A DNA stretch of 64,000 nt from Acidimicrobiaceae bacterium (GTDB lineage: Bacteria; Actinomycetota; Acidimicrobiia; Acidimicrobiales; RAAP-2), in assembly GCA_013044265.1 (NCBI GenBank), contig JABEUQ010000012.1:1-64000 (forward strand), given 5' to 3'. The position numbers and the translations under genes are program-made. Under the pieces are notes generated by a model, which saw nothing but the letters and a program-made list of their open reading frames with translations, was not told the origin of the DNA and made no database searches. Below, in pieces: positions 1-64,000 of this stretch (position 1 is its first letter; each line of letters starts with the position of its first letter).

Positions 1-481
1 GCCTCCCCTGGGATCAGCTTTCGATCCGGGGACCGGAGTGTGGACCATCCTCGTCGGCACTGGGCGAGCCACGTCCACGACCTTGCACTTTTCGAGCATG
101 AAGGTGGGCGCTTCCATCACTTTTGATCACAACGGGATCCCCACCATCGAGGCACGCAACGACTTCGACGCGATGCTGGCTGAGGGCTACGCGACCGCGC
201 GCTATCGACTGCTCGAAATGGACCTCGAGCGACGACCCGCCTCCCTACGAGGCCACGGACGTTTTCGCACCGTAGGCCAGCGAGATGTCGAGACTCACTC
301 GATCCTCAGGCACCAGTTGCGTCGAGTACATCGGACCAGTCAAGCTACGGTCAAGTCGGCTCAGATTCTCTGTCCAACCAGACGCGTCATGGTCAATGCC
401 CGTCGAGAATCGCCTCGATTCATCTTCTCGGCTGCAGAAGCAGCCAAGTACGGATCATCGGGCGCAACGTTGCTCAACTGA
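1..481 (+). pseudogene. Possible N-terminal remnant of a penicillin acylase (Ntn hydrolase) family gene, open to the left window edge
   Basis: Frame-2 ORF (listed 38..481, open upstream to base 2) contains HNGIPTIEARNDFDAMLAEGYATARYRLLEMDLERR, which resembles the penicillin acylase N-terminal signature (G-x-P-x-I-x-A... GYxxAxxRLxxMDLxRR). It ends after about 147 aa and its tail is antisense to the GAF regulator. Confidence 0.45.
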
Positions 482-1584
482 TACATCAACTCCGCATTGC
501 CCGAACGACCCACCGCGTCACGGAGCGCCACGTCGATCTGGTGCCTCGTCATGACGATCTCAGGACTCTCTGAGTTCACGAGCAACGACCCCCGATACGA
601 CGCCATGGCGGCGGCCAGGTCTCCGTGTCGCAACGCGTTCAAGACGCGCACGTGGTCCGCGTCGACTCGAGCAACCAGTTGATAGGGCCTCGAGGAGATC
701 ACCTCACCCAGCAGACCACGCAAGTGCGAGATCTCCGCCTTCACGGTTGCCAAACTGATGGGTTGGTCACCGTATAAGAGTGCGGTCAGTTGGTCGAGGG
801 AAAGTCCACGTTCGTTCAGGGCCAGGATGCAGAGTATCTCGGTTTGACGTGGGCTGACACGCACGACGGCGTCATTCAACATCACCTCACTATTTCCAAG
901 GAGTCGAAGCCGTAGGTGCGCGGTGGATGATTCGACTACTGCAGCGCCGCCCCCACTGAGGTCGCGGGCCAGTTCATATTCGACATTGCGAGCGAGGGCC
1001 CTCACCATCGTCATCGCCGCGGGATTGGTCTGAGACCACAGCGACGACACGTCAATGACTCCCAGGGAATGCCCGGTCTTCGGATCAAGGATTGGCGCCG
1101 AATAGCAGACCCAGTCGTGCACCATCGGCGAATAGTGTTCGGCGGAGAACACTGTGGAAGGATGTTCGAGCTTGTGGGCTAGAGCCAATGCATTGGTGCC
1201 CACAGACTCCTCATTCCAACACCCGCCCAAAGTGAAGTGCACATCGTCGGCGAGGCGCAACATCTTGCGATTGCCCGCCATCCAGGTGATAGTGACATCC
1301 TCATCGGTAATCGCCGCAACGTAATCACCCGAAGTGGTGACATCGCGAAGATCGTCAAGAATGACTCGACACGCACGACCGAGACGTGACTGGATAAAGG
1401 ATTGTTCGACGTTCTCGGGCGAGTGCACGGGCGCTTCGCGTAGCGTCATCGGCACGCGAAGGGCCGATCGCTGCCACGACGAAAAGACTTCTGGCCGAAT
1501 GCTCTGTGCTAAACCTCGCCCTTCGACGCCGAGCCGCCAGCTTTTCTCGACCTCTCCTCGCAGGGCACGTAATTCGCCTCTCAC
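361..1584 (-). CDS. GAF-domain transcriptional regulator (AcoR-type N-terminus, winged-helix C-terminus, no AAA+ domain)
   Basis: 407 aa, GTG start; FSSWQRS..., GGCWNEESVGTNALALA, HYSPMVHDWVCYSAPI motifs typical of AcoR-like GAF regulators; C-terminal LRLLGNSEVMLNDAVVRVSPRQTEILCILAL wHTH-like segment. Confidence 0.85.
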   Translation of the reverse strand: MRGELRALRGEVEKSWRLGVEGRGLAQSIRPEVFSSWQRSALRVPMTLREAPVHSPENVEQSFIQSRLGRACRVILDDLRDVTTSGDYVAAITDEDVTITWMAGNRKMLRLADDVHFTLGGCWNEESVGTNALALAHKLEHPSTVFSAEHYSPMVHDWVCYSAPILDPKTGHSLGVIDVSSLWSQTNPAAMTMVRALARNVEYELARDLSGGGAAVVESSTAHLRLRLLGNSEVMLNDAVVRVSPRQTEILCILALNERGLSLDQLTALLYGDQPISLATVKAEISHLRGLLGEVISSRPYQLVARVDADHVRVLNALRHGDLAAAMASYRGSLLVNSESPEIVMTRHQIDVALRDAVGRSGNAELMYQLSNVAPDDPYLAASAAEKMNRGDSRRALTMTRLVGQRI

Positions 1585-1610
1585 TCACCCCCCAGTCAGT
1601 GACCGATCCC

Positions 1611-1651
1611 GGAACAATCGTCCCAGGGTCCTAACTGGAACCATAGTCCCA
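1611..1651. promoter_or_regulatory. Two copies of a 15-bp imperfect palindrome, GGAAC(A/C)AT(C/A)GTCCCA; putative operator
   Basis: GGAACAATCGTCCCA at 1611-1625 and GGAACCATAGTCCCA at 1637-1651, 26 bp apart, in the divergent intergenic region. Confidence 0.5.
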
Positions 1652-1776
1652 CCGGCAGACCCCCGCTCGGGCCCCGAAGCCAACCTTTTGCCAACCTAGG
1701 GCTCGATACGGTCAGGTCTGAGCTGCGGGGGTCGCAGCCACAAGTGGAGCGCCCGAGCGTTTCCAAAGGAGTCACT

Positions 1777-3294
1777 ATGCGTTACCAAGTACCAGGAACA
1801 CCGGGTAGCCCGGTCAGTGTCAATTCCAAGTACGACAATTACATCGGGGGCAAGTGGGTCGCCCCCGTGGACGGTCAATACTTCGACAATGTCTCTCCGA
1901 TTAATGGACAAGCCTTTACTCAAGTCGCCCGATCCAACGCCAAGGATATTGAATTGGCCCTGGACGCCGCACACGCGGCGCGCAGCGCCTGGGGTGCGAC
2001 TAGCCTGACCGAGCGCTCGAACATCCTGCTCAAGATTGCCGACCGCCTCGAAGCAAACCTCGAGATGCTCGCCATCGCCGAGTGTTGGGAGAACGGCAAG
2101 CCGGTTCGAGAAACTCTCGCCGCCGACGTTCCTCTGGCCATTGACCACTTCCGCTACTTCGCGGGCGTGTTGCGCGCTCAAGAAGGGTCAATCTCAATGA
2201 TCGACGAAGATACCGTGGCGTATCACTTCCACGAGCCGCTCGGTGTGGTGGGCCAGATCATCCCCTGGAACTTCCCGATCTTGATGGCCACGTGGAAACT
2301 CGCGCCAGCACTGGCCGCGGGCAACTGCGTGATCTTGAAGCCCGCCGAGCAGACGCCTTGGTCGATTCTTAAGGTGATCGAGGTGATTGGAGATCTTCTT
2401 CCTGACGGTGTGCTCAACGTGGTGAACGGCTTCGGTGTGGAAGCCGGCAAGCCCCTCGCGTCGTCGCCACGTATCGCCAAAATCGCCTTCACCGGCGAGA
2501 CCACGACGGGTCGCTTGATCATGCAGTACGCCTCGGACAACATCATTCCAGTATCGTTGGAACTCGGTGGCAAGAGCCCCAACATCTTCTTCGAAGACGT
2601 AATGGCCCAGGATGATGATTTCCTCGACAAGGCGATTGAGGGATTAGTACTCTTCGCCTTCAACCAGGGTGAAGTCTGCACCTGTCCGTCACGCGCGCTC
2701 ATCCAAGAGTCCATCTACGACGATTTCATGGCCCGCGCCATCGAGCGGGTCAAGGCCATCAAGTTCGGCGACCCCCTCGACACCGACACCATGGTGGGGG
2801 CCCAAGCGTCCAACGACCAGTTGGAGAAGATTCTCTCCTACCTCGACATCGGACGCCAGGAGGGTGCTGAAGTACTCGTCGGAGGACACCAGCGCAGTGT
2901 CGAAGGACTCGAAGGTGGTTATTACGTCGAGCCCACCATCTTCAAGGGCAACAATAAGATGCGTATCTTCCAAGAAGAGATCTTCGGACCAGTACTGTCG
3001 GCGACGACTTTCACTGACACCGACGACGCCGTGGCTATCGCCAATGACACCCTCTACGGCCTCGGTGCGGGACTATGGACGCGTGATGTCAACACGTCGT
3101 ACCGCGTGGGACGTGCCGTGCAGGCGGGTCGCGTCTGGACCAACTGCTACCACGCGTACCCCGCTCACGCCGCCTTCGGTGGGTACAAGGGCTCGGGCAT
3201 TGGTCGCGAGAACCACAAGATGATGTTGGATCACTACCAGCAGACCAAGAATCTACTGGTCAGCTACTCCCCCAAGAAGTTAGGGTTCTTTTAG
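1777..3294 (+). CDS. NAD-dependent aldehyde dehydrogenase
   Basis: ATG at 1777 with AAAGGA 7 nt upstream; ALDH motifs [69 protein letters not shown]. Confidence 0.95.
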
Positions 3295-3299
3295 AACTC

Positions 3300-3698
3300 A
3301 TGAGCACTGCCCCCTCCCGTGTAGATATCACCGACGTAGCGGCGGCGCTACTCGTCCGACTGATGGAACAGCATGGTCCGCTGCTGTTCCATCAGTCGGG
3401 GGGCTGCTGCGATGGTTCGAGCCCGATGTGCTTTCCTCGCAATGAATTCCGCCTCAGTGACCGAGACGTGTATCTCGGCGACGTCGCCGGCACTCCGTTC
3501 TACATGGGAGCGAATCAATTCGAGTACTGGGCGCATACCCATCTGACCATCGACATCGTGAAGGGTCGCGGCGGCGGTTTCTCGGTGGAGGCTCCCGAGG
3601 GAGTACGTTTCTTGATCCGATCACGCGTTTTCAGTGATGAAGAGCTCACTTTCCTCGCACCCGTCACCTACGGCGACCAGCACAACACTGCCCCGTAG
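3300..3698 (+). CDS. DUF779 domain protein
   Basis: 132 aa; HGPLLFHQSGGCCDGSSPMCFP and GANQFEYWAHTHLTIDIVKGRGGGFSVEAPEGVRFLIRSRVF match the DUF779 family, commonly adjacent to aldehyde dehydrogenase. Confidence 0.9.
   Translation: MSTAPSRVDITDVAAALLVRLMEQHGPLLFHQSGGCCDGSSPMCFPRNEFRLSDRDVYLGDVAGTPFYMGANQFEYWAHTHLTIDIVKGRGGGFSVEAPEGVRFLIRSRVFSDEELTFLAPVTYGDQHNTAP
3356..3399. repeat. Perfect 18-bp inverted repeat with 8-nt loop inside the DUF779 gene
   Basis: CCGACTGATGGAACAGCA (3356-3373), TGGTCCGC, TGCTGTTCCATCAGTCGG (3382-3399); arms are exact reverse complements. Confidence 0.95.
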
Positions 3699-3746
3699 GG
3701 AATCCCCCACCGCAGGTGCGTCTTCGCGTCGTTAACGGACTTCGCC

Positions 3747-4760
3747 TCAACGTTGCGCCGAACGCTCGAGAGCGTCGCCGTAGATTCGTGCGAGGTGATC
3801 CCACAGTGCGTTGGCCTCGTCGTCGATTGCTTGGCGCAGAGGGTCGGCGTCGAACCAGCGCACGGTCTGAATAATTCCCTCCGCGAATGGAACCCGCGCG
3901 TGAAAGTCCGGCACAAAGCGCCGCAACTTCGAATTATCGAAAACAGTAGAGTTCGATTTGTCGCCCCAGAGAGTACCCAGCAATTCGGGGTCGGCCGCGA
4001 CGAAAGCATCGGAGGGAACGTGCAGAATATCGGCGTGCACTCCCGCGGCCTCAGCGAGGAGTTCGTAGATCTGGTTCCACGTGAGTGACTCGTCCGACGT
4101 AATGTGAAAGTCCTCGCCGATTGCTCCCGGGTGAGCCAGCAGCGCAATGAGGCCGCGAGCCACATCCGAATTGTGGGTGAGGGTCCAGATGCTGGTGCCA
4201 TCGCCGGGGACGAGGATCTTCGCTCCACGACGCATGCGCTCGACGATGGTAAAAGGTTTTTCCCAACTACCGATCACCACGGGGATCTGTGAGTCGCCGT
4301 AGGTGAGCGAGGGACGAATGACCGTGACGGGAAAGCCCGTCGCCTCGTGCGCGTCAAAGAGGACCTCTTCACAGGCGATCTTGTCGCGCGAATACTGCCA
4401 AAAAGGATTCGCGAGGGGCGTCTCCTCGCTCACCAGCCAGTGTCGCGGCGGCTTCTGATAGGCCGAGGCGGAACTGATGAAGACGTACTGTCCCGCTTCT
4501 GCGTAGAGGCGGATGTCCCGGCGCACTTGTTCGGGGACGTAGGCGGTCCACTGCACGACAGCGTCGAAATGAAGTCCCCTGATGACGTCGTGCACCTGCG
4601 CCTCATTCGAAGCATCGGCGAGAAGCGCACGTGAACCTACCTGGTTGGGTAGACGAGACCGCCCGCGATTCAACGTCCAGACGTCGTGACCCGCGTTGAT
4701 CGCCTCAGTGACACAGGCATTCGAAATGATACCGGTTCCACCGACGAAGAGAATATCCAC
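3747..4760 (-). CDS. NAD-dependent epimerase/dehydratase (SDR family)
   Basis: 337 aa; N-terminal MDILFVGGTGIISNACVTEAINAGHDVWTLNRG Rossmann motif; YSRDKIACEEVL. Confidence 0.88.
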   Translation of the reverse strand: MDILFVGGTGIISNACVTEAINAGHDVWTLNRGRSRLPNQVGSRALLADASNEAQVHDVIRGLHFDAVVQWTAYVPEQVRRDIRLYAEAGQYVFISSASAYQKPPRHWLVSEETPLANPFWQYSRDKIACEEVLFDAHEATGFPVTVIRPSLTYGDSQIPVVIGSWEKPFTIVERMRRGAKILVPGDGTSIWTLTHNSDVARGLIALLAHPGAIGEDFHITSDESLTWNQIYELLAEAAGVHADILHVPSDAFVAADPELLGTLWGDKSNSTVFDNSKLRRFVPDFHARVPFAEGIIQTVRWFDADPLRQAIDDEANALWDHLARIYGDALERSAQR

Positions 4761-4771
4761 TGACGTGTCTC

Positions 4772-6397
4772 CTAGATTCGCTCAGGGACCATTTCTATCG
4801 CGCCGCACGGGCACTCGTGGGCACAGATGCCACAACCCTTGCAGTAGTCGAGATTGAACTCGTACTTTCCGTTATCCAATTTGATGACCGCGTTATCGGG
4901 ACACACCCCAAAGCAGTTGTCGCACTCAAAGCAGTTGCCGCACGACATGCAACGACGGGCCTCGAAGAGAGCGTTGCGCTCAGTGAGCCCCAACACCACC
5001 TCTTCGAAATTATCTTGACGGCGCACCTTTTCGAGTTCGGGGCGCTGGGTGCGCTCGGCGTCGGAATAATACCAGGTGTTCAACAATCCGAACTCCGCCA
5101 ACTCGTGCTTGGCTGGCACCTCGAACGTCACTCCGCGCACGTAGGCATCAATGCTGCGTGCCGCCTTCTTACCGTGACCAACAGCCACAGTTGCGGTACG
5201 TTCAGCTGGGACGGCGTCGCCACCGGCGAAGATCCCTCGTCCGTTGGTCATCAGATTCTCGGCCACTTGTACTGAACCGTCACTCACTTCAATATCGCTC
5301 GCGCGCGCAATCAACGACAGGTCGGTGTCTTGACCGAGCGCCAGCACCACGGCGTCAGCGCCGAGCTCTTCGTACTCCCCCGTCGCTTCGGGGTAACCCT
5401 CGGCGTTGAGACGCATCTTCTCGATGACGATCTTGTCCGACTCCACACGATTGATAGTCGAGAGCCAGCGCATCGTCACACCTTCGACTTTGGCCTGCTC
5501 GTACTCCTCATCGTGCGCGGGCATCTTTTCCTGGTTGCGACGATAGACCACCACCGCCTCTGAGGCCCCGAGTCGCCGTGCGGTACGGGCAGCGTCCATT
5601 GCGGTGTCGCCGCCGCCGTAGATCACGACTCGCCGGCCCAGCAACGGCGGGTTGTCCTCGGCCACTTCGTGCAAGAACGAGACCGCGTCAAGGATCTTGG
5701 CCGAGTCGCCCGCGGGAATGTTCACTCGCTTACCCAACTGAGCGCCGACCGCCAAAAAGATAGCGTCAAAGTGCCCACTCTCTCGTTCCACCTCGATGTC
5801 GTCGACGTTGTAGTTCAACATCACCTCAACGTCCATCGCGATCACGCGCGCAATCTCCGCGTCCAGCACCGCGCGCGGCAATCGGTAGGCCGGGATGCCG
5901 TAGCGCATCATGCCGCCCAGCTGGGCCGAGGAGTCGACCAGTCGCACCTGGTGGCCCTGACGTCGCAGATGGTACGTGGCCGAGAGGCCCGCCGGTCCCG
6001 CACCCACCACCAAGACCCGCTTTCCAGAGTCGGGACCCGCGTCGGGGAGACGAAGTCCGTGTTCGAGGGCGTAATCACCGAGGAATCGCTCAACGGCGTT
6101 GATGCCCACGGCTTCATCGACTTGCACCCGGTTGCAGGCTCTCTCACAGGGGTGAAAGCAGATACGGCCCATGATGGCTGGCAGGGGGTTCTCCTCCACC
6201 AGTTTGCGCCACGCACCTTCGTAGTTTCCCGATTCGGCCTCGTAGAGCCAGCCTTGAATATTCTCGCCCGCCGGGCACGCGTTGTTGCACGGTGGCAAAC
6301 GGTCCACGTAGGTCGGTCGCTCGACGCGCCACGAACCAGTGTGATTCAACAAACTCGAACCAACATCGAGAGTGATGGCGAAAGGTCTCTTGTTCAT
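4772..6397 (-). CDS. GltD-like FAD/NAD(P) oxidoreductase with C-terminal 2x[4Fe-4S] ferredoxin domain
   Basis: 541 aa; [17 protein letters not shown]...[59 protein letters not shown]-terminal [24 protein letters not shown]...[19 protein letters not shown]. Confidence 0.92.
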
Positions 6398-7434
6398 GCC
6401 GATGCCTCCGACGAGGATACGTGACGCGCAATGGGTTCCGCATCTTGTTCGAGCAGTCCGTAGCGTTCGATATTACGATTAGCGATCTCTTGGAGATGAG
6501 CCACGATGTCGGGACGTGGATTCTTGCCAAAGAGGTGTGCGAAACGCTTCTGGAGCTTCAAATACTCTTCGACGGGCGCCTGACGGCGGATCTTGGAGAC
6601 CGACGTCACTACCCCGTACTCCGCCTCAAAGACCGGGAACATTCCGGTCTCCTTGGCTAAACGTGCCACATGAATGGTTTCGTTCGACGCTGATCCCCAA
6701 CCTAGAGGGCAGGGCACGAGCACGTGCAGGTAGCGCGCACCACGAAACTGCATGGCCCGCTCAACTTTCGCCTCGAGGTCGTGTAGATCCGCGACGGTAG
6801 CGGTGGCGACGTAGGCAACGTCGTGCGCCATGGCGATTCGTGGTACGTCCTTGCCTTGACCAAAGGTATTGCCCGGTTGGGGGCCCACAACGTCAGTGGT
6901 CGCGGTACGCGCCGCTGGCGGCGTTGCGCCGGAGCGTTGCACACCGGTGTTCATGTAGCCCTCGTTGTCATAACAGATATAGAGCACGTCATCATTGCGT
7001 TCGAACATCCCCGACAGACAGCCAAAGCCGATATCAACGGTTCCACCGTCGCCACCCTGGCTCACGACACGTACGTCCGAGCGTCCCTTCACCCGCAATG
7101 CCGCGGCCACTCCCGTCGCGACCGCGGGGGCGTTGCCAAAGAGTGAATGCAACCACGGGATACGCCACGATGTCTCGGGGTAGGGCGTTGAGAAGACCTC
7201 GAGGCAGCCAGTAGCGTTCACGGCCACCAACTGGTTGTTCGTCGCGCGCATCGCCGCATCGAGCGCGTAGCGCGCACCGAGCGCCTCACCACACCCCTGA
7301 CAGGCACGGTGTCCCGAGTCAATCGAATTGGCTCGATTGGGATCTGACTGTACGGTACGTTCATCATCACTGAGGAGTCGGTTGCCTACCGCGAAGGAAC
7401 CCACTTGGTAGAAGCGCACCGGTCGCTTGGTCAT
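6394..7434 (-). CDS. porB: 2-oxoacid (pyruvate):ferredoxin oxidoreductase beta subunit
   Basis: 346 aa; [69 protein letters not shown]-binding region. Confidence 0.92.
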
Positions 7435-8690
7435 GACAGCGCCCCCTCTCCTCGTGTCGTACCGAGGTCACGCAACACGTTCTCCGCTGATGGACCCGAG
7501 CGCCGGGTCGCCTTCATGCGCTCGACCTCGCGCTCGACCACGTCGAGGTCGAGGTCGAGGAATAACAACGAGTCGAGCTCGCCACGAGTGGCCTTGTAAA
7601 AGAGCTTGTCCAGGGACTGGCGCGTGATGGGTCGTCCTCCGAGGCCCGCGACGACTTCACGAATCTTGCAGTTCGTCCCTTGCAGAGCCATCGCGACGTC
7701 GGTCGCGAGCACTCCCCCGTGTCCAATGGAAAAGGCCTTCTCCAGGACCACGATCTGCGACGCGTGGGCGAGAGCCTCGTGTACCGCTTGCGAGGGGAAG
7801 GGACGAAACGAGGTGATGCCCACGACACCAATCTTCTCACCGGCGTCGCGACGCACATCGACGGCGTCCTTGATGGTGCCGAGCACCGAACCCATGGCCA
7901 CCACAATCGTCTCGGCATCCTCGGCGCGGTACGAGCGCACGAGGCCCCCACTGCGGCGCCCGGTGGCGGCATAGAAGTCTTCAGCGATGGCCGGAATACG
8001 GTGCAGCGCATCGAGTTGGCGCAGGTGCGCCAGGTAGCGCACCTCCTGGAACGCTTCGGGGCCGACCATTGCGCCAATCGAAACTGGGTTCTCCGGGTCG
8101 AGTACTTGGCGTGGTTCGTAGGGGGGCAAGAATGCGTCGACGATGGACTGCTCGAGAAGGTCCACGCCCTCCACGGCGTGAGTCAGGATGAATCCGTCCA
8201 CGCAGACCATCACCGGTACCGAGAGTTCCTCGGCGAGGCGAAAGGCCTGAACGTGCAGGTCCGCCGCCTCTTGGTTGGTCTCGGCGAAAATTTGGATCCA
8301 ACCCGAGTCACGAACAGCCATGGCGTCAGAGTGATCGTTCCAGATATTGATCGGCGCACCGATCGCTCGATTGGCTAGTGTCATCACGATCGGCAGGCCG
8401 AGGCCGGCCGCGTTGTAGACCGCCTCCATCATGTAGAGCAGACCCTGGCTGGCCGTCGCGGTGTAGGCGCGTGCGCCGGTGGCCGATGCGCCGATCGCGA
8501 CCGACATCGCCGCGAACTCACTCTCCACATTGATGAATTCACATCGTGACAGTCGCCCCTCCTTGACCATCACACCCACCGCCTCGATGATGTGGGTCTG
8601 GGGCGAGATTGGGTAGGCGCACACGACTTCAGGACGACAAAGTGCCACGGTCTCGGCGACGGCGCGCGAACCCTCAATTTGTCGCAGCAT
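7431..8690 (-). CDS. porA: 2-oxoacid (pyruvate):ferredoxin oxidoreductase alpha subunit
   Basis: Start placed at MLRQIEGSRAVAETVALCRPEVVCAYPISPQTHIIE (ORF listed to 8771); TATASQGLLYMMEAVYNAAGLGLPIV; 4-nt overlap with porB. Confidence 0.92.
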   Translation of the reverse strand: MLRQIEGSRAVAETVALCRPEVVCAYPISPQTHIIEAVGVMVKEGRLSRCEFINVESEFAAMSVAIGASATGARAYTATASQGLLYMMEAVYNAAGLGLPIVMTLANRAIGAPINIWNDHSDAMAVRDSGWIQIFAETNQEAADLHVQAFRLAEELSVPVMVCVDGFILTHAVEGVDLLEQSIVDAFLPPYEPRQVLDPENPVSIGAMVGPEAFQEVRYLAHLRQLDALHRIPAIAEDFYAATGRRSGGLVRSYRAEDAETIVVAMGSVLGTIKDAVDVRRDAGEKIGVVGITSFRPFPSQAVHEALAHASQIVVLEKAFSIGHGGVLATDVAMALQGTNCKIREVVAGLGGRPITRQSLDKLFYKATRGELDSLLFLDLDLDVVEREVERMKATRRSGPSAENVLRDLGTTRGEGALS

Positions 8691-9264
8691 GGTTAGATCC
8701 CTTGGTAGTTTTCTCAATGACATCGAAGGCTGCTGCAGCTGCCGTAGCGTTACGCTCACCCACGACGCCAACGAAATGGTCGCGAATGGCCTTTTGCACC
8801 GCCGAAAGGGTGATCTCCCCCGTCAACGACGCGAACGCCCCGAGGAGCGCGGCATTGGGTAACGGGCGCTGGAAGTGCTCGAGGGCAATCTCGGTGGCGG
8901 GGCACGTCGCGAGGTGCGAAGGTACGAAGCGCGAATACAGGTCATCGAGTCCCAATTCTTCGAAACTACGCGACGTATTGATGAGGATGAAACCCACGGG
9001 AGAGAGTCCCGAGAAGAGGTCGACCTGGTTAATCAGGGTGACGTCTTGGACGATGACAGCGTCGGGCACCATGACGGGTTCGCGCGTACGAATCTCCTTA
9101 TCGTCAATCCGGCAATACGAGACCACGGGCGCACCCGTTCGCTCCGAGCCGAAACTAGGGAAGGCTTGGGCTCGTCGACCTTCGTCGAAGGCCGCCATCG
9201 AAAGAATCTCCGCCGCCGTCACTACTCCTTGACCTCCGCGACCATGAATCCTTACTTGGAACAT
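8674..9264 (-). CDS. porG: 2-oxoacid:ferredoxin oxidoreductase gamma subunit
   Basis: 196 aa; MFQVRIHGRGGQGVVTAAEILSMAAFDEGRRAQAFPSFGSERTGAPVVSYCRID is the classic gamma-subunit N-terminus. Confidence 0.92.
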   Translation of the reverse strand: MFQVRIHGRGGQGVVTAAEILSMAAFDEGRRAQAFPSFGSERTGAPVVSYCRIDDKEIRTREPVMVPDAVIVQDVTLINQVDLFSGLSPVGFILINTSRSFEELGLDDLYSRFVPSHLATCPATEIALEHFQRPLPNAALLGAFASLTGEITLSAVQKAIRDHFVGVVGERNATAAAAAFDVIEKTTKGSNHAATN

Positions 9265-9472
9265 CTCCTCACCCCCGAGGATCGCGACGGGCGGGGGCTC
9301 CCACGTTCGCGACGTTCAACCGCGTTGAAACTCTCTTCGCACGGACGTTACCCACTCCTCGAAAGTAACTCAGTGTCACTCTCAATGTCCACGAAATGGC
9401 CGTTACAAAAGACCTTTCGCCTCACCAAAGTGATAATACGGGTACGACCGCGTCAGCAAGGGACCACAACTG

Positions 9473-10420
9473 CTAGCTCAACTCGGACTCGGCGGCGCGC
9501 ACGCGATTGCGACCCGAGTGCTTGGCCACGTAGAGGGCTCGGTCGGCGTGCCCGATAACATCGCTAATCGTCCGCTTCGAATCCGCAAGGTGACACGCCA
9601 CGCCCGCGCTCAGAGTCATGATCTGGGGCGGGGTGGGGCGTGCCTCGTGCGCAATGGCCAGTATCTTCACCGCGTGAAGCAACCGCTCGGCCGCCGCAAC
9701 GGCCTCGTGAACCTGACTATTGGGCATGACCAGGAGGAACTCCTCGCCACCGTAGCGATAGATATTTTCTCCAGCACGTACCGCGCGGCGCAGACACTTC
9801 GCGACCTGTCGCAGGGCCTCGTCCCCCGCCTGGTGTCCGTAGCGATCGTTGTACGACTTGAAGTAATCGATATCGAACATTGCGACGCAGTACGAGTAGT
9901 GCGACCGCAGCGCGCGAGCGTGCACGTTGAAGAGGTCCTCCTCCATGTGACGGCGATTACCGAGACCCGTCAATGAGTCGGTGAGGGAGCGGCCCAGTAA
10001 CTCCAGGTTGGCTTCTTCGAGCTGCTCTCGTACGCGCGCGAGTTGACGATGTAGATCCGTTACTCGCCGAGCCGCTACCAAGCACGTCTGTATATCGAGT
10101 GGGTTGAACGGTTTGACAATGTAGTCATCAGCACCCGCGTTCATACCCTCGAGCACGTACTCGGCATCAATGAGTCCAGAAACGATGACGACGTAGGTAT
10201 AGATGTCCGTTGTTTCACCACGCACACGCCGGCAGAGTTCAGTCCCGTCCATACCGGGCAACTTCCACTCGGTGAGGAGTACGTCAATGTCGTTGTTACG
10301 CAACAACTCCCAGGCACTCGCCCCGTCGCTCGCCACCAAGCAGTCATGGCCCAACTTCGAGACCATCGCCTTAAGCAGGACTCTGCTGGTCGCATCGTCG
10401 TCGGCCACCAGCACGCGCAT
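9473..10420 (-). CDS. Response regulator with GGDEF (diguanylate cyclase) output domain
   Basis: REC: MRVLVADDDATSRVLLKAMV...AGADDYIVKPFNPLDI; GGDEF: LTDSLTGLGNRRHMEEDL...YRYGGEEFLLVMP. Confidence 0.93.
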   Translation of the reverse strand: MRVLVADDDATSRVLLKAMVSKLGHDCLVASDGASAWELLRNNDIDVLLTEWKLPGMDGTELCRRVRGETTDIYTYVVIVSGLIDAEYVLEGMNAGADDYIVKPFNPLDIQTCLVAARRVTDLHRQLARVREQLEEANLELLGRSLTDSLTGLGNRRHMEEDLFNVHARALRSHYSYCVAMFDIDYFKSYNDRYGHQAGDEALRQVAKCLRRAVRAGENIYRYGGEEFLLVMPNSQVHEAVAAAERLLHAVKILAIAHEARPTPPQIMTLSAGVACHLADSKRTISDVIGHADRALYVAKHSGRNRVRAAESELS

Positions 10421-10421
10421 C

Positions 10422-11036
10422 TCAGCCCCTCACGACGGAATCATTCAAAGCATCGCGCACCACGTTGATCTCCTGCTCCCAGCGTCCAGATCTCGACTTC
10501 GCGCCGTCCAGCTCCTCGCGATGTCCCGGCAGTTCGAAGACGCCAGTGATTCGCGACCGGAGGCGGACTGTCCGTAGCGAGTGTGCCACACGCTCAATCC
10601 GAGAGCCATCGTGAACGCGAACAGTCTCAGCCAAGGTGTTGCCTGGTACGACACCCTGTCCGAGAGACCGCAAGAATACCTCAACGAGCACGACTCCCTC
10701 GTCATCATCGAGACTTCGCAACAGTTGAATCTGCACAGTGTCGAGGGTACCGCCTTTCGGGGCGTGCAAGAAGATCGATGCTGACGACACCCACGAGGCA
10801 GCCTTCTCAAAAGGATTCGCCATCGTTGGCTTGGCCACGTGAACGGACTCCAACTGATGGAGTCGAATCGTCGATCGCGAAGTATTCGACAAATACAACA
10901 CGGCGGGTTGAACAATGACCCGGTCGCCACACGCTGGGCGCGATCGTGGCGTGACCCGGTACCCACACTGGGAAACGTCAGAAGTTTGGTGACCGAGGCG
11001 TCTGCGTTCTCCCCACTCGACACCAAAACTAAGCAT
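10422..11036 (-). CDS. Hypothetical protein abutting the GGDEF response regulator
   Basis: 204 aa ORF, stop codon at 10422-10424 immediately before the GGDEF start codon (10418-10420); no family recognised. The competing frame 10445..11077 looks less protein-like. Confidence 0.5.
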   Translation of the reverse strand: MLSFGVEWGERRRLGHQTSDVSQCGYRVTPRSRPACGDRVIVQPAVLYLSNTSRSTIRLHQLESVHVAKPTMANPFEKAASWVSSASIFLHAPKGGTLDTVQIQLLRSLDDDEGVVLVEVFLRSLGQGVVPGNTLAETVRVHDGSRIERVAHSLRTVRLRSRITGVFELPGHREELDGAKSRSGRWEQEINVVRDALNDSVVRG

Positions 11037-11091
11037 TTTGACAGATTCAAATTTGACGGGCGCCCTAGGTTCCGCAAGGATTAGCCCAGGG

Positions 11092-11322
11092 ATGAGCGCT
11101 CGAGACGATTTGGTGACTGCAGCGCGTTCGTTGCGCGACCAGGGTATGACTGCGTTCTCACTGGCGGACCTTTTAGCGACTGCACGACGCTACGGCAGTA
11201 CCTTCCCGGACCCCGAGTTGAAGAAGGCCCTCGAGGCCGTGATCGCCAGCCCCGACGATGCGGCCCAGGATCACGACGTCTTCGTCGAAGTTCGTAAAGG
11301 CTGGTATCGACTCCGTCGCTAG
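11092..11322 (+). CDS. Small hypothetical protein
   Basis: MSARDDLVTAARSLRDQGMTAFSLADLLATARRYGSTFPDPELKKALE...WYRLRR, wHTH-like composition; ORF listed from 11038. Confidence 0.65.
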   Translation: MSARDDLVTAARSLRDQGMTAFSLADLLATARRYGSTFPDPELKKALEAVIASPDDAAQDHDVFVEVRKGWYRLRR

Positions 11323-11328
11323 TTACAC

Positions 11329-13482
11329 CTAGGAGTGCGAACGGTAGATGCGCTCGGTGTAGTCCTCGAGCATTCGTGCCGAGGAATACATCGGGGCGAG
11401 GCTACGAAGTGAGGCTCGAATGCGAGTCAGCCACACCACGGGGACTCCGTTGGAGTCGCGCGCGAAGAACATGGGCTTGACTTCCTTCTCGAGTAGGTCG
11501 TAGAGGGCTACGGCATCGCGCTCGTCTTGGTCGTTGGGATTATCAAGGGTGGTGCCGTCAATCGCCCACCCGTTCTGACCGTTGTACCCCTCGCTCCACC
11601 AACCGTCGAGCACGCTCAAATTCAGTCCACCGTTCATGGCGGCCTTCATACCGCTGGTCCCACTGGCTTCCATTGGCGGACGCGGCAGGTTGAGCCAGAC
11701 GTCACAACCAGACACCAGTGAAGGGGCCACGCGCATGTCGTAGTCCTCGAGGAAAATCACCCGGTTGGGCAGGTCCATCGAACGCTGCACGCTGAACATG
11801 TTCTTGGCCACAGTCTTGGCCTCATTATCGAGCGGGTGGGCCTTGCCCGCGATGATGAACTGCGCACCCTGTTCGTGATCCACGATGTCGCGCAGACGAT
11901 TGACGTCGCGAAAGAGCAGATCGAGTCGCTTGTAGGTGGCGAGGCGACGGGCGAAACCAATCGTCAAATTGGTCGGATCAAATGCCTCGAGACCCGAGAC
12001 CGCGAGGTCCACGTCTTCGCCACGTGCCAAACGGTCCACCACGATGCGGTCACGAATCATCTCGACGAGCGCGAGTCGCATCTTGCACCGCGCATTCCAC
12101 AAGTCGATGTCGGAAATTTCGTCGACGTGACTCCACATCGCCGGATCATTGGCGTGACGTTCCCAGTCGTGACCCAATACCGTCGAGAGTAGGTGACGCA
12201 TCGTTGGATTCATCCACGTCGGCAGATGCACGCCATTGGTGACGTAGGTGATTGGCACGTCGGACTCGGACTGACCAGGAAACAGCGGATTCCACATGCC
12301 GCGCGCAACCTCACCGTGACGTCGCGAGACTGCGTTGGTCGATCGAGAACACTTAATTGCTAACGGTGAAAAGCCCATGGGCTCACTCGTGGAGTCCTCC
12401 TCGATACGCGTCAGCGCGCCAAGTTCGTCACGCGCAATACCCATCTCGTCAATCGAGTGGCCCAGCACGCGAAAGAATTCGTCCGAAGAGTAGGTCTCGT
12501 TGCCCGCGGGCACCGGGGTATGGGTGGTGAAGGCGAAGCGGTCGCGCCCCTCCGCCAACAGGGTCTTGAGAGTCGGGCGATTGCCCGCGAGCTCCGAGGC
12601 CGTCTGTGACGCGATTTCGAGCGAAGCGAGGGCGGGGTGCCCCTCGTTCATATGAAAGAGACCCGGTCGAATCCCCATGGCGTCGAGCGCCCGCACGCCG
12701 CCAATGCCCAGCAACGCGTATTGCGCGAGACGAATATCGTGGCTCCCTTCGTAGAGACGCGAGGTGACCCAGCGCTCGAGTGGAGTGTTCTCTTGCAGCT
12801 CAGTATCGAGGAGGAACAACGTGGTTCGTCCCACGTTGACCCGCCACACCTGCGCCGACAGCTCAGAGTCCCACACGGGGACTTTGACCTTGATCGGCTG
12901 GTCGTCGCCACCACGCACGCGCACGATGGGTAGCTGTCCGGTGTTCGCCTCAATCCAGTATTCGTGCTGCCAGCCCGAGAGGTCCATGCGCTGGTGAAGA
13001 TAACCACGCCGGTACAACAACCCGACCCCCACGACGTCAAGCGCTTGGTCCGAAGTCTCCTTGAGGTAGTCACCGGCCAACACGCCGAGCCCACCCGAAT
13101 ACACCGGCAGTGACTGGTGTACGGCAAATTCGGCACAGAAGAACGCTACGGGTCCCGTCGGCAGCACCCGCGTGGTGGGACGTGCCAAATCTTCCTCCAT
13201 GCGTTGGGCCACCTGGTGAAGAAGCTCGAGGTAGCCCTGGTCGGTCGCCGTACGCAGCAAATCGCGCTCGGGAAGGTTCAACAAGAAGCGCACCGGATTT
13301 TCCCCCGCTAACAGGAACCGGTGAGAATCAATCGAGGTGAACAGCTCAACACCGCCGGGCGTCCAACTCCACAAGTAGTTATACGAAATCCACGCGAGGT
13401 CTTCGAGTGGTTCTGGAAGGCGGCGAGCCAGTCGGTCGACAGCGCGACGAAGGTCGCGCGTCCCATCAAAACGCTTTGTCAT
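11329..13482 (-). CDS. glgP: Alpha-glucan (glycogen/maltodextrin) phosphorylase, paralogue 1
   Basis: 717 aa; DUF3417-like N-terminus, SGGLGVLAGDYLKETSDQAL, HMNEGHPAL, PLP motif EASGTSGMKAAMNGGLNLSVLDGWW. Confidence 0.93.
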   Translation of the reverse strand: MTKRFDGTRDLRRAVDRLARRLPEPLEDLAWISYNYLWSWTPGGVELFTSIDSHRFLLAGENPVRFLLNLPERDLLRTATDQGYLELLHQVAQRMEEDLARPTTRVLPTGPVAFFCAEFAVHQSLPVYSGGLGVLAGDYLKETSDQALDVVGVGLLYRRGYLHQRMDLSGWQHEYWIEANTGQLPIVRVRGGDDQPIKVKVPVWDSELSAQVWRVNVGRTTLFLLDTELQENTPLERWVTSRLYEGSHDIRLAQYALLGIGGVRALDAMGIRPGLFHMNEGHPALASLEIASQTASELAGNRPTLKTLLAEGRDRFAFTTHTPVPAGNETYSSDEFFRVLGHSIDEMGIARDELGALTRIEEDSTSEPMGFSPLAIKCSRSTNAVSRRHGEVARGMWNPLFPGQSESDVPITYVTNGVHLPTWMNPTMRHLLSTVLGHDWERHANDPAMWSHVDEISDIDLWNARCKMRLALVEMIRDRIVVDRLARGEDVDLAVSGLEAFDPTNLTIGFARRLATYKRLDLLFRDVNRLRDIVDHEQGAQFIIAGKAHPLDNEAKTVAKNMFSVQRSMDLPNRVIFLEDYDMRVAPSLVSGCDVWLNLPRPPMEASGTSGMKAAMNGGLNLSVLDGWWSEGYNGQNGWAIDGTTLDNPNDQDERDAVALYDLLEKEVKPMFFARDSNGVPVVWLTRIRASLRSLAPMYSSARMLEDYTERIYRSHS

Positions 13483-13492
13483 TCAAGAGAAT

Positions 13493-15526
13493 CTAGTGGG
13501 TCACTTCGACGTTCTTAGAGAGATTGAATGTATCTTGCAGCCCCATAGCGAGTACGAGGGGCTCCAGCGCCACACGATCGACGTCGCCGTGATCATGCGC
13601 GACAATCGCCCACAACGCCCGACGAATCGCGGCCTCTCCCACCGGAGTGACGAAACGCGGGGCCGCGGCCAAGGCCAGCAAGGTGACCTCGTCGTCGTGC
13701 GTCGACCTACGATGTAGCAGGTCAGAGGCTAAAAGACTTAGAGTGCCCTCCACGTCGCTCGAACGTTTTCCCATCATCCGTGCCACGGCGACGCGTGAGA
13801 TCACGTCGGCGCCGAGGCGCTCAAGGTCCACGCGACGCCACATGGTGTTGTCCGAGATATCGACGAAAAGCGCAGAATTATCCCCGAGAGTCGTATGAGT
13901 CAGGAATGTGAATTTTCGCAACGTGAGGGTGTTGGTGAGGGTGATGCGCACCTCAGCGCTTTCGCCGGGCTGGTAGTGAATACTCCACGTCCCGCGCGTA
14001 GTACGTGCGAAATCTCCGCAGGATGCGAACTCCGCCGCGGCGCCCGCCGCGATTTGAACTTCGTCGGTACGAAAACCGTCGCACGCCCGCTGCCACAATT
14101 GCTCGCCCGAGATGTCGTAGTGAGCCGAGCGTACCGCCGCCAGACGTTGAACGAAGGGGGTCTCGAAGTCGCGTCCCGTCGTTCGCCGGGTGAGTTCTAG
14201 GGCGAGAGCCGCGTAGCGCAGGACGATACTCGTCTCAATCTCCGCGGGGTCGGCGAAGAACCACGCGCAACTCGTGAAGGAATACATGAGATTGCGATGA
14301 GCTTCGCAGACCTCGAGAACTCGACTGCGCTCGTCGTGGTTGAGTTCTCGGTTCTGGTGGCGCCCCAAGAAATCTTGTGCTGACCATTCACCCGCGATGA
14401 CCTTGCCGTAGTCGAGCACAGCGGCGTCGCTGGATTGCACGTGGTGACCTAGTTCCCAGTCGAGGGCGGAGCCCGCGTGCTCCCTTAGCCAATCGAGCGC
14501 GTCACGTAGTGGCGCACGCCACTTCAGGTCGAAGCCCGCTCGTTCACCAGTCACGCAACCACACGCGCTACGCCAACGTTCGACGCCGTGCGCACAACTC
14601 CACGCGGAAACGTCGTGCAGCTGAACCTCGTGGGTGGGTATTCGTCCACTCAGCCACTCGCCCAACGTCGTCGAGATCTGATACTTCTCCTGGAGTCGAC
14701 GCGTCGCCCACGCCACACCGATATCGCCGAAACGATGGTGGTGCCCGTAGGTCTCACCGTCGGCGACGATGAGTACGACGCCATCATCTTCCCCCAGCGC
14801 CGCGATCATCGTGTCGGCCAACTTGTTCCCATCGGCCACCAGGTCACCGAAAGCGATGCTCTGAGAGAGGTCGTGGTGACCAAAAACCACGGTAATTCGT
14901 GCGCCGCTGGGCAACGAGACGAAGTAGGCCTTCGAAGTATCGAGGGTGTCCGCCCCGACCTTCACCCACTTCTCGCCCGGTGCACGCGTCATGGCGGCCT
15001 GGGTCGGCATCAAGACGGTATAGGTAATACCCTGGCGCGCCAGGACCTCGAGTGTGGCGAGATCGACACCGGTCTCGGGCAACCACATGCCGACCGGCTC
15101 TTCACCGTAGCGTGAGCGAAAGTCATCAATACCCCAGGCGACCAAGCGCTCCTGGTCGGTTGGCGTGGCTAGGGGGACGATGGCGTGTACCAGTGGCGCC
15201 GCCACCACGACCCGATGAGCGCCGCGACTCGACGCACGCATCTCGCGCTGGAGGGCAGTCTCGACGTCGGGTGCGTATTTCGCGAGCCAGTGGTGCAACG
15301 TGGGTCCGAGGTCGAAGCTGCTCTGGGTCAGGGGCTCAAAAAGTGATGTCGTAGCGTCCTCGTTCTCCAACGCGACCGCGACCATGGCGCGATAACACTC
15401 CGCAGCGATGCGCTCGTTCCAGTCGTGATACGGCCACGCACTCCATTCGTGGTTGAACAGTCCCGTCCAAGGGTCTTCACGCGGAGGTTGGTAGAAGTGG
15501 TAGTGGAAGCCAGCGATCGGAGACAT
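13493..15526 (-). CDS. GH57-type glycoside hydrolase / DUF3536 protein
   Basis: 677 aa; FHYHFYQPPREDPWTG, GMWLPETGVDLATLEVLARQGITYTVLMPTQA, IVADGETYGHHHRFGD. Confidence 0.85.
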   Translation of the reverse strand: MSPIAGFHYHFYQPPREDPWTGLFNHEWSAWPYHDWNERIAAECYRAMVAVALENEDATTSLFEPLTQSSFDLGPTLHHWLAKYAPDVETALQREMRASSRGAHRVVVAAPLVHAIVPLATPTDQERLVAWGIDDFRSRYGEEPVGMWLPETGVDLATLEVLARQGITYTVLMPTQAAMTRAPGEKWVKVGADTLDTSKAYFVSLPSGARITVVFGHHDLSQSIAFGDLVADGNKLADTMIAALGEDDGVVLIVADGETYGHHHRFGDIGVAWATRRLQEKYQISTTLGEWLSGRIPTHEVQLHDVSAWSCAHGVERWRSACGCVTGERAGFDLKWRAPLRDALDWLREHAGSALDWELGHHVQSSDAAVLDYGKVIAGEWSAQDFLGRHQNRELNHDERSRVLEVCEAHRNLMYSFTSCAWFFADPAEIETSIVLRYAALALELTRRTTGRDFETPFVQRLAAVRSAHYDISGEQLWQRACDGFRTDEVQIAAGAAAEFASCGDFARTTRGTWSIHYQPGESAEVRITLTNTLTLRKFTFLTHTTLGDNSALFVDISDNTMWRRVDLERLGADVISRVAVARMMGKRSSDVEGTLSLLASDLLHRRSTHDDEVTLLALAAAPRFVTPVGEAAIRRALWAIVAHDHGDVDRVALEPLVLAMGLQDTFNLSKNVEVTH

Positions 15527-18500
15527 CTAATTCTTTCGTTGCAGGACGACGAATGACAAGGGTGGAAGTGACATGCGAACTACAGTTTCCTCGGGCTCAG
15601 CGCCCGGTGTCGCCCCGCGCAGGTTGGTCGGATAGCCGCTGCCGCCGTACTCGGGGTCGTCAGAGTTGGCGAGCACCATCCACGAGCTCGACGACGACAC
15701 CGGAATCTGATACTCATCGCGCGGCACCGGCGTGAAATTGGCCACCATCACCAACTCCTCGTTTCCCTCACCACGCCGCCAAATCAGGATGCTCTGTTCG
15801 GCGTCATCACAACTGAGCCAACTGAAGTCCTGGCCCCCGGAGTCATCGAGGTGCAGCGAAACCTCTGAGCGGTAGAGCTCGTTACAGCGTTGGGTCCAGC
15901 GTCGTACCCCCTCGTGTGCCGGGAAGTCACGTAGGTGCCAGTCCAGGCTCTTCTCATGATCCCACTCCGAGCGCTGGGCGAACTCCGCGCCCATAAAGAG
16001 CAACTTCTTACCCGGGAGCCCGAACTGGTAGCCCAGCAGCAAGCGCAGATTGGCAAATTCTTGCCACGCGTCACCAGCCATCTTGGACAACAGCGAACCC
16101 TTGCCGTGCACGACCTCGTCGTGACTCAGTGGCAACATGAAACGTTCGTGGCCGGCGTAGATCGCGCGAAAGGTCAATTCGTTCTGGTGATACTTGCGAT
16201 GGATGGCATCGCGCGAGAGGTAGTCGAGCGTGTCGTGCATCCAGCCCATGTCCCACTTGAAGGTGAAGCCCAGCCCCCCATCGCTAGTGACCTGGGTCAC
16301 CCGCGGCCACGAGGTCGACTCCTCGGCGACCATGAGCGCCCCGGGAAACGCGGAGGTCACCGCGTCGTTGCATTGACGCAAGAAGGAGATGGCGTCGAGA
16401 TCCTCGCGCCCCCCGAAACGATTGGGCACCCACTGCCCCGGGCCGCGGCTGTAATCGAGGTAGAGCATGCTCGCCACCGCGTCCACTCGCAGACCATCCA
16501 CGTGGTATTCCTCGAGCCAGAAACACGCGCTCGAGATAAGAAAACTCCGCACTTCGTTGCGGCTGTAGTTAAAGGTCCAGCTCTGCCAATCCGGATGCAC
16601 CCGTTGGCGCACGTCAGCGTGCTCGTACAGGTGCGTTCCGTCAAAGAGACCTAGAGCGTGCGCGTCGGAGGGGAAGTGCGAGGGAACCCAGTCGAGGAGG
16701 ACGCCCACGTCGTGCGCGTGTAGTTCGTCAACGAGATACTTGAAATCGTCGGGGGTGCCGTTGCGCGAAGTGGGAGCGAAATAGCCCGTCGTCTGATAGC
16801 CCCAAGATCCGTAGAACGGGTGTTCCATGACTGGCAGGAACTGCACGTGCGTGAAACCCATCTCCACGCAATAGGCCGGCAATTGTTCGGCCATCTCGCG
16901 GTAGCTCAGTGCACGGTTACCCTCTTCGGGAACGCGTCGCCACGAACCCAAATGCACTTCGTAGACCGACACCGGACGATTTCGTGCGACGTAGTCCTGA
17001 CGTCGTCCCAGCCACTGCTCGTCGCGCCATTCGTAGTGTGAACTCCAAATTTTGCTGGCGGTGTTCGAGGGCACTTCGAAGAGTCGCCCGACCGGGTCGG
17101 CCTTATCCACCTCACCCCCGCCGAGGCGTGAGCGGATGCGGTATTTATACGCCTGTCCCGCCACGGCCCCGGGTACGAAACCTTCCCAGATTCCCGAGTT
17201 CTCCCGTGGCAGTAGGGCGTGAGGTCCTGCGTCCCACTCGTTGAAATCACCCACGACCGCGACGCGTTCGGCGTTGGGAGCCCACACCGCGAAGTAACAA
17301 CCCTCCACGCCATCAGCGATCATTGGATGGCAACCGAGGTGGTGGTGCAAACGGAAATGGCGCCCCTCATTGAACAGGTGCAGGTCCTCCGAGGAGAACC
17401 GCGTCACGTCCGATACCCCCGGCATGCCGTGACCGCCCGCGGCGAAACCGCGTCGTTCCCGTAGGGGCGTCAAGGTCTCGGCCAGAACGCGTGTCGAGGC
17501 CATCTCCTCGAGGCTGAGCGGCGTCTGCTGACTCCAGTTCGGTCGCTCATCAAACGTGCCGGGCAGGTTGACACCGACGGGGACTTTGAGCAAGTCCTCG
17601 ATCTGCACCATGACCAAACCCGCTGGGGAGTCGGCGAGGGACGCGTGGACCGCGTCGAGTACGTGCTCGGGTTGGACGTTGACACCGAGTCCGAGTACGC
17701 GCACCAAACGCTCACGGTCGTCGCGTCGATTTTCTCGCGCACGTACGGCGCCATCCTCACTGAGGTGCCCCACCGCCACGCGCTCATCAATATCACCCTC
17801 ACTCCACCAACCGAGGAACGTGGCCGTATCGTGGGTGCCGAAGGACGCCACCGCCCCCACCGGTACCGGTTCGAGTGCGTCGTGGCCGATCGCGAACTGG
17901 GCCACGTACGTGCGGCGAAGTCCCTCGTGAGCCATAGCGTCGCGCAGGTCCCCGTCGACGGTGCCCAGGTCCTCGCCCACCACGTCACAGCCGAATCTCA
18001 AGGCTTCGATGGCCACGATGGCGAGTAGTTCTTGGAAGGGCATCTTCACGTAAAGTCCATCGCGAGCACTCGCACCATCGGGAACCCAGAAGAGCCGTTG
18101 TAGCCCCATCACGTGGTCAATACGCACCACGCCGGCCACTCGCATATGACAGCGCAGCGCATCGCGAAACTGCTGATGAGCACCCTCGCGGATTCGCGCG
18201 GGGTGCAGTGGTGGGGCGCCCCAGGTCTGGCCATCGGTCGTGAGATCGTCGGCCGGGGCCCCCAGGGACATCGAGGATACGTATTCGCTCGGGTTCTTCC
18301 ACACGTCGTAACCGTCGGGGTGCACACCAATGGGAATGTCGAGTTGCAACGTCTGACCACGTTGGGCGAGACGTTGCGCGAGCTCGGTCATTTGCCCGTC
18401 GATTATCCATTGGGCGAAGAGGTGATAGCGCACCAGGGTCGGGTCGACGTCATTCCAGCGCAGCAGTCCTGATTTCGCGGTCGAGGGCCACTCGCGGAAA

Positions 18501-19531
18501 TTGCGACCGAAGCGCTCGCTCGCTGCGCGAAAGCGCGCGTAATCATTCACTTCAGGGTGTTCAGTCACGTACGAACGCAGTCCACTCTCGTAGAGAGCCA
18601 TGAACTCCGTCTGGGTCGCGGCCCAGGCCTGGATCACCTGACGCTTCGCCGCGAAGGCGGCTGCTCCGTCGACGTGACCACCCTTGGACCACGTGGCGCG
18701 ATGCGCGAGTGAATACGTGTCGTTCATCAACTGCTGGGCCGCGAAGGAGTGCGACAAGAACTCCACCTGGTCCAGCGCAATCCAGCGATCGTTCCAAAAA
18801 CGCCGACTCACCGGTCGATACGGACTCGCCTCGAAATCGTAGGGACCAAAGGACGAGAGCAGCGGCAACGTGGAGACCACCGTGGCACCCTGGTTCGCCA
18901 CCAGGCGCGCGAACTCATCGAGGTCCTCGACGTCGCCGGCACCCCAGGAGCGCTGCGAGTGCAGAGAGAAGATCGGTGCCTGTACCGAAAAGGCTCGCCA
19001 GTCTCGGCTGAATCGGTGTGGCGCGCCGCGCAGGGGTCGCACGATCAGTGTGGACCAGAAGATACGCTTGCCCACGATGACGCACAGTTGGTGGTAGCCC
19101 ACCCTCATCGCCGGCAGTGGCAGAGCCCACGCGCGCGGCTCCTGCGGCGCGGTCTCGAGCATCGAGAGTTCGTCGGTGCGCATCTGCCACGAGGATTCGC
19201 CACCGAACTCGAACTCGATGCGACACTCGAAGCTCACGAGTCTGCGTGCCATACGCAACGCCACCACCGCGTTCACTCCTTCGTCGATCACGTACACGGG
19301 TTCGAGCACCCGTTCCACGCGCTCCTGGTTGTAGCGTCGCAGAGCGCTGCGCGCACCCGCGGGCGAGACGAGGGTCTCCATGTCACCGAGTGCGTTGAGC
19401 ACCGTCAAGAGTGACTCAACGCTGGCGCGACGCTCCTGACCTCGTCCGTCGACGTAGTGCGTCTCGACCCCGCGTGCATGGGCCAGGTCCAGCAACGATG
19501 GAGGAATCGGGGTGTCGCTCACAGTGACCAC
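15527..19531 (-). CDS. Bifunctional 4-alpha-glucanotransferase (N-terminal MalQ) / 1,4-alpha-glucan branching enzyme (C-terminal GlgB) fusion
   Basis: Continuous 1334-aa ORF. MalQ half: VVRIDHVMGLQRLFWVPDG, CDVVGEDLGTVDGDLRDAM, ASFGTHDTATFLGWW. GlgB half: CBM48-like YFAVWAPNAERVAVVGDFNEWD, GLRVDAVASMLYLDYSR, MVAEESTSWPRVTQ, LPLSHDEVVHGKGSLL. Confidence 0.93.
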   Translation of the reverse strand: MVTVSDTPIPPSLLDLAHARGVETHYVDGRGQERRASVESLLTVLNALGDMETLVSPAGARSALRRYNQERVERVLEPVYVIDEGVNAVVALRMARRLVSFECRIEFEFGGESSWQMRTDELSMLETAPQEPRAWALPLPAMRVGYHQLCVIVGKRIFWSTLIVRPLRGAPHRFSRDWRAFSVQAPIFSLHSQRSWGAGDVEDLDEFARLVANQGATVVSTLPLLSSFGPYDFEASPYRPVSRRFWNDRWIALDQVEFLSHSFAAQQLMNDTYSLAHRATWSKGGHVDGAAAFAAKRQVIQAWAATQTEFMALYESGLRSYVTEHPEVNDYARFRAASERFGRNFREWPSTAKSGLLRWNDVDPTLVRYHLFAQWIIDGQMTELAQRLAQRGQTLQLDIPIGVHPDGYDVWKNPSEYVSSMSLGAPADDLTTDGQTWGAPPLHPARIREGAHQQFRDALRCHMRVAGVVRIDHVMGLQRLFWVPDGASARDGLYVKMPFQELLAIVAIEALRFGCDVVGEDLGTVDGDLRDAMAHEGLRRTYVAQFAIGHDALEPVPVGAVASFGTHDTATFLGWWSEGDIDERVAVGHLSEDGAVRARENRRDDRERLVRVLGLGVNVQPEHVLDAVHASLADSPAGLVMVQIEDLLKVPVGVNLPGTFDERPNWSQQTPLSLEEMASTRVLAETLTPLRERRGFAAGGHGMPGVSDVTRFSSEDLHLFNEGRHFRLHHHLGCHPMIADGVEGCYFAVWAPNAERVAVVGDFNEWDAGPHALLPRENSGIWEGFVPGAVAGQAYKYRIRSRLGGGEVDKADPVGRLFEVPSNTASKIWSSHYEWRDEQWLGRRQDYVARNRPVSVYEVHLGSWRRVPEEGNRALSYREMAEQLPAYCVEMGFTHVQFLPVMEHPFYGSWGYQTTGYFAPTSRNGTPDDFKYLVDELHAHDVGVLLDWVPSHFPSDAHALGLFDGTHLYEHADVRQRVHPDWQSWTFNYSRNEVRSFLISSACFWLEEYHVDGLRVDAVASMLYLDYSRGPGQWVPNRFGGREDLDAISFLRQCNDAVTSAFPGALMVAEESTSWPRVTQVTSDGGLGFTFKWDMGWMHDTLDYLSRDAIHRKYHQNELTFRAIYAGHERFMLPLSHDEVVHGKGSLLSKMAGDAWQEFANLRLLLGYQFGLPGKKLLFMGAEFAQRSEWDHEKSLDWHLRDFPAHEGVRRWTQRCNELYRSEVSLHLDDSGGQDFSWLSCDDAEQSILIWRRGEGNEELVMVANFTPVPRDEYQIPVSSSSSWMVLANSDDPEYGGSGYPTNLRGATPGAEPEETVVRMSLPPLSFVVLQRKN

Positions 19532-22134
19532 GTCATCATTCCCGGCAGAATTTCACCGTCGGTATAGAGGGGCGAAGGCACGATGCGCGCGGCCAGCTTG
19601 ACATCCTCGGGGTACGAAGCGAGGTCCACCCGAGCGTCGTAGCGCGCGCGCGGACCGAAGCGGTCCACCAGTTTGGCGTCAATACTGAAGGGGGCGACCC
19701 CGTCATCCACCCAGAGTTGCACGCTCAGGTCCGCGGGCTCGAGCACGCCAAGTTCGACCTGGAGGTACACACGATGACCCTTCTTGCGTTGCGATACGGC
19801 ACCAATCTCAACACTCAATTCATCCCACCCGGTGCGCAAGCGACGCATATCTCGGGCCCGGTCGCGAGCCGATCGCGCACCGCCGGCGCGCAACTGCGCG
19901 GACTTGGCCATACCGGGCAAGTAGTAGGACTCGGCGTAGTCACGCGTCATGCGTAACGAATCCCACGTGGGTGCCAAAGTAGACATCGACTGTTTGACCG
20001 AGGCCAACCACCGAGTAGGAACGCCATGCTCGTCACGCTCATAGAAGCGAGGAACGATCTCGTTCTCCAAGACTTCATAGATGGAAGCAGCGTCGAACTC
20101 GTCTTGGAGGGCCTCATCCACGTAATCGAGATCAGTGCCGATGGAGAAACCAATCGGCGCCGCCGACGGATCAGCATCTTGAGTGGCCTCATCCCACCAG
20201 CCATCGATGGTCGAGAAGCTCAACGCCCCATTCATACCAGCCTTCATGCCCCCCACTCCACAGGCCTCGAGCGGGCGGCGCGGCGTGTTGAGCCAGAGGT
20301 CCGCACCCTGGGCCAGGTGGCGGTCGAGCGTCGTGTCGAAATCCACGATGAAGACGATGCGGTCACTGACGTCGTACTTCGCGGCGAACTCGATCATGTC
20401 CTGCAGCAGTTGCTTACCCCCCTCGTCGTTGGGGTGGGCCTTACCCGCGAAGACGATCTGCACGCCCCGCCCCGGGGACTTCAGAATCCGCGCGAGACGC
20501 TCAGGGTCGCGCAAGAGCAACGTCGGTCGCTTATAGGCCACGAAGCGGCCGATGAAGCCAATGGTGAGTCGGTCCGGGTCTAATACCGATATCGCGGCGA
20601 CTCGCTCCGAGGGACTGTGGCGCCGCGCCAGATCCTTACGCGCGCGCCGACGGGCGAACTCGACCAAGTCCGCGCGCGCCTCGTTCTTGACCCGCCACAG
20701 GTCGGCGTCGGGTGCATCGAGGATCTTGGACCACATCACCGGGTCACCGGGCGTGGTCTGCCACTGCGCACCCACCGACTCGGTCAATAGTTCGCTAAAG
20801 GGGCCCGTGGTCCACGATTCCAGGTGCACGCCATTAGTGATGTGCCCGACTGGGATCTCTTGAAAGGGGACCCGGGGCCAGAGCATGGACCACTGTTGGC
20901 GCGTGACCCGTCCGTGGAGTCGAGACACGCCGTTGCGATGTCCGACCATGCGCATGGCGAAGACCGTCGGGCAGAACGAGTCACCGTCCCACTCCGGCGT
21001 GACCCGCCCCAGGGCCACGAGGGAATCCAGTGACGTGGCGAGTTGGCGCGCGTAGGGGGCGAGGAAGCGACGTGCCACGGCGTCGGGGAAATAGTCATGA
21101 CCAGCGGCCACCGGGGTGTGCGTGGTGAAGAGCAAACCCGGACGCACGGCCAATTGCGCTTCTTCGAAACTCAACCCCTCTTGAGCCATAATCCGGCGGA
21201 TGCGCTCGAGGATCGCGAATACCGAGTGGCCCTCGTTCAGGTGCAACATCGAGGGCTCGATGCTGAGCGCCGCGAGGGCCCGCACGCCACCAATTCCGAG
21301 GATGAGCTCCTGGGAGAGGCGTGTCTCGATGTCCGAGTCGTAGAGACGCGTGGTCAGGATCCGATCAATCTCGGAATTCGTCGAGACTGCGCTATCGAGC
21401 AAGATGAGTTGGTTACGACCCACTTGGGCGCGATAGACCGCGACTTGAACATCGCGACCGGGTAGGGACACCGTGACTTGAATGAGACGGCCCTGCGCGT
21501 CGCGAGCGCGCTCAATGGGCATCTTCGCCGGCGACATCATGTCCCAGGCTTCGTGTTGACGACCTTCGCGGTCGAGCCACTGGTGCGACGTACCGCGATA
21601 GAGGAGACCAACTCCCACTAGCGGCAGTCCCAAGGCACTCGCGGCCTTGAGCTGCTCGGCCGCCACGGTGCCCAAACCGCCGGCAAAGATCGGCAGCGAG
21701 TCCGTGAGTGAGAATTCCGCCGCGAAAAACGCGATCACTTGATCCTTCTCGTTCTTATGGTGCGTGTGGTACCACGTCTTGCTCGTCTGAGTGAAGTAAC
21801 TCCGAAAGTTCTGCACGACGGAGTGGGCCAACTTGGCGACCTCGGGATCGGCCTGGATACGCTCGTTGACCTGGTCACGGCCGAGCCCGAGCAAGAGTTG
21901 CTGGGGCCACTCGAGGGCCCCGGGGCTCGCCGTCGGGTCGAGCGCCGCGAAGAGGCGGCGCGCATCGATCTTCCAGGTCCAGCGCAAATTAGTCGCGACC
22001 TCGAGCAGATCCTCGTACGTTGCGACGGCCGGAACCGTCGTCACGACTGACCCACTCTCCGACACGACGACCTCCTCGCACCTCTCGAGCGCGGCACTGA
22101 ACCGCGCGGGAGACCCCTCTAGGATTCGTAGCAT
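19519..22134 (-). CDS. glgP: Alpha-glucan phosphorylase, paralogue 2
   Basis: Start placed at MLRILEGSPARFSAALERCEE (ORF listed to 22191); FAGGLGTVAAEQLKAASALGLPL, HLNEGHSVFAILERIRR, PLP-region PLEACGVGGMKAGMNGALSFSTIDGWWDEA. Confidence 0.9.
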   Translation of the reverse strand: MLRILEGSPARFSAALERCEEVVVSESGSVVTTVPAVATYEDLLEVATNLRWTWKIDARRLFAALDPTASPGALEWPQQLLLGLGRDQVNERIQADPEVAKLAHSVVQNFRSYFTQTSKTWYHTHHKNEKDQVIAFFAAEFSLTDSLPIFAGGLGTVAAEQLKAASALGLPLVGVGLLYRGTSHQWLDREGRQHEAWDMMSPAKMPIERARDAQGRLIQVTVSLPGRDVQVAVYRAQVGRNQLILLDSAVSTNSEIDRILTTRLYDSDIETRLSQELILGIGGVRALAALSIEPSMLHLNEGHSVFAILERIRRIMAQEGLSFEEAQLAVRPGLLFTTHTPVAAGHDYFPDAVARRFLAPYARQLATSLDSLVALGRVTPEWDGDSFCPTVFAMRMVGHRNGVSRLHGRVTRQQWSMLWPRVPFQEIPVGHITNGVHLESWTTGPFSELLTESVGAQWQTTPGDPVMWSKILDAPDADLWRVKNEARADLVEFARRRARKDLARRHSPSERVAAISVLDPDRLTIGFIGRFVAYKRPTLLLRDPERLARILKSPGRGVQIVFAGKAHPNDEGGKQLLQDMIEFAAKYDVSDRIVFIVDFDTTLDRHLAQGADLWLNTPRRPLEACGVGGMKAGMNGALSFSTIDGWWDEATQDADPSAAPIGFSIGTDLDYVDEALQDEFDAASIYEVLENEIVPRFYERDEHGVPTRWLASVKQSMSTLAPTWDSLRMTRDYAESYYLPGMAKSAQLRAGGARSARDRARDMRRLRTGWDELSVEIGAVSQRKKGHRVYLQVELGVLEPADLSVQLWVDDGVAPFSIDAKLVDRFGPRARYDARVDLASYPEDVKLAARIVPSPLYTDGEILPGMMTWSL

Positions 22135-22520
22135 AACCTCGCAAATTAAGACTGAGGTGAAAGCATCTGTCTGCGTGAGAGTGAGAGTCAAGGGATTCGT
22201 TTCCTGATGTCCAACAACTCACGACACGGCGAGTTCCGCGCCACGGGCGCGTGCGTGCTCGGGCCACTTCTCACTGCAGGGAATTCACCTCGGCGTCTGG
22301 CTCGCGCTGCCCATGAGATCGATGTAGTTCTATCAGCCACTCACCGTGGCCCCGGATCGCGACGTGCTCATCGTGAGCGCGTCACCGCACTCCTCACCCG
22401 CGACACGCTCGAGCGCGTGGGCCAATTTCCTTCGTTGTGGGGGTCTCTCGCTATTCTTGACCAGTTCAGTCGGGAATCACCATTACAGTGTGGTACGTCC
22501 CCCAAAATCTAAGGACCAAC

Positions 22521-23456
22521 ATGACAAACATCGCGAACAACATCACTGAACTCATCGGCGGAACTCCCCTCGTTCGGATCAATCACCTCAACGCCGGACT
22601 CGGCGTGGAGATCCTGGCCAAATTGGAATTCTTCAATCCCGCCGGATCCGTGAAAGACCGCATTGGACTCGCCATGATCACCGCCGCTGAGGAGGCTGGC
22701 CTCATCGGCCCCGACACCATTATCTTGGAACCCACCTCGGGCAATACTGGCATCGCACTCGCGATGGTGGCCGCCGCTAAGGGCTATAAGTGCGCTTTCA
22801 CCATGCCCGAATCGATGAGCAAGGAGCGTCGCGCCCTGCTGCGTGGTTACGGTGCGGAGTTGTTCCTGACCCCCGGTCCCGACGGCATGGGTGGCGCGAT
22901 CGCCAAGGCGAACGAACTCGCCGCCAGCGACTCGCGCTACTTCATCCCCCAACAGTTCGAGAACCCGGCCAATCCCCAAGTGCATCGCGTCACCACCGCG
23001 GAGGAGATTTGGAACGACACCGATGGTGGTGTCGACATCTTCATCGCCGGCGTGGGCACCGGTGGCACCATCACCGGAGTCGGCGAGGTCTTGAAGCAGC
23101 GTAAGCCTTCGGTGCAGGTCATCGCCGTGGAGCCCGCCGCCTCACCGATCCTCGAGGGTGGCCCCAAGGGACCACACCCGTTGCAGGGTATCGGCGCGGG
23201 ATTCATTCCAGACACCTTGAACACTCACGTCTACGACGAGGTCATCGGCGTCGATAACCAAGACGCCTTCGATACAGCACACCGTGCCGCGCACGAAGAA
23301 GGCTTGCTCGTCGGTATCTCTTCGGGCGCCGCGCTCTTCGCGGCTCTGCAAGTGGCGCGCCGCCCCGAGAACGCTGGCAAGCAGATTGTGGTCATCATCC
23401 CCTCCTTCGGCGAACGATATCTCTCCACGCCGCTCTTCGAGGGTCTCACCGACTAG
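22521..23456 (+). CDS. cysK: Cysteine synthase
   Basis: [80 protein letters not shown]. Confidence 0.96.
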
Positions 23457-24160
23457 TGCTCGCAACACTACGTAGCGACCTGGCGGCCGTGCGCTCACGT
23501 GATCCAGCCGCGCGCGGGGTACTGGAAACAGCACTCATCTACCCGGGACTGCATGCCCTGTGGGCCCATCGTGTCGCGCACCGGCTCTGGGGAATGGATC
23601 TCAAATTCTTCGCCCGTTGGCTCTCCTCGGCGTCTCGCTCGCTTACTGGAGTCGACATCCACCCGGCTGCCCAGTTAGGACAACGAGTCTTCATCGACCA
23701 CGCCCAGGGCGTGGTGATTGGTGAGACCGCGGTGGTGGGTGACGACGTGACCATATATCAGGGGGTGACCCTGGGTGGCACCAGTCTGGCGCACGAGAAG
23801 CGTCATCCAACCATTGGCAACCGAGTTGTCATCGGTGCCGGCGCCAAGATCCTCGGCGCCATTACCATCGGCGACGACAGCCGAGTAGGGGCCAACGCCG
23901 TCGTGCTGCATCCGGTTCCCCACAATTCTGTCGTCGTCGGCATCCCCGGACGCGTCATCTCGCGCACGCGAACCTCCGCCACGAGCACCGACTCCCCGTT
24001 CTCCGAGGGGGAACTCGCTTCGGACCCGGTGGGACTCAGTCTCGAATCGCTCTTCGAGCGACTCCACGAACTCGAAGCGCGCGTCGGGTCTCACGGTCGT
24101 TCCCACGAGATTCGACCATCACACTCGGGCATCTGGTCCGGCGACGATTTCTCTATTTGA
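23456..24160 (+). CDS. cysE: Serine O-acetyltransferase
   Basis: GTG start overlapping the cysK stop by 1 nt; [45 protein letters not shown] left-handed beta-helix hexapeptides. Confidence 0.95.
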
Positions 24161-24198
24161 GGACTCAATTCGCGCTCGTCGCAGGGTCACCTCCTGTC

Positions 24199-25506
24199 CT
24201 AGATCGCAGCCCTCAACTTCTGGTACTGCGCGTCAAAGGCGAGGATGTCGGGCCGCAGACTAGTGACGATGTCATTTTGCTGCTGGGCCCACGTCAGGTC
24301 CGCCGCGATGCGTGAGAAATCCGTGTTGATCTTTTGCAGTCCTCCCACGTACGCGAGATACTCGTTCTTGCCCGTGATGACGAAAGTAGCGTCCGCATTG
24401 AGGTTGTAGAGCTGGGTGGCAATGGCGTCGCGTGCGACCACGGCCGCGTTGGTGCCGCACACGGCACTGGAATTCACCGCACACGCGCTCAGACTAGTGA
24501 CGTAGGTGTTCAACTGGGCCACCACATTGGTCTCGGTCGAGTTCACCAACGGCACCACGACAGAACTATTAATGAGATTCTGCAGATTCCCGACTCGCTG
24601 GGCATAGAGAACTCCACCGTAGGCTCCCACCAGTAGTGACGCGATCAGAAAGAGGCGAGCCGCGCTCGAGGCGTGAATCCTCGTCGAAAGCCCCGGGGGC
24701 GGACCTTGCAGTGACTCCAGTCCGGGGGCTACTCGGTCACCGAATAACCCCGCGAAGGGTTGCGTGGGTGTCAGCATGAACATGTAGGCCACGTAGCGAA
24801 CTTCATAACGTAGACAGAGCAGACGAGCCTGATAGAGCGCCTTGGCGGGACGACCCAGTATCAACGCGCTGATCCACACGACGACGCTGAGCGCGTACGA
24901 CGCGAAACTCACGACGAAGAAAACGGCGCCGGCGGGAAGCGCCAAGAAATATCGGAGAAGCACTGCTCCCCGATTCAGGGTGCACTGATCAATTTGCAGC
25001 GATACCTGCACCGCGCCGGCGGGTTCGAGTGCGAACCCCGGCCAGCGCTTCACCAGGACCGAAGTGTAGGCCTGCACTTCGCTGACGTAACGCAGAACGG
25101 CCGTGTTGAACGCTTGCAGGCTCAGGGGCACCCGCCCCGTGAAGAGAGCTGCGAACCACGAAATCACGACAGCGAATAACGCTGCGATCGACAACACAAT
25201 GCTCCAGATCAGCACTGGAATCGCCAAGAAGACTCGAAGGAGGATCGTGAGTCTGGCCTGATCGGGCGGCTCGCTCGCGAAACCAACGAGCACCCGCGAC
25301 GCTGACAAGAGAGTCGCGTCGTGCTCGTTCATGGGTGGAGCCGGGGTCCAGGAGGACGTCGTGCTACCGGGTGACGATTGTTCCACGGCATCCGATCCCT
25401 CCGCGGTCACTGGGATCGAGGGCGACCCCGGCAAGGCGGATCCGCACACCACACAAAAACGCTGACCTGGCGTTGCTTGAGTGCCGCACTTGGTGCAAAA
25501 GGCCAT
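24199..25506 (-). CDS. Zinc-ribbon membrane protein, DUF4389-like
   Basis: N-terminal FCTKCGTQATPGQRFCVVCGSAL zinc ribbon; multiple hydrophobic segments (LLRVFLAIPVLIWSIVLSIAALFAVVISWFAALFTGR). Confidence 0.8.
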   Translation of the reverse strand: MAFCTKCGTQATPGQRFCVVCGSALPGSPSIPVTAEGSDAVEQSSPGSTTSSWTPAPPMNEHDATLLSASRVLVGFASEPPDQARLTILLRVFLAIPVLIWSIVLSIAALFAVVISWFAALFTGRVPLSLQAFNTAVLRYVSEVQAYTSVLVKRWPGFALEPAGAVQVSLQIDQCTLNRGAVLLRYFLALPAGAVFFVVSFASYALSVVVWISALILGRPAKALYQARLLCLRYEVRYVAYMFMLTPTQPFAGLFGDRVAPGLESLQGPPPGLSTRIHASSAARLFLIASLLVGAYGGVLYAQRVGNLQNLINSSVVVPLVNSTETNVVAQLNTYVTSLSACAVNSSAVCGTNAAVVARDAIATQLYNLNADATFVITGKNEYLAYVGGLQKINTDFSRIAADLTWAQQQNDIVTSLRPDILAFDAQYQKLRAAI

Positions 25507-25629
25507 GACTCCTCTTCCTGGTTGAGAACTTCATGACCGGGGCCGCACGAGCCAAGCCCCCCGATAAAGAGAGCAAATTCCATTGGCGTAAATCCGCAAT
25601 CACCGCGCACCCACACCGCAGAAATTCTT

Positions 25630-25705
25630 TGGCTCCCAGAGCAGGACTCGAACCTGCAACCTAGCGATTAACAGTCGCTTGCTCTGCCAATTGAGCTATC
25701 TGGGA
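25630..25705 (-). tRNA. tRNA-Asn (GTT), CCA encoded
   Basis: Minus strand TCCCAGATAGCTCAATTGGCAGAGCAAGCGACTGTTAATCGCTAGGTTGCAGGTTCGAGTCCTGCTCTGGGAGCCA; 7-bp acceptor stem TCCCAGA/TCTGGGA, anticodon loop CTGTTAA. Confidence 0.96.
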
Positions 25706-25759
25706 ATGCACCCGAGGGCAACGCAACACTAGCACCGCCGCCCCAGGGCCTCATCGAAC

Positions 25760-26563
25760 CTATTGCTGGTCGAACCATTCTTGCAATCTTCTGGCCTCGG
25801 CGCTCTCGCGCACCACTTTGCGCCATTTCTCCAAGCGCTTGCTCATCGCCTGACGAGAGATGCCCTTGGTCTTGGCAATCTCCTCGATCGACATCGTGCG
25901 AAAGGCGTACTGCCAGAAAGCATCGAAGTCATCGCCGCAGAGCCGTTGTAACTCTTCGATCACCCAGTGCGGTGCCTCGTTGGCGTCCAGCGATGGCCGC
26001 GCCTCGATACCCCGGTCAAAGTCACCCGTCTCAAATCGACGATTGATCAGATCATGGTTCATCTGCACGATGTCGCGCGCCTTGGCTGAGGAGACGCCTA
26101 ACGTGGCGGCGATCTCCTTGGTGGAGAACTTCTTCGCCAGATCGCTACGCAACAATTTCTGCAGAGCTAAGACGTGCTCCATCTCCGTTTCGCTGAGTCC
26201 GGCTTGTTGGCGGATCGCCTGGTTCACGAGTTTCATGATCCAGTAGTTCGCGTAGGTTGAGAAGCGGTTCCCCTTCTCGGGATCGAAACGGTTCAGCGCA
26301 TTGACCAACCCCTCGACACCCGCGGCTTCGAGCTCATCGTTACCGAAGCGATAACCGCGTTCAGTCACTCGTAGGCGCACGAGTCCACACGTCGCACGCA
26401 GTAGCGTCGACTCCGCGCGCTGGCCCTCTTCTCTTTCGCGTCGCAGAGCGCGCGTGGTTGTGACATCCATCTCACCGACTTCAAGTCGCCGTGCCGCTTC
26501 ACGACCCCGAGTGATGACGGGCAAGAGAGAACGCTCCTCTTCGAGTGAGAGTGGCTTGAGCAT
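25760..26563 (-). CDS. Divergent sigma-70 family RNA polymerase sigma factor
   Basis: LEAAGVEGLVNALNRFDPEKGNRFSTYANYWIMKLVNQAIRQQ (region 2-like); MSIEEIAKTKGISRQAMSKRLEKWRKVVRE (region 4 HTH). Start placed at MLKPLSLEEERS, since the upstream ORF extension overlaps dnaG. Confidence 0.85.
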   Translation of the reverse strand: MLKPLSLEEERSLLPVITRGREAARRLEVGEMDVTTTRALRREREEGQRAESTLLRATCGLVRLRVTERGYRFGNDELEAAGVEGLVNALNRFDPEKGNRFSTYANYWIMKLVNQAIRQQAGLSETEMEHVLALQKLLRSDLAKKFSTKEIAATLGVSSAKARDIVQMNHDLINRRFETGDFDRGIEARPSLDANEAPHWVIEELQRLCGDDFDAFWQYAFRTMSIEEIAKTKGISRQAMSKRLEKWRKVVRESAEARRLQEWFDQQ

Positions 26564-26591
26564 CGTCAGGCCGCCCACAGTGCGACGGCGA

Positions 26592-28412
26592 TCAGTCACT
26601 CGCAGCGGCCCTGAGCAATAGCCAAGCGCGTAGGTCTGCCTCGGCACCGTGTGCCTGTACGGATTCGAGCAGGGCGAGTCGTTCCTTGACGTCGGTGATC
26701 GTCGCCATTGCGACATCGGGAGCGAGGATGCCACTTCGCAGTTCGCGCTCGATCTCTCGTAGTTGAACCGCGACCGCCGCGCGAAGTAACTGTGCCACTA
26801 CGGCCGTCACGTCGTCCACCGTGTACTCGCGGTCGAGTTCGTCCACGGCCAGTTCGCTCAGCACGTCGGCCGCGTCCTCTTCACCCTGGCGCCGCAGGCT
26901 ATCGACGACCTCCGACACACTCTGGCCCGTCGAGAGGCCCCGGAAGATCTCGCGCTGGACGTCGTTCACGAAATACTCGGCGATGAAGCGGTCTTGGACG
27001 TCGTGGGAGAAATGTATCGTCAGACGCAACGCCTCAAGACCCGGTCGCGGCAAGGGGCCACTGACGCGCGGCATAAGGACGCGACTCTCAACCAGAGTTT
27101 TGGACCCCTGGGGGTTACGGACCAATTCATTCACCCGTGGGCGCAGCGTGGCGAGGTCGAGTCGCAAGGCATCGGCGACCTTGAGTAAGTACTGATCGCG
27201 CACCAGGTCGCTGGGGTGCTCCGCGAGCACCCGCAAAGCGGCTTCGGCGTTACGTGCACGACCCTCGGGAGTCGTGAGATTCGCGGCATCAAGTACGCGA
27301 TCCAAACGGAACTGCAAAAACGGGACCGCCGCACCAATCGCCGTGACGAGGGAGTTGGGGTCCCTCTGCGCGAGTTCGGCGGGATCGGAACCATTCGGCA
27401 ATTTAGCGACGAAGACGTCGACCTCGTGTTGACGTTCCCACTGGTACACGCTCGCGGCGGCACCCTGGCCCGCGGCGTCGGCGTCGTAGGCCAGCACGAT
27501 GCGCTTGGCGAAGTTGCGCATGGTGCGAAAGTGATCCTCGCCGAGCGCCGTGCCACACGTCGCGACCGCCCGCGGCAACCCCGCTTGGAAGCAAGCAATG
27601 ACGTCGGTGTACCCCTCGCACACGATGATCTCTCCGGACTTGATGATGTCGTCCTTGGCCCAGTTCAGACCGTAGAGGGTACGACGCTTGGAGTAGATCG
27701 GCGTCTCGGGAGAATTCTTGTACTTGGCCTGACGGTACCCGTCGGTGTCCTCAGGTGCACCGGGCAGGATACGCCCACCCACCGCGATTGCTTTGCCCGC
27801 GGAGTCGAAGATCGGAAAGATCAGTCGCGCCCTGAGGGCGTCTTGACGACGTCCTCTCTTGTTGACGAAACCCAGACCCGTTCCCTCGAGAACTTTCTCC
27901 GACAACTTCAGGGACGCCGTGAGGGCGTCCCACTCGTCGGGGGCCCACCCCAGTTGGAACTGGCGCGCTACGGCACCCGAGATGCCCCGACTACGCAGGT
28001 AGTCACGGGCCGGACGCGCGTCGGGCGAGTTGAGTAGCCGGTCGTGGTACCAGGTGACGGCCCCATCCATGGCGGCGAGAAACTCCTGACGCTCCTTGCG
28101 CGCCGGACCCGACGAGTCGTCCTCGTGCAATTGAATACCAGCGCGGTCGGCCAGGATGCGGACCGCTTCGACGAAATCCAGGTGTTGCATCTCGCGAACG
28201 AAGGTGATCTGGTCTCCCGAGACTCGGCACCCAAAGCAGTAGTACCGCCCTTCTTCGGCATTAACCGAGAACGACGGCGACTTCTCGGCGTGAAAGGGGC
28301 AGAGACCCTGCCATCGTCGACCCGACTTCTTGAGTGCCACGTATTCGGTGATGAGGGCCACGATGTCCGTGGCGGAGCGCACTTGTGCGATCTCTGCCTC
28401 GGAAATAGCCAT
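26592..28412 (-). CDS. dnaG: DNA primase
   Basis: 606 aa; zinc-finger GLCPFHAEKSPSFSVNAEEGRYYCFGCRVSGD, TOPRIM IIVCEGYTDVIACFQAG. Confidence 0.96.
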   Translation of the reverse strand: MAISEAEIAQVRSATDIVALITEYVALKKSGRRWQGLCPFHAEKSPSFSVNAEEGRYYCFGCRVSGDQITFVREMQHLDFVEAVRILADRAGIQLHEDDSSGPARKERQEFLAAMDGAVTWYHDRLLNSPDARPARDYLRSRGISGAVARQFQLGWAPDEWDALTASLKLSEKVLEGTGLGFVNKRGRRQDALRARLIFPIFDSAGKAIAVGGRILPGAPEDTDGYRQAKYKNSPETPIYSKRRTLYGLNWAKDDIIKSGEIIVCEGYTDVIACFQAGLPRAVATCGTALGEDHFRTMRNFAKRIVLAYDADAAGQGAAASVYQWERQHEVDVFVAKLPNGSDPAELAQRDPNSLVTAIGAAVPFLQFRLDRVLDAANLTTPEGRARNAEAALRVLAEHPSDLVRDQYLLKVADALRLDLATLRPRVNELVRNPQGSKTLVESRVLMPRVSGPLPRPGLEALRLTIHFSHDVQDRFIAEYFVNDVQREIFRGLSTGQSVSEVVDSLRRQGEEDAADVLSELAVDELDREYTVDDVTAVVAQLLRAAVAVQLREIERELRSGILAPDVAMATITDVKERLALLESVQAHGAEADLRAWLLLRAAASD

Positions 28413-28484
28413 AGTAAGAACGTACAGGGTGCGGAGTCAATTATTGACGGTCCACAAATCGACCCGGACCCTAGACTTCGCACC

Positions 28485-29486
28485 GTGTCCGATTTCGCCG
28501 TCGAAGCAAACAATATTGTCCGCACGTTCAACGATGGTGACGTCCAGGCCCTCAAGGGGGTCAGTCTGCACGTACCGCGCGGGGAGGTCTTCGGACTGCT
28601 CGGTCCCAATGGATCAGGCAAGACCACCATGGTCCGCATCCTCTCGACGATTCTTTCCCCCACTTCGGGCAACGCCACCGTCGAGGGATTCGACGTCGTC
28701 AAGCACCCCGACGAAGTGCGCCGGCGCATCGGACTCGCCGGTCAGTACGCCACGGTCGACGAGAACCTCACTGGTTTTGAAAACTTACGCATGATCGGAT
28801 CGCTCAATCACCTCGAAAAGTCCTACGTCATGCAGCGCGCAAAAGAGTTACTTGATGAGTTCGGTCTCGCCGACGCCGCCAACCGTAATGTCAAGACTTA
28901 TTCGGGTGGCATGCGTCGACGCCTCGACCTCGGCGCCGCCCTGGTGGCGAATCCCCCGATCCTTTTCCTCGACGAACCGACCACGGGTCTCGACCCTCAG
29001 AGTCGTCAGGATCTCTGGACGATCATCGAGAACCTCGTCGAGGGGGGCACTACGGTGCTGCTCACCACGCAGTACTTGGAGGAGGCCGACCGACTCTGCA
29101 AACAGCTCGTCGTCCTCGACAAGGGGTCCATCATTGCCGAAGGGACCAGTCAGGAGCTCAAGACCCGGCTCGGCGCAACGGTGCTCTCACTCACCTTTCA
29201 CAGCACCAGTGACGCCACGCGCGGCGTCGAACTCATCCGTAACGTGTCCACCAAGCCCGCCAACGTCGAGGGCACCGTGGTTGAACTCACCGTAGAGGGT
29301 GGGCCCGCCGCCGCCGCTGACGCGCTTCGTCGTCTCGACGCCGCCGCCATCACCCTCGCGGGTCTGACCTTGCGTGAACCGAGTCTCGACGACGTCTTCC
29401 TCAACCTGACTGGCCACAAGACCGAGGACGAGGAGACGCCCAGCGAAGTTGCGCCGACCTCCAAGCGAAAGGGTCATTCCTCATGA
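28485..29486 (+). CDS. ABC transporter ATP-binding protein (DrrA-type)
   Basis: GTG start at 28485; Walker A GLLGPNGSGKTTMVRIL, signature YSGGMRRRLDLGAAL, Walker B ILFLDEPTTGLDP. Confidence 0.94.
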   Translation: MSDFAVEANNIVRTFNDGDVQALKGVSLHVPRGEVFGLLGPNGSGKTTMVRILSTILSPTSGNATVEGFDVVKHPDEVRRRIGLAGQYATVDENLTGFENLRMIGSLNHLEKSYVMQRAKELLDEFGLADAANRNVKTYSGGMRRRLDLGAALVANPPILFLDEPTTGLDPQSRQDLWTIIENLVEGGTTVLLTTQYLEEADRLCKQLVVLDKGSIIAEGTSQELKTRLGATVLSLTFHSTSDATRGVELIRNVSTKPANVEGTVVELTVEGGPAAAADALRRLDAAAITLAGLTLREPSLDDVFLNLTGHKTEDEETPSEVAPTSKRKGHSS

Positions 29487-30304
29487 GTATCGCCACCGAA
29501 ACCAACCACGCGTCCAAGAGCAGCCTGCGCTGGGCCATTAGCGACGTGCTGACCATCGCGCGTCGCAACATGTTGGCGATCATTCGTATCCCGACCGCGC
29601 TGGTCTTCTCGGTCCTGCAACCCATCATGTTCGTGCTGTTGTTTCGTTACATCTTCGGCGCCGGCGCCATTACCGTCAACGCTCCAGGCGGCTACGTGAA
29701 CTATTTGATTCCCGGCATCATTGTCCAAACGACGATCTTCGGGGCCGTCGGCACCGCAATCGGGCTCGCCGAGGACCTACAGCGCGGACTCATCGAGCGA
29801 TTCCGCGCCCTGCCCATGGCGCGTATGGCGGTATTGGCGGGACGCACGGTCTCGGACCTCGGACGTAACATCATGGTGCTCATCATTATCACCCTGGTAG
29901 GTTTCGCGGTGGGCTTTCGTCCCCACGGTGGCTTTCTCAACTACATCTTCGCCTGCCTCATCACGCTGCTGTTCGCCTACTGCCTCTCGTGGGGATTCGC
30001 CTACGTCGGACTCGCCGCGCCGAACTCCGAAGCTGCCCAGGCCATGACGTTCCCGCTTATTTTCCCCCTGACCTTCGCGTCGGGCATCTTCGTCCAAGTG
30101 TCGTCGATGCCTGGTTGGCTCCAGCCCTTCGCCACGTACCAGCCGGTGAGTGAGGTCACCAAGGCGGTGCGTTACCTCATGGACGGCGCCAACCCGCTGG
30201 TCCCAAGTCCCGGGAACTCCATTTGGGTAGCGATCCTGTGGTCAGTCGGCCTCATCGCTATTCTGGGCCCCCTCGCCACGGCCAAGTACAAGAAAGTGGC
30301 CTAA
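29483..30304 (+). CDS. ABC-2 type transporter permease (DrrB-type)
   Basis: 273 aa multi-TM; 4-nt overlap with the ATPase; GIIVQTTIFGAVGTAIGLAEDLQRGLIERFRALPMAR. Confidence 0.93.
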   Translation: MSIATETNHASKSSLRWAISDVLTIARRNMLAIIRIPTALVFSVLQPIMFVLLFRYIFGAGAITVNAPGGYVNYLIPGIIVQTTIFGAVGTAIGLAEDLQRGLIERFRALPMARMAVLAGRTVSDLGRNIMVLIIITLVGFAVGFRPHGGFLNYIFACLITLLFAYCLSWGFAYVGLAAPNSEAAQAMTFPLIFPLTFASGIFVQVSSMPGWLQPFATYQPVSEVTKAVRYLMDGANPLVPSPGNSIWVAILWSVGLIAILGPLATAKYKKVA

Positions 30305-30319
30305 GTCGCGCCTACTTTC

Positions 30320-31510
30320 ATGAGCACCAGCGAAGAACGTCTCAATTCGTCACTTGTCATCGTCATGGCGAGCGCCATCGGCATCATCGTCGCGAATCTC
30401 TACTACCTGCAGCCCCTCCTGCACGAAGTACGCAGCGCCTTTCACGTCTCCACCGCCTCGACGTCACTGCTCATCACGCTCATCCAAGTGGGCTACGTCA
30501 TTGGACTGTTCTTCATCTTGCCCCTCGGCGACCTCTTCGTTCGTCGGAATCTCATCATCATCATCTTCCTGGTCGCGGCACTCGCCATGGCGGTCGCGAG
30601 TTTCGTGCACTCATTCGCCGTCTTCGCCGTTCTCACCGTCGTCATCGGACTCTCATCGGTGGCCGGTCAGATCATCATCCCCTTCGGGGCCGACTTGGCG
30701 CCGGATGCGCAGCGCGGTCGAGTGGTCGGCAAGCTCATGACCGGCCTCCTGGGCGGCGTGCTGTTGTCACGCACCCTGTCGGGCGTGATCTCCGAGGCCA
30801 TCGGCTGGCGCGGGGTCTATCTCGTCTCGGCGGGACTCCTCGTCGTGACCGCGGTGGTGCTCTACTTCGTGCTCCCCCAGGAGCGCGCACGTGACCGCTT
30901 CGAGTACCGCCACCTGATGACCGGCGGCGTCACGATGCTGCGCAATTCCCGCGAGCTTCGACGTCGCGGCTGGTTCGGGGCGACCGCGTTCGGTGCCTTC
31001 AGCGTCTTGTGGTCCACGCTGGCCTTTCACCTCTCCAGTGCACCGTTTCACTACTCCAGCGGCGTGATTGGCCTCTTCGGTCTCTTCGGCATGGCGGGCA
31101 TTGTCACCGCGAACATCACGGGGCGACTGGCCGACCAGGGCCGCAGCACTCTCGCCACCCAGTCCGCCGCCTTCCTCATCGCCACGGGCTTCGTAGTGCT
31201 CTACTTCGGTCACGACAGCGTGTGGTTCATCATCGTTGGCACCATTGTCTTGGACGCCGGCGCCCAGGGCATCCACGTTTCCAATCAGTCGATCATCTAC
31301 GCCCTGGCGCCCAGCCAACGCAGCACCATCAACAGCATCTACATGGTGTGCTTCTTCACGGGGGCGTCGGTGGGGTCGCTACTCGCGGGCTACGCCTACG
31401 CCCACTACGGCTGGAATGGTACCTGTGCGGTGGGCGCAACATTCGGCCTAGCGACGATCATCCCGGCGTACGCTTGGCGTCACGAGCCACGCTCGGTTCT
31501 TGCGCGCTGA
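30320..31510 (+). CDS. MFS transporter
   Basis: 396 aa, about 12 hydrophobic segments; GYVIGLFFILPLGDLFVRRN motif A-like. Confidence 0.93.
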   Translation: MSTSEERLNSSLVIVMASAIGIIVANLYYLQPLLHEVRSAFHVSTASTSLLITLIQVGYVIGLFFILPLGDLFVRRNLIIIIFLVAALAMAVASFVHSFAVFAVLTVVIGLSSVAGQIIIPFGADLAPDAQRGRVVGKLMTGLLGGVLLSRTLSGVISEAIGWRGVYLVSAGLLVVTAVVLYFVLPQERARDRFEYRHLMTGGVTMLRNSRELRRRGWFGATAFGAFSVLWSTLAFHLSSAPFHYSSGVIGLFGLFGMAGIVTANITGRLADQGRSTLATQSAAFLIATGFVVLYFGHDSVWFIIVGTIVLDAGAQGIHVSNQSIIYALAPSQRSTINSIYMVCFFTGASVGSLLAGYAYAHYGWNGTCAVGATFGLATIIPAYAWRHEPRSVLAR

Positions 31511-31661
31511 ATCGACGCGACGATTCTAGCGATGGAGTGTTCTCCTTCATAGTCACTCAATTGCAACAAAAAGATAGTGAAATTCCGCTGAAGAGGCTTT
31601 CTCCTCTCCTTACGATGTAGCACGGCAAAGTCGCCACCCACAATCTAAGAAAAGGAAGAGT

Positions 31662-32117
31662 ATGAAAATTCGAAACGCTCTTATGGCCGCTTCACTAGTT
31701 TCCGCGGTTGCCGTCGTGATACCCGTCGTTGCTCAGGCTGCGCCGAAATCGACCACCACTACCTTCAAGGTGGACGCCACGGGCAAGGGCGTCACCGGTG
31801 GCATGGGCATCAAGACGAACGCTCTCGCCAAGGGAACGATTTCGATCAACACCAAAACTGACGAAGTGTGCTACTCAATCGCCACTAGCGGTCTGAAGAA
31901 CATCACCATGGCGCACATCCACCGGGGCGCCAAGGGCGTGGACGGCTTCGTCGTAGTGACGTTCAACATCGCGAAATTCAACCCGATGACGATGGCGTCG
32001 ACGTGCGTCAAAGTTGCACCTGCCGTGGCCAAGGAGATCGTCGCTCACCCGGCCTCGTACTACTTCAATGTCCACACTGCGGCCTTCCCCGCAGGTGCGG
32101 TGCGCGCACAGTTGTAA
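31662..32117 (+). CDS. Secreted CHRD-domain protein
   Basis: Signal peptide MKIRNALMAASLVSAVAVVIPVVAQAA; HIHRGAKGVDGFVVVTF...YYFNVHTAAFPAGAVRAQL CHRD motifs. Confidence 0.9.
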   Translation: MKIRNALMAASLVSAVAVVIPVVAQAAPKSTTTTFKVDATGKGVTGGMGIKTNALAKGTISINTKTDEVCYSIATSGLKNITMAHIHRGAKGVDGFVVVTFNIAKFNPMTMASTCVKVAPAVAKEIVAHPASYYFNVHTAAFPAGAVRAQL

Positions 32118-32156
32118 ATGAAGCGGTACTGCCCCTGGTTCTCACCAGTGGTTGAC

Positions 32157-32218
32157 CCACGAGAAGAAGCCCGAGCGATGAAGTAGAGAGGCTTCGTTGC
32201 TCGGGCTTCTTCTCGTGG
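32157..32218. terminator. 20-bp perfect-stem hairpin between convergent genes; putative bidirectional terminator without U-tract
   Basis: CCACGAGAAGAAGCCCGAGC (32157-32176) and GCTCGGGCTTCTTCTCGTGG (32199-32218) are exact reverse complements. Confidence 0.8.
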
Positions 32219-32339
32219 TACGCGGCGCGGTTGGAAGCAGCGAATCTTCTATCGTCACCCTTCACTCGCCGTAGCGTCGCCGTATCACGAGGCGCCAGAG
32301 CCCATTAAGGCGGTGTCGAACGACGGACCAATGGCCGCG

Positions 32340-33662
32340 CTAGTGCTGATTCGTTCGCGCGCGCATGTTGGCGAGCAAGTCGCCAATTGGCACGCGCACC
32401 TGCTCGGTCGTGTCGCGGTCGCGCACCGTCACGGCGCGATCCTCGAGCGAGTCGAAGTCGACCGTGATGCAATAGGGCGTACCGACTTCGTCTTGACGAC
32501 GATAGCGACGACCAATTGACTGCGTGACGTCGTAATCGCACGCGAAATACGGCTGCAGAATACTCAGGACCTCGCGGGACACTCCCTCTAATTCGGGCTT
32601 CTTCGACAAGGGCAGAACCGCGATCTGGTAGGGCGCGAGACGCCAATCCAGGCGCAACACGGTGCGCGTCTCGCCCTCGACCTCGTCCTCGTGGTAGGCC
32701 GCGAGCAAGAAGGCCATCATCGCGCGCGTCGCGCCGGCGGCGGGCTCGATGACGTAGGGGGTGTAGCGCTCGTTGGCCGCCTGATCGAAGTACTCGAGCT
32801 TGGTACCCGAGGCATTGGAGTGCTGAGTGAGGTCGTAGTCACCGCGATTAGCAATACCCTCGAGTTCGTCCCAGCCCCAGGGGTACGCGAACTCAACGTC
32901 CGTGGTGCCGCGAGAGTAGTGCGAGAGATCTTCCTTCGCGTGCTCGTGTAGTCGCAACATGTCCGAGGGAATGCCTAGGTTCAAGTACCAGTTGAAGCGC
33001 TGGTCGATCCAGTAGCGATACCACTGCTCCGCCTCCGCGGGGGGCACGAAGAACTCCATCTCCATCTGTTCGAACTCACGAGTACGGAACACGAAGTTCT
33101 GAGGTGTGATCTCGTTGCGGAAGGACTTGCCGATCTGGGCGATGCCGAAGGGTGGCTTCTTTCTAATCGTGGAGATCACGTTGTTGAAGTTGGTGAACAT
33201 GCCCTGAGCCGTCTCGGGGCGCAAGTACGCGGTGGCGCCCTCACCCTCGACGGGACCCGCCTGGGTCTTGAACATCAAGTTGAAGGCGCGCGCCTCAGTG
33301 AACTCGGTCGAACCACACTTCGGGCAGACGCCGTCGATCTTGTCCTCACGCCAACGCTCCTTGCACTTACGACAATCGACCAGGGGGTCGGTGAAGGTCT
33401 CCAGGTGACCAGAAGCCGCCCATACCGCGGGCGGTCCGAGAATAGCCGCGTCGATACCCACCACGTCAAGACGCATCTGGACCATCTCACGCCACCACGC
33501 CGCCTTGACGTTGCGCAGCATGTTGACGCCGAGGGGGCCGTAGTCGTACGTGGAGCGGAAACCTCCGTAGATCTCGGCTGACTGGAAGATGAAGCCACGG
33601 CGCTTGGCCAGGTTGATGACCTTCTCCAGGAGTTCGGGGTCGGTTTCGAAGGCAGATTCCAT
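32340..33662 (-). CDS. glyS: Glycine-tRNA ligase
   Basis: 440 aa; FQSAEIYGGFRSTYDYGPLGVNMLRNVKAAWW, LRPETAQGMFTNFNNVISTIRKKPPFGIAQIGKSFRNEITP. Confidence 0.96.
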   Translation of the reverse strand: MESAFETDPELLEKVINLAKRRGFIFQSAEIYGGFRSTYDYGPLGVNMLRNVKAAWWREMVQMRLDVVGIDAAILGPPAVWAASGHLETFTDPLVDCRKCKERWREDKIDGVCPKCGSTEFTEARAFNLMFKTQAGPVEGEGATAYLRPETAQGMFTNFNNVISTIRKKPPFGIAQIGKSFRNEITPQNFVFRTREFEQMEMEFFVPPAEAEQWYRYWIDQRFNWYLNLGIPSDMLRLHEHAKEDLSHYSRGTTDVEFAYPWGWDELEGIANRGDYDLTQHSNASGTKLEYFDQAANERYTPYVIEPAAGATRAMMAFLLAAYHEDEVEGETRTVLRLDWRLAPYQIAVLPLSKKPELEGVSREVLSILQPYFACDYDVTQSIGRRYRRQDEVGTPYCITVDFDSLEDRAVTVRDRDTTEQVRVPIGDLLANMRARTNQH

Positions 33663-33709
33663 CCGCCAAGGCTATCGGACGCCGGAGTTTTGCCGGTTCT
33701 ACGAGTTGA

Positions 33710-34786
33710 TCACGTCGACGATCTGAGCCGGATGATCACCTGGTTGGCCACGAGGCGTGCCTTGGGCGTCAGCGTGACCTGATTGTCGCGCACGTTCACC
33801 AAATGACGGATCTCGTCCAGGGACGCAAAGGCTTCGACGGGTACCCCACGGCGCGTGCGTAGAGCGAGCGAGTCGCGCTCGAAGGCCTGCGTGGCTTCGT
33901 CGAGCACTTCCTCACCGCCGAAGGGACGTTCGCCACTTCGCACCATGGCGATGTAGCGATCCGGGGTGCGCACGTTCCAGTAGCGCCGCCCGGAGCGGTG
34001 CGAATGCGCCGCCGAACCGAAGCCCACGTAGTCGTCATGGTCCCAGTACACGTGGTTGTGACGACACTCGTGACCCGGGCGCGCCCAGTTCGAGATCTCC
34101 TCCCACTCATAACCGTGCGACTCCAGGGTCTCGCCCACCAAGTCGTAGGCGTCGGCGGTCTCGTCCTCGTCGGGGTGACGCCGAGGGTCCTGGCCGAGCG
34201 GTGTCGCGGGTTCGGGGGTCAGGGCGTAACAACTGATGTGCGGCGGGGGGAATTCGAGAGTGAGCAAGTCGCGCAGTGTCGCGCGCACGTCGTCCAAGGA
34301 CTCGGCGCGCGAACCCACGATGAGGTCCATGTTCCAGGTGGCGAAGCCCGCCTGGTGCGTCACGCGCGCGACCTCCTCGTGAGCCATGGTGCCGTGACGT
34401 CGACCCAAGTCCGCGAGGACTGCGGGTTGGGTGGACTGCACCCCGTAGCTCATCCGATTGACTCCCCCGGCCTTGTAGGTGAGCAGTCGCTCCAGGTTCG
34501 CGTCCTCGGGGTTGCACTCGACGGTCACCTCCGCGTCGCTCGTACGCGGGATGGTGGCCAGGATGGACACCAGTTGCTCGGGGGCTAGTCGTGAGGGTGT
34601 ACCCCCGCCGAAGAACACCGAGGTCGCTGGTTCCAACCCGGCCTCGACCTCCCAGGCAATCTCCTGGAGGACCGCGGCCACGTAGTCGTCGCGTAATTCG
34701 TCACGGTCGTCGTACGTCGCGAACGCGCAGTAGTCACAGCGATGCGCGCAAAATGGCACGTGAACGTACACGCCGAAGGGTCTCAC
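33710..34786 (-). CDS. hemW: Radical SAM coproporphyrinogen III oxidase-like protein
   Basis: MRPFGVYVHVPFCAHRCDYCAFATY (CX3CX2C), FFGGGTPSRL, RMSYGVQS, isolated HemW-type length. Confidence 0.93.
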   Translation of the reverse strand: MRPFGVYVHVPFCAHRCDYCAFATYDDRDELRDDYVAAVLQEIAWEVEAGLEPATSVFFGGGTPSRLAPEQLVSILATIPRTSDAEVTVECNPEDANLERLLTYKAGGVNRMSYGVQSTQPAVLADLGRRHGTMAHEEVARVTHQAGFATWNMDLIVGSRAESLDDVRATLRDLLTLEFPPPHISCYALTPEPATPLGQDPRRHPDEDETADAYDLVGETLESHGYEWEEISNWARPGHECRHNHVYWDHDDYVGFGSAAHSHRSGRRYWNVRTPDRYIAMVRSGERPFGGEEVLDEATQAFERDSLALRTRRGVPVEAFASLDEIRHLVNVRDNQVTLTPKARLVANQVIIRLRSST

Positions 34787-36222
34787 GATCCACCATCCTC
34801 GCGCGACGTCGTACGCGCGAACTCGCGGGCCTCACGAAACCGCACGAGAGCGTCATCGCGTTCGGTCGCGGCATCAATCATGGGAGCAACATACCCCGTC
34901 GGGGCGAAGAGCCCGTCGCCGGCGCCTGGTTGCAGGCATTGTGGCGCCGCTACGGTGGCCAACTCGGTCACGTACTGGCGCACGTAGCGACCTTCAGGAT
35001 CGAATCGCTCCGCCTGCAGGGTCGGATTGAAAATCCGATGGAAGGGCGACGCGTCGGTCCCCGTCCCCGCGCTCCACTGCCACCCGTGTTGGTTACTCGC
35101 GACGTCACCATCGATGAGACGCCACATGAACCACTGAGCACCCCAACGCCAGTCGAGGTGCAGGTGCTTCACGAGGAACGACGCGCACACCATGCGCACA
35201 CGATTGTGCATCCAGCCTTCCGCCAGTAGTTGACGCATGCCGGCGTCCACCAGGGGGTAGCCCGTTTCGCCGCGCGCCCAACGCTGGAAGCGCTCGATGG
35301 CCGCGTCGTCGCGGTCGACGCGCAGGTGCGCCATCGCGGGTTGAAGTTCACGCCAGGTGGAGTCGGGATGGTGCAATAACACGTCGGCGTAGAACTCGCG
35401 CCAGCAAATCTCGGCGCGAAAGACTTCTGCACCATGGGTCGAGCCATTCGTCGCGGCGAGGACCTGACGCGGGTGCAGCGTGCCGAAGCGCAAGTGGGCG
35501 CTCAAGCGTGAAGTACCCGTCACCCCCGGCAGATTGCGAGTCTCGTCGTAACTCCCGACACGGGTCACGAAATCCTGGAGTATCGCCCCAGCTCCCGTCT
35601 CGCCGACGCGCGAATCGAAGTGCGGCACGTCGTCGGGTAGCGCGCCAAAGTACTCCGGGCGACGGCGCGCGACGACGTCGCTGAGTTCACTCACGTCCAC
35701 ACTCTGAGTTCTCACCCAGTTCACTCCCGCTACGCGACCCAGCGGCTCGGTGAACTCTTCGTTCTCCCAGCCGCGTCGAAAGGACGTGAAGACCTTGCAG
35801 GGAGTCCCCGTCTTCGTGCGTACCGTCCCCGGTCGCACCACGTAGGCCGAGTCGAAGAATGTCGTGGTGATGCCCGCGCTCGCGAGCGCACTTCGCACCC
35901 GCGCGTCACGCGAGCGACCCGCGGGTGCGAAATCCTCCGTCGCGATCACCTGTCGAGCCCCAGTCGCACGAGCAACTTGCGCCAATTCGGCGCTGGGTTC
36001 ACCGCGACGCAGGACCAGTTGTCCCTCGAGCGATGCGTCCAGTGCGCGCAACGTCTCGCTCAAGTAGGCCCCTCGAGCGGGTCCCACCGACGCCGCGAGT
36101 TGGGGGTCGATGACGAAAACCGCCACGACGTCACCGTCGCCTCGCCGCGCCGCTTCCACCAGCGCACGATTGTCACTGAGACGAAGGTCGCGTCGAAACC
36201 AGAAGATCACGGGCGAAACCAC
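34783..36222 (-). CDS. Cryptochrome/deoxyribodipyrimidine photolyase
   Basis: 479 aa; IFWFRRDLRLSDNRALVEAA, WWRL-type core DWRWGAQWFMWRLIDGDVASNQHGWQWSAGTGTDASPFHRIFNP. Confidence 0.95.
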   Translation of the reverse strand: MVSPVIFWFRRDLRLSDNRALVEAARRGDGDVVAVFVIDPQLAASVGPARGAYLSETLRALDASLEGQLVLRRGEPSAELAQVARATGARQVIATEDFAPAGRSRDARVRSALASAGITTTFFDSAYVVRPGTVRTKTGTPCKVFTSFRRGWENEEFTEPLGRVAGVNWVRTQSVDVSELSDVVARRRPEYFGALPDDVPHFDSRVGETGAGAILQDFVTRVGSYDETRNLPGVTGTSRLSAHLRFGTLHPRQVLAATNGSTHGAEVFRAEICWREFYADVLLHHPDSTWRELQPAMAHLRVDRDDAAIERFQRWARGETGYPLVDAGMRQLLAEGWMHNRVRMVCASFLVKHLHLDWRWGAQWFMWRLIDGDVASNQHGWQWSAGTGTDASPFHRIFNPTLQAERFDPEGRYVRQYVTELATVAAPQCLQPGAGDGLFAPTGYVAPMIDAATERDDALVRFREAREFARTTSREDGGS

Positions 36223-36638
36223 CCCTACGTTCTAGCGGGCCAGCGTCACTCACTCGCGAGAAGGGGTGCAGAACCCTTCTGGGGGGCGCATGGAGGGCCT
36301 CCACCCCAAATCAGTGATGGTGCCACTAGTCAGAGCCGCGGCGCCGCGTCGCCACGGTGCGTCCTCGCCATTGAGTCCCCCTCTGGCATCGCCAAACACA
36401 TACTGTTCGCGTGAACCATCGGTGCGCCGACACTGAAGACGAAGACTGCTGTGACCTCCGAGTTGGCCATGGTCGCTTCCAAGTCCTCCCAGAGCGACGT
36501 GACCACTTTGGCCCGGACAGAAGAGACGCAAACGTACTTGGCCACACGAACGACGAGACGAGACGAGCGTCGCGACAGAGTGTGATCGACACCGTCCCTC
36601 GCCAGAGCCACAACACTCGAGTGACGTGAACGGGTCGT

Positions 36639-37418
36639 CTAACCGTAGATCGAGCACACGAGGTGGCCCTGTTGAACCACTTCGTACGTTCCGTTGGCGC
36701 AGGTCTTCAGAGGCGACGTTTGGGCGACCGGTGGCGCAGTGATGGGAGCCACCCGACCGTAGTTGCTGTAGGTGCTCTCTGGCGACTGGTACCCGTTCAC
36801 TCGGGACCAGGTCAGGTGACCCGCCTGATTCTGGGTGGGAATCGTGACCCAGCCCTCGAGGAGCGCCGCGACGCCCGTCACGTAGTTGTTCACCACGAAA
36901 ACTGTGTAAGTGATCCGGAGTTGACCGGGATTGCCCGAGGAAATGAAGTCGGCGGGCACTACCTGTTTGACGACAAAATTGTTAGCGCTACGCACCACGC
37001 TGTTGTCACCCAGGAGCATCGTGAACTCCTGAGTGGCGCGCGCGGGCCCGTAGTACTGATCCACCTGAGGTGTGAGGGGACCACTGCCCCACTGGGCCAC
37101 GCCCTGGGCATTCGTACCCAGGTAGAGGTAGACCCGCTGACCAATCACCTTCTCCGGCGACTGCACTGAGACGGTGCCGCTCGCAATCGTCGCCGTGCGG
37201 TTGGGCGATTGGTAATTGAGCACGCTGTCGACCGTGAAGCTCGGCGCATTGAGTGAGCGAGTGAGCACCGCACGAAAGGCCGCGACCACCGCTGATTGCC
37301 CGGGCGCCGGAGTGGCGAAGGAGGAGATCCTCTGTGCGGAATACACACTGGCCACCAGAGCCAGGAGCGCCAATACGCTCATGGCGGCCAGCAAGAAATG
37401 GGGAATCATTCGTCTCAT
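36639..37418 (-). CDS. Hypothetical exported protein
   Basis: Start placed at MRRMIPHFLLAAMSVLALLALVASVYSAQ (signal/anchor); ORF listed to 37556 overlaps recO. No family recognised. Confidence 0.8.
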   Translation of the reverse strand: MRRMIPHFLLAAMSVLALLALVASVYSAQRISSFATPAPGQSAVVAAFRAVLTRSLNAPSFTVDSVLNYQSPNRTATIASGTVSVQSPEKVIGQRVYLYLGTNAQGVAQWGSGPLTPQVDQYYGPARATQEFTMLLGDNSVVRSANNFVVKQVVPADFISSGNPGQLRITYTVFVVNNYVTGVAALLEGWVTIPTQNQAGHLTWSRVNGYQSPESTYSNYGRVAPITAPPVAQTSPLKTCANGTYEVVQQGHLVCSIYG

Positions 37419-37473
37419 GAACCAGTCTCGCACCTGGGGACCCACCCAGCTCCCTCGAGTGCCCCGCGCGGCG

Positions 37474-38238
37474 CTAGGGACGCGGCGGCTCCAGATGGGG
37501 AGCGAGGGGAACCGTCGAACGCGACACTCTGAGTCGTTTGCCGAAATGAGCCTCAATGGCGTCGTGCGCGAGCGTCATTACCTCGCCCGAACCCGGCGCG
37601 TTCTCCTCGCGCAGCACACCCGCCAAGTCGCCACCCAGGATGCGTCGGATGAGCAGAAGGGCCTGTGAACTGAGGGCGCTGCCCGAGCGGCAATCGATGC
37701 AGAGCGCGCCCCCGACCTCGGCGTTGAAGGCCACCAGAGGACCGGGCGATTGGCAGTTCACGCAGTACTGCACCACCGGCTGCGATCCGTCGTACGCCAA
37801 GAGTTTGAAGAAGAACGACGCCGCGATCAGATCTGGATAGAAGTCCGTATTGTCCAGCGTGAGTAGCACGCGCACCAGCATCTCAAAGATGCCCTCATCG
37901 GCGGCCTCGTCAGTGGGAATCGCGTCAACGACTTCGACGACGGCCAGACCCGCCGCGATACGCGCGTAGTCACTGCGCACATTCATCAGGCGCTCTAAGT
38001 GCGCGACGCTCTTGGTGATGTAGAGATCACCGCGCCCCTTCACGAGTTCGACCCGGACGTGACTCATGGGCTCGAGGGATCCGCCCATACGGCTCGAGGT
38101 CTTTCTCACTCCCTTGGCGAGGGCGCGCAACTTGCCGTGATGACGTGTCCAGAGCACGACGACCCGGTCGGACTCACCAGACTTAAAGGTCCGCAGCACC
38201 ACCGCTTCGTCGGTGAGCTCCTTCGGTGTGGAACTCAC
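37474..38238 (-). CDS. recO: DNA repair protein RecO
   Basis: LTDEAVVLRTFKSGESDRVVVLWTRHHGKLRALAKGVRKTSSRMGGSLEP; zinc-binding YCVNCQSPG...CIDCR. Confidence 0.95.
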   Translation of the reverse strand: MSSTPKELTDEAVVLRTFKSGESDRVVVLWTRHHGKLRALAKGVRKTSSRMGGSLEPMSHVRVELVKGRGDLYITKSVAHLERLMNVRSDYARIAAGLAVVEVVDAIPTDEAADEGIFEMLVRVLLTLDNTDFYPDLIAASFFFKLLAYDGSQPVVQYCVNCQSPGPLVAFNAEVGGALCIDCRSGSALSSQALLLIRRILGGDLAGVLREENAPGSGEVMTLAHDAIEAHFGKRLRVSRSTVPLAPHLEPPRP

Positions 38239-38537
38239 TGAGCCGGTGGCGTCGCACCCTCGTCACCGTTCTCGACGGGTACTTCGCTCGGTACGTTGGG
38301 CGCACTCGCGACCACGGGTAAGGATGTCGACGGCTCCTCGGATCGGGGCTCGAAATGTTGTTGACGTGGCGTAATTCCCATGAAGCGATTGAGCCACACC
38401 CCAAAGGCCACCAATATTGCCAGCACCAGCGGCACGACGAGCAGGGGAATCATGCTCGACGCACCATTGAGGGCCAGCACCCACAAGAAGACGTAGATGG
38501 CCACAAAGACGACGGACATCGCCTGGGTGAACCTCAC
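38235..38537 (-). CDS. Small membrane protein
   Basis: 100 aa with hydrophobic segments MRFTQAMSVVFVAIYVFLWVLALN and MIPLLVVPLVLAILVAFGVW; 4-nt overlaps with recO and uppS. Confidence 0.8.
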   Translation of the reverse strand: MRFTQAMSVVFVAIYVFLWVLALNGASSMIPLLVVPLVLAILVAFGVWLNRFMGITPRQQHFEPRSEEPSTSLPVVASAPNVPSEVPVENGDEGATPPAQ

Positions 38538-39274
38538 GAATCCACCCCCCCGAAGCGGCGCTCGCGCAATTGGTATTCACTGATGGCGGCGTAGAGATCC
38601 TCGCGACGAAAGTCCGGCCACAGCACGTCGGTGAAGACGAGTTCGGAGTAGGCCATTTCCCAGAGCAGGAAGTTCGACGTACGGAACTCTCCCGAGGTTC
38701 GCACCACCAGGTCAGGATCAGGTAACTCGGGGTGGTAGAGGTGTGCGCGAATTGCCTTCTCGTCCACCTTCTTGGCGGAAACACCCTCATCGATCAAACG
38801 TTTGACCGCATCGACAATCTCGGCCCGGCCCCCGTAGTTAAAGGCAATGTTGAGCGTCATGACCTTGTTGTTCTTGGTCAGTTCAGCGGCCTCGTCCATA
38901 CGTGAGAGCACGCCGCGCGGTACTCGCCAGTCGCGACGCCCTGAGAAGGTGATGCGCACCCCCTCGGCGTGCAACTCGTGTTGACGACGCTCGAGCAGTC
39001 CGCGATTGAAATTCATGAGGTAGCGCACCTCATCGATCGGCCGTCGCCAATTCTCGGTGGAGAATGCGTACACCGTCAAGGCCTTGACCCCGAGTGCGAG
39101 TGCGCCGTAGGCGGTATCGACCAGGGCTTTCTCACCAGCCCCGTGACCCTCGGTCCGCGGCAATCCGCGACGCGTGGCCCAACGTCCATTGCCGTCCATC
39201 ACCACGCCGACGTGGTGGGGGACGGATTTCATGTCCAGATTCGCGGGAATCGGCGTGGGACGAGGGTCTGGCAC
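38534..39274 (-). CDS. uppS: Isoprenyl (undecaprenyl diphosphate) synthase
   Basis: HHVGVVMDGNGRWATRRGLPRTEGHGAG, YAFSTENWRRP, LVVRTSGEFRTSNFLLWEMAYSELVFTDVLWPDF. Confidence 0.95.
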   Translation of the reverse strand: MPDPRPTPIPANLDMKSVPHHVGVVMDGNGRWATRRGLPRTEGHGAGEKALVDTAYGALALGVKALTVYAFSTENWRRPIDEVRYLMNFNRGLLERRQHELHAEGVRITFSGRRDWRVPRGVLSRMDEAAELTKNNKVMTLNIAFNYGGRAEIVDAVKRLIDEGVSAKKVDEKAIRAHLYHPELPDPDLVVRTSGEFRTSNFLLWEMAYSELVFTDVLWPDFRREDLYAAISEYQLRERRFGGVDS

Positions 39275-39363
39275 GCAACGAACTTAGTTCGTCAATATAG
39301 GAAGTCGGCGTCGCCTTAACCAAGCTTTAACTACGTCAGCCTGGGGCCAATTAACGTTCTCAT

Positions 39364-41346
39364 GTGAAATCCTTTGACCCCGATGACGAGTCGCCCTATT
39401 TTGAGGCGGAAAGTGAGTCCGGGGTTCAGCTCTCCCAGGACCTCGTCGACATCGATGTCGACCGCGCGCTCACCCTGCTCGATCGCATCACCGCGCACCT
39501 ACCCGGCGGGGGCGAGAGCCGCGCGGGCCAGCGCCAGATGGTAGCCGCCGTCGCCAGGGCCTTCTCTCGTCAAGAGCACGCCATCATCGAAGCCGGCACC
39601 GGCGTGGGTAAGTCACTGGCCTACCTGGTACCCGCCGCCATGAGCGCGAACCGGGTAGTGATCGCCACGGCGACCAAGAATCTCCAGGATCAATTGGCTT
39701 CCAAGGACGCACCCACCGTGTCCGCCGTGGCGGCGCGCACCAAAGTCGCGGTATTGAAAGGGAAGAACAACTACCTGTGCCGCAACCGCGCTCAGTCGAC
39801 CGGGGGCGGCGCGCAACTGAGTTTCGACGATGGCACCAGCGTGCCCAAGGGGGTGGCCGACCAGATGAGGCGGGTTCTTCGCTGGGCCGACGAGACCACG
39901 ACCGGCGACCGTGACGAACTGAGCTTCGAGATCGACCCGCGCGCCTGGCGCGGACTCTCGGTGACGCCCCAGGAATGCCTGGGTCGTGCCCAGTGTCCCC
40001 AGGGTCACAACTGCTTCCACGAACTCGCCAAGGATCGCGCCGCCGAGAGCACTATCGTCATTGTCAATACCCACCTCTACGCCGCACACCTGGCGTCGGG
40101 TTCCATGCTGTTGCCCGCGCACGACTACGTCGTCTTTGACGAGGCTCACGAAGTGCTCGATATCTTCGCGTCACTTCTGGGCACGTCGCTCAACGCGGCG
40201 CGCCTGCGCGCTTTCGCTTCGGTCGCTAAGCCCCTCGTGGGTCCCCAGTTCGTCGAGGCCGCCGCCGACCTGAGCGCCAGCGCGGACCGACTCGCCACCA
40301 TCTTGGAGATTCAGTACGACGCCCAGGAGCACACCGGCCTCGGTCCCGACGCCCAGCGCGAGGTGGACACGGCGAGCGCCCTCGTGGCGCGACTCATCGA
40401 AGCCATCCGCTCGGTGCAGACCTCCGGATCAGAGGACGAGGCCCGCAAGATCCGCACGCTCGGTCCCGGCGTGCACTTGAGCAATGACCTCGCACGCGTG
40501 GCGCACCCGGCCAAGGGCGAGATCTTGTATTTGGCGCGGCGCGACAAAGAGATCGACTTGGAGATCAGCCTGGTCGACGTGGGTCCGCGTCTGCACGACG
40601 AACTCTGGGGCAACGTCACCGCGGTCCTCACGAGTGCCACCATCCCCGACAGCCTGCCGTCACAATTGGGTCTCGACGACGTGCGCATCGAGACCTTCGC
40701 GAGTCCCTTCGACTACGCGCACAACTCACTGCTCTACGTACCCGCGGGCTTTCCCGGGCGCAACGAAGGTGGTGCCGAACAGGCCATCATCGACGAACTC
40801 GTTACTCTCATCACGGCGGCCGGGGGGCGCACGCTCGCACTCTTCACCAATCGAGCAGTGATGAATCGCGTCGCCGAGGCGGTGGAGGAACGGATCGACA
40901 CGACCGTATTGGTACAAGGAACTCTGTCGCGCCAGCGCATCATCGAGCTCTTTCGCGACTCCGCCGAGGCCAGCCTGTTCGCCGTCACGAGCTTCTGGCA
41001 GGGTATCGATGTCCCCGGTCACTCACTCTCGCTGGTGACTATCGACCGCTTGCCTTTCAGCGTGCCCAATGATCCACTTTTGAAGGCGCGCCAAGAGCGC
41101 TCCACCAACCCCTTCTTCGAGGTCGACTTACCGCGCGCGACGATGCTCCTCGCCCAGGGAGTAGGTCGCCTCATTCGAAACCGTAGCGACCGCGGCGTCG
41201 TGGCCGTCCTCGACATTCGCTTGGCCGAGGCTCGCTACAAGTCGCTCCTCTTCAAGAAACTTCCCCCCATGAAACGAACGAGGGATCAGGTAGAAGTCAC
41301 GACCTTCCTGCACGAATTGCGCGAGCACACACCCGCTGACGAGTAA
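39364..41346 (+). CDS. DinG/XPD-like Fe-S ATP-dependent helicase
   Basis: 660 aa, GTG start; Walker A IIEAGTGVGKSLAYLVPAA, DEAH VVFDEAHEVLD, four-cysteine Fe-S ligand region NYLC...ECLGRAQCPQGHNCF. Confidence 0.93.
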   Translation: MKSFDPDDESPYFEAESESGVQLSQDLVDIDVDRALTLLDRITAHLPGGGESRAGQRQMVAAVARAFSRQEHAIIEAGTGVGKSLAYLVPAAMSANRVVIATATKNLQDQLASKDAPTVSAVAARTKVAVLKGKNNYLCRNRAQSTGGGAQLSFDDGTSVPKGVADQMRRVLRWADETTTGDRDELSFEIDPRAWRGLSVTPQECLGRAQCPQGHNCFHELAKDRAAESTIVIVNTHLYAAHLASGSMLLPAHDYVVFDEAHEVLDIFASLLGTSLNAARLRAFASVAKPLVGPQFVEAAADLSASADRLATILEIQYDAQEHTGLGPDAQREVDTASALVARLIEAIRSVQTSGSEDEARKIRTLGPGVHLSNDLARVAHPAKGEILYLARRDKEIDLEISLVDVGPRLHDELWGNVTAVLTSATIPDSLPSQLGLDDVRIETFASPFDYAHNSLLYVPAGFPGRNEGGAEQAIIDELVTLITAAGGRTLALFTNRAVMNRVAEAVEERIDTTVLVQGTLSRQRIIELFRDSAEASLFAVTSFWQGIDVPGHSLSLVTIDRLPFSVPNDPLLKARQERSTNPFFEVDLPRATMLLAQGVGRLIRNRSDRGVVAVLDIRLAEARYKSLLFKKLPPMKRTRDQVEVTTFLHELREHTPADE

Positions 41347-41424
41347 TAACCTACTTCTGCTAGTATTTAAGTAGAAAATACAGTGAAGGGTTGACAGCTC
41401 TTCCCAATTAGGTAGGAATCGCGC

Positions 41425-42342
41425 GTGCACCTGAACTTCGCCCTGGTCCTGGGTAGCGTCGTCATCGGCTTCCTCGTCGGCCTCACCGGCATGGGTGGTG
41501 GTGCCCTCATGACCCCCATGTTGGTGCTTCTCTTCGGTGTCGCACCCTCGGCCGCGATCTCCTCGGACCTCATCGCCGCACTCTTCATGAAGCCGCTGGG
41601 CGTGGCGGTGCACTGGCACAAGAAGACGATTCAACCGCGACTGGTGCGCTACCTCTGTTACGGGTCAGCCCCCGCGGCCATACTGGGCACCTACGTGATG
41701 CACCTGCTCGGTTCGACGAAGTCGGCCGAGCACCGTTTGCAACTCATCCTGGGTGTCGCACTCCTGGTGGGAGCGGCGGCGATGATCGCGCGCGCCTTCT
41801 TTCCCACCCGCCAGGTGGCGAACGGCCCCCTGCGAATCAACCGCCCGCTCATCATCGGCGTGGGCGTCTTCGGCGGCTTCATGGTGGGCCTCACCTCGGT
41901 GGGCGCGGGCTCGCTCATCATCGTCATGCTGCTGCTCATCTACCCCCACATGCGCACCGATCAGCTGGTGGGCACCGACCTCGCCCAGTCACTCCCCCTC
42001 ACCGGCGCCGCGACTCTCGGAACCTTACTGTTCGGCCACGTGCAGTTGGGGCTTACCGCGTCGATCATCGTAGGGTCCGTGCCGGCGGTGATACTGGGAT
42101 CGTTCCTCTCAGCACGTTCCTTCACCACGACATTGCGCCCCTACCTCGGTGCAGTGGCCCTGCTGAGCGGCCTCAAGTACGTCGGACTACCCGACGACGT
42201 CATGGGCGTCGCGGCGATTCTCGTCTTCGGCGTCGCAACGCTCGTCGCACTGCGATCAGCGCACGGCGCCGCTCTGGACCCGCCCGCGATCCTTATGCCC
42301 TCCGCGCACGATGTCGCGTCGGACATCGCGGTACAGAGCTAG
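41425..42342 (+). CDS. TauE/SafE-type sulfite exporter family membrane protein
   Basis: 305 aa; GSVVIGFLVGLTGMGGGALMTPMLVLLFG and GGFMVGLTSVGAGSLIIVML repeats. Confidence 0.93.
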   Translation: MHLNFALVLGSVVIGFLVGLTGMGGGALMTPMLVLLFGVAPSAAISSDLIAALFMKPLGVAVHWHKKTIQPRLVRYLCYGSAPAAILGTYVMHLLGSTKSAEHRLQLILGVALLVGAAAMIARAFFPTRQVANGPLRINRPLIIGVGVFGGFMVGLTSVGAGSLIIVMLLLIYPHMRTDQLVGTDLAQSLPLTGAATLGTLLFGHVQLGLTASIIVGSVPAVILGSFLSARSFTTTLRPYLGAVALLSGLKYVGLPDDVMGVAAILVFGVATLVALRSAHGAALDPPAILMPSAHDVASDIAVQS

Positions 42343-43244
42343 AGCCCGAAACGGTCCATCACGTCGTCGCGCTTCTGCCAGCCCGGTTCGACCGAGACCT
42401 TGAGTTCGAGGAAACAACCCTCGGGCAACTGTCGACGAGCGGCGATGCCCACGTCTTTCAAGAGTTGTCCACCCTTACCAATGACCATGCCCTTTTGACT
42501 CTCGCGCTCGACGAGGATCTCAACGAGGATATGCGGCCATTCGAATTCCACCACTCGACAGTGAATCGAGTGAGGAAGTTCTTGCTTGGTCTTGCGCACG
42601 AGTTGCTCGCGCACTAATTCGGCGACCCACATGGCTTCGGGCACGTCGGAGACTTCATCCTCGGGGAAGAGGTACTCGCCCTCGGGCATCTGGGCCTGGA
42701 CGAAGGCGATGAGGTCCTCCGTGCCCGCACCGGTCTTGGCCGACACGGGGAAGTACTCCACGCGCGTGGCGGCTTCGGCCATGCCCTTCTCCTCGGCGAT
42801 GAGCGTGAGGGCCTCGTGCGCGGCCATCAGCTGCGCCGCAATAGCGTCACGACCGGTCTTATCCATCTTGTTGACGATGACCACGCCCTGGGGGCCGTCG
42901 GGGTGGCGACACTTGTCCAGCATCGTGGTGATCACGTTGCGGTCGCCCGGTCCAATCGCCTTACCTGCTTCGATGACGGCCATGATCACGTCGACGCCAT
43001 CGACCGAAGCGCGCGCGGTCTCGTTGAGTCGATTACCGAGTCCGGTCTTGGGACGGTGAATCCCGGGAGTGTCGACGAAGACCACCTGCACGCCATCCTC
43101 GGTGAGGATGCCGCGGATGGCGTTGCGCGTGGTATTCGGGCTGGCCGAGGTGATCGTCACCTTGGTGCCCACCACTTGGTTCACCAGCGTGGATTTACCC
43201 ACGTTGGGTCGGCCGATGATGGCACAGAATCCGGAGCGGGTCAT
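42339..43244 (-). CDS. era: GTPase Era
   Basis: GFCAIIGRPNVGKSTLVNQVVGTKVTITSASPNTTRNAIRGILTEDGVQVVFVDTPG; KH domain MVIGKGGQLLKDVGIAAR. Confidence 0.96.
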   Translation of the reverse strand: MTRSGFCAIIGRPNVGKSTLVNQVVGTKVTITSASPNTTRNAIRGILTEDGVQVVFVDTPGIHRPKTGLGNRLNETARASVDGVDVIMAVIEAGKAIGPGDRNVITTMLDKCRHPDGPQGVVIVNKMDKTGRDAIAAQLMAAHEALTLIAEEKGMAEAATRVEYFPVSAKTGAGTEDLIAFVQAQMPEGEYLFPEDEVSDVPEAMWVAELVREQLVRKTKQELPHSIHCRVVEFEWPHILVEILVERESQKGMVIGKGGQLLKDVGIAARRQLPEGCFLELKVSVEPGWQKRDDVMDRFGL

Positions 43245-44521
43245 TGTTCACCTAACTTCTCGATCAGCACTTCTTCGATACGACGTCCATCCATGCGAAC
43301 AACGGTCATGACGTAGTTGTCGACCTCGAACACGTCGCCTTGGGAGGGTACGCCGCCCGCCAGGTCGAGTACGAGCCCGCCCACGGTGTCCCAACCGTCC
43401 TTGGGCAGGTCCAGTTCGTATTCGTTGTTCACGTCGTCGATGTTGAGACGACCGCTCACCACCAGACCAGCGCCGTCGACCATCTCGACGTCGTCGTCCT
43501 GGGGGAGGTCGGATTCATCGGTGATCTCTCCGACCAGCTCTTCGAGGATGTCCTCGAGGGTGACCACACCAGCGGTGCCACCGTATTCATCAACCACGAC
43601 GAAGAGGTGGCTCGTGCCTTGACGGATCTGTGTCAGGAGCGAGGCGACACGCTTGGTCTCGGGCACGAAGGAGGCTTCGCCCATGTGATCCTCGACCACC
43701 TCCTCACCCTTGCCGTCGGCCACTAGTCCCGCCAGGTGACGGAGATTGACGATGCCGACCACGTCGTCCACGCTCTCGCCCAACACGGGCAGGCGCGAAC
43801 GACCGGTCTCGATGGCGGTCTCCAGGGCCGAACGAACGCTCGACTTCGAAGAGACATCGACCATATCGATGCGCGGCACCATCACCTCGCGCACGATCGT
43901 GTCACCGAACTCAATGACGCTACGAATGAAATTACGTTCGTCGCTCTCGATGGCTTCGTCCTCGTGTGCGACGTCGGCCATGGCGAGCACTTCGTCCTCG
44001 GTCATCCTGGCCACCGTGACGCCGGCACCGAAGAACATACGAATCACTCCCTGGGCGACCGCCAACAGTAACTTCGAGAGCCACCTGATGGGCCAGAAAT
44101 TGAGCAACGCCGCCACCACTGGGGCGGTGGCCAGAGCCGAAGAATCCGGGTGCTGCACGGCAAAATTCTTGGGAATCGCTTCGAAGATGACGAAGATGAC
44201 CACGACTTCGCTGATGGTCGAGATCAGCAGTCCCGCTGCGCCAAAGAGGCGTGACGCCAACACGCCCACCATCGTGGCCGAGACCAATTGGCAGATCAAG
44301 ACCAGCAGGAGCAGCGGGTTCAGAAACTTTTCGGGAGCCTCGGCGAGCTTCACCAGCGCTTTGGAGCCGCGCTTGGACTGTTCCTTCAAAGAACGTGCGC
44401 GACTCTTGTTCATGCGCACGAGTGACGTCTCGGCCATTGCGAAGAAGCCCGAGAGTATCAGCAGCACCAGCACCGTTAAGGAGAGGGCGGTGTCCGATCC
44501 CGTCCAGGTCGCCGCGATCAC
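43241..44521 (-). CDS. Hemolysin/CorC family CNNM + CBS domain membrane protein
   Basis: 426 aa; FFAMAETSLVRMNKSRARSL, VMVPRIDMVDV, VDEYGGTAGVVTLEDILEELVGEI. Confidence 0.94.
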   Translation of the reverse strand: MIAATWTGSDTALSLTVLVLLILSGFFAMAETSLVRMNKSRARSLKEQSKRGSKALVKLAEAPEKFLNPLLLLVLICQLVSATMVGVLASRLFGAAGLLISTISEVVVIFVIFEAIPKNFAVQHPDSSALATAPVVAALLNFWPIRWLSKLLLAVAQGVIRMFFGAGVTVARMTEDEVLAMADVAHEDEAIESDERNFIRSVIEFGDTIVREVMVPRIDMVDVSSKSSVRSALETAIETGRSRLPVLGESVDDVVGIVNLRHLAGLVADGKGEEVVEDHMGEASFVPETKRVASLLTQIRQGTSHLFVVVDEYGGTAGVVTLEDILEELVGEITDESDLPQDDDVEMVDGAGLVVSGRLNIDDVNNEYELDLPKDGWDTVGGLVLDLAGGVPSQGDVFEVDNYVMTVVRMDGRRIEEVLIEKLGEQ

Positions 44522-45021
44522 GACACGTTCGAGCGGTAGTGGCGCGCCAGCAGTTCGCGTTCGCGCGCCTCCATCCGCTCAGCCTCCTCGTCAACCATGT
44601 GATCCCAACCGCGCAGGTGCAGCACCCCGTGCACGATCAGCAGTGCGACTTCATCTTCGAAGGAGCACTCGTGCTCGAGGGCGTTGCGCGCGGCGACGCT
44701 CGGACAGATGACGATGTCACCCACCAGTTGGGGGATGTCGGCGGTGGGGGGCTCGCCCGGCCCAGTGCCACCGGCGTCGGGCAATCGACCCGAGGGGTCC
44801 GGCTCAACGTCGATGGGGAACGACAACACGTCAGTCGGGCCCTGCTTACCCATGAACTGCTCGTTCAGCTCCGCCATCGCTGGCTCGCCCGTGAAGATAA
44901 GGGACACTTCGGCGAGGCCGCGCACGCCCTCTTCACTCAATGCCAAGCGACAGAGTTCGCTCCAACGTTCGAGATCGATCGCGAACTCGGTCTGCTCATC
45001 GGCGGCGTAGATGTCGATCAT
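44518..45021 (-). CDS. ybeY: Endoribonuclease YbeY
   Basis: HGVLHLRGWDHMVDEEAERMEARE metal motif; TDVLSFPID. Confidence 0.95.
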   Translation of the reverse strand: MIDIYAADEQTEFAIDLERWSELCRLALSEEGVRGLAEVSLIFTGEPAMAELNEQFMGKQGPTDVLSFPIDVEPDPSGRLPDAGGTGPGEPPTADIPQLVGDIVICPSVAARNALEHECSFEDEVALLIVHGVLHLRGWDHMVDEEAERMEARERELLARHYRSNVS

Positions 45022-45998
45022 CAGTTGGTCTGACGGTCGTAGGCGGCCACGATGTCGGCCACGATACGGTGGCGCACCACGTCCTTGGCGCTCAGGTGCA
45101 CGAACGAGATGTCGTCGATGCGCCCTAGGATGTTCTCAATGGAAGTGAGACCCGAGGGCTTGCCGTTCAGGTCGATCTGGGTCACGTCGCCCGTGACGAC
45201 GGCCTTGGCGTTGAAACCGATGCGGGTCAGGAACATCTTCATCTGCTCGGGCGTTGTGTTCTGCGCCTCGTCAAGGATGATGAAGGAATCGTTGAGCGTG
45301 CGTCCACGCATGAAGGCGAGCGGCGCCACTTCGATGGTGCCGTTGGCGATGAGGCGCTGGGCGCCGTCGGGGCCAACCATGTCGTAGAGCGCGTCGTAGA
45401 GGGGGCGCAAGTACGGGTCCACCTTGGCCATCAGGTCACCGGGTAAGAAGCCCAGGTGCTCGCCGGCTTCGACCGCGGGGCGAGTGAGGACGATGCGGTG
45501 CACCTGGCGTCGGTGCAGCGCCTGTACCGCGGCCGCCACCGCGAGGTAGCTCTTACCGGTACCGGCGGGGCCGATGCCGAAGGTGATTATTGATTTCTCG
45601 ATCGCGTCGGTGTAACGCTTCTGGCCGGCGGTCGAAGGTCGAATCGCCTTACCCTTGGCACCGCGCACGACCTCGTGGCGCAGGACCTCGCTGGGACGAA
45701 GGTCATCGGCCACCATGTCGACCGTACGCGCAATCTTGACGGGGTCGAGCGTCTGTCCGCTCTCGAGTACCAGCACGAGTTCATCGAACAAGCGCAGCAC
45801 CGTGGCGGCATCGGGGCCGGCCACCGAGATCTGATTACCCTGCACGCGGATCTTGGAGTGCGGGAACGAACGCTCGATAACACGCAGGTGTTCGTCGCGC
45901 GGTCCAAGTAGTCCGGCCATGAGGTGCGTGTTGGGAACGTAGGTGGTCGCCATGAGGGCCTCGTCGGCCGCGGCATCAAAGGTCATCCGGGGGGCCAC
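45021..45998 (-). CDS. PhoH family protein
   Basis: ITFGIGPAGTGKSYLAVAAAVQAL, LTRPAVEAGEHLGFLPGDL, FIILDEAQNTTPEQMKMFLTRIGFNAKAVVTGDVTQIDL. Confidence 0.95.
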   Translation of the reverse strand: MAPRMTFDAAADEALMATTYVPNTHLMAGLLGPRDEHLRVIERSFPHSKIRVQGNQISVAGPDAATVLRLFDELVLVLESGQTLDPVKIARTVDMVADDLRPSEVLRHEVVRGAKGKAIRPSTAGQKRYTDAIEKSIITFGIGPAGTGKSYLAVAAAVQALHRRQVHRIVLTRPAVEAGEHLGFLPGDLMAKVDPYLRPLYDALYDMVGPDGAQRLIANGTIEVAPLAFMRGRTLNDSFIILDEAQNTTPEQMKMFLTRIGFNAKAVVTGDVTQIDLNGKPSGLTSIENILGRIDDISFVHLSAKDVVRHRIVADIVAAYDRQTN

Positions 45999-46327
45999 TC
46001 CATCTTTCTTCCACCGAGTACGTGCATGTGCAAGTGCGGGACCGACATTTGTGCGTCGACACCCACGTTCATCACGAGGCGGTAACCGCTCTCGCGTACG
46101 CCTTCGATCTGCGCCACTCGTTGGGCCAGGAGCACCAGGTCATCGACGACACCACCGTGCTCGAGGGGCACGTGGTCAGCGCTGGTGATATGAGCCTTAG
46201 GAATCACGAGCACGTGAACGGGCGCCTGCGGATCGATATCACGAATCGCGAGCGAGGTCTCGCTCTGGGCCACGGGTGAAGAAGGTATCTCGCCAGCGAC
46301 GATTTTGCAGAAGAGGCACTCAGTCAT
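45983..46327 (-). CDS. HIT family nucleotide-binding protein
   Basis: 114 aa; CLFCKIVAGEIPSSPVAQSE, HVLVIPKAHITS, VPHLHMHVLGGR. Confidence 0.95.
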   Translation of the reverse strand: MTECLFCKIVAGEIPSSPVAQSETSLAIRDIDPQAPVHVLVIPKAHITSADHVPLEHGGVVDDLVLLAQRVAQIEGVRESGYRLVMNVGVDAQMSVPHLHMHVLGGRKMEWPPG

Positions 46328-46342
46328 GTGTTGCTCTCATCA

Positions 46343-47053
46343 TTACTCATTTGAACCGCCCCCCAGGGTAAATCCCCATGAATCATTCGTGAACGTTACG
46401 AGTGCGGCGGCCACGACGGCCGCGGTTTCCCCTCGTAGGACGCTGGGACCAAGTGAGACGCGTCGACGCGTCGGGCCCCATTCGTCGGGTGCCCAGCCGC
46501 CCTCGGGACCTACCGCCACGGCGTACACCCCGCGCCAGTCGCCACTACCTGAGAAATCGGCGACGGCCACCTCATCGGGTACTTCGACGGGCGTCACGGG
46601 CTCGGCGACCACCAGGTCGTAGGTGCGTCGGCACTGCCCGGCGCTCTCAGCCGCGATGCGTCGCCAACGGCTCAACACCTTGTCACGGCTCTCGCCACGA
46701 AACTTTTGAGCCAGTCGCTCACTCACCAGAGGCACGATCTCACTCACGCCGACCTCAGTGGCCTTAGCGACCGCCCACTCTCCTCGCTCACCCTTCAGAG
46801 GTGCCAGGTACAACCTCGTCGTCGTCGCGGGTTCGTCGTGGAATACCTGTCCCACGTCCTCGAGGTCGGTACCGCCCACGGATGCGAATCGCCACGATCC
46901 GCGACCGTCGCAGAGCACGAGTTCTTCGCCCGGGCGGGCCCGAAGAACGCGGCGTAGGTGGTGATCATCGTCGCGACTCAACTCGGGGACTGCGATGTCA
47001 GCGACCCGTAATTGGGTCAATGCAGCCACGCGGCGTGGCCACTCGTGCTTCAT
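46343..47053 (-). CDS. rsmE: 16S rRNA (uracil1498-N3)-methyltransferase
   Basis: 236 aa; HHLRRVLRARPGEELVLCDGRG, AVGPEGGWAPDEW SPOUT motif. Confidence 0.92.
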   Translation of the reverse strand: MKHEWPRRVAALTQLRVADIAVPELSRDDDHHLRRVLRARPGEELVLCDGRGSWRFASVGGTDLEDVGQVFHDEPATTTRLYLAPLKGERGEWAVAKATEVGVSEIVPLVSERLAQKFRGESRDKVLSRWRRIAAESAGQCRRTYDLVVAEPVTPVEVPDEVAVADFSGSGDWRGVYAVAVGPEGGWAPDEWGPTRRRVSLGPSVLRGETAAVVAAALVTFTNDSWGFTLGGGSNE

Positions 47054-48150
47054 CGCTTGGCTCGTTTGCGAAAGAGACCCGCCCCGTGGTGTTCGGCCAC
47101 CTCTTCTCCGCGATGCTGGGCCAACTGGCGCAGGAGGTCGCGCTCGACGTCATCAAGTTCGCTGGGGACGTCCACGACCAGGTGCACGTAGAGGTCTCCA
47201 CGACCACGACCATGCAGGTGCTCAACGCCCTCGTGCTTCACCCGGTGCACGGTGCCCGTCGCACTACCCGGCTCGACCTCAATGGTGTGCGTGTCGCGCA
47301 GTGTGGGAACCATGATCTGCGCACCCATGGCCGCCTGAGTGAAGGCGATGTGAGCCTCGTGGTGCAAATCGTCGCCGTTGCGCTCGAAGCGCTCGTCGAC
47401 GGCAACGCGCAGGTGCACGAAAAGGCGCCCATTGGGCCCGCCGCGCAGACCGGCCGGTCCACGATCGCCCAGGCGCATGGTGGAACCGTCCTCGACCCCC
47501 GCGGGGATCTGAATGGTCATGGTGGCGCTGCCGTTGACGCGACCCTCGCCGCGACACGTGGGGCAGGGCGATTCGATCCGCGAGCCCATGCCGTTGCAGC
47601 GCGTGCAGGGTGTGGTGGTCATCATTTGACCCAGGATTGAGTTGCGAACGCGGCGAACTTCACCGAGCCCCGCGCACTCCACGCAGGCGACCGGGGAGGT
47701 GCCCTCGGCACATCCCGTCCCATCGCAGGTGCTGCAGCGCTGGGGCAAGGTCACGGTGATCTCACGATTGGCCCCGAAGGCCGCCTCTTCGAGAGTGATC
47801 TCCACGCCGACTTCAGCGTCGGGGCCGGGTTGGGGGCCGCGGCGCTGAGGAGAGCGACCACCCATGCCGCCAAAGAACATGTCGAAGATGTCCTGGACCG
47901 AGCCGCCACCGAAGGGATTACCACCCGCGCCGACGTCCTGACCGAAGCGGTCGTAGTTGGCGCGTCGCTCGGGGTCCGAGAGGATCTCGTAGGCCTGAGA
48001 GACCTCTTTGAATCGGGCTTCGGACGCCGTGTCGCCGGGATTGGCGTCAGGGTGCAACTGTCGCGCCAGACGGCGATACGACTTCTTGAGGTCCTCCGGC
48101 GATACGTTGCGGTCGACTTCGAGTATCTCGTAGAGGTCAGTGGTTGGCAT
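47050..48150 (-). CDS. dnaJ: Chaperone DnaJ
   Basis: DLYEILEVDRNVSPEDLKKSYRRLARQLHPDANPGD J-domain; four CXXCXGXG repeats. Confidence 0.96.
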   Translation of the reverse strand: MPTTDLYEILEVDRNVSPEDLKKSYRRLARQLHPDANPGDTASEARFKEVSQAYEILSDPERRANYDRFGQDVGAGGNPFGGGSVQDIFDMFFGGMGGRSPQRRGPQPGPDAEVGVEITLEEAAFGANREITVTLPQRCSTCDGTGCAEGTSPVACVECAGLGEVRRVRNSILGQMMTTTPCTRCNGMGSRIESPCPTCRGEGRVNGSATMTIQIPAGVEDGSTMRLGDRGPAGLRGGPNGRLFVHLRVAVDERFERNGDDLHHEAHIAFTQAAMGAQIMVPTLRDTHTIEVEPGSATGTVHRVKHEGVEHLHGRGRGDLYVHLVVDVPSELDDVERDLLRQLAQHRGEEVAEHHGAGLFRKRAKR

Positions 48151-49186
48151 GTTCCTCGTCTCCGCCGAAGTGGCGTGCTAGATGTCGTGAGACCGCACCG
48201 GCGGCGGCCATTGCTTCTTGGTACTTCATTCGAGTGGGTCCGAGCAGTCCGACCGCCCCGGCCGGCAGTCCGTCAATGGTCACGGGGGCCACGATGACCG
48301 CACAGGTGGACAACGGCTCGAAACCGTTCTCCGTGCCAATGGCGACCGACAGGCCGCGGCTCAACATGTCCTGGACGAGCGAGACCACGAGAAGCTCTTG
48401 TTCGAGGATCGACAGGACCTTGCGCACAGTCTCGACACCGTCGAAAGAGTCCGCCACGTGCGAACTCCCCCCGATGAAGACCTTCTCCCCGTCGGCGGTG
48501 GGTTGTTGGGCGTGTAGGGCGGCGACTGCATCACGCACGAGTTGGGCCACGTGATCTTGGCGCGACGGCACTTGCACGGCCGTCTCGAGCGTGGTGCCGA
48601 TCAGCAGGGCGTTGAGCTGACGTGAGGTTTCCGCGCACGTCTCGTAGTCGACGTCGAAGCTCGGCGTCAAGGAATGCTTGACGACCGATCCGTCGGAGAA
48701 GACCGTGACGAGCAGTTGGTGGTGGGCGTCGATGTTCACCAATTGCGCCGACAGGATCGAAGCGTGCGCGTGGGTGGCGGCCACCACGACCGAGGTGTAA
48801 CTCGTCATCTGACTCAGTAGCGTCGACGTCTGCTCGAGTACGTCCTCGACCTCCCCGCGCACGTTGGCGAAGAAGTCACTGATCTGGTGCTGCTGGGCGA
48901 CGCCGAGCACGCCGTTCTCGAGGTGATCCACGAAGTATCGATAGCCCTTGTCGGTGGGAATGCGACCCGCCGACGTGTGGGGCTGGGCCAAATAACCCTC
49001 CCGCTCCAGGGAGACCATCTCTGAGCGCACCGTGGCCGGCGATACGCCAATATCGGCACTCGAAGCGACCGAGGAGGAGCCGACGGGCTGATTCGTGTCG
49101 ATGTGCTCTGACACCACGGCCTCAAGGATGGTGGCCTTGCGCACGTCGAGGTCATCGGATGCGGGTTTGGTCGCGCGACGGGCCAT
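48137..49186 (-). CDS. hrcA: Heat-inducible transcription repressor HrcA
   Basis: DLDVRKATILEAVVSEHIDTNQPVGSSSVA...VSPATVRSEMVSLEREGYLAQPHTSAGRIPTDKGYRYFVD; adjacent CIRCE. Confidence 0.97.
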   Translation of the reverse strand: MARRATKPASDDLDVRKATILEAVVSEHIDTNQPVGSSSVASSADIGVSPATVRSEMVSLEREGYLAQPHTSAGRIPTDKGYRYFVDHLENGVLGVAQQHQISDFFANVRGEVEDVLEQTSTLLSQMTSYTSVVVAATHAHASILSAQLVNIDAHHQLLVTVFSDGSVVKHSLTPSFDVDYETCAETSRQLNALLIGTTLETAVQVPSRQDHVAQLVRDAVAALHAQQPTADGEKVFIGGSSHVADSFDGVETVRKVLSILEQELLVVSLVQDMLSRGLSVAIGTENGFEPLSTCAVIVAPVTIDGLPAGAVGLLGPTRMKYQEAMAAAGAVSRHLARHFGGDEEHANH

Positions 49187-49198
49187 ATTTCCTCCTTG

Positions 49199-49225
49199 TT
49201 AGCACTCAATTGTACCGAGTGCTAG
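49199..49225. promoter_or_regulatory. CIRCE element (HrcA operator)
   Basis: TTAGCACTC-AATTGTACC-GAGTGCTAG matches the consensus TTAGCACTC-N9-GAGTGCTAA with one mismatch; 13 bp from the hrcA start. Confidence 0.96.
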
Positions 49226-49294
49226 CCACCAGGCGTCCGCGCCGCAATCGTCGTATATTGACGCAGCAAGACCCTGTCCATAGTGAGGTTGACC

Positions 49295-49807
49295 ATGATT
49301 GCCCTGCCAATTCGCCCGCCCGAGCCGGTAGCGGGACCCGAGCGCGACCAACTGATGGGCTGGCTCGATTTTCACCGCGCCACGCTCTTGATGAAGTGCG
49401 CGGGACTCGACGACGATTCCTTGAGGCGGCGCGCGCTGCCGCCCTCGAACTTGACCCTGCTCGGTCTCCTTCAGCACATGGCCCTGGTGGAGATCTGGTG
49501 GTTCGACACCATTCTTTTGAATGCCGACACGCACCTTCCCTTCGCCAGCGACGATGACCCTGACTCTGAGTTCAACGTGCTGGACACGATGTCGCCCGAA
49601 GAAGTCGCCTCGGTCTTCCTGGCGAACTGCCAACGCTCGCGCGAACTCGCCGCGCCATTGGCCCTTGAGACGATGGCGGCCCGGGTGCGGCCCGGCGAAT
49701 CAGTGGACCTGCGCTGGATCTACTTGCACATGATCGAGGAGTACGCCCGCCACAACGGGCATGCGGACCTCCTGCGAGAAGTACTCGATGGTACGACTGG
49801 TCTCTAG
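49295..49807 (+). CDS. DinB-family (DUF664) protein
   Basis: MIALPIRPPEPVAGPERDQLMGWLDFHRATLLMKCAGLDDDSLRRRALPPSNLTLLGLLQHMALVEIWWF; HMIEEYARHNGHADLLRE. Confidence 0.92.
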   Translation: MIALPIRPPEPVAGPERDQLMGWLDFHRATLLMKCAGLDDDSLRRRALPPSNLTLLGLLQHMALVEIWWFDTILLNADTHLPFASDDDPDSEFNVLDTMSPEEVASVFLANCQRSRELAAPLALETMAARVRPGESVDLRWIYLHMIEEYARHNGHADLLREVLDGTTGL

Positions 49808-49854
49808 GGCTCGGGGCACTACGCCCCTTGGGGGTGACGCGAGGTTTTCTTATT

Positions 49855-49886
49855 AAATGATTATGGATTTTTACCCAAATGATTAT
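49855..49886. promoter_or_regulatory. Direct repeat AAATGATTAT x2 spaced 22 bp; possible metal-regulator operator
   Basis: AAATGATTAT at 49855-49864 and 49877-49886 upstream of the metal-type ABC substrate-binding gene; reverse complement ATAATCATTT resembles part of a Fur-type box. Confidence 0.35.
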
Positions 49887-49952
49887 CCTTTTGGCTCGCA
49901 CTCTTCACGGTGATTTCACAGTCAGCACATTCTTTCTTCGTACCTTTGGCGC

Positions 49953-51032
49953 ATGTCAGAAACCAACTCCCACAAAATGTCGTCGCGCTCTTCGTTTCGT
50001 CGCTTACTGGCCGTGCCGCTCACCGTGGCACTGCTCGGCGTCGGTGCCGGAGTGAGTGGCGCATCGACTCACACCACGGCGCGGACGACGAGTTCGTCCT
50101 CGACCCCCTTGTACCTCCTGTCATCAGAGGGTTACGACTCAGCCATGTGCACGGCCTTTCAAAAAGCCACCGGCATCGTGTGCAAGTTGTCGGACAACTC
50201 GACTGGACCGACCCTGGCGACCATCCAGGCCACCAAGAACAACCCCCACTGGGGAGTCGCGTGGACCGATGGCAACGCCCCCTATGCCGCGCTCGACCAG
50301 GAAGGCTTGCTCCTCAAGGGTTTCGAGCCCACCACGGGTACCCTGACGGCATTGGGCCAGAAGCTCGTCCCCGCCGACAAGAGCTACATCCCCACCGGAC
50401 TCACCGTCTCGGGGGCCTTCATCTACAACTCCAAGGTCACCCCCAAGCCACCCACCACGTGGCAGGACCTTCTGCTGCCCCAGTGGAAGGGCAAGGTCGG
50501 TATGAACAATCCCTCAGTGGACGGACCGAGCTATCCGATCCTGGCCACCTTGTTCAACTCCCTCGGCGGGGTCAAGCAGGGTGAGGCCTTCATGACCAAG
50601 TTGAAGGCCAACGGCTTCGTGGTGTCGCAGAATTCGATCAAGGACGAACTACTGGCCGGCACCGTCCAAGTGGCGATCTCTCAGAACACCAGCGGCATTG
50701 GCGCGTCCTACACCAACCCGAACATCAAGGTGTACTACCCCAACCCGTCGGCGGGACTCCCCTCGACGATCGCCATTGACGGCAAGGCGGGCGCCGCCGA
50801 GATCGCCGTGGCGAAGAAGTTCGCGGACTTCGTCTACAGCCCCGCGGGTCAGGCCGTGATGCTCTCGGGCGACCCCCAGGGCGACTCGCAGTTCTTCCCC
50901 ATCATGAAGGGTGAGAAGTCGCGGCCACGCGTCCCCGCCACCTCGACGATCCCGTTCTCGTTCCCGAACCCCTACGTCTGGGGATCGCTCGAGCCCTCGA
51001 TCAACACTTGGTTCAACTCGCACGTCGCCTAA
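49953..51032 (+). CDS. ABC transporter extracellular substrate-binding protein (ferric iron/phosphonate type)
   Basis: Signal peptide LLAVPLTVALLGVGAGVSGA; LLSSEGYDSAMCTAFQKATGIVCKLSDNSTGPTLATI; FVYSPAGQAVMLSGD. Confidence 0.88.
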   Translation: MSETNSHKMSSRSSFRRLLAVPLTVALLGVGAGVSGASTHTTARTTSSSSTPLYLLSSEGYDSAMCTAFQKATGIVCKLSDNSTGPTLATIQATKNNPHWGVAWTDGNAPYAALDQEGLLLKGFEPTTGTLTALGQKLVPADKSYIPTGLTVSGAFIYNSKVTPKPPTTWQDLLLPQWKGKVGMNNPSVDGPSYPILATLFNSLGGVKQGEAFMTKLKANGFVVSQNSIKDELLAGTVQVAISQNTSGIGASYTNPNIKVYYPNPSAGLPSTIAIDGKAGAAEIAVAKKFADFVYSPAGQAVMLSGDPQGDSQFFPIMKGEKSRPRVPATSTIPFSFPNPYVWGSLEPSINTWFNSHVA

Positions 51033-51040
51033 GCAACTTC

Positions 51041-52846
51041 GTGAATGAATCCCCCCGCCACGCCGACGGTCTCCCCGCTATACGCGAGGAGACCGTCGGC
51101 GTGTCTCCCCTCGAACAACGCGGACTGCGTCACTGGTACGAACTAGCCCTCAACCGACTCGGGCGACCTCTGCTCTGGGTCATCTTGGCCGTCGTGTCCA
51201 TCATCCCCACCGTTGCCTTTCTCGCTCTAGCCTTCTCCCCGCGGATCTTCAGCCAGGGCCCCAGTTGGTTCACTCTGGGCGTCTTTCACCAAGCCTTCTC
51301 GGGTACCGAGCTCGCGGGTATGCGCAACAGCCTGATGATCGCGGTGGGAGCGGCCCTGATCGCCACCTTGTTGGCATCGGGCCTCGCCCTGATCGCCCAG
51401 CGCACTGACTTGCGCGTGGCCACGTTGATACCGGCCCTGCTCTGGGGAGTGTTGCTCGTTCCCACGTACGTGGTCTCCGTGGGTTGGGAGGAGATCCTCG
51501 CCAGCGGCAACATGTTCTCCCAGATGGGTCTGGTCTCACCCGGAGTACGAGGTGCACTGCTCGGTCCAGTGGGCATTGTCTTGATCCTAGGATTCTCCGG
51601 GGTGCCGTTCGCCTATTTCGCGATGGCGCCAGCCATTGTCGGCATGGGCCGACGATTCGAAGAGGCCGCGCGCATCCACGGAGCGGGTATCGCCAAGACG
51701 ACCCGCACGGTCGCACCCATTGTCCTCCCGGCGATCTTCGCCGCGATGATCATCGTCTTCGCCGAGTCCATTGGAGACTTCGGAGTCGCCTCCACGATTG
51801 CGGCCAATGCCAACATTCCCGTCGCCACCACCAACATCATGGCGGCTATCGGCACCTTTCCGACCAATTTTCCCGAAGCGGCCGCCGTGGGATGGTTCTT
51901 GATCATCACCCTGGCGACGGTTCTGACCTTTCAGAATTGGCTCCTGCGCAAGAAGAACTATGCCGTTCTCTCGGGGCGCTCGACCTTCGCCCCGCGCTCT
52001 CACCCCGGGGGCTGGCGACGCGTGGTCCTCAACGTCTTCGCCTACGGCTTCTTCACGCTGACCTTGGTCGTACCGGCGATGGGCGCAGTCTTTTCCACGC
52101 TGCTCAAGCCCTACACGACGTTCTCCTTGCACAATCTCAGTCTGAGCGCCTACGTGGACGTCTTCACCAAGCAGTCGATCATGCAACCCATCATGGTGTC
52201 GCTCAAGATGTCCGTGATCACCGCCACCTTGACCGTCATCTTGGGTGTCGCTGTCGCTAAGGTCCTCACCAGTCCACGCCCCGGCTGGACTGGACGACTC
52301 ATGGACGCGGTACTCGTGGGGTCGGTGGCCCTGCCCGCACTGGTATTGGCCGCTGGATTCATCTTTGTCTTCAACCTGCCCTTCACCGTGCACCTGGGGA
52401 TCAATCTCTACGGCACCTTGACCTTGCTCGGCATTGGCTACCTGGCGATATCCCTGCCGTCCAATAGCCGAGTGCTCATTGGACCTATTGGTCAGATCGA
52501 CGGCTCGATGATGGCCGCCGGACGTATTCACGGAGCCCACCAGCTGCGCGCCTTTCGCAAGTGCGTCCTGCCACTGATCGCGAAAAGTCTGCTGTGGGCC
52601 TGGCTCTTATCCTTCGCGGCCACCTTCGGAGAACTCCCCACCTCGGAGATGCTCGCCCCCACCGGCGTGCGCACCATGGCAACCGCCATCTTGAGTTCGT
52701 TCCAGGCCTACAACTTGGCCATGGCCACCGCCTTCTCGGTGGTGCAGATGGTCATCGTGTTGAGCGTCATCGCCACCGCGACTTTGATCTTCCGTTTCGT
52801 CGCTCCCCCGGGGTGGCGCAACATTGACGTGGGGAGGCCACGATGA
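51041..52846 (+). CDS. ABC transporter permease, FbpB-like with two permease modules
   Basis: About 600 aa, two EAARIHGAG / AAGRIHGAH EAA-like loops; GTG start at 51041 in the frame of ORF 51008..52846. Confidence 0.9.
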   Translation: MNESPRHADGLPAIREETVGVSPLEQRGLRHWYELALNRLGRPLLWVILAVVSIIPTVAFLALAFSPRIFSQGPSWFTLGVFHQAFSGTELAGMRNSLMIAVGAALIATLLASGLALIAQRTDLRVATLIPALLWGVLLVPTYVVSVGWEEILASGNMFSQMGLVSPGVRGALLGPVGIVLILGFSGVPFAYFAMAPAIVGMGRRFEEAARIHGAGIAKTTRTVAPIVLPAIFAAMIIVFAESIGDFGVASTIAANANIPVATTNIMAAIGTFPTNFPEAAAVGWFLIITLATVLTFQNWLLRKKNYAVLSGRSTFAPRSHPGGWRRVVLNVFAYGFFTLTLVVPAMGAVFSTLLKPYTTFSLHNLSLSAYVDVFTKQSIMQPIMVSLKMSVITATLTVILGVAVAKVLTSPRPGWTGRLMDAVLVGSVALPALVLAAGFIFVFNLPFTVHLGINLYGTLTLLGIGYLAISLPSNSRVLIGPIGQIDGSMMAAGRIHGAHQLRAFRKCVLPLIAKSLLWAWLLSFAATFGELPTSEMLAPTGVRTMATAILSSFQAYNLAMATAFSVVQMVIVLSVIATATLIFRFVAPPGWRNIDVGRPR

Positions 52847-54033
52847 GCACAATTTCTGAGTCGACGACAACCCTCGAGGACCGTTCGGTGTCCAGCCCTC
52901 AGCAGAGTACGACGGTGCGCGCCGCTTCCACCTCCCTGGCCAATCCCTCACGTATCGTCATTGACGACGTCGAGAAGTCCTACGCGGAGCACCGCGTGCT
53001 CGACGGTATCCACCTCAACATCGAACCCGGTCAGTTCACCGTCTTGCTCGGACCCTCAGGGAGCGGCAAGTCCACGCTGCTGCGTTGCGTGGGGGGACTC
53101 GAGAAGATCGACGAGGGTCACATCCGCTTCGGTGAGGTCACGATGAACTCCGCCAAGGTTCACGTGGCTCCCGAACGTCGCAACGTCTCCATGGTCTTTC
53201 AGGACTTCGCGCTGTGGCCGCACATGAGCATCTTTGACAACGTGGCCTTCTCGTTGCAAAAGCCCGGCGTCGCCAAGGACCAGCGCCGCCGCGCGGTGAC
53301 AGAGATTCTCGAGCGCGTGGGACTGGCCGACTTCGCCGCGCGCTACCCCTCCACCTTGTCGGGTGGCCAACAACAGCGCGTGTCGTTGGCGCGTGCCCTG
53401 GTCGGCGCGCCCAACATGATCCTCTTCGACGAACCACTCTCGAGTCTGGATGCACATTTGCGCGAGCGTCTACGAATTGAGATCGCCGACCTGACCCGTG
53501 AGGCCGGCTCGAGCGTGCTCTACATCACCCACGACCAGGTCGAGGCTTTCGCCCTGGCTGACGTGATCGGTGTCTTGAACGAAGGTCAACTCGTCCAAGT
53601 GGCGAGCCCCGAGGAGATCTATCGAAATCCGGCGACCCCCTTCGTCGCTCGGTTCACCGGAGTAGCCGGCGAACTCGACGGTGACGTGGTGGAGTCCATT
53701 GCTGGTGGGCGCGTCACGGTACGCTGCGCCGGTGGCGTCGTGCACGCGCGCGTCAGTAACGCGAACGCGCTCACCGACTCTCGGGTACGCGTCTTCGTGC
53801 GCGCCGCGCCGCTGCGGATCACCGCCCCCGACGCGGAGCAGCGAAACGATCACGCGCGCCTCGCGGGTCGCGTCGTCGACGCCGCCTTCCGTGGCCGCGG
53901 CTACGAACACGTCATCGAACTCGACGGGGGTGAGCGACTCCTGGGGGTCTTCAGCGAGGAGCGCTGGAGCCGACACGAGAACATCACTCTGCACGTGCCC
54001 GGCGACGCCTGTATCGCCTTCGCGCGCGAGTAA
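52843..54033 (+). CDS. ABC transporter ATP-binding protein (FbpC/PotA-like)
   Basis: Walker A LLGPSGSGKSTLLRCVGGLE, signature LSGGQQQRVSLARALVGAP, Walker B LFDEPLSSLDAHLRERLR, TOBE-like C-terminus. Confidence 0.94.
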   Translation: MSTISESTTTLEDRSVSSPQQSTTVRAASTSLANPSRIVIDDVEKSYAEHRVLDGIHLNIEPGQFTVLLGPSGSGKSTLLRCVGGLEKIDEGHIRFGEVTMNSAKVHVAPERRNVSMVFQDFALWPHMSIFDNVAFSLQKPGVAKDQRRRAVTEILERVGLADFAARYPSTLSGGQQQRVSLARALVGAPNMILFDEPLSSLDAHLRERLRIEIADLTREAGSSVLYITHDQVEAFALADVIGVLNEGQLVQVASPEEIYRNPATPFVARFTGVAGELDGDVVESIAGGRVTVRCAGGVVHARVSNANALTDSRVRVFVRAAPLRITAPDAEQRNDHARLAGRVVDAAFRGRGYEHVIELDGGERLLGVFSEERWSRHENITLHVPGDACIAFARE

Positions 54034-54057
54034 CTCCTCGGGCGCGCTCGGGCGCGA

Positions 54058-55863
54058 CTAGTCCTCGAGCTTCAGCGCAGCGACGAAGGCCTCCTGTGGC
54101 ACTTCGACGCGGCCCAAGTTCTTCATGCGCTTCTTGCCCTCTTTTTGCTTCTCGAGGAGTTTGCGCTTGCGGGTGATGTCACCGCCGTAACATTTGGCCA
54201 GCACGTCCTTGCGTCGCGCCTTGACCGTCTCGCGTGAGATGATACGTCCGCCCACGGCCGCCTGGATGGGTACGTCGAACATCTGACGCGGAATGAGTTC
54301 CTTGAGACGCTCGGCCATCTTGCGTCCGTAGAAGTCAGCGTTGGAGCGGTGCACGATCGTCGAGAACGCGTCGACCGGCTCGTGGTTGATCAACAGGTCC
54401 ACGCGCACCAGGTTGCTCGTCACGTAGCCACTCTGCTCGTAGTCGAGGCTGGCGTAGCCCTTGGTACGACTCTTGAGGGCGTCGAAGAAGTCGATGACCA
54501 CTTCGGCCAACGGGATGGAGTACTTGAGTTCCACGCGTTCAGCCGAAAGATAGTCCATCTTGATCATCTCGGCGCGACGCGACTGGCACAGGTCCATCAC
54601 GGTACCCAGATACTCCGCGGGCGTCAGGATCGAGATGTGCAACATCGGCTCGTCAATATGGTCGAGGCGCGAGGCATCGGGCAGGTCCGTGGGGTTGTCG
54701 ATCTTCACCTCGGTGCCGTCGGTCAAGTAGGCCCGGTAGACCACCGAAGGTGCGGTCGCGATGATGTCGAGGTTGAACTCGCGCTCGAGTCGTTCGCGCA
54801 CGATCTCCATGTGCAAGAGCCCGAGGAAACCGCAGCGGAAGCCGAAGCCCAGGGCGTGCGAGGACTCGGGTTCGTAGGTGATCGAGGCGTCGTTGAGTTT
54901 GAGCTTGTCCAGGGCGTCGCGTAGATCGCCCAAGTCGTCACCGTCGATGGGGTAGATGCCGCAATACACCATGGGCTTGGGGTCCATGTATCCATCGAGC
55001 GCGATCGTGGCGGGGCGCTGCGCCTCGGTGATGGTCTCACCCGAGCGGGCTCCTCCGACGTCCTTGATGCCCGCGACGATGTAGCCCACCTCACCCGGTC
55101 CGAGCGAAGTGACCGAGATCATGTCGGGCGTGCGGATACCGATCTCTTCGATCTCGTGGTTCTCGCCCGCCTGCATCATGCGAATCTTGACGTCGTCGCG
55201 CAGGGTGCCGTCGATAATGCGGATCGAGGAGATGACCCCGCGGTACTGGTCGTAGTAGGAGTCGAAGATCAACGCGCGCAGCGGATCGTTGGGCGCACCC
55301 AGCGGCGAGGGAATACGTTCGATGATGGCGCGCAGCAACTCGGGCACACCTTCGCCCGTCTTGGCCGAGATGGAGAGGATCTGGTCCGCGGGCAGGCCCA
55401 GCACTCGATCCAGCTCCTCCTTGCAGCGTTCGGGGTCCGCGGCGGGCAAGTCGATCTTGTTCAGGACCGCGACGATCTCTAGGTTGTTCTCAATCGCCTG
55501 GTAGCAATTGGCCAGGGTCTGTGCCTGGATCCCCTGACTGGCGTCCACCAACAACACGGCCCCTTCGCAGGCGGCCAGCGAACGTGAGACCTCGTAGCCG
55601 AAGTCCACGTGACCCGGCGTGTCGATGAGTTGCAGGATGTGGTCCTCGAAGAAGACCCGCACGTTCTGGGCCTTGATGGTGATGCCGCGTTCACGCTCGA
55701 TGTCCATCGAGTCCAAGTACTGCGCGCGCATCAGGCGCGGATCGACCGCGCCAGTGATTTCCAAGATGCGATCCGACAACGTCGACTTGCCGTGGTCGAC
55801 GTGGGCGATGATCGAGAAATTACGGATTTTTACCGTTTCGACGGGAAGTAGATTGTTGGCCAC
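54058..55863 (-). CDS. lepA: Elongation factor 4
   Basis: [64 protein letters not shown]; 601 aa. Confidence 0.97.
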
Positions 55864-55982
55864 GGTGCGCTCAAGGCTAGTTGGCGAGGCGCACGACCCC
55901 GCAATATCGGGGGCGGCCGCTCTTTCTGCTAGCCTTGTCTAGCCCGCCGGAGAGTTTCGGCGAACTGAGAACGAGGTTTTTT

Positions 55983-56252
55983 GTGGCGAATATCAAGAGC
56001 CAGATCAAGCGTAACAAGACAAACGAGATCGCTCGCGAGCGCAACCGCGCCGTGAAGTCCGAGATTCGTACCCGCGCCAAGACCGCCGTGAGTGCGGTCG
56101 GTACTGAGAACGAAGAGACCGCACTGCGCCTCGCCGTGAAGCGCATCGACATGGCCGCCTCCAAGGGGATCATCCACAAGAACTCCGCCGCGAACAAGAA
56201 GAGCGGCCTGATGAAGCGCATCGCCAAGCTCCGTGAGGGTGCGAGCGCCTAA
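55983..56252 (+). CDS. rpsT: 30S ribosomal protein S20
   Basis: GTG start; [36 protein letters not shown]...[22 protein letters not shown]. Confidence 0.96.
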
Positions 56253-56277
56253 TTCTCTCTACTCGCTTCGCTGAAAG

Positions 56278-56301
56278 GTCGCCCTACGGGGCGACTTTTT
56301 T
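56278..56301 (+). terminator. Rho-independent terminator of rpsT
   Basis: GTCGCCC-TACG-GGGCGAC followed by TTTTTT. Confidence 0.93.
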
Positions 56302-56473
56302 GTTGCGTCCGCTTCTCGCGTCCTACTTCTGACGCGATTCTCCAGTGGCAGTTAGGAGCGACGTTCACCGCGAGTCAGTGGGGAGTGACGACGATCGCAG
56401 GAGCACTGGCCAAGGAGACGCTCGGCGAATCACCAGTTCCGATATAGAACTCGGAGAGCTCTCGCTTCGGAGG

Positions 56474-57487
56474 TCAACTCCGACGGTTCCCCGCACTGAG
56501 TCGGGCCAGTCGAGCCACCAGTACTTCAATGACCGTCAGATCGGTCACGTCCTGGTCGGTATTGAGGTCCTTGCCGCCGTAGCTCACGCCCCCCTTGAGA
56601 TCCACGTCGGCGTTGGCGATGAGATGTATCGCGTCCGTAATACGATCGGCCCCCAGCCGGTTCGCCATGGCTAGGAGCTTTTTCGCACCGAAGGGATTCA
56701 TGCCCAAGAGTTGCGCTGCTTCTTCGCCACTGCTCACCCCACCACCCTCGAGACGCGCCATTCGCAGGTAGTAGCGCTGGAGCATGAAGATGATCTGCAC
56801 CCCCGCCCGCCCCTTGGAATCGAGCATCCTGCGCGCCACCGTGATGGCCTTGGTGGCGTTCGCGCTCTCGAGAGCGTCGGTGAGGTCCCATTCGGGTACT
56901 GCGCCAGCGTCGCCCAGGTAGGGCTCGATGTGAGAGAGGTTGAGTGGTGCCGAACCGTAGATCGAGGCCAGTAACCGCGCGAGGGCGTCCACTCGCGCGA
57001 CGTCGTCGCCGACCTGCTCGGCGATCCTCGCGCCCGACGAGGCGTCGATGGTGACGCGATACTCGCTCATCTTGTCGTTCACGAACGCGACCCGGTCCTT
57101 GGACCGGGTCCCGACATTCACGTCGATGACGTCCTGGGCCGCCTTGACGAGTTTGTTCGCCTTGGTGCCCACCACGGCCAGCACCAGCACGATGTCGGGG
57201 GTGGGACTGCGCATCCACTCGAGCAGCACCGTTTCTTCGTCGCTCAACAATCCTTGAGCGTCGCGCACGACCACCACGCGACGCGCCACGAGGAACGGCG
57301 GCGTGTTGAGGGCCTCCATCACTGACGAGAATACCGATTCACCAGCGTGAGTGACATCCCTCACGGTGAAGTCCTGCAGAGCGAAGGACGGATCGAGGTC
57401 GCCTAAGGAGTTCGCCACGACGTTGTGCAGCGCGTCATAGACCATGGTCGCATCGCCACCCACGACGACGGTCGTCGCGGCCGCCAT
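56474..57487 (-). CDS. holA: DNA polymerase III delta subunit
   Basis: 337 aa; LNTPPFLVARRVVVVRDAQGL, AKKLLAMANRLGADRITDAIHLIANADVDLKGG; position beside rpsT. Confidence 0.88.
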   Translation of the reverse strand: MAAATTVVVGGDATMVYDALHNVVANSLGDLDPSFALQDFTVRDVTHAGESVFSSVMEALNTPPFLVARRVVVVRDAQGLLSDEETVLLEWMRSPTPDIVLVLAVVGTKANKLVKAAQDVIDVNVGTRSKDRVAFVNDKMSEYRVTIDASSGARIAEQVGDDVARVDALARLLASIYGSAPLNLSHIEPYLGDAGAVPEWDLTDALESANATKAITVARRMLDSKGRAGVQIIFMLQRYYLRMARLEGGGVSSGEEAAQLLGMNPFGAKKLLAMANRLGADRITDAIHLIANADVDLKGGVSYGGKDLNTDQDVTDLTVIEVLVARLARLSAGNRRS

Positions 57488-58341
57488 TACGCCAACTCCA
57501 TCACACGCGCCATGGCGTCGCGCACCCGCACGGTGCCCTGGACGTCATGCACGCGCAACACGCGACATCCTGAGGCGATTCCCAGCGCGGCCGCGCCCAG
57601 CGATGGCTCGCGCCGATGCAACACGTCGAGCTCGAACATCACCCCGAGGAAGGTCTTGTTCGAGGCCGAGAGCAAGAGAGGCGCCACTGCGGCGAGACGG
57701 GCACTATCACGCAGTAACTGTAGGGACTGGGCCGCAGTCTTTCCCAGGTCCAGTCCGGCGTCGAGGATGATGCGCTCGGGTGCAATACCCGCCGCCAGCG
57801 CGCGCTCGCGGCGATCAATGAGAAATTCGATCACACTCTGGGTGACGTCGTCGTAGTGCGGCGTCGGATCAGCCACTCGCGGACGAAGACGGATATGCGT
57901 CGCCACGACGCTGGCCCCCGCCGCGGCGGCGACTGCGAGGTAGCGCTCATCGGCGAAGCCGCTGATGTCGTTGCCCAGGCACGCTCCGACCGCGAAACTC
58001 GCCTCGGCCACGCTGGCGCGCCAGGTGTCGACGCTGACGGGTACGTCGAAGCGCTCGCGCAGGAGTTCAATAGCCGGCACGACGCGATCGAGTTCCTCAG
58101 CTTCGCTCACCTCGTCACCGGGTCCGGCCTTCACTCCCCCGACGTCGAGCAGGTCGGCACCCTCGCCCACGAGTTGTTCGGCGCGCGCGAGGAAAACATC
58201 GATGTCGAAGGTGACCGCGGGCGCGAAGAAGGAATCGCGCGTCCGATTCAAGATGCCCATCACAAGGGCGCGATGAGTGACGTCGTACGGCGTCGACCCT
58301 AGTTGCAGGGTGATCGCAGTGGCGCTGGCGTAGCGCTTCAT
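57487..58341 (-). CDS. folP: Dihydropteroate synthase
   Basis: VMGILNRTRDSFFAPAVTFDIDVFLARAEQLVGEGADLLDVGGVKAGPG, VPVSVDTWRASVAEASFAVGACLGNDISGF. Confidence 0.9.
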   Translation of the reverse strand: MKRYASATAITLQLGSTPYDVTHRALVMGILNRTRDSFFAPAVTFDIDVFLARAEQLVGEGADLLDVGGVKAGPGDEVSEAEELDRVVPAIELLRERFDVPVSVDTWRASVAEASFAVGACLGNDISGFADERYLAVAAAAGASVVATHIRLRPRVADPTPHYDDVTQSVIEFLIDRRERALAAGIAPERIILDAGLDLGKTAAQSLQLLRDSARLAAVAPLLLSASNKTFLGVMFELDVLHRREPSLGAAALGIASGCRVLRVHDVQGTVRVRDAMARVMELA

Positions 58342-58520
58342 TCTTCACCTCGTCGACGTGGGGTGGAGCACCGGTGCACGGGTCAAAGCCTAACTGGCCT
58401 CCACTGGGGCATCGCTGAGGCGCTGTTAGCCTGAGTACCTATGACGAGGGTTTCGCACACTTCCCCTAAGGTCGTTGCCTCGACCGGGGAGACCGGGCCG
58501 AGCCCGCACCAGGAGCACTG

Positions 58521-59399
58521 ATGGACGACGACAACTACGAACGCATAATCTTCCTCGCCGACCCCGAACTCAATGAACCCGTCCTCGTCTACGCCCTCGA
58601 GGGATGGATCGACGCGGGTCTCGGCGCGGGAACCGCGATCAGCACGTTGCTCACCTCGATTCCCACCGAGACCCTCGCCACCTTCGACACCGAATATTTC
58701 ATCGACCAGCGCGCGCGTCGTCCCATCGCGCGCATCGTTGATGGCGTGACCACCGAACTCACCTGGCCCGAGATCCAGTTGCGTTACGGTCGTGACGGCG
58801 ACGGGGCCGACATGATCTTTCTCCTCGGGCCCGAACCGGACTTTCACTGGAGTGACTTCGTCGAAGCGGTCACCGACGCCGCACTGCGTTTTGACGTGCG
58901 ACTCGTCGTCGGCCTGGGATCCTTCCCCGCCCCCACCCCCCACACTCGACCGGTGCGCGTCATTGGCACGGCGCCCGAAGCCAGCGCCAACCTGTTGCCC
59001 CTCGTGGGGACCGTCTCGGGCGAACTCGAGGTGCCCGCGGGCATTTCCTCGGCCCTGGAACTCGGCTTCGCCGAGGTCGACGTGGACGTGATCACCCTGT
59101 GGGCACGGGTGCCGCACTACGTCGCGTCCATGCCCTACCCCCAGGCGGCCGCGTCGTTGATCGAGGGGCTGGCCCGTATTGCGGGCCTCACCCTGGACGC
59201 CAGTCCGTTGCGCGCCGCCGCCGACGAGGCCCGTCTCCGAGTAGATGATCTCGTGACGAACAACCCGGACCACACCTCCATGGTCGAACAACTCGAAGAG
59301 GTCACCGACGAGAACGAGGGTAACTCCCTGGGTGATGAAGTCCCCAGCGGCGACGAGCTCGCGGCGGAACTCGAGAAGTTCTTGCGGGGCGAAGCCTGA
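58521..59399 (+). CDS. PAC2 family protein
   Basis: 292 aa; ALEGWIDAGLGAGTAIS, FIDQRARRPIARIVDGVTTELTWP, FLLGPEPDFHW. Confidence 0.92.
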   Translation: MDDDNYERIIFLADPELNEPVLVYALEGWIDAGLGAGTAISTLLTSIPTETLATFDTEYFIDQRARRPIARIVDGVTTELTWPEIQLRYGRDGDGADMIFLLGPEPDFHWSDFVEAVTDAALRFDVRLVVGLGSFPAPTPHTRPVRVIGTAPEASANLLPLVGTVSGELEVPAGISSALELGFAEVDVDVITLWARVPHYVASMPYPQAAASLIEGLARIAGLTLDASPLRAAADEARLRVDDLVTNNPDHTSMVEQLEEVTDENEGNSLGDEVPSGDELAAELEKFLRGEA

Positions 59400-59400
59400 C

Positions 59401-59428
59401 CGACTGACTCGGCGAACCGAGTCAGTCG
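59401..59428. terminator. 12-bp perfect hairpin with CGAA tetraloop between convergent genes
   Basis: CGACTGACTCGG-CGAA-CCGAGTCAGTCG; overlaps the 3' end of the metallopeptidase gene. Confidence 0.8.
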
Positions 59429-59997
59429 AGCTGGTCCTCATCGACGTCAGCGTTCTCAATGCGCAGTCCCAAACCTAGGGCGAAGCCGTCTAGGAACAGG
59501 GCGCACTCGGCCTGGCGCGGGTGGCGATTGGCCAGGTCGTAGAAGGCTGGTGAGTGGTCCGCTTCAATGAGGTGCGCCAACTCGTGCACCAGAACTGCGT
59601 CGATCACCCATTCGGGGCATTGGCGCAAGCGACTCGACACGCGAATCTCACGACTCGCCGGCGAACACGAAGCCCAGCGGCGGCGTTGATTGGCGACCCA
59701 ACGCACCGATGACGCCTCCGCTCCGTCGAGATAGAGCTCCGCCAGCACCCGGGCGCGCTCCTCCAATGACGCGTCGCCCGCTGCGTTCTGGGGCCGCTGG
59801 CTGAGGAGTCGCTCCACGAGTTCATCGACGAAACGTGTGCGTTCGCGACCCTTCAAGCGTGCGGGGATCTGCACCACGATGCGACTACCCGACCAGTGGG
59901 CCGTACCAGTCTTCTTGCGTTTCGCTGAAGCGCGCACCTCGACCTCGGGACGGTCGAAACGTGGTGGCTCGACGCTGACCGACGAGCTCTGCGCCAT
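59422..59997 (-). CDS. YgjP/M48-type metallopeptidase (DUF45)
   Basis: 191 aa; WVIDAVLVHELAHLIEADHSPAFYDLANRHP HExxH motif. Confidence 0.92.
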   Translation of the reverse strand: MAQSSSVSVEPPRFDRPEVEVRASAKRKKTGTAHWSGSRIVVQIPARLKGRERTRFVDELVERLLSQRPQNAAGDASLEERARVLAELYLDGAEASSVRWVANQRRRWASCSPASREIRVSSRLRQCPEWVIDAVLVHELAHLIEADHSPAFYDLANRHPRQAECALFLDGFALGLGLRIENADVDEDQLD

Positions 59998-62465
59998 TAG
60001 AGGATGATGTTCACGAGACGTGGTGGGCGCGACACCACCCGCTGAGGCGACGCACCGTCGAGGATCTTGTGCACGTCCGTGTGAGCCAGTGCGGCGGCGG
60101 CGGCGGCGTCTTCGGTGATGTCGGGGTTGACGTCGAGACGCGCGCGCACCTTGCCATTGACCTGGATCACCATGACCACACTGGAGCGTAGGACCAGTGT
60201 GGGATCAGCCACGGGCCACGTCTGGCCGTGCACGCCCAACTCAGTGGGGTGGCGCTGTTCCCACAACTCGGCAGTGATGTGCGGCGCCATGGGCGCGAGC
60301 AGACGCAGCAGGATGTCGAGCGACTCATCGAGCGTCGCGCGATGCGCCCCCTCGGCTCGACGAGCCCACTTCGAGATCGTATTGAGCAACTCCATCAATG
60401 CCGCGACGGCGGTGTTGTAACTCCACGACTCGAGGTCGCCACTGACCTTGGCGATGGCGCGGTGCACTTCGCGCAACACTTCATCGTCGTCGGCGTTCTT
60501 CTCATCATGAAAGAAACACTCGTCGTAGTGACAGAGACGATAGATGCGGTCGAGGAACCGTGCGCAGCCCTCGATGATGTCCTCGGTCTGGGCGGTCCAG
60601 TCGACGTCGTCGGCCGGCGGCCCCACGAAGAGATGAAAGAGGCGCAGGCCATCGGCGCCCACGGTCTCGTAGTACTTCTCAGGGGCGATCAAATTACCCT
60701 TGGACTTGGACATTTTCGATCCGTCGAGGCGAATCATGCCCTGGGTGAAGAGCCGCTTGAAGGGCTCACGCGGTAGACCCGGTGCCAGGCCAGTGTCGAT
60801 GAGAGCCTTTAAGTAGAAGCGCGCGTAGAGGAGATGCAGGATCGCGTGCTCGATACCACCGATGTATTGGTCGACCGGCATCCACTTCGCCGCTTCGACG
60901 GGGTCGAACGCCACGTTCTCGCTGAAGGGGTCCGCGTAGCGCAAGAAGTACCACGAGGAATCGGTGAAGGTGTCCATGGTGTCGGCCTCGCGCCGCGCCG
61001 GGGCACCGCAGGTCGGACAGGTGGTGTTACGAAAACCCTCGTGGGTCGCGAGGGGCGACTGACCCGATTTGTCCATAACGACGTCGTCGGGCGCCACCAC
61101 GGGCAACTGGTCGAAGGGGACCGGAACGATGCCGTCGACGTCGCAGTAGACGATCGGGATGGGACAGCCCCAGAAGCGCTGACGAGACACCAGCCAGTCG
61201 CGCAGACGGTAGTTCACCTTGCGCAGTCCGTTGGCCTTCTCTTCGAGGAACGCGCTGGCGGCCTCTTTCGCGTGCGCCACGTCCATGCCGTCCATGAAAC
61301 CCGAATTGATGTGGTTCCCCTCGCCCGCGTAGGGTCCTTCACCGTGACCTTGGGGCGGTTCAATGGTGCGCACGATGGGCAATCCGTGCACCTGAGCAAA
61401 GGCGAAGTCGCGCTCGTCCTCGGCCGGCACCGCCATGATGGCGCCAGTGCCGTAGGTACCGAGCACGTAGTCGGCCACGTAGACCGGCACCGACTCACCG
61501 CTGAAGGGATTGATTACGAAACTACCGGTGAAGGCGCCGCGCTTCTCCAAGCCCACGCCGGAGTCTGAGGATGCCGTGCGCTCGAGTTCACTGGACTGGC
61601 TGGCTCGCTCGATGAGTCGGGTCACGCTCGCTCGTTCGTCGTCGGTGACGAGGTCGGCCAGCATCGGGTGTTCGGGAGCCACCACCGCGTAGGTGACGCC
61701 GAACCCGGTGTCGGGGCGCGTGGTGAAGACGCGCAGAGCGCGACTCTCATCGAAGGCGAACGCCAGATCGAACTCGACGCCCTCACTGCGCCCAATCCAG
61801 TTACGCTGCATGGTCTTGACCCGCTCGGGCCACTCGAGAGTGTCGATGTCGTTGAGCAGCTCTTCTGCGTAGTCGGTGATCTTGAAGAACCACTGCTCCA
61901 GGTTGCGCCGCTGCACCAGGTCACCCGAGCGGTCACAGGTCCCGTCAGCATTCACCTGCTCATTCGCCAGTACCGTGGCGCACCCGGGGCACCAGTTGAC
62001 CGGTGCCTCGGCCCGGTAGGCCAGACCAGCCTTCAAGAACTCGAGAAAGATCGCCTGAGCCCACTTCATGTAGCGAGGATCATGACTGAACACCTCGCGT
62101 CGCCAGTCGTAGACGGCGCCGAGGCGACGAACCGACGATTTGAGTTCGGCCATTCGGGCATCGGTGAACAGCCGCGGGTGACTACCGGCCTTGATGGCAG
62201 CGTTCTCGGCGGGCAAGCCAAAGGAGTCGAACCCGAAAGGGCTGAGTACCGCTTTGCCGCGCATGGTCTGATAGCGCACCACCAGGTCGCCGAAGGTGTA
62301 GTTGCGAATGTGGCCCTGGTGAGCGGTTCCCGAGGGGTAGGGATACATGCACAGGGCGAAGAAACGCTCACGCTCGTCGTCGTTGTCGACCTCGTAGGTC
62401 CCCTCGTCGAGCCAACGGGCTTGCCATTTCTTCTCTACTGCACTCACGTCAAAGGGGCGGGCCAT
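59997..62465 (-). CDS. leuS: Leucine-tRNA ligase
   Basis: 822 aa; CMYPYPSGTAHQGHIRNYTFGDLV (HIGH-region), MIRLDGSKMSKSKGN (KMSKS). Confidence 0.97.
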   Translation of the reverse strand: MARPFDVSAVEKKWQARWLDEGTYEVDNDDERERFFALCMYPYPSGTAHQGHIRNYTFGDLVVRYQTMRGKAVLSPFGFDSFGLPAENAAIKAGSHPRLFTDARMAELKSSVRRLGAVYDWRREVFSHDPRYMKWAQAIFLEFLKAGLAYRAEAPVNWCPGCATVLANEQVNADGTCDRSGDLVQRRNLEQWFFKITDYAEELLNDIDTLEWPERVKTMQRNWIGRSEGVEFDLAFAFDESRALRVFTTRPDTGFGVTYAVVAPEHPMLADLVTDDERASVTRLIERASQSSELERTASSDSGVGLEKRGAFTGSFVINPFSGESVPVYVADYVLGTYGTGAIMAVPAEDERDFAFAQVHGLPIVRTIEPPQGHGEGPYAGEGNHINSGFMDGMDVAHAKEAASAFLEEKANGLRKVNYRLRDWLVSRQRFWGCPIPIVYCDVDGIVPVPFDQLPVVAPDDVVMDKSGQSPLATHEGFRNTTCPTCGAPARREADTMDTFTDSSWYFLRYADPFSENVAFDPVEAAKWMPVDQYIGGIEHAILHLLYARFYLKALIDTGLAPGLPREPFKRLFTQGMIRLDGSKMSKSKGNLIAPEKYYETVGADGLRLFHLFVGPPADDVDWTAQTEDIIEGCARFLDRIYRLCHYDECFFHDEKNADDDEVLREVHRAIAKVSGDLESWSYNTAVAALMELLNTISKWARRAEGAHRATLDESLDILLRLLAPMAPHITAELWEQRHPTELGVHGQTWPVADPTLVLRSSVVMVIQVNGKVRARLDVNPDITEDAAAAAALAHTDVHKILDGASPQRVVSRPPRLVNIIL

Positions 62466-62533
62466 CTCTCTAGTTTAGGGACGACGACGTGAGGCACCGG
62501 TTCGATCACCACGAGGCTTCGAAGATCGGCTAC

Positions 62534-64000
62534 TCAGTTGAGACTAAGTGTTTGACTCGCCACGAGATTGGCGGAGTTCGTCGCCACACTGATCTGATAC
62601 GGATTACTCGACACCACCAGGGCGTGGCCGTTGTCGTAGGTGAAGGCGCTGCGCGGCACGTAGATCACGATGTCCTTGTAGGCCCCCGGGGCTAAGTCCA
62701 CCCGACCAATTCCTTTGAGTTGCTCGGGTGGTTCGCCCAGACCACCGGGGTAGGCCACGTACACCTGGGCCACGTCCACTCCAGCGACCTTGCCGGTGTT
62801 GGTGATGCGCAGCGCCACGCTCACGCCCGAGCCCGATCGCGAGATCGAGATGTTCGACCACGAAAAGTTCGTATAGCTCAGCCCGTAGCCAAAGGGGTAG
62901 GCCGGGGTCACCGAATTGGCCTGGTACCAGCGATAGCCAATATCACTGAGTCCGCCGAACTTGACGGTACCGCCTTGACCGGGGAACTGACTCGGCGAAG
63001 CGGCCGGAGTCTGCCAGGCGAGTGCCGGCATACTCACCGGCAGTCGACCCGACGGGTCAACGGCGCCGGTGAGCACTTGAGCAATAGCTGGGCCCACCAT
63101 TTGGCCGCCGTACCAGGCCTCGACGATCCCCGCGACCTTCGAGCGCCAGGGCATCAACACGGGACCTCCCGTCGTCAGCACCACCACCGTGCGCGGATTC
63201 ACCTTGGCCACTGCACTGATGAGAGCGTTGAGGTCACCCTGGAGCCACAACGAGGGAAGGTCCGCACCCTCCGTCAAAAGATTGCCCGCGTAGATAACGG
63301 CCGTGTGCGCCTTCTTCGCGGCCGCCACGGCCGCGTTGATGAGCGACTGGACGTAGTCAATACCGAAACCCGGCGTGTTCGAAGCCCCGAGGGCGAACCA
63401 TTGGGCCATCACGGTATAACTCTGACCCGCCACGAGGGTGACCGAGGTGGACTGGAAGTAGGCGCCGTGCAGCCCACGGTCCGCGAGAATCGTGTGGCCA
63501 TTGAGCGAGAGCCAGGTGTCGCCGTAGTCCGTCAGACCGAGCACGTAGGTGCCCGACTTCTCGGCTCTGAAGGTGACGTCCCAGTTGCTCCAACCCGCGC
63601 CGTGTCCTGGTGTGGTGGCGGTCAGCGCGGCGGGCGTGACGGCCTTGGCGTACGCGAGGGCGACGTCGCCGGACCCGGGAACCGTGTGCAGGGACGCGGG
63701 GATCTCTCCCGGCGGGGGCGTACCCGCAACGACGTCAACACTCTTCAAGGGATTGAACTCCAACCCACTGAGCCCCCCGGGGCTGTATGTCACTTGGGCG
63801 CGGGGTAGCAACTTTCCCAAGGCGGCCAGGGGAGTTTGTAGAAAGGACGCGTGCACTGCCGAACTACCACCACCGCGCGAAATGATCCCCTCTCGCGCGT
63901 CGACGCCGATCACCGCCACCGAGGAGGTGCGGGGCAGTGGCAGCACCTGGTTCGTATTCTTCAACAACACGATGCCCTGACGCTCCGCGCGCAAGGCCAC
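62534..64000 (-). CDS. Glycoside hydrolase family 3 (beta-glucosidase-like), C-terminal part, truncated by window edge
   Basis: ALRAERQGIVLLKNTNQVLPLPRTSSVAVIGVDA GH3-C start; PA14-like insert WDVTFRAEKSGTYVLGLTDYGDTWLSLNG; FGYGLSYTNFSWSN and C-terminal FnIII-like domain. Confidence 0.92.
   Translation of the reverse strand: MALRAERQGIVLLKNTNQVLPLPRTSSVAVIGVDAREGIISRGGGSSAVHASFLQTPLAALGKLLPRAQVTYSPGGLSGLEFNPLKSVDVVAGTPPPGEIPASLHTVPGSGDVALAYAKAVTPAALTATTPGHGAGWSNWDVTFRAEKSGTYVLGLTDYGDTWLSLNGHTILADRGLHGAYFQSTSVTLVAGQSYTVMAQWFALGASNTPGFGIDYVQSLINAAVAAAKKAHTAVIYAGNLLTEGADLPSLWLQGDLNALISAVAKVNPRTVVVLTTGGPVLMPWRSKVAGIVEAWYGGQMVGPAIAQVLTGAVDPSGRLPVSMPALAWQTPAASPSQFPGQGGTVKFGGLSDIGYRWYQANSVTPAYPFGYGLSYTNFSWSNISISRSGSGVSVALRITNTGKVAGVDVAQVYVAYPGGLGEPPEQLKGIGRVDLAPGAYKDIVIYVPRSAFTYDNGHALVVSSNPYQISVATNSANLVASQTLSLN

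Follow-up and report, generated by a model that had tools for sequence, protein, structure and literature searches.

A gene fusing MalQ and GlgB between two phosphorylase genes in Acidimicrobiaceae genomes without a recognised glucan synthase

The window, i.e., the whole stretch of 64,000 nucleotides of Acidimicrobiaceae DNA that was analysed, contains an operon of four genes on the minus strand: a GT35 alpha-glucan phosphorylase, a fusion of 4-alpha-glucanotransferase (MalQ) and glycogen branching enzyme (GlgB), a GH57 enzyme with a DUF3536 domain, and a second GT35 phosphorylase. This order is kept across the genus, and the same gene and order are found in named loci of unrelated MAG projects covering peat, fen, bog and other environments. 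The following features were assigned:

19519..22191, minus strand: GT35 alpha-glucan phosphorylase with DUF3417, first gene of the operon (ORF of 890 aa, start uncertain)
15527..19531, minus strand: MalQ::GlgB fusion gene, a single uninterrupted ORF (Pfam and NCBIfam)
17525..18976, minus strand: GH77 4-alpha-glucanotransferase domain of the fusion, aa 186-669, with D472, E520 and D568 (Pfam, alignment)
17405..17440, minus strand: linker between the two modules, about aa 698-709, FAAGGHGMPGVSD region, differing among relatives and of low confidence in the structure model
15530..17386, minus strand: GlgB module without N1 (CBM48, GH13 and Alpha-amylase_C), about aa 716-1334, with D1017, E1070 and D1138
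13493..15526, minus strand: GH57 with DUF3536 (all 29 homologues keep E151 and D256)
11329..13482, minus strand: second GT35 alpha-glucan phosphorylase with DUF3417, 717 aa (Pfam, NCBIfam, synteny)

The preliminary description, which named no strand, had read the second gene as a single-ORF MalQ/GlgB fusion, and this reading holds: the frame is open in the window, 19 genomes of the genus carry it uninterrupted, and a search for a stop codon across the junction (17480-17300) revealed none. The longest version of the ORF, with a mechanically assigned start at GTG 19531, comprises 1334 aa. GTG 19522, giving 1331 aa, is the more likely start, since it lies in a GTGA that forms a 4-nt overlap with the stop codon of the upstream phosphorylase gene, and relative L033 has an ATG start at the homologous overlap. 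At the other end, the ATG of the GH57 gene directly follows the stop codon of the fusion. Promoter and terminator scans yielded no excess over shuffled sequences. In genome G000 the fusion gene is the sole GH77 gene and the sole locus matching the fusion protein.

Pfam places MalQ_N at aa 76-166, GH77 at aa 186-669, CBM48 at aa 732-814, GH13 from aa 887 and Alpha-amylase_C at aa 1238-1332, and together with the NCBIfam search this bears out the order of MalQ followed by CBM48 and GlgB. The N-terminal half scores 303 bits with PF02446 (cut-off 25) and 251 bits with malQ TIGR00217 (cut-off 205.65); the C-terminal half scores 898 bits with PRK05402 (cut-off 741) and 806 bits with TIGR01515 (cut-off 464). 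The nearest solved structures are likewise MalQ enzymes for the former and GlgB enzymes for the latter. The GlgB half begins at CBM48, and its sequence thereby assigns it to the N2-only type of branching enzymes (types as defined in PMC6339891). The catalytic motifs of both halves, described earlier as intact, proved to be so in every aligned sequence: the MalQ triad D472, E520 and D568 is invariant in 51 sequences (25 fused and 26 unfused), and the GlgB triad D1017, E1070 and D1138 in 71 (25 fused, 26 unfused and 20 further GlgB). The R and H residues neighbouring both triads are also invariant across the aligned fused and unfused sequences and, for GlgB, across the 20 additional ones.

The linker had been described as Gly-rich, which is true of the window's closest relatives but not elsewhere, where 8-76 residues of unrelated sequence separate the aligned halves; both its sequence and its length vary among species. 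A model of aa 140-1334 shows folded modules joined by a low-confidence linker, with a pTM of 0.53, and thus predicts no fixed packing of the MalQ and GlgB halves. This model makes a flexible tether more likely than a rigid joint. An internal start at the GTG of the linker (GAC GTG ACG), which would produce a free GlgB, was also considered and rejected, the codon being GTC, GTA or GCG in several relatives.

The two GT35 proteins are paralogues of divergent sequence, about 36% identical to each other in relatives, and their genes flank the fusion in all complete operons of the genus that were examined. The GH57 protein carries the motif ETYGHH in CSR-IV and lacks the fingerprint of GH57 branching enzymes (GBE). 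In both DUF3536 and ETYGHH, the window enzyme resembles the PoGH57 type, represented by a Pontibacter 4-alpha-glucanotransferase/hydrolase that shortens the branches made by an adjacent GH13_9 branching enzyme (PMC11206854). Comparison of the GH57 protein with PDB sequences found no relative. By fold, its model (mean pLDDT 87) resembles GH57 enzymes of differing specificity, namely amylases, amylopullulanases, glucanotransferases and branching enzymes, with modest TM scores, so that the fold cannot settle the specificity.

Among 100 genomes of the genus surveyed, 26 encode a GlgB over the cut-off, and all 26 also encode MalQ. The fusion lineage accounts for 24 of these, with the fusion in one frame in 19 and broken at contig ends in five; the other two carry an unfused GlgE-type pair. 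Many other members of the genus lack the whole system. Outside the genus, fused ORFs are present within the family in a second genus (G355, G356) and in one more Acidimicrobiaceae MAG (L042), and in members of the same class (G004, and G185, where it is cut by a contig end). Further afield they are found in Legionella gresilensis, L. saoudiensis and Legionella sp. (L045, L047, L051), an uncultured proteobacterium, a Calditrichaeota MAG, a Myxococcales MAG (5' end cut) and one unclassified bacterium. Single tblastn pieces had suggested a fusion for Photobacterium sp. GJ3 and for Salinivibrio kushneri, but both carry separate ORFs. A malQ-glgB fusion with the same N-to-C order was reported for Neisseria sicca in a 2024 review (Chem Rev, PMC11046441). 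The novelty implied for the architecture is not supported, given the published N. sicca fusion and the unannotated examples from Legionella and several other phyla. Whether many same-order fusions had already been characterised was raised at the outset: the order has indeed been described, but no enzymatic characterisation of MalQ::GlgB fusions was found in the literature, nor were publications on Acidimicrobiaceae glycogen or Legionella GlgE. The architecture is already known, and the newer point is its two-phosphorylase setting in genomes without a recognised synthase.

Elsewhere in the Acidimicrobiales, malQ and glgB are mostly two neighbouring genes, often sharing a 4-nt ATGA/GTGA overlap, and one small insertion or deletion before this overlap would fuse them. 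The same overlap would allow an assembly error or a frameshift to join the two adjacent genes artificially, but 19 genomes of the genus, each assembled independently, show the open fusion, as do distant Legionella isolates, so that neither chance nor assembly error accounts for it and the probability of an artefact is negligible. In the trees of both halves, the fusions of Acidimicrobiaceae group together as a single clade. In these trees, built by quick searches without bootstraps and leaving out Neisseria, a single clade of all sampled fusions is rejected for the MalQ half (p-AU 0.0065) but not for the GlgB half (p 0.669). The two genes have thus probably fused more than once.

The window's lineage stands apart by context, since no recognisable GlgA, GlgC, GlgM or GlgE was found in it, whereas other fused genomes keep GlgE and/or GlgA. 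A search for GlgE in 22 entries of the fusion lineage, representing at least 18 distinct genomes because some loci and handles share one genome, gave no hit. No GlgC and no GlgM/glgA_Coryne over the cut-off were detected in 10 genomes of the window's lineage, and the GT5 GlgA matches there are weak and partial only, falling on GT4 proteins of 405-408 aa whose sequences look like MshA rather than a synthase. Thus, the classical GlgC-GlgA pathway is not recognised in the window's lineage, nor is the GlgE pathway in the fusion lineage. GT5 GlgA is present in the fused genomes G453, G455, G457 and G185, and G454 has both GlgE and GT5 GlgA. Beyond the fusion gene, G000 contains only one GH13 gene, partial and at a contig edge, and thus no GlgX, TreS, TreY or TreZ was seen in this genome; the counterpart in relatives is about 500-510 aa long and stays under the cut-offs of the several GH13 glucosidase-type models that it matches. 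The genomes are incomplete MAGs (G000 90%), and those of the window's lineage form one clade, so that they count as one evolutionary observation rather than many.

Taken together, the operon probably (about 0.6) encodes a bifunctional enzyme with tethered MalQ and GlgB, which would build a branched store from maltodextrins, trimmed by the products of the neighbouring genes. In this scheme MalQ would join short maltodextrins into chains long enough for branching, and the tethered GlgB would shift segments onto 6-positions to give the branched store. The GH57 enzyme would trim or redistribute the outer alpha-1,4 chains, and the GT35 phosphorylases would liberate glucose-1-phosphate; elongation of chains by them at high glucose-1-phosphate is a less probable alternative. 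The domains, the invariant catalytic residues, the conserved operon and the lack of recognised synthases are observed directly; that both halves are active, that the tether channels intermediates and that maltodextrins give net synthesis is inferred from them. Formation by Escherichia coli MalQ of chains that feed glycogen without GlgA has been described (Park 2011, as cited in PMC10395257). The coupling of disproportionation with branching, put forward in the preliminary description, is a reasonable reading, although the tethering may have no kinetic effect. No maltodextrin transporter gene was identified adjoining the operon, which weakens the case for a supply of primers. A stronger version, in which the genus builds its branched storage glucan by this self-contained operon with no dedicated synthase and the fused enzyme elongates and branches in one particle, is doubtful.

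The operon could alternatively only reshape and degrade a glucan made by an unrecognised GT4 or GT3 synthase, with the fusion being a convenience of co-expression. Every enzyme of the operon is also compatible with degradation, GT4 proteins have been proposed as archaeal glycogen synthases (PMC11046441), and several GT4 proteins give weak scores with glgA_Coryne (about 100-124 bits, cut-off 302). However, the best-scoring of them are the MshA-like proteins of 405-408 aa, and no such GT4 gene adjoins the operon in the loci examined, leaving remodelling and recycling alone as a possible but clearly less probable explanation than the formation of a store from maltodextrins. Synthesis could also be driven by a phosphorylase, one GT35 running in the synthetic direction while MalQ::GlgB supplies primers and branches. 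The conserved flanking of the fusion by two divergent GT35 paralogues and the failure to find a canonical synthase in the lineage are in line with this, but phosphate in cells normally pushes phosphorylase towards breakdown and the sequences carry no sign of direction, so that such synthesis appears unlikely.

Glycogen architecture is usually credited to separate synthase and branching enzymes. If the reading of the operon as converting maltodextrins into a branched store is true, a natural tethered elongation and branching enzyme in genomes without a recognisable synthase would make it easy to test whether glycogen can form in the absence of a synthase. That malQ and glgB seem to have fused repeatedly points to selection for coupling, and the fusion enzyme, with its predicted activities, could serve as a ready tool for starch modification.

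Among known systems, the N. sicca fusion shares with the window the N-terminal glucanotransferase, the C-terminal branching enzyme and a glycogen phosphorylase in the neighbourhood (PMC11046441), which there also comprises GlgX and amylosucrase instead of GH57 and a second GT35. The three Legionella fusions, of 1260-1326 aa, share all five Pfam domains of the window's fusion, in unchanged order, and have a GH57 gene downstream. They differ in a MalQ half only 27-30% identical, in the presence of GlgE in the genomes and in the lack of an adjoining GT35 gene; in L045 the operon includes TreS::Mak upstream and TreZ and TreY downstream. The unfused malQ-glgB pairs of Acidimicrobiales resemble the window in families and gene order, frequently with the 4-nt overlap, but encode two proteins, are accompanied by GlgE in 16 of the 19 genomes tested and, in L113, are preceded by TreS::Mak. 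The GlgX/MalQ bifunctional proteins (PRK14510) also combine MalQ with a GH13 glycogen enzyme, but their partner is debranching rather than branching, and the window protein reaches 307 bits against a cut-off of 2511. In Vibrionaceae (Salinivibrio, Photobacterium) the order of phosphorylase, malQ and glgB is the same as in the window, while the products are three separate proteins and genes for a MalT-type regulator and a maltose ABC transporter lie alongside. The location of this trio in the malT/malK/malE/malF maltose regulon supports a role of the corresponding genes of the window in maltodextrin metabolism.

The phosphorylase/fusion operon on the minus strand and the cysK-cysE pair on the plus strand are divergently oriented. 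The features of the window considered here are as follows:

3747-8771 (-): adjoining genes for an epimerase, an FAD/4Fe-4S oxidoreductase, and TPP-binding and POR_N/PFOR_II subunits
22488-24160 (+): cysK and cysE, overlapping genes
62534-64000 (-): GH3 beta-glucosidase-type protein, incomplete, continuing past the window end

The first of these gene groups is a 2-oxoacid:ferredoxin oxidoreductase cluster. Elsewhere in the same genome (G000), a truncated GH13 gene adjoins the gene for a LacI-type regulator (locus L139, contig G000:C215), and the two possibly represent an alpha-glucoside regulon.

The genome of a genus member, G382, contains more than one malQ/glgB set and two GlgE matches, located on separate contigs (C46 and C53; locus L113). 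This could reflect either a mixed MAG or true duplication. A recurring gene pair, the first member GT4 glycosyltransferase-like and the second methyltransferase-like, is found at L115 (13255-15407) and at L153 (743-2829); at L115 the pair adjoins malQ-glgB.

In Vibrionaceae, phosphorylase, malQ and glgB are separate genes carried in this order on secondary replicons (loci L159 and L160), adjoined in Salinivibrio by malT, malK, malE and malF.
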